This document shows positions 1 through 64,000 of a stretch of DNA of 64,000 bases, one piece after another. The stretch covers positions 186,001 to 250,000 of the forward strand of contig NZ_FNWW01000003.1 of NCBI RefSeq assembly GCF_900108515.1, given 5' to 3'. The notes beneath the pieces were generated by a model. It was not told the DNA's origin. It made no database searches and saw nothing but the letters and a program-made list of their open reading frames with translations. The stretch is from Halobacillus karajensis (GTDB taxonomy: Bacteria > Bacillota > Bacilli > Bacillales > Halobacillaceae). The translations under genes were made by a program, and so were the position numbers. Each line of letters opens with the position of its first letter. The stretch's first letter is position 1.

Positions 1-162
1 AATGAACAGATGAGGGTCTTTAAACGCCAGTATATGGAACATTTAGATCTTCCGTATCTATCGGAGCAAATGGACAAAGAAGTGTATCAATGCTCCTTAT
101 TATGGGAATCGGATGAACATAAAGAAGCAGTTCGGAACTTTGCAGCTAAGAGAAAAAGGTAA
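1..162 (+). CDS. C-terminal end of a crotonase-like (enoyl-CoA hydratase/isomerase) protein, partial
   Basis: An open frame runs from the first base to a TAA at 160-162, giving the last 53 residues of a protein whose start lies left of the window. The tail, with a basic end and the segment WESDEHKEAVRNFAAKRKR, resembles the C-terminal helix of crotonase-fold acyl-CoA hydratases and isomerases, where an S-x-D-x-x-E-x-x-x-x-F pattern before a basic end is common. No catalytic residues are in view, so the family call rests on this tail alone and on recollection that some bacilli carry such a gene next to ylbO. It could be another protein. Confidence 0.45.
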   Translation, partial: NEQMRVFKRQYMEHLDLPYLSEQMDKEVYQCSLLWESDEHKEAVRNFAAKRKR

Positions 163-233
163 GAAATGAGAAATGCGATTCTATCAATCATCCCTCATGC
201 ATAACTATAAGCAAACGATAGAGGAGGGATGCT

Positions 234-716
234 ATGGATGCCCCAAGACAAGATGCCTGGAAGGAAGAAGAGGATCTTTTACTGGCAACGACTGTGTTAA
301 AACATATTCGTGAAGGGAAAACGCAGCTGGAAGCCTTCCAGGAAGTCGCTGAACAGCTGCACAGAACTCCGGCAGCGTGTGGATTCCGATGGAATGCGAC
401 CGTCCGGAAAAAATATCAGAAAGAAATTCAGGAAGCTAAAAATAGCAGAAAATCGACGCGAACGTTCTATGCACCACCTGCATCATCCGATGAAGCCCCG
501 ATGTCTCTTGATGCGGCCATTTCCTTTTTAAAAGAGATGAAAAGTAAGCAGTTCGAAGAGCAGGGGAAAGAAAACTTGGAAAGTAAACTGAAAAAGCTTA
601 ACGAGGATAATGAAAAACTCCGTAAAGAATTGAAACAGTGGGAAGCGGCATGGAACGAAATGGATCGACTCGTACACTGGGTGAGAGAAAAACGAAAAAG
701 TGAAAGTGGTGTTTAA
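234..716 (+). CDS. ylbO: RsfA/YlbO-family Myb-like sporulation transcription factor
   Basis: A 160-residue protein with an N-terminal Myb/SANT-like DNA-binding domain (about residues 1-65; tryptophans in DAWKEEED and GFRWNATV space the helices) and a C-terminal coiled coil rich in Glu and Lys (about residues 95-150). This is the architecture of the RsfA family, whose B. subtilis members tune sigma-F and sigma-E regulons during sporulation. The ATG follows a strong GAGGAGGGA ribosome-binding site with five-base spacing. The gene sits at the conserved position just left of ylbP and panE. The exact targets cannot be read from the sequence. Confidence 0.88.
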
Positions 717-763
717 TTTTCCTCGTTCCTCATGCCCTTTATATTAATTACTATCATAAAAAA

Positions 764-806
764 AGGCCCCTACAACAAGTGTAGTGGCCTCATTCTTGTT
801 TTTTAT
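764..806. terminator. Bidirectional terminator between convergent ylbO and ylbP
   Basis: An 11-position stem (764-774 with 780-790, one C-T mismatch) encloses loop ACAAG. It is flanked by an A-run on the left (757-764) and a T-rich stretch on the right (about 797-804), so it can stop transcription from both convergent genes. Confidence 0.75.
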
Positions 807-1286
807 TTACACATCTCTTTCCTCGACACCTGATGGCATCCAGATCAGAGGGTTCTCCCCTAAATCGCGCTCTACATCATAATTAGCTTTCTGGAAGCCC
901 ATATGCTCCCAAAAACCGTGAGAATTGATGCGAGGATTTGTTTTGATCGGCAGATCGAAACTTTTTGCAAATTCTACTAAATCTTTCCCATAGCCAAGCC
1001 CTCGGTAGTCAGGCAGTACTTCGAGTTTCCACAATTCTAAATAGTCCTGAGGGGGTTCGAAGTAATGATCATATTTTGCCTTCACACGGTACAGGCTCAT
1101 CCGCGCCACTAAAGCGCTTCCATAATAGATCCCGTAAAAAGGTGATTCACTGTCGTTTTCAACGATATTGCTTTCTAAGTCTTCCAACATGGCAAGTTCC
1201 TGGTTTCCGTATTCTTTGAAGCGCTTAAATTCCTCGAGCGTCTTATAATTGACCAACAAAGGTTGAACTTTTGTTTTTGTCATCAT
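807..1286 (-). CDS. ylbP: GNAT-family N-acetyltransferase YlbP
   Basis: A 159-residue single-domain acetyltransferase of the GNAT fold. The acetyl-CoA loop is visible as LPDYRGLGYGKDLVEFA (motif A, R/Q-x-x-G-x-G/A near residues 98-107), preceded by the beta strand LELWKLEV. YlbP orthologues are conserved in this chromosomal position in bacilli, but the substrate is not established. The start was chosen at the ATG at 1286 because AAGGGGA lies seven bases upstream on the reverse strand; a TTG at 1304 would place that ribosome-binding site inside the gene. A second ATG follows immediately at 1283. It is convergent with ylbO. Confidence 0.88.
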   Translation of the reverse strand: MMTKTKVQPLLVNYKTLEEFKRFKEYGNQELAMLEDLESNIVENDSESPFYGIYYGSALVARMSLYRVKAKYDHYFEPPQDYLELWKLEVLPDYRGLGYGKDLVEFAKSFDLPIKTNPRINSHGFWEHMGFQKANYDVERDLGENPLIWMPSGVEERDV

Positions 1287-1401
1287 ATCAGAATCCCCTT
1301 TCAATTATCTGTATATATCCTTATTATAATATAAAAATTTTCAGAATGAAATGAATAATAATACATTGGACAAAAATCGACTGCATTATTGTTCGAGAAT
1401 C

Positions 1402-1410
1402 TGCTACAAT
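1402..1410 (+). promoter_or_regulatory. Extended -10 promoter of panE
   Basis: TGC-TACAAT forms an extended -10 element 36 bases before the panE start. No convincing -35 hexamer lies 17 bases upstream, which is typical for extended -10 sigma-A promoters. Confidence 0.4.
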
Positions 1411-1445
1411 GGGTAAGCAGATTCGTAAGAAATGAGGAGAGACAG

Positions 1446-2330
1446 ATGAAAATTGGAATCATTGGAGCGGGTTCCATAGGATTATTGACAGGGGCCTATC
1501 TTGGGGAAAATCATGAGATTCATATGTTTGTTAGAAATGAAAGACAAAAGCAAATCCTTAAAACAGAAGGAATTGTTTGTGATGGTCTTCCAAGCCCCAC
1601 ATCCGTCCATGCCCACATGCACACAACGGTCCATGAAGGCTTTGATTTATGGATTGTTACAGTTAAACAACACAGCCTCCCAGCTCTTCTTGCTGAACAA
1701 CTGCCGAAGGATGCGCCCTATTTGTTTCTTCAAAATGGTATGGGGCACTTAGCAAAAATTCAAGAAACAAACCTAAGCAGCTATGTCGGTGTCGTAGAGC
1801 ACGGAGCCTTGGCAACAGCAGATAATAAGGTCTCTCACACTGGAAAAGGGAATATCCAATTGGCGGCGTTTACGCATGTGGAAGAACACGGTGTCCAACC
1901 CCTTGCGGAGACATTACATAGAAGAGACTTCCCGTTCATTCCACAGGAAGATTATGAGCGCATGCTAAAAAATAAAATCGTCATCAATACAGTTATCAAT
2001 TCTCTTACCGCCTTATTCTTTCAACCGAACCACTCCATATTAACCAACCCATCGATGAGAGAACTTGCCTATTCCTTATGTGAGGAAGCTTGCACCGTAT
2101 TGGGGATGTCCATAGAGAAGGAATGGGAGAGGGTGAAGAAGATCGCTGAGATAACTGGGGAAAACCAATCGTCCATGTTGAAGGATCTCCTAGAAAACCG
2201 TCTCACTGAAATTGATAGTATCAGTGGTTATGTCCTACGTAAAAGTAAAGGTCCGCTGCCCTATCATCAATTCGTAGTAAGGGCCATCCATGCGCTCGAA
2301 TATGAAAGGGGGTTAAGACGCTATGGGTGA
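1446..2330 (+). CDS. panE: 2-dehydropantoate 2-reductase (ketopantoate reductase) family protein
   Basis: A 294-residue protein that starts with a classic Rossmann NAD(P)-binding loop, IGIIGAGSIG (residues 3-12). The length, the following GAYL segment and the central NKIVINTVINSLTAL helix with the catalytic-lysine region (NK near residue 180) fit ketopantoate reductases, which convert 2-dehydropantoate to pantoate for coenzyme A synthesis. B. subtilis carries ylbQ (panE) at this place. The ATG at 1446 has an AGGAGA ribosome-binding site; an upstream in-frame ATG at 1389 lies before the promoter element and is unlikely. The gene overlaps the next by eight bases. Family members can have other 2-ketoacid substrates. 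Confidence 0.88.
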   Translation: MKIGIIGAGSIGLLTGAYLGENHEIHMFVRNERQKQILKTEGIVCDGLPSPTSVHAHMHTTVHEGFDLWIVTVKQHSLPALLAEQLPKDAPYLFLQNGMGHLAKIQETNLSSYVGVVEHGALATADNKVSHTGKGNIQLAAFTHVEEHGVQPLAETLHRRDFPFIPQEDYERMLKNKIVINTVINSLTALFFQPNHSILTNPSMRELAYSLCEEACTVLGMSIEKEWERVKKIAEITGENQSSMLKDLLENRLTEIDSISGYVLRKSKGPLPYHQFVVRAIHALEYERGLRRYG

Positions 2331-2706
2331 TCTCCTTATTTATACCATTGCGATCCTCATCACCTTACCGATCCCATTCCTGGTCATCTTCTACCTTTGC
2401 GCCCGAAAATGGAGTAAACATAAATTAAAAGCTTTACACCGTACCGCTAATTTCACGGCGCCTGTTTTTATATTAGCGGTCCACGTGCTGCTTGTCGTTT
2501 TGTTTAACCGAAGTTTCTTCCCTTATATTATTATCTTCTTACTCTTTCTCCTAGGTTTGTCTATGATCGCACAGTATAAATTGAAGGAAGAGGTTCAATT
2601 GTTCCGCGCCTTGAAAGGTTTTTGGCGCGTCAGCTTTCTCTTATTTATACTGGTTTACGTCGGGTTAAGTGCTTACGGGCTATTGAGCCGAGTCGTTTTC
2701 GTCTGA
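2323..2706 (+). CDS. DUF3397-type integral membrane protein
   Basis: A 127-residue protein with four hydrophobic segments (about residues 3-25, 44-65, 67-84 and 100-125), separated by short basic loops such as ARKWSKHKLK. It looks like the DUF3397 family, which in many bacilli lies between panE and bshC. It overlaps panE by eight bases, so the two are probably translated together. No enzymatic motif is visible and the function is unknown. Confidence 0.75.
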   Translation: MGDLLIYTIAILITLPIPFLVIFYLCARKWSKHKLKALHRTANFTAPVFILAVHVLLVVLFNRSFFPYIIIFLLFLLGLSMIAQYKLKEEVQLFRALKGFWRVSFLLFILVYVGLSAYGLLSRVVFV

Positions 2707-2773
2707 AAGAAAAAGGGCATGTGCAGTGCAGGGGACATGTTTTTATATAATCCACACAAAATAACACATAGAG

Positions 2774-2808
2774 TTGAAGCACAGCTTTACAAAAAGGCTG
2801 TGCTTCAA
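2774..2808. terminator. Perfect 12-bp hairpin downstream of the panE operon
   Basis: Perfect 12-base arms (2774-2785 and 2797-2808) enclose an 11-base loop. The following sequence (ACTTTTGTTCAACTTTT) is T-rich but broken, so this is a plausible terminator for the panE unit before the bshC promoter, though not a textbook one. Confidence 0.5.
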
Positions 2809-2951
2809 ACTTTTGTTCAACTTTTAAAGGGATCATCCATCTTTTTCATCACTTATAAACAGATAATGTGAAGTTTGTGTTTGTTTTTTGTACAATACAA
2901 TAGATACATACTAAACCATGTAACTTATGCCTATAAAGGAGCCGTATAGAT

Positions 2952-4577
2952 ATGCGTATCGATCCGATTGAATTGGAACCGAAACAAACGTTGTTTCGTG
3001 ATTATAAAAAAAACTTTGAAAAAATCGCCGATAGGTTCGGCCATGCACCTTTTGATAAAAAGATGTGGAATCATCGCTTGTCTGAGTTAAAAGAGCAGAC
3101 CTATCAGAGAACTGCATTATCTGAGGTTCTACTTACGATGAACCGTCGTTGGGGAGCGCCCGAGAAAACTCTGGAAAGTGTCGATAAGCTTAAAGATGAA
3201 GAAAGTGTTGTCATTATTGCTGGGCAGCAGGCAGGTTTGCTTACAGGCCCTCTCTATTCTGTTCATAAGATTATTTCTGTGCTTCAGTTGGCTAAAGAGA
3301 AAGAAAGAGACCTTGGAAAGCCGGTCATACCTGTATTCTGGATCGCAGGGGAAGACCATGACTTTGATGAAATTCACCATGTCATGATGAATCAGGGCGG
3401 GGAAATGAGAAAAAGAACAATTGCTCACACGCCTGAATCGAAAGCATCTGTTTCTGATATTGCCATCGATCAGACCAAAGCTTCCGACTGGCTCAAACAA
3501 GTTTTCCAGTTGGTTAAAGAGACAGAGCATACCCAGGACTTTTATAAAAAAATGGATAGATTATTGAGGGCGTCCAAAACCTATACGGATTTTTTTGCAA
3601 AAGTCGTCTATTATTTATTTCCTGACGAAGGTCTTGTGTTGATGGATGCTCATCACCCGGATATCCGCCGACTTGAATCCCCATACTTTACTACAATGAT
3701 TCATCAGAACGATGAAATTGCTCGCGGGGTTTACGCTATGCTGCAAAAAAATCGTCAAGAAGGGTACGAAACCATGCTGGATAGCGAGTGGAGTGATGCC
3801 CACCTTTTCTATCACAAGGAAGGAGAGAGAATCTTACTTGTGCGAGATGAACAAGGGCGATTCGTAGGAAAGAACAATGAAGTTGTTCTAACCAAAGAAG
3901 AAATGTTAAAGATAGCAGAAGAAAGCCCTGAATTTCTTAGTAATAACGTAGTCACAAGACCATTGATGCAAGAGGCTCTTTTTCCAGTTCTTGCTTTTAT
4001 AGGGGGGCCTGGCGAAATTAACTATTGGTCTGCATTGAAACCTGCTTTTGAAGCTACTGGCTTATGTATGCCGCCTGTCTTTCCTCGTTTATCATTTACG
4101 ATGATTGACAGGAAAACAGGCCAGCAGCTTGAAAGATTGCAACTATCAACAAAGGAAGTGATCCGTGGCGGTGTAAGAGAGCAGAAGCTCAATTGGATTG
4201 CATCCCAAAGTACTCCGCCTATTAGTCGGCTGACAGAACAAGTCAAGAATGAGATTGACCGTGTACACGCCCCTTTAAGAGAAAAATCTGCGTCTTTAAG
4301 TACAGATTTGGGCGAGCTGGCTGAGAAGAACTTAGAATACCTGCTTGGTCACATTGATTTTCTTGAGAAACGTCTGCAGCGTTCTATGGAAGAGCGGCAC
4401 CAGCATGAAATGGAACAGTTTGATAATATAGAAGTGACGCTCCACCCGGCAGGCGGACTACAGGAGCGCATGTGGAGTATCGTCCCATGGGTGAACCATT
4501 ATGGCAGAACAGTATTTGAACAGATAAACAGACACCATCTGAGCTTTGAAAACGATCATTATGTCGTATATTTGTAG
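2952..4577 (+). CDS. bshC: Bacillithiol biosynthesis cysteine-adding enzyme BshC
   Basis: A 541-residue protein of the BshC (YllA) family, which joins cysteine to glucosaminyl-malate in the last step of bacillithiol synthesis, the main low-molecular-weight thiol of bacilli. Recognised features include the VVIIAGQQAGLLTGPLYS loop (about residues 86-103), the PVFWIAGEDHDFDEI motif (about residues 125-140), and the FIGGPGEINYWSALK segment (about residues 349-363); length is normal for the family. The ATG has AAAGGAG eleven bases upstream. The position directly before mraZ is conserved in bacilli. It is monocistronic here, bounded by a hairpin upstream and a terminator downstream. Confidence 0.95.
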   Translation: MRIDPIELEPKQTLFRDYKKNFEKIADRFGHAPFDKKMWNHRLSELKEQTYQRTALSEVLLTMNRRWGAPEKTLESVDKLKDEESVVIIAGQQAGLLTGPLYSVHKIISVLQLAKEKERDLGKPVIPVFWIAGEDHDFDEIHHVMMNQGGEMRKRTIAHTPESKASVSDIAIDQTKASDWLKQVFQLVKETEHTQDFYKKMDRLLRASKTYTDFFAKVVYYLFPDEGLVLMDAHHPDIRRLESPYFTTMIHQNDEIARGVYAMLQKNRQEGYETMLDSEWSDAHLFYHKEGERILLVRDEQGRFVGKNNEVVLTKEEMLKIAEESPEFLSNNVVTRPLMQEALFPVLAFIGGPGEINYWSALKPAFEATGLCMPPVFPRLSFTMIDRKTGQQLERLQLSTKEVIRGGVREQKLNWIASQSTPPISRLTEQVKNEIDRVHAPLREKSASLSTDLGELAEKNLEYLLGHIDFLEKRLQRSMEERHQHEMEQFDNIEVTLHPAGGLQERMWSIVPWVNHYGRTVFEQINRHHLSFENDHYVVYL

Positions 4578-4586
4578 GGAAGGTCC

Positions 4587-4601
4587 CCCACCATCCCCCA
4601 C
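4587..4601 (-). promoter_or_regulatory. Candidate inverted MraZ-type box pair
   Basis: Read on the reverse strand, two GTGGG pentamers (4597-4601 and 4587-4591) are spaced exactly ten bases apart, the spacing of MraZ operators. On the forward strand this appears as the tandem TCCCCCACCA repeat right after the bshC stop. It lies about 85 bases upstream of the main array and in the opposite orientation. Confidence 0.35.
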
Positions 4602-4628
4602 CACGAAATAAATAGTTAAACCCCTCTA

Positions 4629-4658
4629 AAATCTTGCCTTCACGGGCAGGATTTTTTT
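4629..4658 (+). terminator. Intrinsic terminator of bshC
   Basis: A ten-pair stem (4629-4638 with 4645-4654, one G-T pair) with loop TTCACG is followed by a T-run ending at 4658. Confidence 0.85.
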
Positions 4659-4685
4659 CATGGAAAGAGAATGATTAAAAAGTAA

Positions 4686-4732
4686 GTGGAGAAAAGTGGG
4701 GCGATGTGGTAAGGTGAAAATAGAAGGTGGGG
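4686..4732 (+). promoter_or_regulatory. mraZ promoter with three MraZ-binding repeats
   Basis: GTGGA, GTGGG and GTGGT begin at 4686, 4696 and 4706, a 10-bp period that matches the direct repeats bound by the MraZ repressor; a further GTGGGG at 4727 is off phase and doubles as the ribosome-binding site. A weak sigma-A candidate lies on the array: TGGAGA (4687-4692), 17 bases, then TAAGGT (4710-4715) with an extended TGG. The operator identity is inferred from known MraZ sites. Confidence 0.6.
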
Positions 4733-4739
4733 AGACTCT

Positions 4740-5171
4740 ATGTTCATGGGTGAATTTCAACACAACATTGATGCCAAAGGACGGATCATCGTACCCTCGA
4801 AGTTCCGCCCGGATCTTGGTGACAGCTTTGTTCTGACGCGAGGATTAGATCAGTGTCTGTTTGCTTATCCTATGAATGAATGGAAACTGCTCGAAGAGAA
4901 GCTGAAAAAACTCCCCCTTACTAAAAAAGACGCCCGTGCTTTTACCCGCTTCTTCTTTTCTGGTGCTGTTGAATGTGAAGTGGACAAACAGGGGAGAATC
5001 AACATCCCCCAGCCACTGAGGAAGTACGCATCGTTAGAAAAAGAATGTGTTGTCATTGGTGTATCCAACAGGATTGAGTTTTGGAGTCATGATGAATGGG
5101 AAAGCTATTTTGCGGCATCAGAAGAATCCTTCTCAGAGATTGCAGAAAATATGTTAGATTTTGATATCTGA
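4740..5171 (+). CDS. mraZ: Transcriptional regulator and division/cell-wall cluster repressor MraZ
   Basis: A 143-residue protein with two SpoVT-AbrB-like halves. The first carries [21 protein letters not shown] (about residues 3-23) and the second [19 protein letters not shown] (about residues 79-97), each holding the D-x-K/Q-G-R signature that contacts DNA. MraZ binds 5-base repeats spaced by ten bases in its own promoter and represses the dcw operon; such repeats are present at 4686-4710. The start has a GGTGGGGAG ribosome-binding site. It is the first gene of the long cluster running to ftsZ. Confidence 0.96.
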
Positions 5172-5193
5172 TAGGCAGAAACGAGTGAAACTT

Positions 5194-6174
5194 ATGTTTG
5201 AGCATTATAGTGTATTAAAAAAGGAAACCATACAGCATTTAGACGTAGACCCAGAGGGTATTTACGTGGATTGTACATTAGGAGGCGGCGGGCATTCAGA
5301 AGCCATCGCCGCTGTTTTGACCGGAAAGGGACGGCTGATTTCTTTTGACCAGGATGAGGTTGCGCTTCGTGCTGCAAAAGAGCGGCTTAAGGAATATGGA
5401 GACCGAGTAACCTTTGTCCATGCAAACTTCCGTCAGCTGGAAGAGAAATTGGCAGAGCTTGAGGTAACGGATGTCGATGGTGTGATTTATGACCTCGGTG
5501 TTTCCAGCCCCCAGTTGGATGTAGAAGAGCGGGGATTCAGCTATCATCAGGATGCTCTGCTGGACATGCGGATGAATCAGGAAGATGAGTTAAGTGCGAA
5601 AGAAGTCATCAATGAATGGTCCTACGAAGATCTCGTCCGTATTTTCTTCAAATATGGCGAAGAGAAATTTTCGAAGCAAATCGCAAGGAAAATAGAAGCG
5701 GCACGGACCGAGAAACCGATCGAAACGACAGGAGAACTTGTTGAATTAATCAAAGAAGGAATTCCAGCTCCTGCAAGGAGAAAAGGGGGACACCCGGCGA
5801 AACGAATTTTTCAGGCTATCCGTATTGCTGTGAATGATGAGCTTGGAGCTTTCCAGGATAGCCTTCATCAGGCCGCTCGTGTCGTAGGAATCGGCGGTCG
5901 TGTTGCGGTTATTACTTTCCACTCGCTGGAAGACCGCCTTTGTAAACAAGCCTTTAAAAAGTGGAGTACAAATCCTCCCCTTCCGAGGAACATTCCTGTT
6001 ATCCCGGAAGACAAACAGCCACCTTTTCGATTACTAAGCCGAAAGCCTATTATTGCCGAAAAATCAGAGCTTGAGGAAAATCGTCGTTCACGTTCTGCGA
6101 AGTTGAGGATTGTCGAGAAAGTCAAACCTTGGAATAAAGAATTTGAATTTAAAGAAGGGTGGAAACAAACATGA
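5194..6174 (+). CDS. rsmH: 16S rRNA (cytosine(1402)-N(4))-methyltransferase
   Basis: A 326-residue SAM-dependent methyltransferase that modifies C1402 in the ribosomal P site. The SAM-binding loop [15 protein letters not shown] lies at about residues 24-38, the acidic [10 protein letters not shown] at about 50-59, and the substrate-side [10 protein letters not shown] at about 101-110. The ATG at 5194 aligns with the B. subtilis start (MFxH); its ribosome-binding site is weak, which together with the short gap after mraZ suggests translational coupling. Its 3' end overlaps ftsL by four bases (ATGA). Confidence 0.96.
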
Positions 6175-6539
6175 GTGCTGAAAAGATCAGAAAACAGCAG
6201 CCTTTACAGCAGCCTGAGAAACAGAAGCAGGTGAAAGTAAAGGTACATAAAAAGAAATGGATCAGTACCGGAGAGAAATTCCTCTATTCCTTTTCAACAG
6301 CAGCTGTCCTAGCTGCGTCTGTTTTCCTAGTTCATACTTCTGCAGAAACCGATGCGATCAATCGTGATATACGCAGCTTGGAACAAGACATTCAACAGCA
6401 GCAGTCACAGAATGAAAACCTTGCCTATCAGGTAAAAGAACTAAGTAACCCTGATCGCATTTTAAGCATTGCGAAAGAAAACGGATTGAATATTCAAAAT
6501 GCCCAAGTGAAACAAGCCGGTAAAATTAATAACGAATAA
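6171..6539 (+). CDS. ftsL: Cell division protein FtsL
   Basis: A 122-residue bitopic membrane protein: a basic cytoplasmic N-terminus rich in Lys and Gln (residues 1-36), one transmembrane helix (about 38-57), and an extracellular leucine-zipper-like coiled coil (about 60-105) that pairs with DivIC and DivIB in the divisome. The start at 6171 is preferred over an upstream GTG because AAGGGTGG (6155-6161) is correctly spaced only for it. It lies in the canonical slot between rsmH and the class B penicillin-binding protein gene. Confidence 0.93.
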
Positions 6540-6556
6540 CGGCTGGTGATGAGACA

Positions 6557-8695
6557 ATGAAAAGTCGAAACAACAATCGGAGCTCCGCTTTGTTGATCCT
6601 GATCTTCGGGATTATGTTTTTCATCATTGCGGGGCGTTTTATTTACATCGAGACGGCTGAGACGGTCGAAGGAGTCGACCTTCAGAAATGGGCAGAAGAT
6701 ATTAGGACAAGCTCCTACGAAATAGATGCAGACAGAGGTAAAATCTTTGACAAAAACGGAATGGTACTGGCGTATGACCGCCCAACATACCGCATTTACG
6801 CCATAGTAGATGAAGCGTATGCGGCTAATATGAATCCACCGGGGCATGTGACTGAACCGGAAGAAACGGCTGCAAAACTCGCTCCTTTGCTGGATATGGA
6901 AGCAAGTGAAATCCAAAAAACAATCGAAGAGGGACAAGAAAATGATCGATTCCAAGTAGAGTTCGGGGCTGAGGGACGCTCGATATCTCAAGAAACAAAA
7001 GAAGAAATCGAGGAACTTGAATTGAATGGAATTGAGTTCAAGCAAGAATCCAAACGCTATTACCCGAATGGACAGTTCGCTTCTCACGTCATTGGTTTTG
7101 CAAGGAGCCAAGACGGAAACATTAACGGCGTGACAGGAATCGAAAAGCAAATGGAAGAACACCTTCAGGAAGAAAAAGGGAAAATCAGTTACGAGCGGGA
7201 CAAATATGGAACCAAACTCTTAGACCCAAATGAAGTCATGACAGAACCTGAAGATGGGAAAGATGTATACTTGACACTTGACCAAAAAATCCAGACATTT
7301 CTGGAAGATGCTTTAACACAGGTGCAGGAAGAGTATAACCCTAAGAAAGTCATGGCTGCTGTAATGGATCCGGATACGGGTGAAATCTTGGCGATGAGTA
7401 ACCGGCCCAGCTACAACCCGAATAACATTAACGATGTTGAAAATTGGTATAATGACATGGTTTCCCACACTTTTGAGCCAGGCTCGACAATGAAAATGTT
7501 CACCTGGGCGGCAGCGATTGAAGAAGGGGTATATAACGGAAGTGACATGTTTAAATCGGGAACGTATAAAGTACCCGGCCATACGATTGGCGACCACAAT
7601 AATGCTAAAGGATGGGGAAAGATTTCCTATGATGAAGGATTTCAGCGTTCCTCAAACGTAGCCTCTTCTAAACTTGCCTTAGAAGTACTTGGTCCTACGA
7701 AACTGCGTAAATATTTGACGGCCTTTAACTTTGATGAGAAAACAGGCATCGACCTTCCGAACGAAAAGAACGGCCGGTTTGTTTTTGATAAGCCGTCCGA
7801 ACAGGCAACCACTTCTTTCGGCCAAGGCTCGACGGTTACAGCGATTCAATTGATGACCGCCGCTACTTCTATAGCTAATGACGGAAAAATTATGCGGCCG
7901 TATATGCTTTCTAAAATTACATCCAGTGAAACGGGTGAAGTATTAAAAGAAAATAAGCCTGAGGAAATCGGGAATCCGATATCAGAAAGTACAGCTAAGA
8001 AGGTTCGGGATTTAATGGGGACCGTAGTTACATCTGAACAAGGAACGGGTCAATCGTTCAAATTGGATGATTATACATTAGCAGGGAAAACAGGGACAGC
8101 CCAAATCAGCCAAAATGGAAAATATTTGACCGGACGTGACAATTATGTGTTTTCTTTTGTAGGAATGGCACCAAAAGAAGATCCTGAGCTCCTTATGTAT
8201 GTAGCTGTTCAACAACCTGAATTGGAAGCAACGGAACTTGGTTCTGAACCGGTTTCCTACATTATACGGACAGTGATGGAAAACAGCCTTCATTACATGG
8301 ATATCCAGCCGGATAAAGAAACAGACGAATCATTATCCCCGTTAACCCTTCCAGATCTTACGGATAAGAGTACCTCGGAAGCGGAGAAGGAATTAAAACA
8401 AACCTTCGATAACGTGGAAGTCATAGGGGATGGAGAAGAGGTATCAGCGATCCTCCCTGCTCCTGGTACAAAAGTTGTTGAAAATCAACGCATTATGATT
8501 GTTACGGATCAACCGACAATGCCTGATTTAACAGGTTATTCTGCTAGAGACGTACACAGGCTCGTGAAACACTTTAATTTGAATATTGAAAGTACGGGAA
8601 ATGGTTTTGTTGAAAAACAAAGCATCCCGGCAGGATCCAATATTAAAGAGGGCGGATATTTAGTTGTAGAATTAGCACCGCCTCAAAGCGAATAA
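6557..8695 (+). CDS. pbpB: Septal class B penicillin-binding protein (PBP2B type)
   Basis: A 712-residue transpeptidase of the divisome. It has a short cytoplasmic tail, one transmembrane helix (about residues 10-28), a PBP dimerisation domain with the GKIFDKNG motif (about 57-230), a transpeptidase domain and two C-terminal PASTA domains (about 592-650 and 652-712). The catalytic motifs are S-T-M-K with Ser310, SSN in RSSNVA (about residue 363) and KTG at Lys511. It cross-links septal peptidoglycan and works with a SEDS glycosyltransferase. The ribosome-binding site is modest (GGTGAT). Confidence 0.95.
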   Translation: MKSRNNNRSSALLILIFGIMFFIIAGRFIYIETAETVEGVDLQKWAEDIRTSSYEIDADRGKIFDKNGMVLAYDRPTYRIYAIVDEAYAANMNPPGHVTEPEETAAKLAPLLDMEASEIQKTIEEGQENDRFQVEFGAEGRSISQETKEEIEELELNGIEFKQESKRYYPNGQFASHVIGFARSQDGNINGVTGIEKQMEEHLQEEKGKISYERDKYGTKLLDPNEVMTEPEDGKDVYLTLDQKIQTFLEDALTQVQEEYNPKKVMAAVMDPDTGEILAMSNRPSYNPNNINDVENWYNDMVSHTFEPGSTMKMFTWAAAIEEGVYNGSDMFKSGTYKVPGHTIGDHNNAKGWGKISYDEGFQRSSNVASSKLALEVLGPTKLRKYLTAFNFDEKTGIDLPNEKNGRFVFDKPSEQATTSFGQGSTVTAIQLMTAATSIANDGKIMRPYMLSKITSSETGEVLKENKPEEIGNPISESTAKKVRDLMGTVVTSEQGTGQSFKLDDYTLAGKTGTAQISQNGKYLTGRDNYVFSFVGMAPKEDPELLMYVAVQQPELEATELGSEPVSYIIRTVMENSLHYMDIQPDKETDESLSPLTLPDLTDKSTSEAEKELKQTFDNVEVIGDGEEVSAILPAPGTKVVENQRIMIVTDQPTMPDLTGYSARDVHRLVKHFNLNIESTGNGFVEKQSIPAGSNIKEGGYLVVELAPPQSE

Positions 8696-8712
8696 CACCA
8701 TTCCAAGCAGTG

Positions 8713-8740
8713 TTCTAATCGTTTCTGGATTGCATATAGT
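8713..8740 (+). promoter_or_regulatory. Candidate sigma-E promoter of spoVD
   Basis: TTCTAA (8713-8718), 14 bases, then CATATAGT (8733-8740) resembles sigma-E -35 and -10 elements (about CATACAnT). spoVD is sigma-E dependent in B. subtilis. A near copy of the element lies before ylmC. Confidence 0.4.
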
Positions 8741-8784
8741 GATACAAGCTGACTCTATCGACTTCAAAAAAGGAGTTAATTTAG

Positions 8785-10707
8785 ATGAGACGAGTATCAC
8801 AAGTAATCGTAAAGAAACGGTTAGTCGCTGTTTTTCTAGTTGGAATGGTTATTTTTTTTGTCATTGCTGGAAGACTTGGGTATGTGCAGTTCTTCCTTAG
8901 TGACTTTCTAATCTCAAAGGCGGAAGAGTCATGGAGCAGGGATATCACGTTTGAACCAGAACGCGGGAAGATTCTGGATTCAAATGGTGAAGTACTCGTG
9001 GGCAACCAGTCTGCCCCCACAGTGATGGTTGTTCCACGGCAGGTAAAGGACGCAGATAAGACAGCCCGGAACCTTGCTCAAATATTGGACATGAGTGAAG
9101 AGAAGGCCTACTCTCATGTGACGAAAGTGACTTCCATTGAAAGAATTCACCCGGAGGGACGTAAAATCAGTGAAGAGCAGGCAGAAGCCATACAATCTTT
9201 GCAAATGCCCGGGGTTTATATTGCTGAGGACTCTGAGAGGTATTACCCTCATGGATCTTTTCTCTCCCATGTTCTTGGGTTCAGCGGAATTGATAACCAG
9301 GGGCTGTTAGGACTGGAAGCCTATTATGATGAAGAATTAAAAGGTGAAAAAGGGGCGTTATCTTTCTTCTCTGATGCAAAGGGGAAACGAATGCCGGATA
9401 TGGCAGATATTTATAAAGCGCCTGTGGATGGGAAGGATCTGCAACTGACAATCGATTATAAGGTCCAATCCATTATGGAAAGAGAACTGGATATTGCCCA
9501 GGCGAAATATAACCCGGACGGGGCTGTCGCATTAGCTGTTGATCCAGACACGGGAAAAGTTGTCGGGATGGCGAGCCGCCCTAATTTTAACCCTGCCAAT
9601 TACCAAGAAGTGAAACCGGAAGTTTATAACAGGAATTTACCAGTTTGGAGTACGTACGAGCCTGGTTCCACATTTAAAATTATAACGTTAGCGGCCGCGC
9701 TGGAAGAAGACCTTGTCGATCTTGAGGAAGAACACTTCCATGATTCTGGCTCTATCAAGGTGGATGGAGCGACGCTGCATTGCTGGAAGAGAGGCGGCCA
9801 TGGGGACCAGACCTTTTTAGAAGTCGTACAAAACTCGTGTAACCCTGGGTTTGTTACCCTAGGGCAGCGCCTGGGTAAAGAAAAGTTGTTTGAGTATATT
9901 GACCGCTTCGGTTTTGGAGAAAAGACGGGCATTGATTTAGAAGGTGAAGGGAAAGGGATCTTATTCAAACCTGAAAATGTGGGACCTGTAGAACAAGCCA
10001 CTACAGCTTTTGGTCAAGGGGTATCTGTTACGCCAATCCAGCAAGTGATGGCTGTTGCAGCTGCTGTGAACGGGGGATATTACTATAAACCTTATATACA
10101 AGAGGCATGGCTTGATCCTATCAGTGGCGATACAATAGAGAAAAACGAACCTCAATTGAAAGAAAGAGTGATTTCAGAAGAAACCTCTGCTGAAATTCGA
10201 CGTTCCCTGGAAAGTGTTGTTGCAAAAGGAACAGGGCGTGGAGCCTATGTGGAAGGGTATCGGGTAGGAGGAAAAACGGGTACAGCCCAAAAAGTTGGCC
10301 CAGACGGCAAGTATATGGAAAACAACCATATCGTTTCCTTTATTGGATTTGCCCCTGCTGATGACCCTGAGCTCGTCGTGTATCTCGCCATTGATAATCC
10401 AAAAAATACTGTCCAGTTCGGTGGGGTTGTAGCTGCACCGATTGTTGGAAATATTATGGGGGACAGCTTGCGTGCCCTTGGAGTAAAACCACGGAAAGAT
10501 GGCCTTGAAAAAGAATACTCCTGGCCGGATGAACCACTGGTAGAAGTTCCGAAAGTTATAGGAATGGAGAAAAAGGAATTGAGTCAAATGTTAATGAATT
10601 TAGAGGTGGAAGTGAGCGGCAGCGGATCTAAAGTCATCACACAAGCCCCTAAGGCCGGGGTGAAAGTGCCTAGTGGCTCGACTATTCGAGTCTATTTAGG
10701 GGATTAA
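8785..10707 (+). CDS. spoVD: Stage V sporulation penicillin-binding protein SpoVD
   Basis: A 640-residue class B penicillin-binding protein paralogous to the preceding gene. It has a transmembrane anchor (about residues 11-33), the dimerisation domain with RGKILDSNGE, the transpeptidase domain with STFK (Ser295), SCN (in QNSCNPG, about residue 352) and KTG (Lys497), and a single C-terminal PASTA domain (about 582-640). In B. subtilis SpoVD makes spore cortex peptidoglycan in the mother cell with SpoVE. The ribosome-binding site AAGGAG and a separate sigma-E-like promoter in the 89-base gap support independent sporulation expression. Confidence 0.95.
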   Translation: MRRVSQVIVKKRLVAVFLVGMVIFFVIAGRLGYVQFFLSDFLISKAEESWSRDITFEPERGKILDSNGEVLVGNQSAPTVMVVPRQVKDADKTARNLAQILDMSEEKAYSHVTKVTSIERIHPEGRKISEEQAEAIQSLQMPGVYIAEDSERYYPHGSFLSHVLGFSGIDNQGLLGLEAYYDEELKGEKGALSFFSDAKGKRMPDMADIYKAPVDGKDLQLTIDYKVQSIMERELDIAQAKYNPDGAVALAVDPDTGKVVGMASRPNFNPANYQEVKPEVYNRNLPVWSTYEPGSTFKIITLAAALEEDLVDLEEEHFHDSGSIKVDGATLHCWKRGGHGDQTFLEVVQNSCNPGFVTLGQRLGKEKLFEYIDRFGFGEKTGIDLEGEGKGILFKPENVGPVEQATTAFGQGVSVTPIQQVMAVAAAVNGGYYYKPYIQEAWLDPISGDTIEKNEPQLKERVISEETSAEIRRSLESVVAKGTGRGAYVEGYRVGGKTGTAQKVGPDGKYMENNHIVSFIGFAPADDPELVVYLAIDNPKNTVQFGGVVAAPIVGNIMGDSLRALGVKPRKDGLEKEYSWPDEPLVEVPKVIGMEKKELSQMLMNLEVEVSGSGSKVITQAPKAGVKVPSGSTIRVYLGD

Positions 10708-10752
10708 TGGCTGTTTGGTATAATAAAACATGCTTGAAGGTAAGGGTGACAC

Positions 10753-12231
10753 ATGATGAAAATGAAAAAACTCTTGCGTTTCATTCCTTTTTATAAAGTG
10801 ACACAATCCATTACCGATTTAACTATAACTGGACTTTCGATGGATTCAAGGACCACAGGACCAGGGGATGTGTTTGTCTGCCTTCGCGGCGTAGATGTGG
10901 ATGGTCACCGTTTTGCTCGGGAGGCGGTTAAAAAAGGGGCTGTGGCTGTGATTGCGGAAGAAACCGTAGATGTAACAGTTCCTGTTGTTTTGGTCAACGA
11001 CACTTCACGCGCTCTTGCTATGGCTGCATCGGCTTATTATGGGAGCCCGTCTGAACACCTTCATGTCATAGGAGTAACAGGTACTAACGGAAAGACGAGC
11101 ATTACGTATTTATTAGAGGAAATCTTTCATGAGCATAAGAAGCGGACAGGAATTATCGGAACGATCCAAGTAAATATTGCAGGGGAAACATTCCCTGTAA
11201 AAAACACCACGCCGGATGCTCTAACATTGCAGCGTTACTTCCATAAAATGCGCGGGGCAAAAGTTGAAAAAGCCATCATGGAAGTTTCTTCACACGCTTT
11301 GGATCAAGGAAGAGTGTACGGGTGTGATTTTGATATCGCCGTCTTTACGAACTTAACTCAGGATCACCTCGATTATCACGACAATTTCGACGATTATCTT
11401 CGTGCAAAGTCCCTATTGTTCGCTCAATTGGGAAATGGGTATAATAAGGAACGTGAGAAATTTGCCGTCATTAATATCGACTCTCCTCTTGCGAAGAAAT
11501 TTATCCGTTCGACATCTCAAGGGCTGCTTACTTATGGTATTCATGAACAAGCGGACGTAAAAGCTGAGGAATATACCATGACGGAAACAGGTACCACTTT
11601 CATAATGACCACCCCCATCGGGGCGGTTTCTATAGAGAGTCCTCTTATGGGAATGTTTAGTATTTACAACATGCTGGCTGCAGCAAGTGCGGCCATTTTG
11701 TCCGGCGTTCCTTTAGAGACCATTCAGCGTTCTTTTCAGCAGACGAGTGGGGTAAAGGGGCGCTTTGAACCTGTAAGGGAAGGGCAGGGCTTTGGTGTGG
11801 TTATCGATTACGCCCACACTCCTGATTCCCTGAAAAACGTGTTGCAGACTCTTCGCGATCTTTGTAAAGGTTCCATTACAGTAGTGGTTGGCTGCGGAGG
11901 GGACCGGGACAGAAGCAAACGTCCTCTTATGGCACAAATGAGCATTGATTATGCAGACCTTGCCATTTTCACCAATGATAACCCGCGATCGGAAGAGCCA
12001 AGGCAGATTTTCAGAGATATGACTACACCAATTAAAGGAAAGTACCAAATTATCGAGGATCGAAGAGCAGCCATCGCTTATGCGCTAAAGCAGGCGAAAA
12101 GCGGGGACATCGTTCTTATTGCGGGAAAAGGTCATGAAACTTATCAGGAAATTAAAGGCACCCGTTATCATTTTGATGATTGCGAGGTGGCGCGTGCGAT
12201 ATTAAAAGAAATGAAGGAGCATCCACCATGA
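10753..12231 (+). CDS. murE: UDP-N-acetylmuramoyl-L-alanyl-D-glutamate--2,6-diaminopimelate ligase
   Basis: A 492-residue Mur ligase. The ATP loop GVTGTNGKTS is at about residues 108-117, the central Mur-ligase His/Asp motif SSHALDQGR at about 179-187, and the amino-acid-selecting motif DNPR (in FTNDNPRSEEP) at about residue 410. DNPR is typical of enzymes that add meso-diaminopimelate at peptide position 3; several halophilic bacilli are reported to use ornithine instead, so this is worth noting. GGGTGA lies upstream of two adjacent ATGs (10753, 10756); the first was taken. The stop overlaps the murF start by four bases. Confidence 0.95.
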   Translation: MMKMKKLLRFIPFYKVTQSITDLTITGLSMDSRTTGPGDVFVCLRGVDVDGHRFAREAVKKGAVAVIAEETVDVTVPVVLVNDTSRALAMAASAYYGSPSEHLHVIGVTGTNGKTSITYLLEEIFHEHKKRTGIIGTIQVNIAGETFPVKNTTPDALTLQRYFHKMRGAKVEKAIMEVSSHALDQGRVYGCDFDIAVFTNLTQDHLDYHDNFDDYLRAKSLLFAQLGNGYNKEREKFAVINIDSPLAKKFIRSTSQGLLTYGIHEQADVKAEEYTMTETGTTFIMTTPIGAVSIESPLMGMFSIYNMLAAASAAILSGVPLETIQRSFQQTSGVKGRFEPVREGQGFGVVIDYAHTPDSLKNVLQTLRDLCKGSITVVVGCGGDRDRSKRPLMAQMSIDYADLAIFTNDNPRSEEPRQIFRDMTTPIKGKYQIIEDRRAAIAYALKQAKSGDIVLIAGKGHETYQEIKGTRYHFDDCEVARAILKEMKEHPP

Positions 12232-13586
12232 TTTTAGAAGTAAAGGAATTAACAAAGTTATTTACAAAGCATCAAGGAGCAACAGAAGATCATATACGCA
12301 TCCACTCAGTCATGACGGACAGTCGAAAGACAGCAAAGCAAAGTTTGTTCGTCCCTATTGTAGGAGAAAATTTTGATGCCCATGATTTCCTTGGAGAGGC
12401 TATCAAACAAGGCGCTGTGGCAGCATTGTGGCAGGAGGATAAACCCTTGCCCAGACTCACTCCGACAGACTTCCCTGTGTTCTTTGTTAAGGATACGACC
12501 AAAGCTCTTCAGCAAGCGGCTTCCTATTACTTAAAGAAAGTCGATCCCATAGTCGTCGGGATTACAGGGTCTAATGGCAAGACTACGACAAAGGATTTAG
12601 TGGCCTCTGTGCTCAAAACAAAATACCGGACACATAAAACAGCCGGGAATTTTAATAATCATATCGGACTCCCTCTCACCGTTCTTTCCATGGATCCAAG
12701 TACGGAAGCTGTCGTGTTGGAAATGGGAATGGATCGTGCGGGGGAAATTTCCGTTTTATCCTCTCTCGCTGAACCTGATTATGCAATCATTACAAACATT
12801 GGTGAATCTCACATCGAAAACCTGGGTTCCAGAGAAGGAATAGCGAATGCAAAACTTGAAATTACCGAGGGGCTAAACAGAGACGGAGCTCTGATTATAG
12901 ATGGAGATGAAGCGCTGCTTAAAGATCAGCAAGCGGAAAAATGGACGGTGTCCTGCGGGTTTGGACAACATTTAGATTATCAGGTCACCATTCTTTCATT
13001 GACAGATGAGAGCAGTCGATTCAAAATTGGGGAGCAGGTTTATGAACTTCCAATGCCTGGAAAGCATAATGTGAAAAATGCCACATTTGTCATTGCCCTG
13101 GCTGAAAAGTTAGGGTTATCCGCAGAAGAGATTCAACAAGGTTTCCGTGAGTTGGAGATGTCGGCCATGCGTTTTGAAAAGCATGAAGGACATAACGGGG
13201 CGTTGATTATTAATGATGCCTATAATGCTTCTCCAACATCTATGAAAGCTATCATTGAAGTTGTCAGTCAATTGACATCCAAAAGCAGGAAAGTGTTAAT
13301 ATTAGGTGATATGTTTGAGCTGGGAGAGCAATCTGAAACCCTCCATGAAAGTGTGGCAACTGCCATTAATGAAAAAATTCAGGCGGTATATACGATTGGA
13401 AATCACTCAAACAGAATCTCAGAGGCAGTGGCTGCTCATTCCCCTGCTATTAAAACACGTCATTTTACAGATAAACAAACATTAGGTCATCACGTCCGTA
13501 ATGAGTTGGCAGCGGACACCGTCGTACTGATCAAAGCTTCCAGAGGAATGAAGTTAGAAGAAATACTTAAGGATCTTGTGGATTGA
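12228..13586 (+). CDS. murF: UDP-N-acetylmuramoyl-tripeptide--D-alanyl-D-alanine ligase
   Basis: A 452-residue Mur ligase that adds D-Ala-D-Ala to the UDP-MurNAc-tripeptide. The ATP-binding loop [13 protein letters not shown] is at about residues 107-119, the central LEMGMDRAGEI motif at about 163-173, and the C-terminal INDAYNASPTSM at about 327-338, all MurF hallmarks. AAGGAG precedes the ATG at 12228, which sits inside the murE stop (ATGA overlap). B. subtilis keeps murF outside this cluster, so having murE-murF-mraY together is a difference from that reference. Confidence 0.95.
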   Translation: MILEVKELTKLFTKHQGATEDHIRIHSVMTDSRKTAKQSLFVPIVGENFDAHDFLGEAIKQGAVAALWQEDKPLPRLTPTDFPVFFVKDTTKALQQAASYYLKKVDPIVVGITGSNGKTTTKDLVASVLKTKYRTHKTAGNFNNHIGLPLTVLSMDPSTEAVVLEMGMDRAGEISVLSSLAEPDYAIITNIGESHIENLGSREGIANAKLEITEGLNRDGALIIDGDEALLKDQQAEKWTVSCGFGQHLDYQVTILSLTDESSRFKIGEQVYELPMPGKHNVKNATFVIALAEKLGLSAEEIQQGFRELEMSAMRFEKHEGHNGALIINDAYNASPTSMKAIIEVVSQLTSKSRKVLILGDMFELGEQSETLHESVATAINEKIQAVYTIGNHSNRISEAVAAHSPAIKTRHFTDKQTLGHHVRNELAADTVVLIKASRGMKLEEILKDLVD

Positions 13587-13625
13587 TCAATAGGCGATGA
13601 AGGTGCAAAAGGAGGAGAACTAATC

Positions 13626-14612
13626 ATGAACGAATACATACTACTAATTACTATGGCTATTTCATTCGTAATTACTGTTTTGATCTCGCCGATGATCATT
13701 CCTTTTTTAAGACGATTGAAGTTTGGACAAGCCATCAGGGATGAAGGGCCAGAATCCCACCAGAAAAAATCAGGTACACCAACAATGGGCGGTGTGATGA
13801 TTATTGTAGCTGTCGTCATAACCACGATTGCCGCATCTTATTGGTTTAACCCTGGCACTGGGAACACACACTTGTTCCTTGTGTTATTTGTGTTAGTGGG
13901 TTATGGATTATTAGGCTTTTTGGATGATTATATTAAAGTAGCTTTAAAAAGGAATTTGGGACTAACGTCAAAGCAAAAAATGCTTGGCCAAATCATTATA
14001 GCCCTTGTTGTTTATTTTATTCTCAGAAACTCAGATTTCCCTACGTACCTTGCAATTCCAGGGACATCTTTGGAGTTTGACCTTGGCTGGGGGTATGCGC
14101 TCCTGATTTTATTTATGCTTGTTGGAGCATCCAATGCAGTGAACTTAACGGATGGTCTTGACGGACTTTTGGCAGGAACAGCGGCCATCGCATTTGGAGC
14201 TTTCGCTATACTCTCCTGGACGGGGGATATGAACATCGAGATAACCATCTTTGCGCTGGCTATCGTTGGCGCATTGCTAGGGTTTCTTGTCTTTAACGCC
14301 CATCCGGCAAAAGTGTTTATGGGGGATACAGGATCACTTGCATTAGGTGGAGCCATTGCTATTATTGCGATTTTAACTAAGTTAGAACTCATTCTTGTTA
14401 TTATTGGCGGGGTGTTTGTACTGGAAACACTCTCGGTCATTATTCAGGTTATTTCTTTCAAGACTACAGGAAAACGTGTCTTCAAAATGAGCCCACTTCA
14501 TCACCACTATGAACTGAAAGGCTGGTCTGAGTGGCGTGTTGTGACGACATTCTGGACGGTAGGTCTTGTATTTGCTGTGATTGGGATTTATATTGAGGTG
14601 ATGTTTGGATGA
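13626..14612 (+). CDS. mraY: Phospho-N-acetylmuramoyl-pentapeptide-transferase
   Basis: A 328-residue polytopic membrane enzyme (about ten transmembrane helices) that transfers phospho-MurNAc-pentapeptide to undecaprenyl phosphate, forming lipid I. The signature residues are FLDDYIK (about residues 99-105), NLTDGLDGL (about 173-181) and the cytoplasmic [11 protein letters not shown] (about 290-300), all needed for Mg and nucleotide binding. A strong AAGGAGGAG ribosome-binding site precedes the ATG. It overlaps murD by four bases. Confidence 0.97.
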
Positions 14613-15952
14613 AGACTTTAACTAACTTTTCTTATCATCATGTTCTTGTACTAGGGCTTGCCAAAAGTGGAACAGCAGCAGCCCAGCTGCTTCTTGATAG
14701 CGGGGTTAATGTAAGAATCAATGATTTGAAGGCAGATAAAGAAACGCCTGAAGTCCGCGAACTTATGAAACAAGGTGCCGAGGTCATTACTGGCGGCCAT
14801 CCTTTATCGGTGTTAGACCAAGTAGATTACCTTGTGAAAAATCCGGGAATTCCGTATGATAATCCCATCATATCTGAAGCGGAAAAGCGTAACATCCCAG
14901 TTGTTACAGAGGTCGAGCTCGCTGGACTTCTTCATGAAGGCCCGCTGGTTGCCGTGACAGGTTCGAATGGAAAGACAACCACAACGACATTGATTCATGA
15001 AATGATCAAATCGGATCATCAGAAAGTATCGCTTGCAGGAAATATCGGGCATGTTTCTTGTGAAGTGGCACGAAATACGGGTGAAGATGAAACAATGGTT
15101 ACAGAATTATCTTCGTTCCAACTGTTAGGGACGGAGAAGTTCCGTCCGGATATATCCGTATGGCTCAATCTTTATGAAGCCCATCTGGATTATCATCATA
15201 CGCTGGAGAATTATCATCAAGCGAAAGCGCAAATTACGGCCAATCAGACTCCTGCAGATACATTAGTGTACAATGCGGATGATGAAAATATAGTGAAGTT
15301 TCTACCAGATGTAAAAGCAAAACTTGTTCCTTTTTCCATCCATAAAAAAGGAGAAGGCGCCTGGTCTGATGAGACATCTATTTATTTTGAGAATGAGCGG
15401 ATCATGGATAAGCAGGATATCTTACTAGTAGGGGAGCAGAACTTGCAGAATATCCTTGCAGCCGTAGCAACTGTAAAAGTGAATGGCATTCGTAACGAAG
15501 CCATACAGGACGTGTTGAAGACTTTTGCCGGTGTTGAGCACCGTCTACAGTTTGTGACAAAGAAAAATGATCGCTTGTTCTACAACGATTCAAAAGCAAC
15601 GAATATCCTGGCTACTTCCTATGCCCTGAAATCTTTTGAAAACCCTGTGATTTTACTGGCAGGAGGGTTGGATCGTGGAACCGAATTTGATTCCCTGATC
15701 CCTTACCTGAATGGAGTTAAATCCCTGGTCGTGTTCGGAGAAACCGCTGATCTCCTAATCGAAACAGCGAACAAAGCAGGTATCCAGGATATGGTGAAAG
15801 TAGAAACGATGAATGAAGCTGTCCAGGAAGCTTATAAGCGTTCTGAGGAAGAGGATGTCATCCTGCTATCACCGGCGTGTGCAAGCTGGGATCAGTATCG
15901 TACTTTTGAAGAAAGAGGTCACATGTTTATCCAAGCTGTGCATAAGCTCTAA
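14609..15952 (+). CDS. murD: UDP-N-acetylmuramoyl-L-alanine--D-glutamate ligase
   Basis: A 447-residue Mur ligase that adds D-glutamate to UDP-MurNAc-L-Ala. An N-terminal Rossmann-like domain begins with [15 protein letters not shown] (about residues 11-25); the ATP loop [12 protein letters not shown] is at about 116-127, [10 protein letters not shown] at about 187-196 and FYNDSKATN at about 325-333. The start overlaps the mraY stop in an ATGA. The gene ends just before the paired hairpins that lead into spoVE. Confidence 0.96.
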
Positions 15953-15954
15953 TA

Positions 15955-16016
15955 AGGGCTTTATGCGACAAGCTTAAGCCCTGTTTTCCACTTAGATGGG
16001 AGGTAGGGCTTTTTTT
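15955..16016 (+). promoter_or_regulatory. Candidate attenuator/translation switch before spoVE
   Basis: Three 7-base segments compete: AGGGCTT (15955-15961), AAGCCCT (15976-15982) and AGGGCTT (16005-16011). Pairing 2:3 makes a terminator-like stem that ends in eight T residues directly abutting the spoVE ATG and holds the GGGAGGT ribosome-binding site (15998-16004) in its loop. Pairing 1:2 would prevent that. Any controlling factor is unknown. Confidence 0.4.
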
Positions 16017-17111
16017 ATGGAAGAAAAAAAGCCGGATTTATGGTTGGTCGTTGCCATACTGGGAATCCTTATTATTGGAATTGTGATGGTGTACAGCTCT
16101 TCAAGCATATGGTCGGATTATAAATTTGATGATCCATGGTTCTATGCAAAGAGACAAATTTTATTTGCTGCTGCCGGTTTAGTAGCCATGTTTGTTTTAT
16201 CTAGAATTCCTTATTATGTCTGGCATGCTCATTCAAAAATAATCCTGATTATTTGTCTTGTTTTTCTTGTGCTTGTTCTCATCCCAGGAGTCGGTATGGT
16301 TCGCGGAGGGGCACGAAGCTGGATTGGTGTAGGGATGTTCAGTATCCAGCCTTCAGAATTTATGAAACTTGGATTGATTCTCTTTTTGGCACGTTTCCTA
16401 TCCGAACGGCAGAAGAGAATGAATTCCTTTCAACAAGGCTTCCTTCCAGGACTTGCCTTAATCCTTTTTCCGTTCGCTCTCATCATGTTGCAGCCTGATT
16501 TAGGAACGGGTGTTGTCATGGTCGGGACATGCCTTGTCATGATGTTTACAGCTGGAGCTCGGATTGCTCATTTTATGTGGATTGCAGGCGCTGGAGTTGC
16601 CGGAATGATTGGGCTCATAGCATCCGCACCCTATCGCATTCAGCGGATTACCGCCTTTTTACATCCTTGGGAAGACCCTTTAGGAGCAGGGTTCCAGATC
16701 ATCCAATCCTTGTATGCGATTGGGCCAGGAGGCCTTTTGGGGCTTGGTCTTGGAAATAGCATGCAGAAGTTTTTCTATCTTCCTGAACCTCAGACCGACT
16801 TTATATTTGCTGTCCTCGCTGAAGAACTTGGATTCTTTGGAGGGGTGCTCGTTTTAGGACTTTTCTTTATTTTGCTGTGGAGAGGGATAAGAGCAAGTTT
16901 GCTTGCTCCGGATTTGTTCGGATCCCTTCTTGCCTTGGGAATTGTAGGTATGATCAGTATTCAGGTCATGATTAATGTGAGTGTGGTGACAGGGTTGATC
17001 CCCGTCACGGGGATCACGCTCCCTCTTGTTAGTTATGGGGGTTCTTCCCTTACGTTAACCCTCGCCTCGCTTGGGTTACTCCTCAGTGTTAGTCGTTTTT
17101 CTACAAAATAG
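16017..17111 (+). CDS. spoVE: SEDS-family peptidoglycan glycosyltransferase SpoVE/FtsW
   Basis: A 364-residue SEDS protein with ten predicted transmembrane helices. It polymerises lipid II together with a class B penicillin-binding protein. The signature WIGVGMFSIQPSEFMKLGLI (about residues 102-121) and the extracellular PEPQTDFIFAVLAEELGFFG (about 249-268) are clear, as is the C-terminal SYGGSS (about 339-344). Position after murD matches B. subtilis spoVE, the partner of SpoVD; a vegetative FtsW function cannot be excluded from sequence. The ATG at 16017 was chosen over 15996 because GGGAGGT lies between them. Confidence 0.93.
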   Translation: MEEKKPDLWLVVAILGILIIGIVMVYSSSSIWSDYKFDDPWFYAKRQILFAAAGLVAMFVLSRIPYYVWHAHSKIILIICLVFLVLVLIPGVGMVRGGARSWIGVGMFSIQPSEFMKLGLILFLARFLSERQKRMNSFQQGFLPGLALILFPFALIMLQPDLGTGVVMVGTCLVMMFTAGARIAHFMWIAGAGVAGMIGLIASAPYRIQRITAFLHPWEDPLGAGFQIIQSLYAIGPGGLLGLGLGNSMQKFFYLPEPQTDFIFAVLAEELGFFGGVLVLGLFFILLWRGIRASLLAPDLFGSLLALGIVGMISIQVMINVSVVTGLIPVTGITLPLVSYGGSSLTLTLASLGLLLSVSRFSTK

Positions 17112-17132
17112 GGAGATAGATGGAATGAAAAG

Positions 17133-17176
17133 GAAGCCGAATCCTCTGAAACGTACGAGGATCGGCTTCTTTTTTT
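17133..17176 (+). terminator. Intrinsic terminator after spoVE
   Basis: GAAGCCGA (17133-17140) pairs with TCGGCTTC (17162-17169) and TCCTC (17142-17146) with GAGGA (17157-17161), leaving one bulged A. A run of T residues follows to about 17176. It closes the upstream half of the dcw cluster. Confidence 0.9.
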
Positions 17177-17488
17177 ATAAGCTCCTTTATCCATAACATA
17201 CAGCGGCGAGATATCCTATGGGGGCGTGTTATGAGTCTCGTGATTTCTCGACTCTCCTTTTTTATAGGAAGAGTGGAAAATAAAGGATATAACCTGTAGG
17301 ATAAGCGAGCTATGATGCAGGTTGGAAATAAAAACCTAAAAATAATCGTGCGAGTGAGAGTTTAACACGTGACTGTAATGGGTAAATGAATCTAGCGAAA
17401 TCACTTAGTCTCCCTCGAAGTACGCTTTTTCTTGTAAAAAATAGTAGAGAAACTAGTAAAACTCTATCAATATCTCAGCACATTTTTA
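17177..17488. other. Gene-free stretch where murG and murB would be expected
   Basis: In B. subtilis murG and murB lie between spoVE and divIB. Here about 310 bases separate the spoVE terminator from the divIB promoter and none of the six frames holds a convincing gene or recognisable MurG/MurB fragment. Short inverted repeats occur (AACCTG at about 17293 with CAGGTT at about 17320). It looks like spacer left by loss or relocation of the two genes. Confidence 0.6.
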
Positions 17489-17497
17489 TGATATAAT
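17489..17497 (+). promoter_or_regulatory. Extended -10 promoter of divIB
   Basis: TGA-TATAAT is a perfect -10 hexamer with the extended TG element, about 115 bases upstream of divIB. The -35 region is poor. It gives divIB-ylxW-ylxX-sbp its own transcription start after the spoVE terminator. Confidence 0.6.
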
Positions 17498-17611
17498 GAG
17501 ATACGAATAGATGTAGAGTCCAGGCTCGGCATCTCTAAGAGGAATATCATTCTTTCAAACAGCTAGAACAAACAGCGAGAGGGTGTCTAGCAATAAGGAG
17601 AAATGCCCGTT

Positions 17612-18490
17612 ATGGAAGAGAGAAAAGTGGTTTCCATAGAAGATCGCATACCGAAATTGAAGCAGACGAGACGTAAAAAAGCGAATCGTCGCTTGATCTT
17701 GTATTTGACTATTCTTTTTTTGCTGATCGCGACGGTCATATATCTCCAGTCGCCGCTCAGCAATGTTCGTCATATAGTCGTTGATGGCGAGTATCATGTC
17801 TCGGAAGAAGAAATTCAGGAGCTTGCTGGTGTAACGACATCTACGAATTATTGGAGAGTCGATGAAGAGGAGATGAAACAGCAGATCGAGTCGCATCAAG
17901 AAATCACCTTTGCTTCCATCGACCGATCTTTTCCGAATACGGTCCGAATTGAAGTGAACGAAGCTGAAAGAATCGGCTATATCAAAAAGGATGGATCGTT
18001 CCATGCCATTCTCGAGGATGGTTCAAGACTAGAAGGCCAAACCGCTCTTCCAGGAGGGGATGCGCCTATTCTTGTTGGTTTTACTAAAGAAACTTATTTG
18101 AAAGAGATTTCCCAGGAATTGAAGGAACTACCATCAAGTGTGAGCAGCCTTATTTCAGAAATTCATTGGGACCCTCGTGATGGGAATCCGTATCAAATTC
18201 TTCTTTATATGAATGATGGGTTTCAGGTACAAGCTTCGATCCGCAGTTTTTCTGAAAAAATGCCTGCCTATCCTTCAATTGTTTCACAGCTTGATGAAGA
18301 GGCTGAAGGGATCATACATATTGATGTAGGGGCTTATTTTGAGGAAATTCCTGAGTCAGAAGAAGCTGGAGAAGAGCCTGTCGAAGGAGAAGCTGCGGGA
18401 GGAGAGTCAGAAGAATCTACTGAAGAGCCTGTCGAAGGAGAGGGCACGGTAGAAGGGGAGGAAGAGGGGACAACCGATGAAGAGACGTAA
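17612..18490 (+). CDS. divIB: Cell division protein DivIB (FtsQ homologue)
   Basis: A 292-residue bitopic divisome protein: basic cytoplasmic N-terminus (VSIEDRIPKLKQ and RRKKANRR), one transmembrane helix (about residues 30-47), a POTRA domain starting VRHIVVDG (about 53-120), a beta domain and a very acidic tail (about 245-292). The tail has 20-bp exact direct repeats at 18371-18390 and 18422-18441 encoding EEPVEGE. DivIB stabilises FtsL and DivIC at the septum. ATG 17612 was preferred to 17603 because AAGGAG ends only two bases before the latter. The 3' end overlaps ylxW by 14 bases. Confidence 0.9.
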   Translation: MEERKVVSIEDRIPKLKQTRRKKANRRLILYLTILFLLIATVIYLQSPLSNVRHIVVDGEYHVSEEEIQELAGVTTSTNYWRVDEEEMKQQIESHQEITFASIDRSFPNTVRIEVNEAERIGYIKKDGSFHAILEDGSRLEGQTALPGGDAPILVGFTKETYLKEISQELKELPSSVSSLISEIHWDPRDGNPYQILLYMNDGFQVQASIRSFSEKMPAYPSIVSQLDEEAEGIIHIDVGAYFEEIPESEEAGEEPVEGEAAGGESEESTEEPVEGEGTVEGEEEGTTDEET

Positions 18491-19181
18491 AGGGAAATCA
18501 ATTATCCTTTCCCTTGTACTGCTTGTTTCTGGTTTCCTTGTGAGTTACAGCTATCAGTTGACAAAGAGCTCTCCGGAAATGATTCAACTCAATGATTCCC
18601 AGTGGGAAAAAGAATACTTCTATCAGCAGCAATTGTTGGATATGGAGAAGAAAAATAAGCAGCTTCGTGAGGAGTTAAAGGAAAAACGAAAGAACATTCA
18701 GGACATTGAAAATGAAATGGCTGATCGCGAACAAGTGGTAGCTGATTTTGTTGAGCGAAAGAAAAAACTTCAAATGTTGAATGGGGAGGTTCCTATTCAG
18801 GGGGAAGGCGTGGAGATCGTTCTCAGGGATGCAGAGTATATTCCTGATGAGGAGCAGGTCAATCAATATATTGTCCATGAAAGCCATATCCACAGTGTTG
18901 TTAATGAACTGTTAAGTGCAGGTGCGAAAGCTGTTGCCATCAATGGCCAGCGTTATATGAAGGATAGTTATATCGCTTGTACTGGTCCGGTCATTACAGT
19001 GGATGGAGTCCAGCACCCCGCACCATTTGTTATCACAGCTATAGGGGATGCGGAAGTATTGTATTCTAGTCTGAACCTGACGCAAGGGGTTGTGGATCAG
19101 CTTCGCAGTGATAATGTAGACGTGGAACTGTCAAAGGAAAATCAATTAGAAATGAAGGCAAGACTTTCCGCTGAAGGGTGA
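18477..19181 (+). CDS. ylxW: DUF881 membrane-anchored protein YlxW
   Basis: A 234-residue protein with an N-terminal membrane anchor (about residues 7-25), a long coiled coil (about 45-100) and an extracellular DUF881 domain containing GEGVEIVLRDA (about 109-119) and SAGAKAVAINGQRY (about 147-160). It starts inside the 3' end of divIB. YlxW and the next gene are paralogues conserved next to divIB and sbp in bacilli; their role near the divisome is not known. Confidence 0.88.
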   Translation: MKRRKGKSIILSLVLLVSGFLVSYSYQLTKSSPEMIQLNDSQWEKEYFYQQQLLDMEKKNKQLREELKEKRKNIQDIENEMADREQVVADFVERKKKLQMLNGEVPIQGEGVEIVLRDAEYIPDEEQVNQYIVHESHIHSVVNELLSAGAKAVAINGQRYMKDSYIACTGPVITVDGVQHPAPFVITAIGDAEVLYSSLNLTQGVVDQLRSDNVDVELSKENQLEMKARLSAEG

Positions 19182-19186
19182 ACAAC

Positions 19187-19891
19187 ATGAAAAGAAGTAC
19201 ACAGTGGCTTGTAGCCATTGTTTTTCTAGTGATTGGATTTATGGTGGCTGTCCAATTTCAGACGACCTCCCATGAGGCTCAGGTTAGAGAGACGAGAGAT
19301 GTATGGGAAGTGCGTGAAGAATTGAAACGCCAACAGGAACAGCAGCAAGAATTGTTGGATAAGATTGCTATTGCTGATCAAACCATTGAAGATTACGACC
19401 GCTCTTCATCAAGGGATCAGCTGGAGACATTGAAAGAATCCATTGAATCCCTTGAAAATAAAATTGGTCTTAGAGAAAAAGAGGGCAAAGGGTTAGAAAT
19501 GACCATCCGTCCCATTTTTGATGAGGAGGCCATAGGGCAAGAATACCCCAAAATATCTCCCCATCTGTTGAGTCGTCTTTTAAATGAACTGAACACATAC
19601 GGGGCGGAAGATGTTAGTATCGGCAACGAACGTTTTACGACTTTATCGCCGATAAGGGATGTAAACGGGGCGACCTATGTGAATAACCGTCCCATCGGTT
19701 CTTTGCCAATGAGCATCAAAGTGCTTGCGAATGATGCTGAAAAGTTGCAGGATTATATGGAGGCAAGTCCGATTCAGGACATTTTCAATATTGATAATAT
19801 GGAGATTATATTCGAAAGAAAAGAACAGTTGGTTCTTCCAAAGTTCGATGAACCTCTCCACTTAGAAACTTTAGAAGAAGCTGGTGGTTAA
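19187..19891 (+). CDS. ylxX: DUF881 membrane-anchored protein YlxX
   Basis: A 234-residue paralogue of the preceding gene with the same plan: N-terminal transmembrane helix (about residues 7-25), coiled coil (about 35-95, rich in Gln and Glu) and a DUF881 domain with GLEMTIRPIFDE (about 102-113) and YGAEDVSIGNERF (about 138-150). The ATG at 19187 is seven bases after AAGGGTG; an in-frame GTG at 19178 would sit inside that ribosome-binding site. It ends right at the sbp start. Confidence 0.87.
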   Translation: MKRSTQWLVAIVFLVIGFMVAVQFQTTSHEAQVRETRDVWEVREELKRQQEQQQELLDKIAIADQTIEDYDRSSSRDQLETLKESIESLENKIGLREKEGKGLEMTIRPIFDEEAIGQEYPKISPHLLSRLLNELNTYGAEDVSIGNERFTTLSPIRDVNGATYVNNRPIGSLPMSIKVLANDAEKLQDYMEASPIQDIFNIDNMEIIFERKEQLVLPKFDEPLHLETLEEAGG

Positions 19892-19892
19892 T

Positions 19893-20249
19893 ATGTGGTT
19901 GCCGCTCTTATTTCTGATCATCGGCGTGACCCTTGGCATCTTGACTGATATCCGTATCCCAGATGCTTACTCCGATTATTTATCGATCGCTGTGCTCGCC
20001 GCCTTTGATACACTCCTTGGTGGAATTAGGGCACAGTTAGAAAAAAACTTTGACGATACCGTCTTTCTGACAGGTTTCTTTTTTAACATTACGCTGGCGG
20101 CCGTGCTTGCTTTCATTGGTGTTCAATTAGGGGTTGACCTCTACCTTGCGGCTGTCTTTGCTTTCGGCGTACGTTTGTTTAGAAACCTTGCAATGATCAG
20201 ACGAATGGTCATCGACCAGAAATTGCTAACGAAATTCCGAAAAAAATAA
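19893..20249 (+). CDS. sbp: Small basic membrane protein Sbp
   Basis: A 118-residue protein with four hydrophobic segments (about residues 1-18, 28-46, 58-76 and 80-98) and a basic C-terminus. The opening MWLPLLFLIIG and the segments LAAFDTLLGGIRA and DLYLAAVFAFGVRLFRN match Sbp of B. subtilis, always found just upstream of ftsA and of unknown function. The ATG was chosen by this alignment over a GTG nine bases upstream. Confidence 0.9.
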   Translation: MWLPLLFLIIGVTLGILTDIRIPDAYSDYLSIAVLAAFDTLLGGIRAQLEKNFDDTVFLTGFFFNITLAAVLAFIGVQLGVDLYLAAVFAFGVRLFRNLAMIRRMVIDQKLLTKFRKK

Positions 20250-20258
20250 GCGTATTTA

Positions 20259-20286
20259 AGAGGAAAATCACGAAACACTGTGGAAA
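20259..20286 (+). promoter_or_regulatory. Candidate sigma-H promoter of ftsAZ
   Basis: AGAGGAAAA (20259-20267) fits the sigma-H -35 consensus RnAGGAwWW; after 12 bases GTGGAAA (20280-20286) fits RnnGAAT in six of seven places. B. subtilis ftsAZ has a sigma-H promoter that supports polar septation, so the site makes biological sense. Confidence 0.45.
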
Positions 20287-20440
20287 ACAACATTAGGAAG
20301 AGTTTTTCACATTCCTTTCTTAGGTGTAACCTTGGAATATATCATTTCGTTTACGTTTATATTTCAAAGATTGTATTTTAAGCGTGAATTCGATATGCTT
20401 TGAACTACTTATATGGCTTGCTACAGGAGGTGCGTCACTG

Positions 20441-21736
20441 GTGAATCAAAATGAAATTTTAGTGAGTTTAGATATAGGCACAAGTCGAATTAAAGTGATT
20501 ATAGGAGAAATTATGAATGATAACCTCAATATCATTGGGGTAGGGACAGCAAAATCGAACGGAATGAAGAAAGGCGCAATTGTAGACATTGATCAAACGG
20601 TTCAATCGATTCGTTCTGCTGTAGAACAGGCTGAGCGGATGGTCGATATGAAAATTGATCGTGTTGTTGTGGGTGTCAATGGAAACCATATTCAATTGCA
20701 GCCGTGTCATGGGGTCGTAGCTGTTTCCAGTGAAAGCCGTGAAATTGGAAACGAAGATATTACCCGAGTCATTGATGCTGCCCAGGTCGTATCGATTCCT
20801 CCAGAACGTGAAATCATTGATGTCATTCCACGTCAATTCATAGTGGATGGCCAGGACGAAATCACAGATCCTCGTGGAATGATCGGTGTCCGTCTTGAAA
20901 TGGAAGGCATGATTATTACCTGTGCAAAAACCGTTTTACATAATACATTGAAATGTGTAGAACGAGCAGGTTTGGAAGTATTGGATGTTTGCTTGCAGCC
21001 GTTAGCTTCCGGGACTGTCTCGTTATCTGGTGATGAAACGAATCTAGGTGTGGCTCTTATTGATGTGGGAGGCGGCTCAACAACGATCTCCGTCTTTGAA
21101 GAAGGCCACTTGAAAGGGACAAGTATGGTTCCTTTCGGAGGGGACAATTTAACCAAAGACTTGTCCATCGGTCTAAGGACGTCCACAGAAGAAGCGGAGC
21201 AGGTGAAGTTAGAACACGGACATGCGTTTTTTGATGACGCCAATGAAGAGGAAAATTTTTCTGTTACGATTATTGGAAGTAATCGTCAACAGGCATTCAA
21301 TCAATTGCAAATCTCTGATATGATTGAAGCTAGACTAGAAGAAATTTTTGTCTTTGCTGCCCAGGAAATCCAGCGAATGGGTGTTCGTGAACTGCCTGGT
21401 GGATTTGTCCTCACAGGAGGCACAATGAATATGCCGGGTGTCCTTGAATTAGCGCAAGATGTCTTCCACGCAAATGTAAGATTGGCCATACCGGATTATA
21501 TTGGTGTAAGAGAACCACAGTTTACGAGTGGAGTTGGAATCTTGCAATTCGCCTATCGTAATGCGAAAATACAAGGAAAAGAGATCTTTCCATCTGTAAC
21601 AGAAGATTTTCAGGAAAAACCTCAACCTAAAAAACAAAAACGTTCGACAAAACAGCAACCGAAAGAAGAAACAGAAAAGCCCGAAAAGAAAAAAGAATCA
21701 GGCTTCAGCAACCTTTTGAAGTATTTCTTTGATTAA
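20441..21736 (+). CDS. ftsA: Cell division protein FtsA
   Basis: A 431-residue actin-like ATPase that tethers FtsZ filaments to the membrane. It has the phosphate-1 loop VSLDIGTSRIKV (about residues 8-19), the 1C subdomain, the IDVGGGSTTISVF loop (about 208-220) and GGFVLTGGTMNMPG (about 325-338), followed by a charged linker rich in Lys, Gln and Glu and a C-terminal amphipathic membrane helix (SNLLKYFF). A GTG start at 20441 fits an AGGAGGTG ribosome-binding site and the B. subtilis N-terminus; further upstream codons lack support. Confidence 0.96.
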   Translation: MNQNEILVSLDIGTSRIKVIIGEIMNDNLNIIGVGTAKSNGMKKGAIVDIDQTVQSIRSAVEQAERMVDMKIDRVVVGVNGNHIQLQPCHGVVAVSSESREIGNEDITRVIDAAQVVSIPPEREIIDVIPRQFIVDGQDEITDPRGMIGVRLEMEGMIITCAKTVLHNTLKCVERAGLEVLDVCLQPLASGTVSLSGDETNLGVALIDVGGGSTTISVFEEGHLKGTSMVPFGGDNLTKDLSIGLRTSTEEAEQVKLEHGHAFFDDANEEENFSVTIIGSNRQQAFNQLQISDMIEARLEEIFVFAAQEIQRMGVRELPGGFVLTGGTMNMPGVLELAQDVFHANVRLAIPDYIGVREPQFTSGVGILQFAYRNAKIQGKEIFPSVTEDFQEKPQPKKQKRSTKQQPKEETEKPEKKKESGFSNLLKYFFD

Positions 21737-21811
21737 TGAACAAGTTTGAGTCGGTCGGTGGACGGACGAACCAATAAATCTTGTAATCTCGTGTATTAGG
21801 AGGAACGTAAG

Positions 21812-22975
21812 ATGTTAGATTTTGATACAAGCATGGACCAATTGGCAACTATTAAAGTAATTGGAGTAGGTGGCGGCGGAAGTAACGCGGTCAACCGTAT
21901 GATTGAGCATGGTGTTCAGGGTGTAGAGTTTATCGCCGTCAATACTGATGCCCAAGCTCTTAATCTTTCAAAAGCAGAAGTGAAAATGCAGATCGGTGGC
22001 AAACTGACACGCGGACTTGGTGCAGGAGCGAATCCGGAAGTCGGACGTAAAGCTGCCGAAGAGAGCAAAGAACAAATCGAAGAAGCCCTTCAAGGTGCAG
22101 ATATGGTTTTCGTAACTGCCGGAATGGGCGGTGGAACAGGAACGGGAGCAGCTCCAGTAATTGCTCAAGTTGCAAAAGAACTGGGAGCTCTTACTGTAGG
22201 TGTCGTCACTCGTCCATTTACTTTTGAGGGACGTAAACGTTCAACACAAGCGAGTGGAGGTACAGAGAGCCTTAAAGGCGCTGTCGATACGTTAATCGTT
22301 ATTCCTAACGATCGTCTTCTAGAGATTGTTGACAAGAACACGCCGATGCTTGAAGCATTCCGTGAAGCGGATAATGTTCTTCGACAAGGTGTACAAGGTA
22401 TTTCAGATCTAATTGCTGTTCCAGGATTGATCAACGTAGACTTCGCAGACGTGAAGACGATTATGGTTGATAAAGGATCTGCCCTTATGGGGATTGGAAT
22501 TGCAACAGGAGAAAATCGTGCAGCTGAAGCAGCGAAAAAGGCGATTTCCTCTCCTCTTCTTGAAACGTCCATTGACGGTGCACATGGTGTCCTAATGAAT
22601 ATCAGTGGAGGAGCGAACTTAAGTCTTTATGAAGTTCAGGAAGCGGCTGATATCGTAACATCTGCAGCAGATCAGGAAGTAAACGTCATCTTTGGTTCTG
22701 TAATCAATGAAAACTTAAAAGACGAAATCGTTGTAACAGTTATCGCAACAGGATTTGACGAAGCCCAGCTTGCTCAAGGTCAGCAGAAAAAGCGTCCTAG
22801 TATGAACACTGTCAACACACAAAAGCAAGTGGAACAACAACCGGAGCGTAACAACGTACGAGAAGAACAGCCTCCTCGTCGTCCAGCTCCACAACAACCA
22901 CAACATAAACCGAATCAGGAAGAAGATACACTGGATATTCCGACATTCTTGCGTAATCGCAATCGTCGTCGATAA
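21812..22975 (+). CDS. ftsZ: Cell division protein FtsZ
   Basis: A 387-residue tubulin-like GTPase that forms the Z ring. The tubulin signature [10 protein letters not shown] is at about residues 106-115, the T7 synergy loop [11 protein letters not shown] at about 208-218, and a Gln-rich linker leads to the conserved C-terminal peptide [12 protein letters not shown] followed by basic residues, which binds FtsA, SepF and EzrA. AGGAGG precedes the ATG. It is followed by a strong terminator. Confidence 0.98.
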
Positions 22976-22990
22976 TTCAGGCTTATTACC

Positions 22991-23022
22991 AACCGCCGCA
23001 CGCAAAGTGTGGCGGTTTTTTA
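22991..23022 (+). terminator. Intrinsic terminator of ftsAZ
   Basis: AACCGCCGCAC (22991-23001) pairs with GTGTGGCGGTT (23007-23017, one G-T pair), loop GCAAA, followed by T residues and TATTG. Confidence 0.9.
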
Positions 23023-23159
23023 TTGTTTCCTCCCATTATCTCTACCGGAATTCTTCTCCTTTTTCGAAACTTAGACTTTGATAAGGGCGCATTATTGCCA
23101 AGTAAGATGAAATGTTCTTTCCACGCTTCTACAAAACTTGCTAATGTCTAGTTCAGATT

Positions 23160-23192
23160 GTGACAGACTTTTCATCCGGACGGGCTTATACT
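23160..23192 (+). promoter_or_regulatory. Candidate Spo0A-type promoter of spoIIGA with a long spacer
   Basis: GTGACA (23160-23165) and TATACT (23187-23192) are separated by 21 bases. The B. subtilis spoIIG promoter is similarly unusual, with a 22-base spacer, and depends on phosphorylated Spo0A. A 0A-like box TTTCGAA (six of seven) lies at 23062-23068. Transcription should begin near 23199. Confidence 0.45.
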
Positions 23193-23228
23193 TTCAGTAC
23201 AGCAGTTTATAGAGGGAGGGGAGAGAGG

Positions 23229-24140
23229 ATCATTTACCTTGATGCTGTCTGGATGCTCAACCTTTTGATGGATGCCATGATTTTATCGCTTACACAGGGG
23301 ATTACAAGAGCGAAATCATCAAAGTGGAGGATGCTATCCGGAGCATTTGTCGCTTCGACAATTGTGCCAATTACCATCTATATGCCGGATTCATGGCTGG
23401 TTGGGAGTCTTGGCAAAATTATTTTCTCCATGTTTATCATTTGGGTAACTTTTTCGTACACCTCTCTCCGTGCCTTTTTTGTTCAGTGGATTAGCTTTTA
23501 CTTCATCACCTTCACCATCGGTGGAAGCATGATGGGAGTTCATTATTTCCTGGCTACAGAAATCAGCTTACAAGGGGGTTCGGTCGTAACATTTAGTGGA
23601 GGTTATGGAGACCCGGTCAGTTGGTTGTTTGTAATTATAGGATTTCCTTGTTCTTACTTTTTCACAAAGTGGCGGTTGAACCAGGTTAGTGTCCATAAGA
23701 TGAAATTGGAGGACATTTATGATGTGACTGTGGAATGGAATGGTCGTACGGCTCGTTGCAAAGGGCTGGTGGATAGTGGAAACCAACTGATTGATCCAGT
23801 CAGCCGCAAAATGGTGTTTCTCGCTGATTCTTTTGTATGGGCCCACTTTTTTTCAGAAGAACAGCTGGAACAATTGAATGTAGATAATATTATGACAGCG
23901 CTCGGGGATTTGCCTGATGAAGTTCAGTCATCTATTCGACTGGTCCCCTATCAGGCCGCTGGTGTCAGTGGTCAGCTGCTTGTCACCATCCTTGTAGACA
24001 AAATTACGGTCAAAACTGAAAATGGGGACTTAGAAATGAAATCACCGCTTTTAGGTGTGCAGCATCAGGATTTGACACAGGATCGTCTATATCAAATGCT
24101 TATTCATCCACATTTGATGGTAAAAGGGAAAACAGCTTGA
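23229..24140 (+). CDS. spoIIGA: Sporulation sigma-E factor-processing aspartic peptidase SpoIIGA
   Basis: About 303 residues: five N-terminal transmembrane helices (first begins [15 protein letters not shown]) and a C-terminal aspartic-protease-like domain with the catalytic DSG in GLVDSGNQL (Asp about 182). It cleaves the pro-sequence of pro-sigma-E at the septum. Homology starts at IYLD, and a GGGAGGGGAG ribosome-binding site ends six bases before ATC 23229, but no ATG, GTG or TTG lies there. The nearest upstream in-frame GTG (23160) falls in the -35 element, and the first downstream ATG would delete conserved residues. Start given as ATC 23229 provisionally; ATT 23232 is the alternative. 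Confidence 0.85.
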
Positions 24141-24157
24141 TCCAGGAGGGGGATTCA

Positions 24158-24877
24158 ATGTTCAGATGGTTCTTTAAGGCGCGGCTGTGGTATTATCGAT
24201 TACTTATGAAACTCGGCATTAAACAAGATGAAATCTATTATATTGGCGGAAGTGAGGCGCTGCCTCCGCCATTGTCGAGAGAAGAAGAGAGAGAATTGCT
24301 TGAGCGTCTTCCTAAAGGGGATAAAGCAGCTCGGGCAATGTTAATTGAGCGTAATTTACGCTTGGTGGTCTATATAGCCCGAAAGTTTGAAAACACAGGG
24401 TTGAATATCGAAGATTTAATCAGTATCGGAACCATCGGGCTGATTAAAGCTGTGAATACGTTTGATCCAGAGAAGAAAATAAAACTGGCAACTTATGCTT
24501 CCCGTTGTATTGAAAATGAAATCCTCATGCACCTTCGAAAAAGCAATAAGCTGAAGACAGAAGTATCTTTTGATGAACCCTTGAACGTCGACTGGGATGG
24601 CAACGAACTTCTTTTGTCTGATATTCTAGGGACGGATGAGGATTTGATTACCAAAGGAATCGAAAAGAAAATTGATAAGAAACTTCTCAAATCAGCCCTT
24701 GAACAGTTGAACGACCGTGAGAAACAAATCATGGAACTGCGTTTCGGATTGATTGGAAAAAAAGAAAAAACACAAAAAGATGTGGCAGACATGATGGGGA
24801 TTTCACAGTCTTATATATCAAGGCTTGAAAAGAAAATCATCCGTCGTTTGCAACGCGAATTCGACAAAATGGTCTAA
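24158..24877 (+). CDS. sigE: RNA polymerase sporulation sigma factor SigE
   Basis: A 239-residue sigma-70 family protein, the first mother-cell sigma factor. The amphipathic pro-sequence (about residues 1-27, [15 protein letters not shown]) keeps it inactive on the membrane until SpoIIGA cuts near [14 protein letters not shown]. Region 2 has [23 protein letters not shown] and [15 protein letters not shown]; region 4 has [31 protein letters not shown] precedes the ATG at 24158. The gene follows spoIIGA by 17 bases, so both share the Spo0A-driven promoter. Confidence 0.97.
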
Positions 24878-24896
24878 CAGACGACAAATTGTGAAT

Positions 24897-24925
24897 GCAT
24901 AATTTTCCCTCCCAGGGAGATACTG
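24897..24925 (+). promoter_or_regulatory. Sigma-F-type promoter of sigG
   Basis: GCATA (24897-24901), 14 bases, then GGAGATACTG (24916-24925), which fits the sigma-F/G -10 consensus GGnnAnAnTR at every position. Transcription should start around 24932. sigG is sigma-F dependent in B. subtilis. Confidence 0.65.
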
Positions 24926-24952
24926 AGGACTGATTACAGCTTCCTGGGAGGG
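24907..24952 (+). promoter_or_regulatory. Hairpin that hides the sigG ribosome-binding site
   Basis: CCCTCCCAGG (24907-24916) is a perfect 10-base complement of 24943-24952; the stem extends to 13 pairs (24907-24919 with 24940-24952, one G-T), with a 20-base loop. The right arm contains the whole GGGAGGG ribosome-binding site of sigG. The left arm overlaps the sigma-F spacer and -10, so only read-through RNA from spoIIGA-sigE should form it. A hairpin dampening sigG translation has, as I recall, been described in B. subtilis. Confidence 0.65.
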
Positions 24953-24959
24953 TCTTACA

Positions 24960-25739
24960 TTGACACGACATAAAGTAGAGATATGCGGCGTAGATACATC
25001 AAAACTTCCGGTACTAAAAAATGCAGAAATGAGAGACCTGTTTGAACGCTTGCAAAGCGGTGAGATTGAGGCAAGGGAACAACTAGTGAATGGCAACCTC
25101 CGCTTAGTCCTGTCGGTCATTCAGCGTTTTAACAACCGTGGTGAATATGGCGATGATTTGTTCCAAGTGGGATGCATCGGCCTTATGAAATCCATCGACA
25201 ATTTTGATTTAAGCCATAATGTGAAATTTTCTACTTACGCTGTACCCATGATCATTGGAGAAATCCGCAGATACCTAAGAGATAATAATCCGATACGAGT
25301 GTCACGTTCTTTAAGAGATACGGCCTATAAGGCTTTGCAAATGCGAGAGAAGATGATCAGTGAAACAAACAAAGATCCAGCTCCACATGAAATTGCGGAA
25401 CGTATGGGAGTCCCGCACGAAGATGTAGTCTTTGCGATGGATGCCATTCAGGATCCTGTGTCGCTTTTTGAGCCTATTTATAATGATGGCGGCGATCCTA
25501 TTTTCGTTGTCGACCAATTGAAGGATGATCGTGAAAAGGATTCTGTCTGGTTAGATGAACTATCGCTGAGAGAAGGAATGAAGAAACTGAACGACCGGGA
25601 AAATATGATTTTGACGAAGCGATTCTTCCAAGGAAAAACGCAAATGGAAGTCGCAGAAGAGATTGGGATCTCTCAGGCTCAAGTGTCCCGGTTAGAAAAA
25701 GCAGCCATTAAAGAAATGAATTCATCGATGTTCCAATAA
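24960..25739 (+). CDS. sigG: RNA polymerase sporulation sigma factor SigG
   Basis: A 259-residue sigma-70 family protein, the late forespore sigma factor. The N-terminus KVEICGVDTSKLPVLKN, region 2 (NLRLVLSVIQRFNNRGEY, HNVKFSTYAVPMIIGEIRRY) and region 4 (KTQMEVAEEIGISQAQVSRLE) are nearly identical to B. subtilis SigG. It starts with TTG, seven bases after GGGAGGG; the rare start and the masking hairpin fit tight translational control. It lies downstream of sigE with its own sigma-F promoter and ends before a terminator. Confidence 0.97.
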   Translation: MTRHKVEICGVDTSKLPVLKNAEMRDLFERLQSGEIEAREQLVNGNLRLVLSVIQRFNNRGEYGDDLFQVGCIGLMKSIDNFDLSHNVKFSTYAVPMIIGEIRRYLRDNNPIRVSRSLRDTAYKALQMREKMISETNKDPAPHEIAERMGVPHEDVVFAMDAIQDPVSLFEPIYNDGGDPIFVVDQLKDDREKDSVWLDELSLREGMKKLNDRENMILTKRFFQGKTQMEVAEEIGISQAQVSRLEKAAIKEMNSSMFQ

Positions 25740-25747
25740 AAGATGAG

Positions 25748-25776
25748 CGCTTCTGCTTTAGCAGGAGCGTTTTTTT
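25748..25776 (+). terminator. Intrinsic terminator of sigG
   Basis: A nine-pair stem (25748-25756 with 25761-25769, one T-G pair), loop TTTA, is followed by seven T residues. Confidence 0.9.
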
Positions 25777-25833
25777 ATGTTCAAAGTCTTCTAAAGAGTA
25801 CGGCAGAGGAATAGGAGGATAAGAAAGGATTTG

Positions 25834-25932
25834 ATGAAACGAAAGTTTGGGGATCGCCTCTCCTTCTATGGACGTGTTGCAGAAGGATATTTTCTGAAGG
25901 CCAATGTAGCTTTCCCATTCAGCTTTTTCTAA
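25834..25932 (+). CDS. Candidate 32-residue small protein, unconfirmed
   Basis: A short frame from ATG 25834 to TAA 25930-25932 lies in the 237-base gap between sigG and ylmC. GAAAGGA sits four to five bases upstream of the ATG and AGGAGG further up. The product (begins MKRKFGDRL, ends FPFSFF) is basic at the N-terminus and aromatic at the C-terminus; I recognise no family. The stop overlaps the -35 part of the ylmC promoter candidate. It may be chance. Confidence 0.25.
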   Translation: MKRKFGDRLSFYGRVAEGYFLKANVAFPFSFF

Positions 25933-25955
25933 AATGGAGTTTCTGTGCATATAGT
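25927..25955 (+). promoter_or_regulatory. Candidate sigma-E promoter of ylmC
   Basis: TTCTAA (25927-25932), 15 bases, then CATATAGT (25948-25955). Both elements and the preceding G are shared with the spoVD promoter candidate. YlmC/YmxH proteins are annotated as sporulation related. Confidence 0.35.
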
Positions 25956-25976
25956 GGGGTAAGGAGTGTGAGGAAA

Positions 25977-26252
25977 ATGAAAATCACTGAACTACAAATG
26001 AAAGATGTCATCGCTATGGAAACTGGGGAGCGACTTGGCTATATCAGTGACCTTGATATTGATACACAAAAAGGCCGTTTAAAAGGGGTCGTCCTCACGT
26101 TGAAAGGAAAAGCAATGGGTTTTTTTGGAAAAGAAGAAGAGATGACCATTCCTTGGGATCAAATTATTAATATCGGGGCAGATGTAATCCTTGTGAAGAA
26201 ATCAGCATATAAAGGGATTTCCACCTCCCAAAAGACAGATTCAGACGAATAA
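25977..26252 (+). CDS. ylmC: YlmC/YmxH-family PRC-barrel sporulation protein
   Basis: A 91-residue PRC-barrel-like domain: MKITELQMKDVIAMETGERLGYISDLDID, then GFFGKEEEMTIPWDQIINIGADVILV (about residues 47-72). The family is typical of spore formers and its exact role is unknown. ATG 25977 was chosen because AAGGAG ends ten bases before it, whereas the GTG at 25968 abuts that ribosome-binding site. It is the first gene of the ylm group. Confidence 0.85.
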   Translation: MKITELQMKDVIAMETGERLGYISDLDIDTQKGRLKGVVLTLKGKAMGFFGKEEEMTIPWDQIINIGADVILVKKSAYKGISTSQKTDSDE

Positions 26253-26309
26253 GACAAGAAATTAGATGAAAAATGTGTTAAAATGGAGGGAAATTGAGGT
26301 GGTGTTGAA

Positions 26310-27107
26310 ATGGAACCTTTTATAAAGCATACCATCAGGCAGATGTCCTGTTTCGATCCCCACCTGAGAGTGACTGCTGGTTTGACGACACGCCAGGGTG
26401 GAAAGAGTGAAGCCCCTTTCGATACATTGAATATGGGGCTCCATGTATCTGATAACAAAAATACGGTTATACAAAATAGACGTTTACTGGCCAAAGAACT
26501 GGGAGTTCCTTTAGAACAGTGGGTAATTGGAGAACAGGTGCACGGGACGAAGGTTGAAACCGTCGATCATACCCATGCTGGTGCAGGTGCTGTATCGATG
26601 GCTTCAGCCTTGCAGGGGGTGGATGGTTTAATTACCAACGACAACAATCTAGTGCTCGGTGCTTTTTTCGCTGATTGTGTTCCACTATACTTTTATGATC
26701 CGAAAACAAAGTGGATTGGTATCGCTCATGCGGGTTGGAGAGGTACGGTGAACGGAATGGGCCCGAAGATGATTGAAGCTCTTCAAGAAAAGGGCTCTCA
26801 GCTTGAGAATATTAAAGTGGTCATCGGACCATCGATAGGGATGAATCATTATGAAGTCGATGAACATGTCATCAACCATATCCCGGCTGTTTATAAAAAT
26901 CAATGTGTGGTTGAACACGAAAACGGGAAATATCAACTAGCCTTGAAAAGTCTTCACTACCAGTTAATGATAGATAAAGGGTTAAAAGAAGAAAATATTC
27001 AACGATCAGACTTTTGTACATACGAGGAAAATGAATTATTTTATTCCCATCGGCGCGATCAAGGGAAGACAGGGCGGATGCTGGGTTTTATTACGCTCCG
27101 TACTTGA
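26310..27107 (+). CDS. ylmD: Multicopper-oxidase-like purine nucleoside phosphorylase (YlmD/PgeF, LACC1 family)
   Basis: A 265-residue DUF152 (laccase-domain) protein. The zinc-ligand and active-site motifs are ADCVPLYFYDP (about residues 117-127; Cys119), HAGWRGTVNGM (about 137-147) and the C-terminal DFCTYEENELFYSHRRDQGKTGR (about 233-255). Members cleave adenosine and inosine by phosphorolysis or deamination; PgeF in E. coli edits muropeptides. It lies in the conserved ylmCDE-sepF order. Its 3' end lies just upstream of ylmE. AGGTGG precedes the start. Confidence 0.9.
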   Translation: MEPFIKHTIRQMSCFDPHLRVTAGLTTRQGGKSEAPFDTLNMGLHVSDNKNTVIQNRRLLAKELGVPLEQWVIGEQVHGTKVETVDHTHAGAGAVSMASALQGVDGLITNDNNLVLGAFFADCVPLYFYDPKTKWIGIAHAGWRGTVNGMGPKMIEALQEKGSQLENIKVVIGPSIGMNHYEVDEHVINHIPAVYKNQCVVEHENGKYQLALKSLHYQLMIDKGLKEENIQRSDFCTYEENELFYSHRRDQGKTGRMLGFITLRT

Positions 27108-27129
27108 TGAGGCGGGAAGGAGTTCAGAC

Positions 27130-27801
27130 ATGTCGGTTGCAGACAATTTAGCAAAAATCGAAAAACAAATCGAACAAGCTTGTAAAACCAGTGGACGATC
27201 AAGAAATGACATTACAATCATAGCCGTTACGAAATATGTATCCACTGAACGCGCGCAGGAAGCCGTTCAGGCAGGTCTTACTCATTTAGGTGAAAATCGG
27301 AAAGAGGGATTGCTTGAAAAATATGAAACGATTGGGGTTGAAGCTGATTGGCACTTCATCGGAACATTACAATCCCGGAAAGTGAAGGATATTGTTGGAC
27401 AAGTGTCCATGATACACTCTCTTGATCGAAAGTCTTTGGCAAAGGAGATTAACAAAAGAGCCCCTTCACCAGTTCCTTGTTTCGTCCAGGTGAACATCAG
27501 CGAGGAAGAGTCCAAACATGGGCTGGACGCTTCAGAAGTGGAAGGTTTTATAGAAATGATGAGTACCTATGAAAATGTTAAAATAGTGGGTTTGATGACA
27601 ATGGCGCCTCATACAGAGGACGAGGAAAAACTCCGTGGTGTTTTCCGTCAGCTGAGGGCCTTAAGAGACAGAATAAGAGATAAACGGTACCCACATGCCC
27701 CTTGTGAATATTTATCTATGGGAATGAGCAATGACTACGTTCTGGCGATTGAAGAAGGTGCGACTCATATCCGCTTAGGTTCCAGTCTTGTCGGTGAATA
27801 A
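27130..27801 (+). CDS. ylmE: YggS-family pyridoxal phosphate homeostasis protein
   Basis: A 223-residue alanine-racemase-fold barrel of the YggS/PROSC family, which carries PLP and keeps its free pool in balance. The PLP lysine is in AVTKYVS (about residue 35), followed by HLGENRKE, DWHFIGTLQSRKVKDI (about 74-89) and the phosphate-binding SMGMSNDY (about 196-203). The ATG at 27130 has GGAAGGAG upstream; the frame stays open into ylmD but has no better start. Confidence 0.93.
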   Translation: MSVADNLAKIEKQIEQACKTSGRSRNDITIIAVTKYVSTERAQEAVQAGLTHLGENRKEGLLEKYETIGVEADWHFIGTLQSRKVKDIVGQVSMIHSLDRKSLAKEINKRAPSPVPCFVQVNISEEESKHGLDASEVEGFIEMMSTYENVKIVGLMTMAPHTEDEEKLRGVFRQLRALRDRIRDKRYPHAPCEYLSMGMSNDYVLAIEEGATHIRLGSSLVGE

Positions 27802-27825
27802 AATATAAAATCAGAGGTGATGAAA

Positions 27826-28275
27826 ATGAGCATGAAGAATAAATTTCGTTCTTTTTTCACGTTAGATGATGAATATGAGTATATTGAAGAAGAAGTGGAG
27901 GACGAGTTGGAAGAGGAACCGGCCCAAAGACAACGGAGTACGAAGAGACAGGATCAGGGAAACGTTGTGAGCCTGAAAAGTGCGAAATCTTCGTCTAAGA
28001 TGGTGCTGAGTGAGCCAAGCAGTTATAATGAAGCTCAAAATATCGCAGATCAGCTCGTAAGCCGCAGGGCTGTTGTGATTAATTTACAGCGTGTGGATCA
28101 TCATCAGGCGAAGCGCATTGTAGATTTTTTAAGTGGAACCGTATATGCTATAGGTGGAGATATTCAGAAGCTTGGGACGCAAACCTTCCTATGTACTCCG
28201 GATAATGTAGAAATATCAGGTTCGATATCGGAAATGATGGCACAAGAAGACGATGACATGAATAGAAGGTGGTAA
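27826..28275 (+). CDS. sepF: Cell division protein SepF
   Basis: A 149-residue FtsZ-binding protein. The N-terminus [11 protein letters not shown] is the amphipathic membrane-targeting helix; an acidic, disordered linker follows (about residues 15-55) and then the SepF domain with [22 protein letters not shown] (about 69-90) and [21 protein letters not shown] (about 98-118). It bundles FtsZ and can replace FtsA as membrane anchor. AGAGGTG is six bases from ATG 27826, which also matches the B. subtilis start. Confidence 0.95.
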
Positions 28276-28278
28276 GAC

Positions 28279-28548
28279 ATGACGTTTTTGTTTCAGATTT
28301 TAATGACAGCTTTACAAATTTACAGTTGGATTCTCATCATTTATATCTTGATGTCCTGGTTCCCGGGTGCAAGAGAATCCAGATTTGGGGAAGTATTTTC
28401 ACGATTGGCTGAACCATTTTTAGAGCCGTTCCGAAAGATTATCCCTCCTCTTGGCATGATTGATATCTCTCCAATTGTGGCCATTCTTGTCCTTAATTTT
28501 GCGCGTGCTGGTTTAGGAGAGTTATATTATATGATTATGGGACTATAA
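28279..28548 (+). CDS. ylmG: YggT-family membrane protein YlmG
   Basis: An 89-residue protein with two hydrophobic segments (about residues 4-26 and 62-88) flanking a loop containing SWFPGARES, SRLAEPFLEPFRKIIPPLG and IDISPIVAILVL, the YggT signature. It starts three bases after sepF. Homologues act near the division site or in osmotic tolerance in plastids and bacteria; a molecular function is not settled. Confidence 0.9.
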   Translation: MTFLFQILMTALQIYSWILIIYILMSWFPGARESRFGEVFSRLAEPFLEPFRKIIPPLGMIDISPIVAILVLNFARAGLGELYYMIMGL

Positions 28549-28552
28549 GACG

Positions 28553-28598
28553 AGGAACAGATCATAGAGCACCTTCGTATGCTCTCACATCTGTTCCT
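28553..28598. other. Bipartite hairpin between ylmG and ylmH
   Basis: AGGAACAGAT (28553-28562) pairs with 28589-28598 and AGAGCA (28566-28571) with TGCTCT (28580-28585), separated by a symmetric 3+3 internal loop. No T-run follows, so it is more likely an mRNA processing or stability element than a terminator. Confidence 0.5.
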
Positions 28599-28622
28599 TT
28601 GGTAGTTATGGAGGGTTTTTAG

Positions 28623-29396
28623 TTGGACATTTATCAGCATTTTCGTAAGGAAGAACAGCCGTTCATTGACCAGGTACTATCTTGGCGGGAGGATGTGGCT
28701 TTAAAATATCAGCGGAAACTCACAGACTTTCTGGATCCTCGGGAGCAAATGATCTTGAAGGCCATTATGGGGAGCGATGCTGATCTTATCTATGGGCTTC
28801 AAGGAGGGGCGGACGCTAGTGAACGTAAACGTGCTATTCTTGCCCCTGAATATGAAAGAATTGAAAAAGATGATTACCAATTAACCTTACTAGAAGCTTC
28901 TTATCCACAGAAATTTGTAAACCTTGAACATAGAGACGTGCTTGGAGCCTTTATGTCCCTCGGGATTCGCCGGGAAAAAATAGGCGATCTAATTGTTCAA
29001 GATGGAATCATACAAATGATAGCTGCTTCAGAAATTAGTGATTATATCAAAATGAACCTCACGGGTATTAAGCGTTCCAATGTGCAGTTTGAGGAAAAGC
29101 CTCTTTCCTTGAAAATGGAAAGTAAAGAAACATGGTCCACTCGAGAGACTACTGTATCATCTTTACGTCTTGATGTGATGGTGAAAGAGATCTACGGTAT
29201 GTCGCGAAATAAAGCCTCCATGTTTATTGAAGGTGGACATGTAAAGGTCAATTTCCGTACTGTGGAAGACCCTTCTTTTTCTCTGGAAGAAGGAGACCTT
29301 ATTTCTTTGAGAGGAAAAGGGAGAAGCCGTCTGGATGAAATCTTTGGACAGACAAAGAAAGACAAATATAAAGTCATGACAGCAAAATTAAATTAA
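28623..29396 (+). CDS. ylmH: S4-domain RNA-binding protein YlmH
   Basis: A 257-residue protein with an N-terminal YlmH domain (MDIYQHFRKEE, then KLTDFLDPREQMIL and AFMSLGIRREKIGDL) and a C-terminal S4 RNA-binding domain (about residues 180-240: RLDVMVKEIYGMSRNKASMFIEGGHVKVN). YlmH homologues bind ribosomes and act in ribosome quality control by rescuing peptidyl-tRNA-blocked large subunits alongside RqcH, which is also in this window. It starts with TTG, six bases after GGAGGG. Confidence 0.92.
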   Translation: MDIYQHFRKEEQPFIDQVLSWREDVALKYQRKLTDFLDPREQMILKAIMGSDADLIYGLQGGADASERKRAILAPEYERIEKDDYQLTLLEASYPQKFVNLEHRDVLGAFMSLGIRREKIGDLIVQDGIIQMIAASEISDYIKMNLTGIKRSNVQFEEKPLSLKMESKETWSTRETTVSSLRLDVMVKEIYGMSRNKASMFIEGGHVKVNFRTVEDPSFSLEEGDLISLRGKGRSRLDEIFGQTKKDKYKVMTAKLN

Positions 29397-29472
29397 TGAA
29401 TAATAGAAGCAGGATAAAGTAGGTTCCTGTCGAATTCATAAAGTATATAGAAGTGTTTAGGAGGTGGATGGT

Positions 29473-29997
29473 GTGCCATTAACACCACTGGATATTCATA
29501 ATAAAGAATTTACGCGCGGTTTCAGAGGCTATGATGAAGATGAAGTCAATGAATTTCTTGATCAAGTGATTAAAGATTATGAGATTGTCATTCGCCAAAA
29601 GAAGGAGCTTGAGCGTGAAGTAAGTCAACTGAATGAACGTCTCGGTCATTTTAATGATATTGAAACGACGCTGAACAAATCGATTCTAGTCGCACAGGAA
29701 ACGGCAGAAGATGTTAAAAACAGTGCGAATAAAGAATCGAAGCTAATCATTAAAGAGGCGGAGAAAAACGCGGACCGTATCATCAATGAAGCACTTGAGA
29801 AGTCACGCCGAATAAATATTGAAGTGGAAGACATGAAAAAACAGGCCAAAGTATTCAAAACCCGTCTGCGTATGCTTGTAGAAGCTCAAATCGATATGAT
29901 CGACAATGATGATTGGGATCATTTATTCGATACTGAATTGGATGATGAGAAAGAAGTGGAGCGTAAGATGGAGGAAGAGTACAGTTCCCAAACTTAA
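29473..29997 (+). CDS. divIVA: Polar/septal scaffold protein DivIVA
   Basis: A 174-residue coiled-coil protein that senses negative membrane curvature. The N-terminal membrane-binding crossed-loop MPLTPLDIHNKEF-TRGFRGYDEDEVNEFLDQV (residues 1-33) is diagnostic; long coiled coils follow (about 35-70 and 85-155) with the conserved ETLNKSILVAQETAEDVK. The start is GTG 29473, six bases after AGGAGGTG, and matches the known N-terminus. It ends the ylm group. Confidence 0.96.
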   Translation: MPLTPLDIHNKEFTRGFRGYDEDEVNEFLDQVIKDYEIVIRQKKELEREVSQLNERLGHFNDIETTLNKSILVAQETAEDVKNSANKESKLIIKEAEKNADRIINEALEKSRRINIEVEDMKKQAKVFKTRLRMLVEAQIDMIDNDDWDHLFDTELDDEKEVERKMEEEYSSQT

Positions 29998-30025
29998 AAC
30001 TGGATTGTACATACACCTGTCCCAG

Positions 30026-30055
30026 GTGCCGTTCACTAGAGCGGCACTTTTTTTA
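30026..30055 (+). terminator. Intrinsic terminator of divIVA
   Basis: GTGCCGTTC (30026-30034) pairs with GAGCGGCAC (30039-30047, one T-G), loop ACTA, followed by T residues to 30055. A smaller CACCTG/CAGGTG hairpin sits just before it. Confidence 0.9.
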
Positions 30056-30183
30056 TAGCGCTCTTTTTCTTACCATGAAACATTAAAAGAATGTTGATCC
30101 TTCGTTCCATCATGCCAATCGCAAAAAACCTCTTTTGTACAAGGGCTTTGGCTAAGGATTTTTTATTGGTAGAAGCGGTTTTG

Positions 30184-30192
30184 TGGTACAAT
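30184..30192 (+). promoter_or_regulatory. Extended -10 promoter of lspA
   Basis: TGG-TACAAT lies 31 bases before lspA; only weak -35 candidates (TTGGTA at 30166-30171, 15-base spacer) are seen. It gives lspA its own start where ileS would be in B. subtilis. Confidence 0.5.
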
Positions 30193-30223
30193 AGGCTAGG
30201 AATAAGAATCTTGGAGGCCGCTT

Positions 30224-30697
30224 ATGATTTTGTATTATATGATCGCCATTGTTATCCTTATTCTTGATCAATGGACAAAATGGCTGGTTGTCACAAAAAT
30301 GGATATCGGGCAAAGCATCCCGATTATCGAAAACTTTTTTTATTTAACCTCCCATCGTAATCAAGGAGCCGCTTGGGGAATTCTTCAGGGACAAATGTGG
30401 TTCTTTTATATTATTACGGTGGTGGTCATTGGATTTGTGATTTATTACTTACACCAATACGGAAAAGAAAGCAAGGTCGTTGGTTTTGCTCTCGCGTTAA
30501 TCCTGGCCGGAGCCGCAGGGAATTTTATTGATCGTGTTTTTAGAAAAGAAGTCGTCGATTTTGCCAACACGTATATTTTCTCTTATAATTTTCCAATTTT
30601 TAATGTTGCCGATTCGTCTCTTGTCATTGGCGTGATATTTGTTATGATTGCTACTTTCGTCGATGAACGGAATAAGAAAGGAAGTATGGAGTCTTGA
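30224..30697 (+). CDS. lspA: Lipoprotein signal peptidase (signal peptidase II)
   Basis: A 157-residue aspartic protease with four transmembrane helices (about residues 4-24, 58-76, 84-101 and 127-145). The catalytic aspartates are in GNFIDRV (about residue 104) and FNVADS (about residue 131); the early LDQWTKWLV motif is also typical. It removes signal peptides from diacylated prolipoproteins. GGAGG precedes the ATG. It overlaps rluD by four bases. Confidence 0.96.
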
Positions 30698-31605
30698 GTG
30701 AACACTATAATGTAACAGAACAAGATCAATCAAAACGGATTGATAAATTGTTATCAGATGTTATCGCAGATGCTTCTAGATCCCAAATCCAAGGGTGGTT
30801 GAAGGATGATGTGGTTCTTGTCGATGGCAAAGCAGTAAAAAGTAATTACAAAGTTCAGGCAGGGGAAACGATCACATGGAGGGTACCAGAACCAGAACCG
30901 ATGGATATTCTTCCGGAAGACATCGATCTTGATATCGTTTACGAAGACCAAGATGTAATTGTAGTCAATAAACCATCAGGTATGGTTATTCATCCAGCAG
31001 CCGGACATTATTCGGGAACTCTCGTTAATGCTCTTTTATATCATGTGAAAGACCTCTCCGGAATCAACGGTGTTGAACGTCCAGGTATTGTTCATCGGAT
31101 TGATAAAGATACAAGCGGGCTTTTAATGGTTGCCAAAAATGACCTTGCCCATAAGTCCCTGGCTGAACAGCTATCAAAAAAAACAGTCGAGCGGAAATAT
31201 GAAGCTATTGTTCATGGAGAAATCCCACATGAATATGGGACAATCGATGCACCTATAGGGCGCGATCCAAAAGATCGGCAGCGTATGGCCGTTGTTGAGG
31301 ACGGGAGAGAAGCGGTTACCCATTTCCGTGTCCTTCGCCATTTTGATGCCTTTACATTAGTGGAGTGTACTCTTGAAACAGGCCGTACCCACCAAATCCG
31401 TGTTCATATGCGGTACATAGATCATCCACTTGCGGGTGATCCAAAATATGGCCCCCGCAAAACGTTGGATCTAGAAGGGCAGGCGTTGCATGCTAAATCT
31501 CTTGGCTTCGAACATCCAAGAACAGGGGAATGGAAAAAATTCGAGGTGGAAGCACCACAGGAATTTACGGATACATTACGCTATTTGGAAACGAGAGAAG
31601 GCTGA
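30694..31605 (+). CDS. ylyB: RluD-type rRNA/tRNA pseudouridine synthase
   Basis: A 303-residue pseudouridine synthase with an N-terminal S4 domain (about residues 12-70: [31 protein letters not shown]) and an RluA-type catalytic domain with the catalytic Asp in [12 protein letters not shown] (about residues 133-144), the [12 protein letters not shown] motif and the GDPKYG segment. It probably modifies 23S rRNA. It starts with TTG at 30694 inside the lspA stop region, served by AAGGAAG. Confidence 0.93.
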
Positions 31606-31621
31606 ACTTGCAAAAGAATGG

Positions 31622-31650
31622 TTGACAAACGCCGCGGGGTTTGTCATAAT
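31622..31650 (+). promoter_or_regulatory. Sigma-A promoter of the pyr operon
   Basis: A perfect TTGACA (31622-31627), 17 bases, then CATAAT (31645-31650). Confidence 0.85.
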
Positions 31651-31668
31651 TCCTTATAGAATATAAAG

Positions 31669-32351
<683 letters not shown>

Positions 32352-32360
32352 ATGAATAGA

Positions 32361-32469
32361 AACCTTTAAAGGAAGTCCCGTGAGGCTTAAAAGGTTCGTA
32401 ATGGATAAACGTGTGATAGCCACACGTCTACCTCTTTGCGTACTTTTTAAGCGCAAAGAGGTTTTTTTA
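32361..32469 (+). promoter_or_regulatory. PyrR-dependent attenuator 2 (pyrR-pyrP)
   Basis: The PyrR loop AGTCCCGTGAGGCT (32374-32387) is framed by AACCTTT and AAAAGGTT (32361-32396). The terminator is a perfect 11-pair stem (32430-32440 with 32452-32462) followed by seven T residues. Confidence 0.92.
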
Positions 32470-32520
32470 TGGGCTCATTGTTACCGATAAGTTTTTTCGA
32501 CACCAAAGGAGGACATCACA

Positions 32521-33909
32521 ATGAAACAACGTAAAGCAGCATTAGATGTTAATGAAGTACCCGCCATGAATAAATGGCTTGTCTTGAGCCTGCAACACTT
32601 ATTCGCCATGTTTGGGGCAACCATCCTTGTCCCGTTTTTAACGGGATTGCCCCCATCGGTCGCCCTGGTTTCCAGTGGTTTTGGGACGCTTGCCTACCTG
32701 CTGATTACACGTGGAAAAGTACCCGCTTACCTAGGCTCAAGTTTTGCTTTCATTGCTCCCATCATTGAGGTATCCCAATCGAGCGGCGTGGCAGGTGCCA
32801 TGGTGGGAAGTTTCTTGGCGGGGCTTGTTTATGGAGTCGTTGCCCTGCTCATCTCTATGTTTGGAACAAAATGGCTGATGGCCCTTCTACCACCGATTGT
32901 CGTCGGCCCGGTCATTATTGTGATCGGCCTCGGTCTTGCGTCAACAGCGGTGGATATGGCCATGTATTTGCCAGGTCAGGAGGAAAACATATACAGTGGA
33001 AAACACTTGATGGTTGCACTTGTGACGCTTGCGATTACCATTATAGCGTCGATTTATTTTAAAGGATTCTTTGCTCTGCTTCCGATCTTATTCGGGATTA
33101 TTGGCGGGTATGTGTTTGCACTTACTCAAGGTATTGTGGACACGAGTGGGATACAGGAAGAATGGACGGCCATCACAAGTGCAGGATCCTTCATGGGTGT
33201 GCTCGCTGCCATTTTTCAAATGCCTGAATTTGTTGTCCCTTTTGTCGACTTCTCCCCATTGGAGGTGGTCAGTTGGGAAATCGCCTTTCTGATGGTTCCT
33301 TTTGCCCTTGTCACAATTACGGAGCATACAGGGGATCAAATGGTACTATCCAAGGTCGTAGGCAAGAACTTCTTAAAAGAACCAGGGCTTGATAAATCGA
33401 TTCTTGGAGATGGAGTTGCCACATTTATTGCTTCCTGTCTTGGCGGACCTCCAAATACGACTTATGGAGAGAATATTGGGGTTCTTGCTATTACTCGGGT
33501 CTTCAGTGTGTTTGTCATCGGAGGAGCGGCAGTGATCGCCATCATTTTTGGGTTCATTGGAATGGTGACAGCAATAATCGGTTCTATTCCAACAGCTGTC
33601 ATGGGAGGGGTTTCTATCCTCCTGTTCGGGATTATCGCTTCCAGTGGATTGCGAATGTTGATTGATAACCAGATTGACTTTGGAGAAAAGAGAAACTTGA
33701 TCATTGCCTCTGTCATTCTTGTCATTGGTGTAGGAGGAGCCTTTGTTCAGGTAACGGAAGAGGTGCAGATTGCAGGGATGGCCCTTGCCGCCATCGTCGG
33801 AATTCTTCTGAACCTCGTTCTTCCTGGCAAGGAAAAAGGTTATGGAAACGGCCGCATGTTTGAAGAGCCAGCGGTTGAAGAGGATGAAAAAAATAATCAG
33901 GTCGCTTAA
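32521..33909 (+). CDS. pyrP: Uracil permease (NCS2 family)
   Basis: A 462-residue membrane transporter of the nucleobase-cation symporter-2 family with about 14 membrane segments. The N-terminal LSLQHLFAMFGATILVP (about residues 23-39) and the transport-site TITEHTGDQ (about 264-272) and GGPPNTTYGENIGV (about 303-316) segments are typical of UraA/PyrP. It imports uracil, and lies between two PyrR attenuators, as in B. subtilis. AAAGGAGG precedes the ATG. Confidence 0.95.
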   Translation: MKQRKAALDVNEVPAMNKWLVLSLQHLFAMFGATILVPFLTGLPPSVALVSSGFGTLAYLLITRGKVPAYLGSSFAFIAPIIEVSQSSGVAGAMVGSFLAGLVYGVVALLISMFGTKWLMALLPPIVVGPVIIVIGLGLASTAVDMAMYLPGQEENIYSGKHLMVALVTLAITIIASIYFKGFFALLPILFGIIGGYVFALTQGIVDTSGIQEEWTAITSAGSFMGVLAAIFQMPEFVVPFVDFSPLEVVSWEIAFLMVPFALVTITEHTGDQMVLSKVVGKNFLKEPGLDKSILGDGVATFIASCLGGPPNTTYGENIGVLAITRVFSVFVIGGAAVIAIIFGFIGMVTAIIGSIPTAVMGGVSILLFGIIASSGLRMLIDNQIDFGEKRNLIIASVILVIGVGGAFVQVTEEVQIAGMALAAIVGILLNLVLPGKEKGYGNGRMFEEPAVEEDEKNNQVA

Positions 33910-33936
33910 CCAACGCTAGATACTACGTTTTAAATG

Positions 33937-34029
33937 AGTCCAGAGAGGCTCGAAAAGGTGTACTAGGGATTGGCTCGTTTGTCATGCAGCGAGTCAAGCA
34001 CCCCCAGACACCTGGGGGTGCTTTTTTTC
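33937..34029 (+). promoter_or_regulatory. PyrR-dependent attenuator 3 (pyrP-pyrB)
   Basis: The PyrR loop AGTCCAGAGAGGCT (33937-33950) is the variant common before pyrB. The terminator is a perfect 12-pair stem (33996-34007 with 34012-34023) with a four-base loop and a T-run. Confidence 0.92.
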
Positions 34030-34067
34030 TCTTTAGTGCCGAATAAAAAAGAACGGAGAGATGATTC

Positions 34068-34964
34068 ATGACAACTATTCCACGAAACCAGCACTTACTT
34101 TCCATTCAACAGTTGAACAATGACCAGATTTATCAACTGCTTTCATTGGCAAAAAGAATGGAAATTCCAGAAGAACGGCCATCCTTCTCCGGTCGTTTTG
34201 CTGCTAATCTTTTTCTTGAACCAAGCACTCGGACAAAAACAAGTTTCCACATGGCTGAAAGGAAACTTGGCTTCGATGTTGTAGAGCTTGCCGGAATGGA
34301 TTCGAGTTTAACCAAAGGAGAAAGTTTACAGGACACGCTGAAAACTCTTGCGGCGGTTGGGGTTGATCTTGCGGTTGTCCGGCAATCCCAAGTAGGTGGG
34401 CTACGCGGCTGTATGGATGGTCTGGACATGAAGCTTATAAACGCCGGAGATGGGTGTGGAGAACACCCTACTCAATCACTGCTTGATATATACACCATTT
34501 ATGAACAGTTTCAAACGTTTAAAGAATTGCATGTATGTATCGCCGGTGATGTTAAACATAGCCGTGTTGCAAGGTCGAATGCTTATGCTCTCCGGCAGCT
34601 AGGAGCAAAGGTTTCTTTCGTGAGTAAACCCCAGTGGCAGGATACTTCAATGGCGGGGGTCTACATCCCGATGGATGAAGCGGTAGAGAGTTGTGATGTT
34701 CTTATGCTACTTCGTATTCAGCATGAAAGACATAGCACGTATGAGAAGACAGGGGGCTACCTGGAAGCGTTCGGGCTGACACAGGAAAGGGAAGCCCGAA
34801 TGATGGATCACAGCATCATTCTTCATCCCGCCCCTGTCAATCGAGGGGTGGAAATCGATAGTGCGCTTGTTGAATGCGACAAATCAAGGATCTTCAGGCA
34901 AATGACGAACGGGGTAACGATGCGTATGGCTATCATTGAGGCAGTAATGAAAGGGGAGCTTTAA
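34068..34964 (+). CDS. pyrB: Aspartate carbamoyltransferase catalytic subunit
   Basis: A 298-residue transcarbamylase that joins carbamoyl phosphate and aspartate in pyrimidine synthesis. The carbamoyl-phosphate motif FLEPSTRTKTSFH is at about residues 46-58, the catalytic GEHPTQSLLD at about 132-141 and LHPAPVNRG at about 254-262. No regulatory chain gene (pyrI) is present, as in other bacilli. Expression depends on attenuator 3. It abuts pyrC with no spacer. Confidence 0.97.
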   Translation: MTTIPRNQHLLSIQQLNNDQIYQLLSLAKRMEIPEERPSFSGRFAANLFLEPSTRTKTSFHMAERKLGFDVVELAGMDSSLTKGESLQDTLKTLAAVGVDLAVVRQSQVGGLRGCMDGLDMKLINAGDGCGEHPTQSLLDIYTIYEQFQTFKELHVCIAGDVKHSRVARSNAYALRQLGAKVSFVSKPQWQDTSMAGVYIPMDEAVESCDVLMLLRIQHERHSTYEKTGGYLEAFGLTQEREARMMDHSIILHPAPVNRGVEIDSALVECDKSRIFRQMTNGVTMRMAIIEAVMKGEL

Positions 34965-36254
34965 ATGAAAACGAAAATTATTAATGGGAACGTGTACACA
35001 AAGGATGGCTTTCAGGAAGCGGAAATCCTGATTGAAAAAGGAAAGGTTTTAAATATATCCAGTCACGTAGGGGAAGCAGATGAAGTGATCAATGCAAACA
35101 ACCGTCTTGTCCTCCCTGGGTTTGTAGATGTCCATATCCACTTGCGCGAGCCAGGGGATGAAGAAAAAGAAACGATCCAAACAGGTACACAAGCAGCAGC
35201 GCGAGGAGGATTTACTACGGTATGTGCCATGCCGAATACGAAGCCTGTCCCAGATTCCAAAGAAACGATGAACCACCTGTTGGAAAAAGTGAAGAAGCAG
35301 GCTTCCGTACGAGTGTTACCTTATGCGTCCATTACTACTCGTCAGCTGGGTAAAGAATTAGTTGATATGGAAACCCTCTCAGCTTTAGGCGCTTTTGCTT
35401 TTACAGATGATGGGGTCGGGGTTCAAACCGCTGGTATGATGTATGAAGCGATGAAGGAAGCCAGCCGCTTAAATAAAGCGATTGTCGCCCACTGTGAAGA
35501 CAACTCGCTTGTTTACAAAGGGGTCTCCCATCTTGGAGAGGTGAGTGAACGTTTAAACCTTCCTGGAATCGCAAATGTAGCGGAATCTGTACAAATTGCA
35601 AGAGATGTCCTTTTGGCTGAAGCCACAGGATGCCATTATCATGTATGTCATGTGTCAACAAAGGAATCTGTTCGTGTCATTCGTGACGCGAAAAGGGCTG
35701 GGATTCCTGTGTCTGCAGAAGTAACGCCGCACCACTTGATCCTTAATGAAACAGATATCTTGGAAGATGATGCGTTCTTTAAAATGAACCCGCCGCTTCG
35801 TTCAGAAGCCGATCAGAAAGCTTTAATAGAAGGGTTGATCGATGGAACCATCGATTTTATTGCGACCGATCATGCCCCTCACACGGAAGAGGATAAACAG
35901 CAAGGGTTCTTATATTCACCATTTGGGATTACTGGTCTTGAAACAGCCTTTCCGCTTTTATATACACACTTGGTAGAAAGAGGGGAGCAGACCCTAGAGC
36001 AGTTGATTGAATGGTTGACCAGGAAGCCAGCTGAAACGTTTGGACTTTCATATGGAACATTAGAAATAGGAGGTTTCGCAGATCTAACCTTCGTTGATGT
36101 CCATACAGAGAAGCTAATTGACCGAGAACAATTTATATCCAAAGGGAAAAATACCCCATTCCAGGGATGGCTGGTAAAAGGCTGGCCGGAACGAACGATG
36201 GTTGAAGGAAAAATCGTATGGGAGGAGAAAACAAATGAAGCAGCTCGTACTTGA
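34965..36254 (+). CDS. pyrC: Dihydroorotase
   Basis: A 429-residue class I amidohydrolase that closes carbamoyl-aspartate to dihydroorotate. Metal ligands are visible in [10 protein letters not shown] (about residues 56-65), the Asp in FTDDGVG (about 145-151), HVCHVST (about 228-234) and the catalytic IATDHAPH (about 299-306). The ATG follows the pyrB stop directly; AAGGGGAG serves as ribosome-binding site. Its 3' end overlaps pyrAA by 20 bases. Confidence 0.97.
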
Positions 36255-37344
36255 AGATGGAACCGTATTTGTAGGAGAAGGGTTTGGGAGTGATTGTCAA
36301 ACCATTGGGGAGGTTGTTTTCAACACAGGAATGACAGGATATCAGGAAGTGATTTCTGACCCATCCTATTGTGGACAGATGATTACATTTACCTACCCGC
36401 TTGTTGGAAATTATGGAGTCAACCGTGATGATTTTGAAACAGTAAACCCGGCTGCACTCGGAGTGATTGTTAAAGAACACTGCACATTCCCATCCAATTT
36501 TAGGAATGAAGAAACCATCGATGAATTTTTGCAAGCTAAGAATATCCCTGGGATCAGCGGGGTGGACACAAGAAAATTAACAAAGATCATTCGAAAGCAT
36601 GGAACAATGAAAGCTATGATCACATCAGCAGACCGCTCGATTTCTGACGTGTTAAGGGAACTTGAATCAACACCGTTAGCCCGAGATCAAGTACAACAAG
36701 TGTCGACCGTTAAACCATACGTCGTCCCAGGACGAGGAGAGCGGATCGTACTGATGGATTTTGGAATGAAACACGGGATTTTAAGAGAATTTACGAAACG
36801 CCATTGTCACGTAACGGTAGTTCCTTATCATACGACGGCTGAAGAAATCCTACGATTAAAGCCGGATGGGGTTATGCTTTCCAATGGTCCCGGAGATCCA
36901 AAGGATGTCCCTGAAGCTATTGCTACGATTCGAAAACTCATAGGACAAGTACCTGTGTTCGGCATTTGTCTCGGACATCAGCTTATCGCACTTGCTTCAG
37001 GTGCGGATACATCAAAAATGAAATTCGGTCACAGAGGAATCAACCAACCGGTTAAGGACCTGGAAACTGGAAGAACCTATATCACATCGCAAAATCATGG
37101 ATATGCAGTCAACACCCATTCATTGGAACAGACAGATTTGCGTCTCACGCAAGTCTCATTGAATGACGATTCTGTGGAAGGAGTCAGGCATGCACAATTC
37201 CCGCTTTTTTCCGTTCAGTACCACCCTGAAAGTTCTCCTGGGCCAGAAGATACATCCCATTTATTTGATGAATTCATTACGATGATTAACACCGAGCAGA
37301 AGAAGACAAAGGAGGACTCCAAATGCCTAAGCGTACAAATTTAA
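36235..37344 (+). CDS. pyrAA: Carbamoyl-phosphate synthase small (glutaminase) subunit, pyrimidine-specific
   Basis: A 369-residue subunit with an N-terminal CPSase domain ([27 protein letters not shown]) and a C-terminal class I glutamine amidotransferase with the nucleophile in [11 protein letters not shown] (Cys about 245) and the His-Glu pair in [11 protein letters not shown] (about residue 330). It supplies ammonia to PyrAB. GGGAGGAG precedes ATG 36235 within the end of pyrC. It overlaps pyrAB by 22 bases. Confidence 0.96.
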
Positions 37345-40300
37345 CAAAAATCCTTGTGATAGGGTCTGGACCGATCGTGATCGGTCAGGCGGCAGAATTT
37401 GATTATTCCGGCACGCAAGCTTGTCAGTCTTTGAAAGAAGAAGGATATGAAGTGGTATTGGCCAATTCGAATCCGGCTACAATCATGACTGATCATACCT
37501 TTGCTGATCAAGTATATATGGAACCATTGACTCTTGAGTTTTTACAAAAAATCATTCGCAAAGAAACCCCTGACGCGATACTTCCAACACTTGGAGGGCA
37601 GACCGGTTTGAATCTAGCTGTGGAGTTGAGCGAATCTGGGATTCTAGAAGACTATAATGTGGAGTTATTAGGAACACCGCTTGATGCGATCCAGCGGGCA
37701 GAAGACCGTGAGAAATTTCGTTCCTTGATGCATGAATTGGATCAACCGGTCCCAGAAAGTGAAATTGTCAGTACAGTTGATGAGGCGCTGGAATTCGCTT
37801 CTGAGATAGGCTATCCTGTCATCGTCCGTCCTGCTTATACGATGGGAGGAGCAGGCGGAGGCATGTGTGACGATGAAGGGCAGCTGAGAGAAACGGCTAG
37901 AAATGGCCTGTCCATGTCCCCTGTAGGGCAATGCTTAATTGAAAAAAATATCGCTGGTTTTAAAGAAGTCGAGTATGAAGTTATGCGTGATGGGGCAGAC
38001 AATAAAATTGTTGTTTGTAACATGGAAAATTTTGATCCGGTGGGCATTCACACAGGAGACTCCATTGTTGTAGCTCCTTCTCAGACACTGAGCGACCGGG
38101 AATATCAAATGCTCAGAAATGCTTCATTGGAAATTATCCAAGCGCTTCAAATCGAAGGCGGATGTAATGTCCAGCTCGCTCTTGATCCTGATAGCTTTCA
38201 ATACTATGTCATTGAAGTGAATCCTCGGGTCAGTCGTTCTTCTGCTCTGGCATCGAAAGCAACAGGATATCCGATAGCGAAACTAGCAGCGAAAATTGCT
38301 ATCGGTATGACATTGGATGAAATTCAAAATCCGATCACAGGCACCACCTATGCCTGTTTTGAACCGGCGCTCGATTATGTGGTAACGAAAATCCCACGCT
38401 GGCCATTCGATAAATTTGCCAAAGGGAATCGAAAGCTGGGTACGCAGATGAAGGCAACGGGAGAAGTGATGAGTATAGGGCGAAGTTGGGAAGAATCGCT
38501 CCTTAAAGGGATACGATCCTTGGAAGGAGATACGGAAGAGCTGTATTTATCTTATGCCGCCCGCTTGAAGGACGAAGAATTAACAGAGCGATTAAACAAA
38601 GCGGATGATGAAAGAATCTTCTTACTTGCAGAAGCTCTGCGAAGAGGGTATTCGATTGAAAGTTTACATGAAACCACAGGCGGCATTGATTTGTTCTTTC
38701 TTTATAAGCTTGAACGAATGATCCAGTTTGAAAAAGAAATGGCCAGCGAAACTCTTTCGCTATCTTTATTGGAAAAAAGTAAAAAGCTCGGTTTCTCTGA
38801 TCAGCAAATTGCTCGCTTAACAGAGAAGAGCAAAGCAGATGTGAGGGATATGCGCAGACAACATCATCTCCTTCCTGTTTATAAAATGGTGGACACATGT
38901 GCTGGCGAATTTGAGTCGGAAACTCCTTATTTTTATAGTAGTTATGAGGATGAAAATGAAGCGATTCCAACAAAGAACAAAAAAGTGCTTGTCATCGGTT
39001 CCGGCCCGATTCGGATTGGGCAGGGAGTAGAATTTGACTACGCTACCGTTCACTCCGTACTTGCTTTGAAGGAAATGGGTTACGAGGCCATCATCATGAA
39101 CAACAATCCAGAAACTGTCTCTACAGACTTTAGCGTTTCCGACAAGCTTTACTTTGAGCCGCTCACGATCGAGGATGTGATGAACGTCATTGACCTCGAG
39201 CAACCCGAAGGTGTCATTGTGCAGTTTGGGGGACAGACAGCGATTAACCTTGTTGAGGAGTTGACGAGGGAAGGGATTCAAATATTAGGAACAACAATGG
39301 AGTCGATTGATAAAACGGAAGACCGGGATTTGTTTGAACAACTGCTCAACGACTTAGACATTGCAAAACCTGGCGGAGAGAGTGTGACAAGTGAAGAAGA
39401 AGCTTTTCGGGCAGCTGAAAAAATCGGTTATCCTCTTGTCGTCAGACCTTCCTATGTCTTGGGAGGCCGGGCTATGGCAATTGTCTATTCAGAAGAAGAA
39501 CTTTCTTCCTATTTAGAAGCCAATGTTACGGTGCATAATGGCCATCCGATTTTAATCGATAAATATATGACGGGGATGGAAATTGAGGTCGATGCTATTT
39601 CAGATGGGGAAGATGTCTTTATTCCTGGCATTATGGAACACATCGAACGTGCAGGTGTCCACTCAGGGGATTCCATGGCTGTTTATCCAACACAGAGACT
39701 GACAAAAGAGGTCGAACAACAATGCATTGATGCCACCATGAAAATAGCCAGAGAATTAAATATGAAAGGTCTCATCAACATCCAGTTCGTCGTATTTGGA
39801 GATAAAGCTTACGTGCTTGAGGTGAATCCACGGGCAAGCCGTACGGTACCTTTTCTTAGCAAAATCACAGGGGTTCCTATGGCCCGGCTTGCTACGAATG
39901 TCCTCTTAGGCGAGCGTCTAAGTGATCATGGGTACACATCAGGAATTGCGGAAAAACCAACGGGTGTATATGTCAAAGTGCCTGTCTTCTCTTTTGAAAA
40001 ACTGAGAAGTGTCGATACGACGCTTGGGCCTGAGATGAAATCAACCGGTGAAGTCATCGGGTATGATCAGACATTGGAAAAGGCGCTTTACAAAGGGATG
40101 ACTTCTGCAGGATTGAAAATCCCTACCCAAGGCTCTGTCTTGTTAACAGTTGCAGATAAGGATAAATCCGAAATGGTGGAAATTGCGAAAACCTTCTTCG
40201 AACTCGGTTTCCGTCTTTTTGCTACAGAAGGAACGGCGTCGGTCATCCAGGAAGCGGACATTCCTGTTGAAGCGGTAGGCAAAGTAGGATCTCACCAGCG

Positions 40301-40522
40301 GGATGTGATCGACTTGATTCAAAATGGGGAAGTTCAGTTTGTTGTCAATACTCTGAATAAAGGGATGCGGGCAAGATCGGATGGCTTTAGAATCCGCAGA
40401 GAAGCTGTAGAACATGGGCTTGCTTGTTTAACGAGTCTGGATACAGCTAAGACCATTGTCGAAGTCATTAATGCCATGTCCTTTTCCGCTCGAGCCATCA
40501 CACCTATGGAAGGAGTGCCTCA

Positions 40523-40526
<4 letters not shown>
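37323..40526 (+). CDS. pyrAB: Carbamoyl-phosphate synthase large subunit, pyrimidine-specific
   Basis: A 1067-residue protein with two homologous ATP-grasp halves. Each begins with [10 protein letters not shown]-type loops ([21 protein letters not shown] at about residues 9-29; [20 protein letters not shown] at about 555-574) and holds ATP-grasp motifs ([25 protein letters not shown]). The last 130 residues are the MGS-like allosteric domain. Length is normal. It makes carbamoyl phosphate from bicarbonate, ammonia and two ATP. AAAGGAGG precedes the ATG. Confidence 0.97.
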
Positions 40527-42863
<2,337 letters not shown>

Positions 42864-42889
<26 letters not shown>

Positions 42890-43493
42890 TTTGCTGGAAA
42901 TTGGAGCAGTCAAAATTGAAACCGAAGACTATTACACATGGACATCTGGTTTGAAATCCCCTATTTACTGTGACAACCGTTTAACGATGTCCTATCCCAC
43001 GATCCGAAAGAATATCGCTAAGGCTTTTGTGAAAAGAATAGAAGCCCTTGATCAAGAGGTCGATGTGATTGCGGGGTGTGCAACGGCAGGCATTCCCCAT
43101 GCTGCCTGGGTGGCAGATTTAATGAATCTGCCAATGGTATATGTAAGATCATCGGCTAAGAAACATGGCAAAGGAAACCAAATCGAAGGCCATATAGAAA
43201 AAGGGCAAAAGGCGGTTGTCATCGAGGATTTAATATCGACCGGGAAATCTTCCATCGAGGCCGCAGACGCGCTTCAGCAAGAAGGGGTGGAGGTTATCAA
43301 AGTGATATCTATTTTCACTTATGACCTTTCCCAAGCAAAGGAATCATTTCGAGATAAAAATTATTCCTATCAAGCATTAACAAGCTATGAAGAGTTGATT
43401 CATCAGTTGGTGGAAGATCATCAATTAGAAGCAAAGGAAGAAATTAAATTAAGAGAGTGGCGAGAGAATCCTTACATTTTTACGAAAACTTAA
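42864..43493 (+). CDS. pyrE: Orotate phosphoribosyltransferase
   Basis: A 209-residue type I phosphoribosyltransferase that makes OMP from orotate and PRPP. The PRPP loop VVIEDLISTGKSSIEAA is at about residues 118-134 and the flexible-loop VRSSAKKHGKGNQIEG at about 94-109. AAAGGAGG precedes the ATG, inside the end of pyrF. It is the last gene of the pyr operon; no clear terminator follows before the next small gene. Confidence 0.96.
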
Positions 43494-43564
43494 CGGCTAG
43501 AAGAGTTGCTATTTCTTTTGTGTCCTAGTAGGATGAAATCATCAAAAGCGTATTGGTGATGAAA

Positions 43565-43831
43565 ATGAAATCAAAAAAACATTCTTTTTTCATTCTTATG
43601 AATGCTTCCCTTGGTTTGCTGACATGTTTTGTTTATTTGTATACATGGGTGGCCTTTGCTTTTATGGAATCCATGTGGACGCTTGAACCATTAGTAAGTT
43701 TAGTCGCTTCTCTTGGGCTTTTTGTGATGTGGAATATCTACATGTTAAAGCGGGAAAGCAAACGATACTGGGCACAAGCGGTTTTTTCTTATCTAGCTTC
43801 AATAGCCGTGTTTGCCTATTTTCTAACCTGA
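43565..43831 (+). CDS. Small integral membrane protein, unknown function
   Basis: An 88-residue protein with three hydrophobic segments (about residues 7-30, 36-52 and 62-86) and a basic start (MKSKKHS). I recognise no family. The start is uncertain: ATG 43565 follows GGTGAT, but ATG 43559 and TTG 43553 are in frame. It lies 70 bases after pyrE with no clear terminator between, so it may be transcribed with the pyr operon; it ends in its own terminator. Confidence 0.65.
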   Translation: MKSKKHSFFILMNASLGLLTCFVYLYTWVAFAFMESMWTLEPLVSLVASLGLFVMWNIYMLKRESKRYWAQAVFSYLASIAVFAYFLT

Positions 43832-43862
43832 AGCCACGATGCATTCGTGGCTTTTCTTTTTG
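43831..43862 (+). terminator. Intrinsic terminator after the small membrane protein
   Basis: AAGCCACGA (43831-43839) pairs perfectly with TCGTGGCTT (43845-43853), loop TGCAT, followed by TTCTTTTTG. It starts on the last base of the stop codon. Confidence 0.9.
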
Positions 43863-44016
43863 TCTTGGGATGTCAAACTTCAATGTCTACAGGGAAACTT
43901 AAATCATGGGCAGGCCTTACAGTCTGTGTCCCTGTGAAAAAATTATAGTTTTGTCTTAAAGAGGGGGCAAAGCAGCATTAGATTTTTATCGTTCGGCTTA
44001 TCCATCGCTCTCATCT
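43863..44016. other. Gene-free stretch upstream of the FUSC-family gene
   Basis: No supported gene. ACAGGGA (43889-43895) pairs with TCCCTGT (43929-43935) around a 33-base loop, which may be chance. The stretch ends at the strong promoter described next. Confidence 0.5.
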
Positions 44017-44045
44017 TTGACAGGGGGCCGCGAGCCCCCTATAAT
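44017..44045 (+). promoter_or_regulatory. Perfect consensus sigma-A promoter with a palindromic spacer
   Basis: TTGACA (44017-44022) and TATAAT (44040-44045) are both perfect and the spacer is the ideal 17 bases. The spacer consists entirely of the inverted repeat GGGGGC-CGCGA-GCCCCC (44023-44039); arms extend to seven bases with the flanking A and T. A dyad between -35 and -10 is a classic repressor position. It should drive the gene at 44184 with a leader of about 130 bases. Confidence 0.8.
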
Positions 44046-44107
44046 TTATCCTTATCTCCCTTTCATTCAGATGGCCGTACGTAAAACCTTTTTCCCTTGA
44101 AGTTAGT

Positions 44108-44125
44108 TATCTTTCATGAAAGATA
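44108..44125. promoter_or_regulatory. Perfect 18-bp palindrome in the FUSC-gene leader
   Basis: TATCTTTCATGAAAGATA is identical to its reverse complement over all 18 bases. It lies about 60 bases after the expected transcription start and 58 before the coding start, so it could be a second operator or an RNA hairpin. Confidence 0.5.
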
Positions 44126-44183
44126 TCCTCTGATGTTCTTTGTAACGGAGTAGATAAGAAAAAAAGGAGGGATAGATAAATAA

Positions 44184-46370
44184 ATGAAGGTTCCTTTCAC
44201 ACAATCCTATTGGCTTAGACGAATGCTTGCTTCTGATCCAGGCCATAAACGTTTACAGCAAGCAGGTAAAGCAACAATCAGCGTAATCTCTTCCGTATTT
44301 ACAACCATGTTTCTTCTGCTTTTACTTGGTCATGAACCACTCCTTCCATCAATAATATCAGGCGTATGCGGCTTGCTTGGGATCATGGCCGTGATGGACG
44401 AGACGAAACAAGAGAAGAAAGTAACGACATGGCTGCTTCCTCTATCTGGAATTTCAGGGGTTACCTTAGGTTCCTTGCTATCATGGAGTGCCGTGTTCGT
44501 CTCCATATTGATGATTCTAATTATTTTCAGCAGTTTTTATTTCTCGAAGTTTGGAAGTCGTTTCTTCTCATTAGGAATGATTGGTTTTATTACGGTTTAT
44601 TTTTCTTCTTTTCTAAAACTACCACCACCGCAATTTCCTTGGTTTTATGGGGCCATCTGTATCGGCGTAGGTTTTGCTTTTTTATATAATTTTGTGATCT
44701 TTAGGGATTCAGCACAGCAGCTTCGTCGTAGTGTTCAATCCTTTCACAGACAAGCCAATCTGACGTTCCAATTACTGATCGAATTAATTGAAGATCCGGA
44801 CATGAATCAAGTTCGCTCAAAAAAGCTCACCTATAACGTAAAGATCCTGAGGGATTATGCGAATCATGTTTCTACTGACCTAAATGCCCAGGATATTAGA
44901 GAAGTATGGCCGGGAATCCGGCAGGAACAATTCCGGCTTTATGTATTTGACACGGCGATGTTCATCATGACATTCTCTGATAGTTTAAAAAAGCTTAAAG
45001 AGAGTGGCGCGTTACAGACAGAAGACCTTCGGAATGTATTGACCTCTCTGATTCGGACGTTGCAGCAAATGGAAGTACTTAAAGTGGAAAAGGAAGAGAA
45101 GCATCTTGGTGAGGCCGAACGTGTAATAGCAACTCTACAGAAAATGATTGACCAGAGATTTGGAGAATACGAAACAAGACCCGATGGCTGGCTTTACCTG
45201 CTTCGTCGTATTGAAGCCATTGCTTCCCATGTGACGGAAGGGGCACGAGTCATTAAACACAGCAGCGAACCCATCATTTTAGAATCCCCAGCAGATGATG
45301 AAGGAAATCAGCAAGAAGATCAACAAACAGAAGGTATGGAACCCACAACGAAGAAAGCGATTCAATCGGTGATTGCTGGATCGATCGCAGTGATTGTTGG
45401 ACATATGATTTCCCCTTTTCAGCCATACTGGGTGTTACTCACCACCTTTATCGTTCAATTAGGGACTGGTACGGTTGGGCGTACTTATTTGAAAGGTTTG
45501 GAAAGAACGGTTGGAACAGTCATTGGAGCGGTCATCGGATTCGTACTGGCACGATTCGTATCCGGGCAATCTGAACTGGAAGTGGTGTTGATCTTTGGTG
45601 TGATCTTTTTGGCCTTTTACATGCTTCCCGTATCCTACACAGTCATGAGTATTTTCATTACGATGTTGATCGCTTTTATGTATGACCTTATGTTAGGTGG
45701 TATCAGTTATTCTTTGCTCCTAGCGAGGGTGGTGGATACTTTTGCAGGTGCAGGAATTGCTCTGGTGGTGGCAGCTTTTATCTTTCCAACAAAAATGATG
45801 GACAAGATTGATGACCATTTAATCGAATACCTGGAAGATCTGGATGCGTACGTCATCGAATACATTCATAAGTTCAAACATTCAGAAAGTATGAAAGGAA
45901 TGGCAGATCTTGCTTTCCAGATGGATGAAAAGATTCAAGGGCTCGAAGAGGAAGCCAAGCCTGCCCTGCAAAGACCTGGAGGACGAAAGTATTCCGGTAT
46001 TCCCCGGCTGCTTACCACTTTTACAGCCATCAACTACTATGCCAAGCAATTAGTTGCTTCCACTTATCAGAAGGAATTCCATTATTCAGATGAAATCAAG
46101 GAAGCAATTGAACGTGCAGAAAAAATGTTTCAACATAATATTCGTGCATTGATGGATGTGATTCATCATAAAAGCCTAACCAGTCAATTATATAATATCC
46201 AGGAGGAGCGAGAGATCATTGAACGATTGGCCCCGAGTCATAAAGAAAAACAGGGAGATATTGTTCATCATTTGTTCTATGTGTGGAAAATAAATCAGGC
46301 GCTACTTGCCCTTGGCGAAAGAATGGGCCTTGAGGTAATAAGTCTAGAAAAAAAGCGGGACCTTCCATAG
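44184..46370 (+). CDS. FUSC-family (aromatic acid exporter-like) membrane protein
   Basis: A 728-residue protein with the duplicated FUSC plan: a first membrane bundle (about residues 28-170), a cytoplasmic helical region (about 175-390) with an acidic, Gln-rich linker, a second membrane bundle (about 393-535: KKAIQSVIAGSIAVIVGHMIS, YWVLLTTFIVQLGTGTVGRTYLKGLERTVGTVIGA) and a long helical C-terminus. The second bundle holds the R-x-x-x-T-x-x-G motif typical of the family, whose members export aromatic acids or other toxic metabolites. The substrate here is unknown. AAAGGAGGG precedes the ATG. It is alone in its unit and sits behind a perfect promoter with palindromic spacer. Confidence 0.85.
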   Translation: MKVPFTQSYWLRRMLASDPGHKRLQQAGKATISVISSVFTTMFLLLLLGHEPLLPSIISGVCGLLGIMAVMDETKQEKKVTTWLLPLSGISGVTLGSLLSWSAVFVSILMILIIFSSFYFSKFGSRFFSLGMIGFITVYFSSFLKLPPPQFPWFYGAICIGVGFAFLYNFVIFRDSAQQLRRSVQSFHRQANLTFQLLIELIEDPDMNQVRSKKLTYNVKILRDYANHVSTDLNAQDIREVWPGIRQEQFRLYVFDTAMFIMTFSDSLKKLKESGALQTEDLRNVLTSLIRTLQQMEVLKVEKEEKHLGEAERVIATLQKMIDQRFGEYETRPDGWLYLLRRIEAIASHVTEGARVIKHSSEPIILESPADDEGNQQEDQQTEGMEPTTKKAIQSVIAGSIAVIVGHMISPFQPYWVLLTTFIVQLGTGTVGRTYLKGLERTVGTVIGAVIGFVLARFVSGQSELEVVLIFGVIFLAFYMLPVSYTVMSIFITMLIAFMYDLMLGGISYSLLLARVVDTFAGAGIALVVAAFIFPTKMMDKIDDHLIEYLEDLDAYVIEYIHKFKHSESMKGMADLAFQMDEKIQGLEEEAKPALQRPGGRKYSGIPRLLTTFTAINYYAKQLVASTYQKEFHYSDEIKEAIERAEKMFQHNIRALMDVIHHKSLTSQLYNIQEEREIIERLAPSHKEKQGDIVHHLFYVWKINQALLALGERMGLEVISLEKKRDLP

Positions 46371-46381
46371 AAGTCCCCGCT
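46347..46381 (-). terminator. Reverse-strand terminator for the small gene at 46491
   Basis: On the reverse strand AGC and GGGAC-type arms (46354-46361 with 46373-46381, one bulged base) form a GC-rich stem followed by seven T residues (46348-46354). It lies inside the last codons and stop of the convergent FUSC gene. Confidence 0.65.
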
Positions 46382-46490
46382 GATATATTTGTACAAAATT
46401 TATGAAGATCGTCCAGATAACGCTTCTCAACCCGTGCATTATGTTCTGCTTGGTTTAACTTTGGGGAGTGGAGCATGGACGTTCTGAGTT

Positions 46491-46616
46491 CTAGCGATTT
46501 GGTTCATCGAGAGCTTCTCCAGCTTTGGAGATTGTTGTTCTCTTTTCTCCTGTAGCCGGCTGAACCGCATCACGGCTTTTCTTAGGATTACGCTTAGATT
46601 TGGAATTTTTCGGCAT
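46491..46616 (-). CDS. Small basic 41-residue protein, probably spore-associated
   Basis: An unrecognised small gene: ATG at 46616 follows GAGGAGG at ideal spacing on the reverse strand and TAG ends it at 46491-46493. The product begins MPKNSKSKRNPKKSRDAV and is rich in Lys, Arg, Asn and Ser, with a more acidic end (AGEALDEPNR). Composition resembles minor small acid-soluble spore proteins but I cannot assign a family. The promoter at 46650-46680 fits sigma-G, implying forespore expression. It lies downstream of the rqcH terminator and ends before its own terminator. Confidence 0.7.
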   Translation of the reverse strand: MPKNSKSKRNPKKSRDAVQPATGEKRTTISKAGEALDEPNR

Positions 46617-46649
46617 AAAAGAACCTCCTCGAAATGATTAAGTTTTCAT

Positions 46650-46680
46650 TATTATGCCTGATTGAATAGCAGAGTATGTA
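46650..46680 (-). promoter_or_regulatory. Sigma-G-type promoter of the small basic gene
   Basis: On the reverse strand TACATA (46680-46675; consensus TGMATA, five of six), 18 bases, then CATAATA (46656-46650; consensus CATnnTA, complete). The coding start is 33 bases downstream. Confidence 0.55.
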
Positions 46681-46716
46681 AACATCCCCGTACCAAAATA
46701 TTGACCGGAGATGTTT
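46680..46716 (-). terminator. Terminator of rqcH
   Basis: On the reverse strand a ten-pair stem (46716-46707 with 46689-46680, one G-T pair) encloses a 17-base loop, four bases after the rqcH stop. The T-tail is short. Confidence 0.55.
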
Positions 46717-46719
46717 CTT

Positions 46720-48435
46720 TCAGTCCTGTTTTCTTAATCTCTTTACAAAGCTCGCATCAGGAGTGACAAATAAGGTCTGTTGTTGATCATAGGTTACAAA
46801 GCCAGGTTTTGCTCCTGATGGTTTTTTTACGTGGCGGATTCGTGTATAGTCCACGGGCACAGAAGAAGACTGATTGGATTTGCTGAAGTTTGCCGCAAGC
46901 TGGGCGGCTTCCAGCAGCGTATCTTCGCTAGGATCATCATGTCGTATGACCACATGGGAGCCTGGGATATCTTTAGCATGAAGCCAGACATCCATTTTGT
47001 GGGCCAACCGGTTGGTCAAATATTCGTTCTGTTTATTGTTTCGACCTACGTAAATTAAGGTGCCGTCACTGGACTCGAAGGTTTCCGGTGTCGGTTTCTT
47101 CGCTTTATTTTTGCGGTTGCCTTTGGGAGTGGGCTTTTTCTTTAAATACCCTTGTTCCCGAAGCTCTTCACGGATTTCTTCAATATCCTCTTCCCGTGCC
47201 GACTCCACTTGTTGAATCAGCCTTTCAAAGTAGAGGATTTCATCCTCTGCTTTTTTTATCTCTTGTTGGACCACTTCTTTTGATTTTTTTAACTTGGTGT
47301 ACGTTTGGAAAAAACTTTGGGCATTTTCGCTTGGTGTTTTATTAGGGTTCAGTTCAATCGTCACTTCAGATTGGTCAGGGTCATAATAATCGATAACTGT
47401 TACAGCCTCATCTCCCGTTTTCACCATATGCATATGGGCGGTTAAGAGCTCCCCGAGCCGTTGATAATCGTCTGCAGCTTCTGATTTTTTCAATGTATCT
47501 TCATGCTTTTTAATTTTTCGTTTGTTTTTATCACGTTCGTTTTTTAAGAAACGGTGGAGGTCCCCGGCCTGTTGTTTGACGCGGTCACGCTCGGCTTTTC
47601 CTGAATAGTAATCATCCAGCATTCTGCTTACGGTCTCAAATGTTTCTATATTCTCAGAGAATGCATGTAACGGAAGGACATAAAACTGTTCTTTCTCCGT
47701 CCGATGTATTTGTGGCTCATACTGATGGTTTAAAATGCGATCCCTGATCGACTTGTAAGCTTCTTTGTAAGCATTCGGACCACCAAGACCAGCCTGATGA
47801 ACAATTTCTTTCGTCATCAATGGTGAGAAGCCCATCACAACATTCAGAATTTGCTTATCCATCCTTCCAGCGTTGAAATCCAATTTCTTAATAAATGAAT
47901 CTGGATCTAAATCCACTGGGCTGGTTTTTCCTTGTTCTGGTGGAAGCTTATAAGGTTGACCTGGCATAATGGTTCTGTGGCGGTTCTGGGAAGGGGGTAA
48001 ATGCTTGATGCTATCGAGCATGTGTCCTTCTTCTTCGTCTATGAGCAGGATGTTGGAGTGTTTACCCATGACTTCAATCACAAGGGTTTTCATCGTTTCA
48101 TCCCCAACTTCGTTCCGTGTACGGATGTGAAATTTCACAATCCTTTCCATCCCCACTTGTTCAATATTTTCAATAAATCCTCCTACCAAATGCTTTCTGA
48201 GCAGCATACATAGCATCGGTGGCTCCTTAGGATTATGGTAGTTGTCGTCCGTCAAATGGAACCTAGCATAGCTTGGGTGTGCGGATAACAAAAGCGTGTG
48301 CTTTTTTCGCTGAAAACGGACCGTCAATACAAGTTCTGTTTCTGTAGGTTGATAAATTTTCATAATACGCCCGGATTGGATCGTTTCATTCAATTCATTT
48401 GTGATCGCCCGGGTTACAATTCCGTCAAAAGACAT
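46720..48435 (-). CDS. rqcH: Rqc2 homologue RqcH (NFACT-family ribosome quality control factor)
   Basis: A 571-residue NFACT protein: N-terminal NFACT-N domain (MSFDGIVTRAI..., about residues 1-200, with MLCMLLRKHLVGG), helix-hairpin-helix and coiled-coil middle (about 240-430) and a C-terminal NFACT-R domain (about 450-550) with VWLHAKDIPGSHVVIRHDD. RqcH recruits alanyl-tRNA to stalled 50S subunits and adds C-terminal alanine tails. AGAGGTG precedes the ATG on the reverse strand. In B. subtilis the gene (yloA) is in the same neighbourhood; yloB does not follow here. Confidence 0.95.
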   Translation of the reverse strand: MSFDGIVTRAITNELNETIQSGRIMKIYQPTETELVLTVRFQRKKHTLLLSAHPSYARFHLTDDNYHNPKEPPMLCMLLRKHLVGGFIENIEQVGMERIVKFHIRTRNEVGDETMKTLVIEVMGKHSNILLIDEEEGHMLDSIKHLPPSQNRHRTIMPGQPYKLPPEQGKTSPVDLDPDSFIKKLDFNAGRMDKQILNVVMGFSPLMTKEIVHQAGLGGPNAYKEAYKSIRDRILNHQYEPQIHRTEKEQFYVLPLHAFSENIETFETVSRMLDDYYSGKAERDRVKQQAGDLHRFLKNERDKNKRKIKKHEDTLKKSEAADDYQRLGELLTAHMHMVKTGDEAVTVIDYYDPDQSEVTIELNPNKTPSENAQSFFQTYTKLKKSKEVVQQEIKKAEDEILYFERLIQQVESAREEDIEEIREELREQGYLKKKPTPKGNRKNKAKKPTPETFESSDGTLIYVGRNNKQNEYLTNRLAHKMDVWLHAKDIPGSHVVIRHDDPSEDTLLEAAQLAANFSKSNQSSSVPVDYTRIRHVKKPSGAKPGFVTYDQQQTLFVTPDASFVKRLRKQD

Positions 48436-48460
48436 TGGTCTTCACCTCTCTACTGTTAGA

Positions 48461-48469
48461 AGTATAGCA
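48461..48469 (-). promoter_or_regulatory. Extended -10 promoter of rqcH
   Basis: On the reverse strand TGC-TATACT lies 26 bases before the rqcH start. No good -35 is seen. Confidence 0.45.
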
Positions 48470-48588
48470 TGATTATCGAGGGGGTTTCTAAGAATTTTAG
48501 TTATGAAAAGTCAATCTCTCGCATCATCCCCTGGAATTTTGCTAAAATAAAGGATGTTATTCATTTTTACATATAGGTGGATGATCAT

Positions 48589-49470
48589 ATGGTGAAAAGC
48601 ATGACAGGGTATGGAAAGCAATCGGTAGAAGTTGGTGAAACACAGATTCATGTAGAGATAAGGTCTGTGAATCATCGTTTTTTAGATATCTCCACTAAGA
48701 TTCCCCGAACGCTATTGTTTCTTGAGGAAAGATTAAAACAGGTAGTGAAGGAACAGTTATCCCGCGGGCGGATCGATATTTTTGTTACCATAGATGGAGA
48801 AGATCTCTTTGATAAAAAGATTGAAGTGAATTGGAAGATTGTCGATCAATACGTGAACAAATTGAAGGATTTGCAACGTCGTTATGATTTGACTGGTGAT
48901 ATATCTATTGATATGGTATCCAAGTTAGATGATGTTTTTTTAGAAAAAGAAATGAAAAACGATTCTGATGCACTAAAAATGGCTTTATTGAAGGCTGTTA
49001 AAGATGCTGTAACACAACTTGTACATATGCGCACAAATGAAGGAAGCGGGCTTGTGGAAGATCTAGTCAGGCGTGTCGACCAAGTCCGGTCATTTCTCAG
49101 CCGCCTTCATGAGAGACGTCCTGTGGTGATCGAAGAGTATAAAGAAAGGATTCGTTCCCGAATAGAAGAATTCACGGCAGAACAGATCCAACCTGATGAA
49201 ATAAAAGTTCTCCAGGAAGTCGCTTTACTAGCTGAAAAAGGGGACGTTACTGAAGAGTTGACAAGATTAGAGTCTCATTTATCCCAATTTGAAGAGGCGC
49301 TCACCCTTGATGAGCCTATAGGACGGAGGCTTGATTTCATCGTACAGGAAATGCATCGTGAAGTGAATACCATCGGATCGAAATCCAATGACGGACAGGT
49401 GACTGAAATGGTTGTGAATGTGAAGAGTGAGGTTGAAAAGATGAAAGAACAAGTGCAAAATGTCGAATAA
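48589..49470 (+). CDS. yloC: YicC/YloC-family endoribonuclease
   Basis: A 293-residue protein with the YicC N-terminal domain (MVKSMTGYGKQSVE, then VEIRSVNHRFLDISTKIPR at about residues 23-41 and LSRGRIDIFVTID) and the DUF1732 C-terminal domain (about 205-293: RRLDFIVQEMHREVNTIGSKSND). YicC proteins are RNases that act with PNPase. ATG 48589 was chosen by the conserved SMTG(Y/F)G start and the AGGTGG nine bases upstream. It is transcribed divergently from rqcH. Confidence 0.93.
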   Translation: MVKSMTGYGKQSVEVGETQIHVEIRSVNHRFLDISTKIPRTLLFLEERLKQVVKEQLSRGRIDIFVTIDGEDLFDKKIEVNWKIVDQYVNKLKDLQRRYDLTGDISIDMVSKLDDVFLEKEMKNDSDALKMALLKAVKDAVTQLVHMRTNEGSGLVEDLVRRVDQVRSFLSRLHERRPVVIEEYKERIRSRIEEFTAEQIQPDEIKVLQEVALLAEKGDVTEELTRLESHLSQFEEALTLDEPIGRRLDFIVQEMHREVNTIGSKSNDGQVTEMVVNVKSEVEKMKEQVQNVE

Positions 49471-49497
49471 CAATTGTGTTTACGCCTAGTTTTTTCA

Positions 49498-49503
49498 TAT
49501 AAT
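49498..49503 (+). promoter_or_regulatory. Candidate sigma-A -10 element of remA
   Basis: TATAAT, with TTGTGT 18 bases upstream (49474-49479) as a weak -35, lies 46 bases before remA. Confidence 0.5.
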
Positions 49504-49549
49504 AGAGATAGTCATTCATGTGTCTGGTCAGAAGAAGGAGGAGTCAGCT

Positions 49550-50442
<893 letters not shown>

Positions 50443-50444
50443 TC

Positions 50445-50672
50445 ATGATGTTAGAACCATCCATTGATTCCTTGCAGAAACAAATCAAATCCAAATATAC
50501 ACTTGTGACTCTTTCTGCAAGAAGAGCACGTGAACTAAAACAAGGAAGCGCACCAATGATCAGTCACTCGACTTCCCATCAGCAGGTGGGTGTCGCGCTT
50601 GAGGAGATCCGCGATGGGAAATTAACCTATATTGAAGCGGACGAAATCCAAGAACGAACAGAAACCACATAA
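50445..50672 (+). CDS. rpoZ: DNA-directed RNA polymerase subunit omega
   Basis: A 75-residue omega subunit: EPSIDSLQKQIKSKYTLVTLSARRARELK is the conserved core, with VALEEIRDGKLTY near the end. It helps fold the beta-prime subunit. Two adjacent ATGs (50445, 50448) share the GGAGG at 50430; comparison with B. subtilis favours the second, spacing the first. It is followed by an unusually long hairpin. Confidence 0.95.
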   Translation: MMLEPSIDSLQKQIKSKYTLVTLSARRARELKQGSAPMISHSTSHQQVGVALEEIRDGKLTYIEADEIQERTETT

Positions 50673-50683
50673 GAGATCAAACG

Positions 50684-50740
50684 ACGTAGGAAAAGCCGCG
50701 CTTCTTTATAGAAACAGCGCGGCTTTTCCTACGTGTTTTA
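50684..50740 (+). terminator. Very long hairpin after rpoZ
   Basis: An 18-base perfect stem (50684-50701 with 50717-50734) extends by four more pairs in the loop (TTCT 50702-50705 with AGAA 50710-50713). GTTTTA follows, a weak T-tail. It probably ends the remA-gmk-rpoZ unit. Confidence 0.7.
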
Positions 50741-50774
50741 GGGATAACATTTTTTCAGTAAAGGGGTCCGTCAG

Positions 50775-51980
50775 ATGTTGAATGGAAAAAAGATTGTACT
50801 CGGAGTGTCCGGCGGGATAGCCGCCTATAAAGCAGCTGCGTTGACCAGCAAGCTGGTCCAGGCAGGAGCAGAAGTCAAAGTGATTATGACACATAGCGCC
50901 CAAAAGTTTGTGGCGCCGACAACGTTTCAAGCCTTGTCAAGACAACCAGTCTATACAGATACTTTTGAGGAAGAGGATTCCACACAAATCCAACATATTG
51001 ATGTTGCTGATTGGGCCGATCTGTTTTTAATTGCTCCAGCGACCGCCAACGTAATAGGGAAACTTGCCGGTGGGCTTGCTGATGATATGTTATCAACAAC
51101 ATTACTTGCCACTGAAGCCCCGGTTTATATTGCTCCAGCAATGAACGTCCATATGTACAAACATCCAGCGGTCATGAAAAACATGAAACAGCTGGATGAA
51201 TGGGGCTTTCGGTTTATTGAACCCGGAGAGGGGTATCTTGCTTGCGGTTATGTAGGGAAAGGACGTCTTGAAGAGCCTGAAACGATTGTAGAGGTTCTCC
51301 AGGGGGAAGAGGATCGTCCTTTGTCCCTTACAGGAAGAAAAGTCCTGATTACAGCAGGACCCACCCGCGAAAAAATCGATCCGGTCCGTTATTTTACAAA
51401 TCCGTCGACAGGTAGGATGGGATATGCCTTAGCACAAAAAGCTCAGCAAATGGGAGCAGAAGTGACCCTCGTCTCAGGAAAGGTAACATTAGAACCCCCG
51501 GTGGGTGTTGATGTCATCCCGATAACAACAGCCCAGGAAATGTACGAGGAAGTGATGCGGGCGTATTCGGAACAGGATATCGTCATCAAGTCGGCTGCCG
51601 TAGCAGATTACCGGCCAAAAGTAACCTATGAACAAAAGATGAAAAAAACGCCTGGGGAGTATGTAGTGGAAATGGAACGGACAAAGGATATTTTAATGGA
51701 ACTCGGGCAACGCAAAGAACACCAATACTTAATTGGTTTCGCTGCGGAAACAATGGATATGGAGAGGTACGGAAGAGAAAAACTCGCGAAGAAGAACCTG
51801 GACGCTGTCGTTATTAATAATGTTTCAGAAGAAGGTTCCGGGTTCGGTACAGAAACGAACGCTTCCTTGCTCATCACGAAGAAAGGCCAGGAGATGGCCT
51901 ATCCATTAATGAGCAAGCAGGAGCTTGCAGAAAACATTTTACTTGCAGCCATCCAAGAGATGGAGAGTGAGAATCGTTGA
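50775..51980 (+). CDS. coaBC: Bifunctional phosphopantothenoylcysteine decarboxylase/phosphopantothenate-cysteine ligase
   Basis: A 401-residue two-domain enzyme of coenzyme A synthesis. The N-terminal flavin-dependent CoaC domain has LGVSGGIAAYKAA (about residues 8-20), the active-site His in TFEEEDSTQIQHIDVADWAD and PAMNVHMY (about 122-129). The C-terminal CoaB ligase has KVLITAGPTREKIDPVRYFTNPSTGRMG (about 190-217). AAAGGGG precedes the ATG. Its stop overlaps priA by four bases. Confidence 0.96.
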   Translation: MLNGKKIVLGVSGGIAAYKAAALTSKLVQAGAEVKVIMTHSAQKFVAPTTFQALSRQPVYTDTFEEEDSTQIQHIDVADWADLFLIAPATANVIGKLAGGLADDMLSTTLLATEAPVYIAPAMNVHMYKHPAVMKNMKQLDEWGFRFIEPGEGYLACGYVGKGRLEEPETIVEVLQGEEDRPLSLTGRKVLITAGPTREKIDPVRYFTNPSTGRMGYALAQKAQQMGAEVTLVSGKVTLEPPVGVDVIPITTAQEMYEEVMRAYSEQDIVIKSAAVADYRPKVTYEQKMKKTPGEYVVEMERTKDILMELGQRKEHQYLIGFAAETMDMERYGREKLAKKNLDAVVINNVSEEGSGFGTETNASLLITKKGQEMAYPLMSKQELAENILLAAIQEMESENR

Positions 51981-54385
51981 TTGCGAACGTCATCGTTGAT
52001 GTACCCTCCCAAAATACCAATCGATTGTTCGATTATGAAATACCTGAAAAATTTGAAGGGATCGTTCAACCGGGTGTCCGAGTGATTGTTCCATTTGGTC
52101 CGCGTAAGATTTTAGGATATGTCATTACTCTCTCAGAAACGAGTGCTTTTTCATCTGTTAAAAAAATCACGGACGTTCTGGATGTTATTCCTACGTTAAC
52201 AGACGAACTTCTACAGTTAGGTAAATGGCTTTCTCGTAATACCCTCAGCTATTACATTTCCTGCCTGCAGGTCATGCTTCCTCAAGTGATGAAGGCTAAG
52301 TATCGAAAAGAACTTTGGAAGTTGACAGAAGAGCCGTTAAATTCAGAGCTTGATGCTTTTTTTGATGGGCGGGCGGTTGTGGACTTTGAAGAGTTTGAAC
52401 AATCCGGCATCAGCTATCACACCCTGCGAAAACATATGGATGACGGAGTTTTAGATGTCCACTATGAAGTGAAAAGCAGGGAAACAAAAAAGACAGTAAC
52501 CAATGTCGAGCCTGTTTTAAGTAGTATGGAACTTGAGGAGAAGCTTGTCGATCTCTCTCCCCAAGCGAAGAAACAGCGGAAGATTATAGAATATTTCCTT
52601 GAATACCCGGAAACGATTGAAAAAAAACGGTTGCTGGAAGAGCTGTCGACGACCAGTGCTTCATTGAAACCTTTAGTGAATCAGGGAATCCTTCGGGAAT
52701 TCAAAAAGGAAGTCTTCAGAGATCCCTATGGTGATCGGGAATTCGAACGGACAGAACCATTCCCCCTTACGAACGAGCAGGAAACAGCCATTGAACCGAT
52801 CCTTCAGAATATTGAAGATCAGACACATGATGTCTTCCTGCTGCATGGGGTTACAGGGAGTGGAAAAACCGAAGTCTATCTACAATCGATTCAGCAAGTT
52901 ATTGATAAAGGGGAAGAAGCGATTATGCTCGTCCCGGAAATCGCACTTACCCCACAAATGGTTGAACGGTTCAAGGGAAGATTTGGCTCCAAAGTAGCCG
53001 TGCTTCACAGTGCTTTATCTGCGGGGGAAAAGTATGATGAATGGCGCAAAATTCAGCGCCGGGAAGTACAAGTGGTTGTGGGCGCAAGATCAGCTATTTT
53101 TGCCCCCTTTACGAGAATAGGATTAATTATTATTGATGAAGAACATGAGACCAGTTATAAACAAGAAGATCGAACGAGGTATCATGCCAGAGACGTAGCC
53201 ATTAAGAGGGGAAAAACTCACCAATGTCCGGTGGTTCTCGGGAGTGCCACCCCGGCACTTGAGAGTTATGCGCGTGCTGTGAAGGGGAATTATAAACTCT
53301 TGACGATGAGCAAGCGGATGAATGAATCCGTCATGCCTGAAGTTGAACTCGTCGATATGCGTGAAGAGTTGCACAGCGGCAATCGTTCGATGTTTTCCAT
53401 TGTATTAAAGGAAAAGATAGAAGAAAGGATCGCCCGTGGAGAACAAGTGGTCCTGTTTCTTAACCGCCGCGGTTATTCAACATTTGTGATGTGCAGAGAC
53501 TGTGGGCATGTGAGTGAATGTCCACACTGTGATATTGCCTTGACTTATCATAAGAGACAGAATCGCTTAAAATGCCATTACTGTTCACACGAAGAGCCAA
53601 TGCCAAGCGAATGTCCAGAATGTGAAAGTAAAACGATCCGTTACTTCGGTACAGGTACACAAAAAGTGGAAGAAGCCTTGCAAGAATTGATACCCGAAGC
53701 GAGGGTCATCCGTATGGATGTAGATACGACTCGTCGTAAAGGGGCACATGAACAGCATTTAAAAAAGTTTGGTGATGGGAAAGCAGATATATTGCTTGGA
53801 ACACAGATGATTGCGAAAGGGCTGGACTTTGGAAATGTCACTTTGGTAGGAGTGCTTGCAGCTGACGCCCTGCTTAACTTACCGGATTTTCGTGCTTCCG
53901 AAAAAACGTTTCAATTGTTAACACAAGTCAGTGGAAGGGCGGGCAGACATGAAAAAGCAGGGGAAGTGGTTGTACAGACCTATTCCCCGGAGCATTACAG
54001 CATAGAGCTTGCCAGCCAATATGATTATGAACAATTCTTTAAAGAAGAAATGAAACTTAGAAAAGCCTTTCGCTACCCTCCCTATTTTTATCTGACATTA
54101 TTTACAATCTCTCATCCTAATCAGTTAAAAGTACAGGAAGTCACTCAAAAAATAACGATGTTTATGCAGCAGAGACTTTCCGATAAAGCCTATGTGCTCG
54201 GACCTACCCCCTCTGCTTTAACTCGGATCAATAATAGATATCGCTATCAATGCATGATAAAATATAAGAATGAACCTGAGCAGCGAACATTCGTTGAACG
54301 GATATTACACTACTATGAAGATGAAATGAAACAAGAAAATGGATTGCAGATCACGGTTGATTTTCAACCGTATCAGCTGATGTAA
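51977..54385 (+). CDS. priA: Primosomal replication restart helicase PriA
   Basis: An 802-residue superfamily 2 helicase that reloads the replisome at stalled forks. The N-terminal DNA-binding domain (IVDVPSQNTNRLFDYEIP) is followed by Walker A LLHGVTGSGKTEVY (about residues 288-301), DEEH (about 386), and an inserted zinc-binding region with eight cysteines (CRDCGHVSECPHC, CHYCSHE, CPECES, about 505-555). Start is TTG 51977 in a TTGA overlap with coaBC. Length is normal. Confidence 0.96.
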   Translation: MIANVIVDVPSQNTNRLFDYEIPEKFEGIVQPGVRVIVPFGPRKILGYVITLSETSAFSSVKKITDVLDVIPTLTDELLQLGKWLSRNTLSYYISCLQVMLPQVMKAKYRKELWKLTEEPLNSELDAFFDGRAVVDFEEFEQSGISYHTLRKHMDDGVLDVHYEVKSRETKKTVTNVEPVLSSMELEEKLVDLSPQAKKQRKIIEYFLEYPETIEKKRLLEELSTTSASLKPLVNQGILREFKKEVFRDPYGDREFERTEPFPLTNEQETAIEPILQNIEDQTHDVFLLHGVTGSGKTEVYLQSIQQVIDKGEEAIMLVPEIALTPQMVERFKGRFGSKVAVLHSALSAGEKYDEWRKIQRREVQVVVGARSAIFAPFTRIGLIIIDEEHETSYKQEDRTRYHARDVAIKRGKTHQCPVVLGSATPALESYARAVKGNYKLLTMSKRMNESVMPEVELVDMREELHSGNRSMFSIVLKEKIEERIARGEQVVLFLNRRGYSTFVMCRDCGHVSECPHCDIALTYHKRQNRLKCHYCSHEEPMPSECPECESKTIRYFGTGTQKVEEALQELIPEARVIRMDVDTTRRKGAHEQHLKKFGDGKADILLGTQMIAKGLDFGNVTLVGVLAADALLNLPDFRASEKTFQLLTQVSGRAGRHEKAGEVVVQTYSPEHYSIELASQYDYEQFFKEEMKLRKAFRYPPYFYLTLFTISHPNQLKVQEVTQKITMFMQQRLSDKAYVLGPTPSALTRINNRYRYQCMIKYKNEPEQRTFVERILHYYEDEMKQENGLQITVDFQPYQLM

Positions 54386-54406
54386 GCAAGAAGGGAGCAA
54401 CAAGTC

Positions 54407-55354
54407 ATGACACGAATCGCATTCATGGGTACACCGGATTTTGCCGTGCCCGTCCTTGACCGGATTATTGAAGAGGGGTATGAAGTCGTCCTCGTTATTA
54501 CCCAGCCGGATCGACCAAAGGGGAGAAAGAAGACGCTGACCCCTCCTCCTGTTAAAGTAGCGGCAGAAAAACACGGAATCCCTGTATTCCAGCCACAAAA
54601 AATCAAAGATGAATATAAAGAAGTCCTTGCTTATGATCCAGATCTGATCGTAACCGCTGCGTTCGGACAAATTTTACCGGAGGCTTTACTAAAGGAGCCT
54701 GAACACGGATGTATTAATGTTCATGCTTCTCTGCTTCCAGAATTTCGCGGGGGAGCACCTATTCATTACAGCATTCTTGAAGGGAAAAAGGAAACGGGAG
54801 TCACCATAATGTATATGGTCAAGCAACTCGACGCCGGAGATATGCTGGCCAAAGTGAATGTTCCCATTGAAGATAGCGACCATGTCGGGACGCTCCATGA
54901 CAAACTTTCCGTAGCTGGGGCCGATCTGCTTGCTGACACCCTGCCCCGGTTATTAGCTGGGGAAATTACTCCTGAGGCTCAGGACGAGACTAAAGTGACA
55001 TTTGCCTCTAACATAAAAAGGGAACAAGAACTCATCGATTGGAATAAAGACCAGCAAACGGTTTATAACCATGTGCGTGGACTCCACCCGTGGCCTGTGG
55101 CTTACACATTTTGGAGTGGAAAACCTATGAAAGTCTGGTGGGTAGAAAAGGTAGAAGGATGGTTTACAGAGCCCCCGGGAACGGTCGCACGTATTGACGA
55201 AGATGGATTCGTTGTAACAACAGGAGATCGTCAGGGCGTGAAGGTCGTATCTTTGCAGCCTTCGGGGAAAAAGAAAATGGATGGGCAGTCGTTTATAAAC
55301 GGAGCTGGCCAGTCCTTGCAAGTCGGTGACCGTCTGGGGGAGAAAAATGACTAA
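54407..55354 (+). CDS. fmt: Methionyl-tRNA formyltransferase
   Basis: A 315-residue transferase that formylates initiator Met-tRNA. The folate-binding core has [17 protein letters not shown] (about residues 2-18), and the active site [20 protein letters not shown] (about 105-124). A C-terminal OB-like domain contacts tRNA. AAGGGAG precedes the ATG. The usual neighbour def (peptide deformylase) is not present between priA and fmt. Confidence 0.96.
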
Positions 55355-56693
55355 ATATACGTTAAGAGAAGCCGCCTTAGAGCTTTTAACCAGGATTGGT
55401 GAACAAGGTGGGTTCAGTCATGTTTTACTTGATCGTGAAATTTCAAAACAAAAGCTCTCTCGCCAGGACGGTGCGTTGCTAACTGAAATTGTATATGGGA
55501 CATTACAACGGAGGGACCTCATCGACTTCTATATTCAGCCCTATATAGCAAAACAGAAAAAAATTAAGCCGTGGGTGCGTTGGCTTCTCTATATGTCTGT
55601 TTATCAAATGACTTTTCTTGAAAGAGTTCCGGATCATGCGATTATTCATGAGGCCGTAGAGATTTCCAAAAAACGTGGACATAAAGGCATCTCCTCTTTC
55701 ATTAATGGAGTGCTTCGTAATGTACAACGGAAAGGGGTCCAATCTCTTGAGAAAATCGAGGATCCTGTTGAGCGTCTGATCATAGAAACAAGTCATCCGA
55801 AGTGGTTGGTCGACCGCTGGGTGAAGCAGTATGGCGTGGATACAACAAAAGCCATGTGTGAGGCGAATAATCATCATTTACCATTGTCCCTCCGTGTGCA
55901 GCCCCTTAGGATCACTCGGAAGGATGCAATGAACCAGTTGCGTAAGGATGGGTTTAAGGTAGAAGAAAGCGTCCTGTCTCCTCAAGGATTCATTGTATTA
56001 GAAGGCGCGGTGCTCGCTCATCCTCTTTTTCATGAAGGGTATCTCACCGTTCAGGATCAGAGTTCCATGCTGGTGGCTGAGATGATGGACCTTCAAGAAA
56101 AGATGAAGGTTCTTGATGCGTGCAGTGCACCGGGAGGGAAAACGACCCATATGGCTGAGAAAATGTCAGACCGCGGGGAAGTTATTGCGTATGATTTACA
56201 TGAAAAAAAGGCTAAACTTGTGAGTAAGAAAGCGGAACAACTTCAGTTGACTTCTATTACGGCAAACCAGGCTGATTCTAGAGAACTTAGCGAAAAGCAT
56301 CCTACTGGATCCTTTGACAGAATATTGCTTGATGCTCCTTGTTCTGGTCTTGGCGTATTACGAGGCAAGCCAGATATTAAATACCATAAAAAAGAAGAAG
56401 ATATTTTCACATTAAGAAAGATTCAGGATGAACTTTTGAATGAAGTAGCTCCATTATTAAAATCCAACGGGAAACTTGTTTATAGTACATGCACGGTTGA
56501 CCAGCACGAAAATGAAGAAGCCGTCCAACATTTTTTAAACAAACATCCGGACTTTGAGGTGGATGAAACTTTCTTTAAAGAACTGCCGGAACCGCTTCAA
56601 AATGGGACGGGGATTTCCGATAAGGGTCTCCAATTGTTTCCGCATGAATGGGATACCGATGGTTTTTTCTTGACCCGCTTTACAAAAAAGTAA
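55347..56693 (+). CDS. rsmB: 16S rRNA (cytosine(967)-C(5))-methyltransferase
   Basis: A 448-residue enzyme with an N-terminal NusB-like RNA-binding domain (about residues 1-140) and a SAM methyltransferase domain. Motifs: [16 protein letters not shown] (about 254-269), [16 protein letters not shown] (about 328-343) and YSTCTV with the nucleophilic Cys (about 377-382). The ATG at 55347, inside the end of fmt (8-base overlap), follows GGGGGAG. The usual next gene, rlmN, is absent. Confidence 0.95.
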
Positions 56694-56728
56694 TCCTCAC
56701 ATGATCGCTCAGTTCTTATAAGGAACCG

Positions 56729-56777
56729 GGAAGTCTGTTTTAGTTATAGGAAGTTTGTGCAGACTTCCTGTTTTCTT
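56729..56777 (+). terminator. Three-element terminator region after rsmB
   Basis: CAGACTTCC (56760-56768) can pair with GGAAGTCTG (56729-56737), nine perfect pairs, or with the nearer AGGAAGTTTG (56748-56757). TGTTTTCTTT follows. The nearer pairing makes a compact terminator; the first segment could compete with it. Confidence 0.55.
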
Positions 56778-56875
56778 TCTAATTAGAGCTGAAGCTGGGC
56801 AAAAAATAGAGCCACTCAAAAAACGGCATATCCAAGGTTGGGGGATGTGTCATAAGAAAAGAGGTAGGTGAGACC

Positions 56876-57640
56876 ATGATCGGTTATTATCAGACAGACC
56901 AGGGAAAAGTAAGGGTTCATAATGAAGATGCCGGTGGCGTCTTTCATAACGATGCAGGTCAAACGCTTGCTATCGTAGCTGATGGGATGGGGGGGCACCA
57001 AGCCGGTGATGTGGCAAGCCAGATGACGACTTCCCATTTACATACGAAATGGCAGGAGATTGAAAAAATTGAAACCCCTGATGATGCTGAAAAATGGATC
57101 AAAGAAACGGTCCTTGCTGCGAATAACGAAATTAAAACGTATGCAAATGAACATGATGAATGTGCTGGAATGGGGACGACTGTTGTCGTCGCTTTATGTA
57201 CAGAACAGTTTGCAACGATCGGTCATATTGGGGACAGCCGTTGCTATTTCGCAAACGCTTATGGCTTTAATGCGATTACAGAAGATCATTCTCTCGTTAA
57301 TGAACTTGTTCGATCAGGTCAAATTACGGAGGAACAAGCCGAACACCATCCACGGAAGAATGTGTTGCTGAAAGCCATTGGAACAGAATATGACTTGACG
57401 GCAGACGTAAAAACATTGGAATTTGAAGAAGATGACCGCCTTCTTTTATGTACGGATGGTCTGACGAATAAAGTCACGGATGAAGAGCTTCGTGAACTGC
57501 AAAACCATCAAGGGGACTGGGCAGACTTCACGCAAAAAATGGTAGACCTTGCCAATGAACGGGGTGGCGAAGATAATATCACACTTGCTGTGGTCCATCA
57601 TTGCCAACTGCCTTCTGATGAGAAAGAAGGTGCAGAATAA
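56876..57640 (+). CDS. prpC: PP2C-family protein serine/threonine phosphatase PrpC
   Basis: A 254-residue metal-dependent phosphatase. PP2C motifs: VRVHNEDAGGVF (Asp near residue 18), IVADGMGGHQAGDVAS (about 35-50), GHIGDSRCYF (about 116-125), LCTDGLTN (about 188-195) and GGEDNITL (about 227-234). It reverses phosphorylation by PrkC, encoded directly downstream with a one-base overlap. AGGTGAG precedes the ATG. Confidence 0.95.
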   Translation: MIGYYQTDQGKVRVHNEDAGGVFHNDAGQTLAIVADGMGGHQAGDVASQMTTSHLHTKWQEIEKIETPDDAEKWIKETVLAANNEIKTYANEHDECAGMGTTVVVALCTEQFATIGHIGDSRCYFANAYGFNAITEDHSLVNELVRSGQITEEQAEHHPRKNVLLKAIGTEYDLTADVKTLEFEEDDRLLLCTDGLTNKVTDEELRELQNHQGDWADFTQKMVDLANERGGEDNITLAVVHHCQLPSDEKEGAE

Positions 57641-59691
57641 TGTTGAATAACCGTCTCCTTAACGACCGTTATCGTGTACAAGAGATGATCGGTGGCGGCG
57701 GTATGGCGAATGTCTACCTGGCTCACGACACGATTTTAGATAGAGAAGTCGCCATAAAGGTATTGCGGTTGGAGCATGGCAATGATGAAGAATTCATTGC
57801 TCGCTTTCATAGAGAGGCACAGTCAGCTACAAGTTTATCTCATCCGAATATTGTGAACATCTATGATGTCGGTGAAGAAGAGGACATTTATTTTATGGTC
57901 ATGGAGTATGTCGATGGAATGACGTTGAAGCAATATATTCAGCAGCATAGTCCCGTAGATGTAACAGAAGCAGTAGATATAATGAAACAGATTGCTTCCG
58001 CTATTGCCCATGCCCATGACAATGAAATTGTTCATAGAGACATTAAACCCCAAAATATTCTAATTGATCATTATGGTCATGTGAAAGTGACAGACTTTGG
58101 AATCGCTATGGCGCTGAGTGCTACAGCTTTAACTCAAACAAACTCTGTTTTAGGTTCTGTCCATTACTTATCACCAGAACAGGCCAGAGGGGGAATGGCG
58201 ACGAAAAAATCCGATGTTTATTCATTGGGTATCGTTTTTTTCGAGCTATTAACAGGAAGGTTGCCTTTTTCCGGAGAATCCCCCGTGTCGATTGCATTAA
58301 AGCATCTCCAGCATGAAACTCCTTCTTTAAGGCGTTGGAATGCTGATTTACCGCAAAGTGTTGAGAATATTGTGCTGAAATCAACCGCCAAGGATCCTTT
58401 TCATAGATATAGTTCTGTATTGGAAATGGAGAATGATATCGAAACGAGTCTTGAACCTTACCGATCCGATGAGCCTGTTTTTACTCTTCCAGATGACGAT
58501 GATGATGAAAAGACCAAAGCGATCCCGGTCATTACTAATGAAGCCTATGAAGATTCTAAAGATCAAGACACGATTATTAACACGAATGATCATAAGCCTC
58601 TTCATCAGTCTTCATCGACGCCAACGAACACTGATCAAGAACCTGAGAATGACGAGCCAGTAAAAGGGAAGAAAAAGAAAAAACGAAAAGTTTGGCCATG
58701 GATCCTTACCCTCGTTTTGTTTTTAATCATTGGAGGGGTAGCGGCTTTATTTCTTATCCCTGGCATTATACAACCGGCGAATGTGGAAATCCCTGATCTT
58801 TCCGGTGAAGAATATGAAACAGCGTACAGTGAACTTAGTGATTTAAAATTAAGTGTCAAGAGGGAGACGCGTTTCTCGGAGGATGTGGAAGAAGGAGACG
58901 TTATTGGTACAGATCCAGAAGCAGGCATGACAGTTAAAGAAGGTTCAGAAGTAACGGTTTACCTTAGTAATGGGAAAGAACGGACAGAGTTTCCGGATTA
59001 CTCGGGAGAAGATTATGAAAAAGTGAAAGAAGAATTAGAAAGTAAAGGATTCGGAGAAATTCGCTCTTTCACTCAATCAAGTGATCGTCCACCAGGGGAA
59101 ATTCTCGAACATGTGACTCCAAGTCCAGGCGAAAGCGTGATCCCCGAAGAAACGAATGTTACCTTTCAAGTCAGTGGCGGCCCGCCTACTTTCGAACTTA
59201 GTAGTTTAGAAGGGGTCAGTCAGCAAAATGCAACGGACTATTTGGAAAGGCGTGGACTTCATGTCGAAGTAAATCATGAGTATTCGTCAGAGATAAAAAA
59301 TGGGAATGTTATTAGCCAGGAACCCGCAGCATTTACAGAAGTAAAAGAAGGAGATACGGTGGCGCTCGTCGTTTCACAAGGACCTAAACCTCAGCCTCCT
59401 CGTGATGAAACTGTACAGATAGAAGTGCCATACGAGGCACCTGAGGATGAAGAACAAAGGGATGAAGGACAGGGAGAACAAGGAGCAGAAGAGGCAGAAG
59501 AGCCTGAAGGTCAGCACGTGTTGATTTATGTCAATGATGCAGAAAGAGATGATTCGACACCAGTGATTGATGAAACAATTACGGAGACGAAGACGTATGA
59601 GATAACCATGACTATCGAGCCTGGAGAAGTGGCCACATATAGAGTGATGAAAGATGATGAAGTCATTGATGAAGGTGAAGTATCGTATTAA
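57640..59691 (+). CDS. prkC: PASTA-domain serine/threonine protein kinase PrkC
   Basis: A 683-residue membrane kinase. The cytoplasmic kinase domain (residues 1-270) shows GGGGMANVYLA, AIKVLR, HRDIKPQNIL and DFG, with activation-loop threonines in TALTQTNSVLGSVHYLSPEQ. A Lys-rich segment precedes one transmembrane helix (about 350-375); three PASTA domains follow (about 380-446, 448-515, 516-583), then an acidic Glu/Gln linker and a C-terminal beta domain (about 620-683). PASTA domains bind muropeptides, and in B. subtilis PrkC signals germination and stationary-phase responses. The ATG overlaps the prpC stop. Confidence 0.96.
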   Translation: MLNNRLLNDRYRVQEMIGGGGMANVYLAHDTILDREVAIKVLRLEHGNDEEFIARFHREAQSATSLSHPNIVNIYDVGEEEDIYFMVMEYVDGMTLKQYIQQHSPVDVTEAVDIMKQIASAIAHAHDNEIVHRDIKPQNILIDHYGHVKVTDFGIAMALSATALTQTNSVLGSVHYLSPEQARGGMATKKSDVYSLGIVFFELLTGRLPFSGESPVSIALKHLQHETPSLRRWNADLPQSVENIVLKSTAKDPFHRYSSVLEMENDIETSLEPYRSDEPVFTLPDDDDDEKTKAIPVITNEAYEDSKDQDTIINTNDHKPLHQSSSTPTNTDQEPENDEPVKGKKKKKRKVWPWILTLVLFLIIGGVAALFLIPGIIQPANVEIPDLSGEEYETAYSELSDLKLSVKRETRFSEDVEEGDVIGTDPEAGMTVKEGSEVTVYLSNGKERTEFPDYSGEDYEKVKEELESKGFGEIRSFTQSSDRPPGEILEHVTPSPGESVIPEETNVTFQVSGGPPTFELSSLEGVSQQNATDYLERRGLHVEVNHEYSSEIKNGNVISQEPAAFTEVKEGDTVALVVSQGPKPQPPRDETVQIEVPYEAPEDEEQRDEGQGEQGAEEAEEPEGQHVLIYVNDAERDDSTPVIDETITETKTYEITMTIEPGEVATYRVMKDDEVIDEGEVSY

Positions 59692-59702
59692 GAGGTGAAA
59701 AA

Positions 59703-60584
59703 ATGCCAGTAGGAAAAATAATCAAATCTTTAAGCGGCTTCTATTACGTGTTGTCTGACGGAGAGGTGTACCAATGCAGAGGCCGCGGGAACTTTCGCAA
59801 GAAGAAAGTGACCCCCCTCGTTGGGGATATCGTCGAATTTAAGGCTGAAAACCGTCAGGAAGGATATATCCTTTCGATTAATGAACGAAAAAACGAGTTG
59901 ATCAGGCCTCCGATTGCGAATGTCGACCAAGCATTGATCGTCACTTCTGCTGTTCACCCTGACTTCAACGCCTTATTATTGGATCGTTTTCTGGTACTTG
60001 TGGAAGAAAAACGGATCGAGCCGTTTATCGTCATTTCCAAAATGGATCAGTTGGATCATGCACAAATGGAGATGATGGAAAACTACAAAACTCTTTATGA
60101 AAGGATAGGCTATCCTGTCATCTTATCAGCTGTTAACGATACCGAAGCCATGGAATTGATCCAATCTCATCTTGCTAATCGCACCACGGTAATTGCAGGG
60201 CAGTCTGGTGTCGGGAAATCATCGCTGCTTAATTCCATTGATTCGAGACTTTGCATTGATACGGATGAAATATCCGAAAGTTTAGGACGTGGGAAGCATA
60301 CAACAAGGCATGTGGAACTTTATGAAATTTCCAAAGGCCTAGTGGCGGATACTCCTGGTTTTAGTTCGCTAGAGTTTGGGGAACTAGAAACAGACCAGCT
60401 CGCTGAATGCTTCCCTGAGTTTGTGGAAGTACAAAATGATTGTAAATTCCGCGGGTGTCTTCATTTTAAAGAGCCTAAATGTGCGGTGAAAGCAGCGGTT
60501 GATACTGGTGAAATTTCCAAACAGCGCTATGATCATTATGTACATTTTTTAAATGAAATACAGAACAGAAAGCCGAGGTATTAA
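59703..60584 (+). CDS. rsgA: Ribosome small-subunit-dependent GTPase RsgA (CpgA)
   Basis: A 293-residue circularly permuted GTPase that helps mature the 30S subunit. It has an OB-fold start (about residues 1-65), then G4 VISKMDQ (about 110-116), G1 [13 protein letters not shown] (about 165-177), G3 DTPGF (about 217-221) and a zinc region with [16 protein letters not shown] (about 245-260). Permutation (G4 before G1) is characteristic. In B. subtilis the protein is phosphorylated by PrkC. AGAGGTG precedes the ATG. Confidence 0.96.
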
Positions 60585-60586
60585 TT

Positions 60587-61231
60587 ATGACTAAAGTTGC
60601 ACCATCTATTCTAGCTTCTGATTTTGCAAAGTTAGGTGAAGAAATTAAGGACGTGGAAAATGGCGGAGCCGATTATATCCATATAGATGTGATGGACGGC
60701 CATTTTGTTCCGAACATCACGATCGGCCCATTGATTGTGGATAGCATTCGCCCTATCACAGACTTACCCTTAGATGTTCACTTGATGATTGAAAACCCAG
60801 ATCAATATATAGAGGCTTTTGCAAAAGCAGGATCTGATATTATTACCGTTCATCAGGAAGCCTGCCCGCATCTGCACCGGACCATTCAATTAATCAAAAG
60901 TTATGGGGTGAAAGCAGGAGTCGTCATTAATCCCGCCACACCTGCAGAATTGATTCGACCTATTCTAAAGGATGTGGATCTGGTGTTATTGATGACTGTG
61001 AATCCTGGCTTCGGTGGTCAGTCCTTCATCCATTCCGTCGTACCGAAAATTAGCCAGATTGATAAGTGGCGTAAAGAAGAAGGGTTAACCTTTGAAATCG
61101 AAGTCGATGGAGGTGTGAAAGCACAAACAGCAAGGCTATGTACAGAAGCGGGAGCCGATGTTCTTGTCGCTGGTAGTGCCATCTTCAATCAAGAGGATCG
61201 TAAAGAAGCCATTGATGCAATCAGGCAATAA
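60587..61231 (+). CDS. rpe: Ribulose-phosphate 3-epimerase
   Basis: A 214-residue TIM barrel that interconverts ribulose 5-phosphate and xylulose 5-phosphate. Metal and catalytic residues appear in [17 protein letters not shown] (about residues 32-48), [10 protein letters not shown] (about 63-72), [13 protein letters not shown] (about 138-150) and [12 protein letters not shown] (about 172-183). It begins two bases after rsgA and is followed by a terminator. Confidence 0.97.
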
Positions 61232-61239
61232 CGGAAAGC

Positions 61240-61273
61240 AAGCTCAGAGGATAGAGATTCCTTTGAGCTTTTT
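61240..61273 (+). terminator. Intrinsic terminator of rpe
   Basis: A twelve-pair stem (61240-61251 with 61259-61270, one G-T pair) is followed by T residues to 61273. Confidence 0.85.
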
Positions 61274-61454
61274 CATTGTCTCGTTATGATGGAGAAAAGA
61301 GCAGTGTCCCTTTTTTATTAGTGTCTCATTTATTCTAAAAATAAGCGTACATCCCATTAAAAAGCATCAAATATCCACTAGAAATCGCTTTTTTCGGGAA
61401 TCGAGCGGAGAGAATGTGAGAAATGGTGTAGTTGTTATGCAGGAAGGATGAAGG

Positions 61455-62117
61455 ATGATGAAAAGAGTTGTCATTGTTGGTGGAGGTCCAAAATCTTATA
61501 TCCCTGATTTGCAGGAATTCTCTTGTACAGACTGTATTTGGATTGGAGCTGATCAAGGGGCAGAGGTCCTCGTGGAACAGGGGATCACCCCGGATATAGC
61601 CATAGGGGATTTTGATTCAGTAACAGAAGAATCTTTAAAGGAAATTAAAAATAGGTCCCATCGTATTCACATTTATCCAAATGAAAAAGATGAGACAGAC
61701 TTAGAGCTTGCCATAAATGAAGCACTTAAAGAGCAGCCTGAGCATATTCTATTATTCGGAGTGACCGGTGGACGAATGGATCATTCCCAGGCGAACATTC
61801 AGCTTCTATACCCCCTCATGCAAAGGAATATAAAAAGTACACTGATAGACAGACAGAATCAGGTGGAATTAGTATCCGCGGGCATGCATAAACTGGTATC
61901 GGATAAGCGTTATCCCTACATTTCCTTTTTACCAGTCACACTTGAAGTAGAGGATCTCACTCTTCAAGGCTTTTATTATCCACTGGAAAAAGCTTATGTT
62001 CCTTTTGGGTCCACCTTATGCATCTCAAACAGACTGATTGAAGATACAGGTACTTTTTCATTTGAGTCAGGCATACTCTTAGTAATAAGAAGTACAGACT
62101 TGCCTATTAGAGGGTGA
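61455..62117 (+). CDS. thiN: Thiamine pyrophosphokinase
   Basis: A 220-residue enzyme that makes thiamine pyrophosphate from thiamine and ATP. The N-terminal catalytic domain has GADQGAEVLVEQGITPDIAIGDFDSV-type residues (about 30-55), PNEKDETDLELAIN (about 75-88) and GVTGGRMDHSQANI (about 102-115); the beta-sandwich thiamine-binding domain follows. Two ATGs (61455, 61458) follow GGAAGG. B. subtilis has thiN in the same place before spoVM. Confidence 0.93.
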   Translation: MMKRVVIVGGGPKSYIPDLQEFSCTDCIWIGADQGAEVLVEQGITPDIAIGDFDSVTEESLKEIKNRSHRIHIYPNEKDETDLELAINEALKEQPEHILLFGVTGGRMDHSQANIQLLYPLMQRNIKSTLIDRQNQVELVSAGMHKLVSDKRYPYISFLPVTLEVEDLTLQGFYYPLEKAYVPFGSTLCISNRLIEDTGTFSFESGILLVIRSTDLPIRG

Positions 62118-62159
62118 AAAAGGGAGTTCGCATTAGTTCATATAGGAGGAGGGGGCTCT

Positions 62160-62240
62160 TTGAAATTTTATACCATCAAACTCCCACGATTTGTTGGGGG
62201 TCTCGTGCGCGCAGTCATAAGTACATTTAAAAAAGATTAG
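62160..62240 (+). CDS. spoVM: Stage V sporulation protein M
   Basis: A 26-residue amphipathic-helix protein: it starts MKFYTIKLPRFVGGLV and ends in a basic TFKKD, matching B. subtilis SpoVM almost residue for residue. SpoVM recognises the convex forespore membrane and anchors the SpoIVA coat basement. The start is TTG at 62160, with a strong AGGAGGAGGGGG upstream; the gene is far below normal detection length. Position between thiN and rpmB is as in B. subtilis. Confidence 0.95.
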   Translation: MKFYTIKLPRFVGGLVRAVISTFKKD

Positions 62241-62433
62241 GATCAATAGCGGAAGTGGGGCTGGCTTAAGTCGACTTTTTTATCGGTGTCTTGTGTGGAC
62301 GGATAGCTTATGAACATCGCTTTAGCTGGCCACTAAAGCTGAAGAGATCGTATGTGAATGCAGGAGTTCCGATGTAACCATGGGCTGAGCCTCGGAACTG
62401 TTCGATGATGGCCCGTTTCCCTAATGTACACAC
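62241..62433. other. Structured non-coding stretch between spoVM and rpmB
   Basis: No gene is seen. GCTTTAG (62319-62325) pairs with CTAAAGC (62333-62339), and AGTTCCGA (62365-62372) pairs with TCGGAACT (62392-62399) around an inner GGC/GCC hairpin (62383-62391). Such nested hairpins could be an RNA element or a long 3' tail. Confidence 0.4.
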
Positions 62434-62464
62434 AAAAAAGCACCCGGTCCCGGGTGCTTTTTTT
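62434..62464. terminator. Bidirectional terminator between spoVM and rpmB
   Basis: GCACCCG (62440-62446) pairs with CGGGTGC (62451-62457), loop GTCC; six A residues on the left and seven T on the right let it act on both strands. Confidence 0.92.
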
Positions 62465-62494
62465 GTGAGCCGTTTCCGCTAAGCGAAAAGGCGA

Positions 62495-62683
62495 TTATAC
62501 GCGTTGTACTTTGCCGGATTTAAGTTCACGTGCGGTAACGTAAACCTTTTGCGGCTTGCCATCCACAAGGATACGAACTTTTTGTACATTTGCTTTGAAT
62601 TTACGTTTATTAGCGTTCATCGCGTGTGAACGGTGGTTACCTGAACGTGTACCTTTACCAGATAAAACACTTCTGCGTGCCAT
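62495..62683 (-). CDS. rpmB: 50S ribosomal protein L28
   Basis: A 62-residue ribosomal protein: [20 protein letters not shown]-type start, then [40 protein letters not shown]. It lacks the Cys residues of zinc-binding L28 forms. CAGGAGGG precedes ATG 62683 on the reverse strand; the frame is open further but without a better start. It is transcribed alone, convergent with spoVM. Confidence 0.97.
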
Positions 62684-62727
62684 GAAAATCCCTCCTGTTA
62701 CATACATAAATCATCAGATACTTAGTA

Positions 62728-62756
62728 ACTTTATCATATAGAAAAATGCTTTGCAA
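62728..62756 (-). promoter_or_regulatory. Sigma-A promoter of rpmB
   Basis: On the reverse strand TTGCAA (62756-62751), 17 bases, then TAAAGT (62733-62728) with extended TGA. Confidence 0.65.
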
Positions 62757-62854
62757 TAATCTAGTAAGAATTATATCAAGAATTTTTTCTTGACAGAACT
62801 AATGAATTGTTACAAAGTATAGTAGGGAAATCCACGTCATTTTCTTGCTTTTGA

Positions 62855-62888
62855 ACACAAATTCATTAAACAAGTTTGTGTTATAATA
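62855..62888 (+). promoter_or_regulatory. Promoter of yloU with overlapping inverted repeat
   Basis: TGT-TATAAT (62880-62888) is an extended, perfect -10. An 8-base inverted repeat, AACACAAA (62855-62862) and TTTGTGTT (62876-62883), overlaps its left edge and could be an operator. Confidence 0.5.
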
Positions 62889-62924
62889 GGGTAGGAATAA
62901 TGAGGATTATAAAGGAGGATCTAT

Positions 62925-63287
62925 ATGTCCGTTGATTTAAATAACCAATATGGTCATATTACTATTAGCAATGAAGTCATTTCAACGATTGCCGGAGGAG
63001 CGGCTGTAGAATGTTATGGGATTGTCGGGATGGCATCCAAAAATCAGATCCGTGACGGTTTATCTGAAATGCTCCGTAAAGAGAATTTTTCTAAAGGGGT
63101 CGTTGTGAGACAGGATGAAGATCGCCTCCACATAGATATGTACATTATTGTGAGCTATGGAACAAAAATTTCGGAAGTGGCTCATAATGTTCAATCACAA
63201 GTGAAATATACACTAAACAAAACAGTCGGATTGTCCGTAGACTCTGTGAATATCTTTATTCAGGGAGTCCGTGTGACAACTGAATAG
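62925..63287 (+). CDS. yloU: Asp23/Gls24 family envelope stress protein YloU
   Basis: A 120-residue Asp23-domain protein: YGHITISNEVISTIAGGAAVECYGIVGM (about residues 9-36), then YIIVSYGTKISEVAHNVQSQVKYTLNKTVGL and VNIFIQGVRV. Family members are linked to cell-envelope stress. AAAGGAGG precedes the ATG. It is followed by fakA, its constant neighbour. Confidence 0.94.
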   Translation: MSVDLNNQYGHITISNEVISTIAGGAAVECYGIVGMASKNQIRDGLSEMLRKENFSKGVVVRQDEDRLHIDMYIIVSYGTKISEVAHNVQSQVKYTLNKTVGLSVDSVNIFIQGVRVTTE

Positions 63288-63318
63288 ATATCGGTTGTAG
63301 TCAAAGGAGGAAGTAAGT

Positions 63319-64000
63319 GTGACGTTACAAAAGTTAGACGGCAAAACGCTTGCCGAAATGATTTTGCAAGGGGCTCAGCACCTGAAGCAGAACTCTCAAA
63401 TGATTGACGCTTTGAACGTTTTCCCTGTTCCGGATGGTGATACAGGGACGAATATGAATTTGTCCATGACTTCTGGAGCCGAAGAGGTACGCTCGGTTGA
63501 TAAGAATCATGCTGGAACTGTTTCGAAGTCTCTATCTAAAGGTTTATTAATGGGGGCTCGTGGAAATTCAGGTGTGATTCTTTCTCAGATTTTCCGGGGC
63601 TTCTCCAAAGCAGTAGAAGAGAAAGAAGTCCTGACAACCAAGGGTTTCGCAGAAGGCCTTCAAGGTGGTGTGACAACAGCTTATAAGGCTGTGATGAAAC
63701 CCGTAGAAGGAACCATTCTCACTGTAGCCAGAGAAGCTGCTGAAGCTTCCGTTGAAATAGCAGAGAATGAACCTGACTTCCTTCCATTTATGGAAGGTGT
63801 GGTCAAGATCGCCAAAGAATCATTGAAAGGAACGCCTGAACTTCTGCCTGTATTAAAAGAAGTAGGTGTTGTTGATAGTGGTGGACAAGGCCTTGTCACT
63901 ATTTATGAAGGGTTTCTTGCTAATTTAAAAGGAGAAGAGCTTCCTGATTTAGAAGAGACGGTTTCTATGGATGATATGGTTAATGCGGAACACCATAAAC
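63319..64000 (+). CDS. fakA: Fatty acid kinase catalytic subunit FakA (YloV), 5' part
   Basis: The first 227 codons of a DAK2-type kinase; the gene runs off the right edge. Recognised: ALNVFPVPDGDTGTNMNLSM (about residues 33-52; Asp residues bind Mg-ATP), GLLMGARGNSGVILSQ (about 75-90), MKPVEGTILTVAREA and GVVDSGGQG. FakA phosphorylates fatty acids carried by FakB proteins. The start is GTG 63319, nine bases after AAAGGAGG, 31 bases after yloU. Confidence 0.93.
   Translation, partial: MTLQKLDGKTLAEMILQGAQHLKQNSQMIDALNVFPVPDGDTGTNMNLSMTSGAEEVRSVDKNHAGTVSKSLSKGLLMGARGNSGVILSQIFRGFSKAVEEKEVLTTKGFAEGLQGGVTTAYKAVMKPVEGTILTVAREAAEASVEIAENEPDFLPFMEGVVKIAKESLKGTPELLPVLKEVGVVDSGGQGLVTIYEGFLANLKGEELPDLEETVSMDDMVNAEHHK

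Follow-up and report, generated by a model that had tools for sequence, protein, structure and literature searches.

In Bacillus subtilis, the early transcript that includes sigG is a read-through product and is not translated (PMC2530871). A large hairpin has been proposed to block translation of the RNA that reads through from spoIIG, and this structure is described as one that 'cannot form' in transcripts initiated at the sigG promoter, PsigG (Mearls et al., 2018, PMC5942855). That paper, which credits the idea to Masuda (1988) and Sun (1991), continued in 2018 to describe the large hairpin as proposed; the structure it tested was a small five-pair hairpin, which forms in the PsigG mRNA, has a quoted stability of –6.2 kcal/mol, and damps translation 2–4 fold. 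A related layout is described for gene e and I-TevI of phage T4: a late promoter occupies the DNA that encodes the 5′ side of a stem, and this stem sequesters the ribosome-binding site (RBS) in early read-through RNA (PMC3014915, PMC2988022). The genes and sigma factors are unrelated to those of sigG, and the phage switch distinguishes times, not cell types. A central requirement of spore formation is that sigma-G be excluded from the wrong cell and the wrong time.

The window analyzed here, which is the whole 64,000-nucleotide stretch of Halobacillus karajensis DNA, contains a hairpin of the B. subtilis type: it lies between sigE and sigG, and its stem covers the sigG RBS (Table 1). The gene order on the + strand is spoIIGA, sigE, sigG, with 82 nucleotides separating the sigE stop from the sigG start (locus L082 in our collection). 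We take the first of these ORFs to be spoIIGA from its sequence and the gene order; used as a tblastn query, it found the neighbors of sigE in related loci. The encoded SigG is 98% identical to SigG of Halobacillus litoralis and H. aidingensis. A sigma-F/sigma-G promoter with 14-nucleotide spacing, the spacing reported for 14 of 15 Bacilli (PMC5942855), is predicted from the sequence at sigG, and we placed its transcription start by applying the 30-nucleotide leader of B. subtilis sigG (PMC5942855) to our leader alignment. Gene, place, promoter spacing, and proposed logic are thus those of the large hairpin described for B. subtilis sigG (spoIIIG), with differences in degree: the stem has 13 plus 3 pairs in Halobacillus as opposed to 20 or more in B. 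subtilis (PMC5942855), and the small RBS hairpin is weaker. Because the same mechanism has already been stated for B. subtilis, and so is not new, we regard this locus as an example in Halobacillus of an element already described; the Halobacillus hairpin itself is real and well supported. What appears to be new is the comparative support presented below, namely class-wide conservation of a spacer complementary to the RBS and weakening of the hairpin behind terminators, neither of which we found described in the open-licence papers searched.

Table 1. Features of the spoIIGA–sigE–sigG locus, in window coordinates.
Feature	Position	Strand	Basis and remarks
spoIIGA ORF (pro-sigma-E protease)	23160..24140	+	ORF list; true start probably further in
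sigE CDS, ATG 24158	24158..24877	+	Sequence, ORF; presumed source of read-through into sigG
-35 of sigma-F/sigma-G promoter, GCATA	24897..24901	+	Sequence; aligned in 70 leaders
14-nt promoter spacer with anti-RBS CCCTCCC	24902..24915	+	Sequence, 70-leader alignment
Left arm of read-through hairpin, CCCTCCCAGGGAG	24907..24919	+	Sequence, fold
-10, GGAGATACTG, inside left strand of stem	24916..24925	+	Sequence, fold, 70-leader alignment
Predicted transcription start	24932	+	B. subtilis 30-nt leader applied to leader alignment
Right arm of read-through hairpin, CTTCCTGGGAGGG	24940..24952	+	Sequence, fold
Alternative small RBS hairpin, 24940–24943 with 24948–24951, weak	24940..24951	+	Fold
RBS, GGGAGGG	24946..24952	+	Sequence, fold; fully paired in read-through RNA
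sigG CDS, TTG start 24960	24960..25739	+	ORF
Terminator-like stem 3′ of sigG	25745..25772	+	Terminator scan

In the predicted read-through RNA, the two arms form 13 pairs, one of them G-U, and three further pairs (24923–24925 with 24937–24939) extend the stem beyond the unpaired nucleotides 24920–24922, which places the -10 wholly on the 5′ strand. Folding of positions 24880–25000 gave –34 kcal/mol (z –3.2), a value equaled by 1 of 200 shuffled sequences, and folding of positions 24896–24965 gave –26.6 kcal/mol (z –3.6), which none of 200 equaled. An RNA beginning at the predicted start has no 5′ arm and loses the fold (–6.4 kcal/mol, z +1.7), with the cost of opening the sigG site being 3.8 kcal/mol in this RNA versus 14.5 kcal/mol in the read-through RNA. 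The latter value made sigG the most buried of 216 ORFs possessing an exact 6-nucleotide RBS (next, 11.4; mean, 3.3; sd, 2.3 kcal/mol), which came from 411 ORFs kept in 464 kb, comprising the window and twenty 20-kb stretches of the ~4.07-Mb genome. A search of positions 24500–25300 against 4227 Rfam models returned no match up to an E value of 1, and we accordingly rejected assignment to a known RNA family.

The small hairpin of Mearls et al. (2018) hides the same RBS and involves overlapping leader bases, but it differs from the large one in forming in promoter-initiated RNA rather than only in read-through RNA. Its Halobacillus counterpart is weak, at –2 to –4 kcal/mol as calculated with ViennaRNA (the B. 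subtilis figure is quoted from another program), and shares bases that the long stem needs.

A first-pass annotation of this DNA, made from the sequence alone, had described much of this anatomy. Its coordinates for the 13-pair stem that buries GGGAGGG were exact at every position, and it was correct that the -10 overlaps the left arm, although it did not name the -35. It had placed the start of sigma-F transcripts, which it supposed to lack the left arm, near 24932, where the B. subtilis offset also puts it, and downstream of 24907, whereas an upstream start would have contradicted its reading. The logic it proposed, in which read-through RNA is blocked and promoter RNA is free, is supported here and agrees with the account of B. 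subtilis in Mearls et al. (2018). The leader hairpin that it mentioned for B. subtilis was probably a different structure, the small hairpin of the PsigG mRNA. Its position for the TTG start also held, and this codon does not set the Halobacillus gene apart: among 206 distinct Bacilli leaders, sigG starts with TTG in 86, GTG in 25, and ATG in 95, so TTG is frequent among sigG genes.

We consider a translational insulator embedded in the promoter to be the explanation for the sigG hairpin, with a probability of nearly nine in ten. RNA entering from spoIIGA–sigE would carry the promoter spacer and the -10 merely as sequence, these would pair with the leader and sequester the RBS, and neither early nor mother-cell sigma-G would be made from it. 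Polymerase containing sigma-F or sigma-G would instead start past the left arm, at about 24932, such that the promoter RNA could not form the stem and would be translated. In this analysis the explanation is based on the anatomy, the predicted folds, their conservation, and the weakening of the hairpin where a terminator separates the two genes; for Halobacillus, the existence of read-through RNA, the point at which transcription starts, and the consequence for translation are inferred.

To follow the hairpin across relatives, we took the best 80 of the 570 sigG loci found as one set, which leans to near relatives, and searched further genomes at the level of the order (match in 129 of 130), class (99 of 131), and phylum (130 of 149), using from these searches the loci returned together with regions chosen to cover genera rather than every match. 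This anchored 309 sigG loci, of which 307 were parsed (L286 and L304 gave no start): 254 from Bacilli and 53 from other classes of the phylum. The main counts exclude loci with a leader exceeding 70 nucleotides from -10 to start or with a weak promoter call (21 of the 254 and 19 of the 53, respectively). Among these 21 Bacilli loci, folding was confined to the 13 other than the 8 with a weak promoter call: no more than 2 of 20 shuffles matched the read-through fold in 7 of them, whereas 6 did not reach this level.

Among the 206 distinct Bacilli leaders, the native spacer outperformed at least 29 of 30 shuffled spacers in 166 and missed this threshold in 40, compared with 7 successes in 34 leaders of other classes. 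Mean opening costs in Bacilli were 12.9 kcal/mol for the long RNA, 4.2 for the short RNA, and 6.6 for the long RNA with a shuffled spacer; the corresponding values in the other classes were 5.4, 3.5, and 4.6 kcal/mol. Likewise, the spacer had pyrimidines at five or more of six positions in 192 of the 206 Bacilli leaders versus 9 of the 34 others. We aligned 70 leaders, out of 80 chosen for diversity within the best-80, Halobacillus, and order sets, and at five paired spacer columns, the base facing the near-invariant G's of the RBS was C or U in 62 to 70 of the 70.

Covariation was of little use as proof and was set aside, because RNAalifold retained only seven consensus pairs in this alignment and found a two-sided compensatory change in one of them. 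Such near absence is expected if the RBS hardly varies, and we therefore relied on the shuffles, on C or U opposite G, and on the terminator comparison. The first-pass annotation had treated unconserved arms in relatives as contradicting its reading; arm pairing is kept in most of the Bacilli sampled, whereas the compensatory changes for which it proposed to compare relatives were scarce. Arms from the same leader paired better than mixed arms in 137 of 162 cases (–22.1 versus –19.2 kcal/mol, uncorrected for kinship). Arm swapping proved a weak test: when arms were exchanged between leaders at increasing distance, the ratios of cognate-better to swap-better were 3:4, 15:10 (p=0.21), 21:11 (p=0.055), and 38:23 (p=0.036); the swaps between close relatives (3:4 and 15:10) gave no significant signal, and we rejected them as a test. 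Pairing of the -10 with its complement in the leader was no more than suggestive: in 44 of 162 leaders, at most 1 of 50 shuffles matched the native sequence, and the median rank was 5.

If the hairpin serves to silence read-through RNA, it is expected to be weaker where a terminator already stops read-through. We scanned the interval from sigE to the sigG promoter for intrinsic terminators in the 203 distinct Bacilli leaders with sigE upstream and found them in 28. The SigE tree used for comparison had 202 tips, of which 27 had a terminator; each of these 27 was paired with its nearest terminator-free relative, and the hairpin was weaker behind the terminator in 20 of the 27 pairs (p=0.007). 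For terminators of –15 kcal/mol or stronger, it was weaker in 16 of 18 pairs (mean difference, –4.05 kcal/mol) and in 13 of 15 clades (p=0.004), with none of 400 random label sets of the same size being as extreme (mean, –0.38). The –15 cut-off was set once the list had been viewed; with –12 or –17 in its place, the counts were 18 of 23 and 12 of 13, respectively. The opening cost of the promoter-initiated RNA was unchanged by a terminator (lower in 10 of 18 pairs, p=0.81). Gap length alone was set aside as the cause, in that the drop in 16 genomes with gaps longer than 180 nucleotides and no terminator was smaller and fell short of significance (10 of 16; mean, –2.34; p=0.105). L092 is alone among the 18 Halobacillus genomes parsed from the further searches in having a long sigE–sigG gap (257 nucleotides versus 78–83), and it has both a terminator in that gap and the weakest hairpin (9.9 kcal/mol). 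In L172, the hairpin is lost and no terminator was detected, which, like the 40 Bacilli leaders below the shuffle threshold, counts against the explanation. As judged from sequence, the hairpin appears to occur widely in related spore formers and to be weaker where read-through is already stopped by a terminator, and this weakening, with the promoter RNA unchanged, supports read-through insulation. An old model thereby gains an independent comparative test, one in which hairpin strength drops where a terminator makes the hairpin redundant.

The read-through from spoIIG need not be the only transcription that matters, and three loci bear on this point. In L071, L111, and L163, which represent two lineages (L071 with L163, and L111), sigG remains in place between sigE and ylmC but is inverted relative to sigE (sigE→ ←sigG ylmC→). 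Their hairpins remain strong (15.3, 16.5, and 12.9 kcal/mol, respectively) and the promoter is intact, which counts against insulation, because spoIIG read-through cannot reach these genes in the sense orientation. The hairpin might therefore guard sigG against stray transcription of any origin, given that sigma-G is detrimental to growing cells; its toxicity in vegetative cells and its aberrant activity when misexpressed are reported (PMC5942855), and at the inverted loci the hairpin may also guard against other transcription. However, the inversion is present in only 2 of 10 genomes of the first lineage, and so may be recent enough that the hairpin has had too little time to decay. With those 2 of 10 genomes in one genus and a single relative compared in the other lineage, we set the inverted loci aside as a decisive test. 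The weaker hairpins behind sigE–sigG terminators point to the spoIIG transcript as the main load, although such terminators also stop other upstream transcription. We regard a guard against stray transcription in general, rather than against spoIIG read-through specifically, as a possible alternative, somewhat less likely than not. The sigG gene is also inverted in L331, which is grouped with L163, and in L332, whose leader is identical to that of L071 and which is probably the same species as L071.

Two other explanations would dispense with hiding of the RBS altogether. Because the stem is a long GC-rich duplex, it could act on the RNA itself, as a terminator of read-through or as a substrate of RNase III, an enzyme that can cleave such duplexes. 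This seems quite improbable, in that the paired stretch is centered on the RBS in the 70 aligned leaders, no U-run lies 3′ of the stem, and the terminator scan found nothing there, for which reason we rejected a terminator or attenuator reading of the stem; on the + strand of the locus, the scan found no terminator between sigE and sigG, which favors the insulator, and the first one follows sigG. We give still less credence to the idea that the pyrimidine-rich spacer is kept for promoter function, such as DNA shape or sigma contacts, with pairing to the RBS being incidental. The spacer does lie between two elements whose distance from each other modulates the level of sigG expression (PMC5942855), and few compensatory changes on both sides of the stem are seen, but in the other classes, where sigG has comparable promoter elements, most leaders lack the pyrimidine spacer, the order of nucleotides in the spacer matters beyond their composition, and hairpin strength tracks terminators. 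Moreover, CCCTCC is absent from the seven other sites in this genome that match a loose promoter pattern, although some of the eight matching sites are chance, given that a reversed control yielded four.

Returning to the promoter-embedded insulator, we think it rather probable, on balance, that the sigG spacer of Bacilli is double-coded, functioning as part of a promoter in DNA and as an anti-RBS in RNA, with the RNA function selected by read-through from sigE. Behind a terminator the RNA half would decay while the promoter half stays, and the RNA half would be mostly absent from the other classes, where sigG may be partly expressed from the sigE operon. Such expression has been suggested for Clostridium acetobutylicum, although sigG was also observed there on a transcript of its own (PMC2530871). 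The double role would explain why the spacer of the sigG promoter, an element normally free to vary, is conserved.

Several individual loci had unusual features. In G012, a genome of the window's genus, the best SigG match (E value, 6.7e-70) is a paralogue, probably SigF, the only such case among the 31 genomes searched; sigG seems to be absent from it, possibly reflecting a non-sporulating lineage or an assembly gap. The sigE of L171, a locus with a terminator and a weaker hairpin, matches in three pieces from ~930 to 200 nucleotides upstream of sigG, with offsets that imply frame changes, and is either frameshifted or affected by sequencing errors. Seven loci (L127, L136, L147, L157, L159, L161, and L281) have extra sequence between the -10 and the RBS, with 80–159 nucleotides from -10 to start, and in two of these, L127 and L159, none of 20 spacer shuffles buries the distant site as well as the native spacer still does. 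Outside Bacilli, the sigG site is strongly buried in the read-through RNA of L284, L292, and L310 (13.5–16.9 kcal/mol), which possibly represents independent origins.
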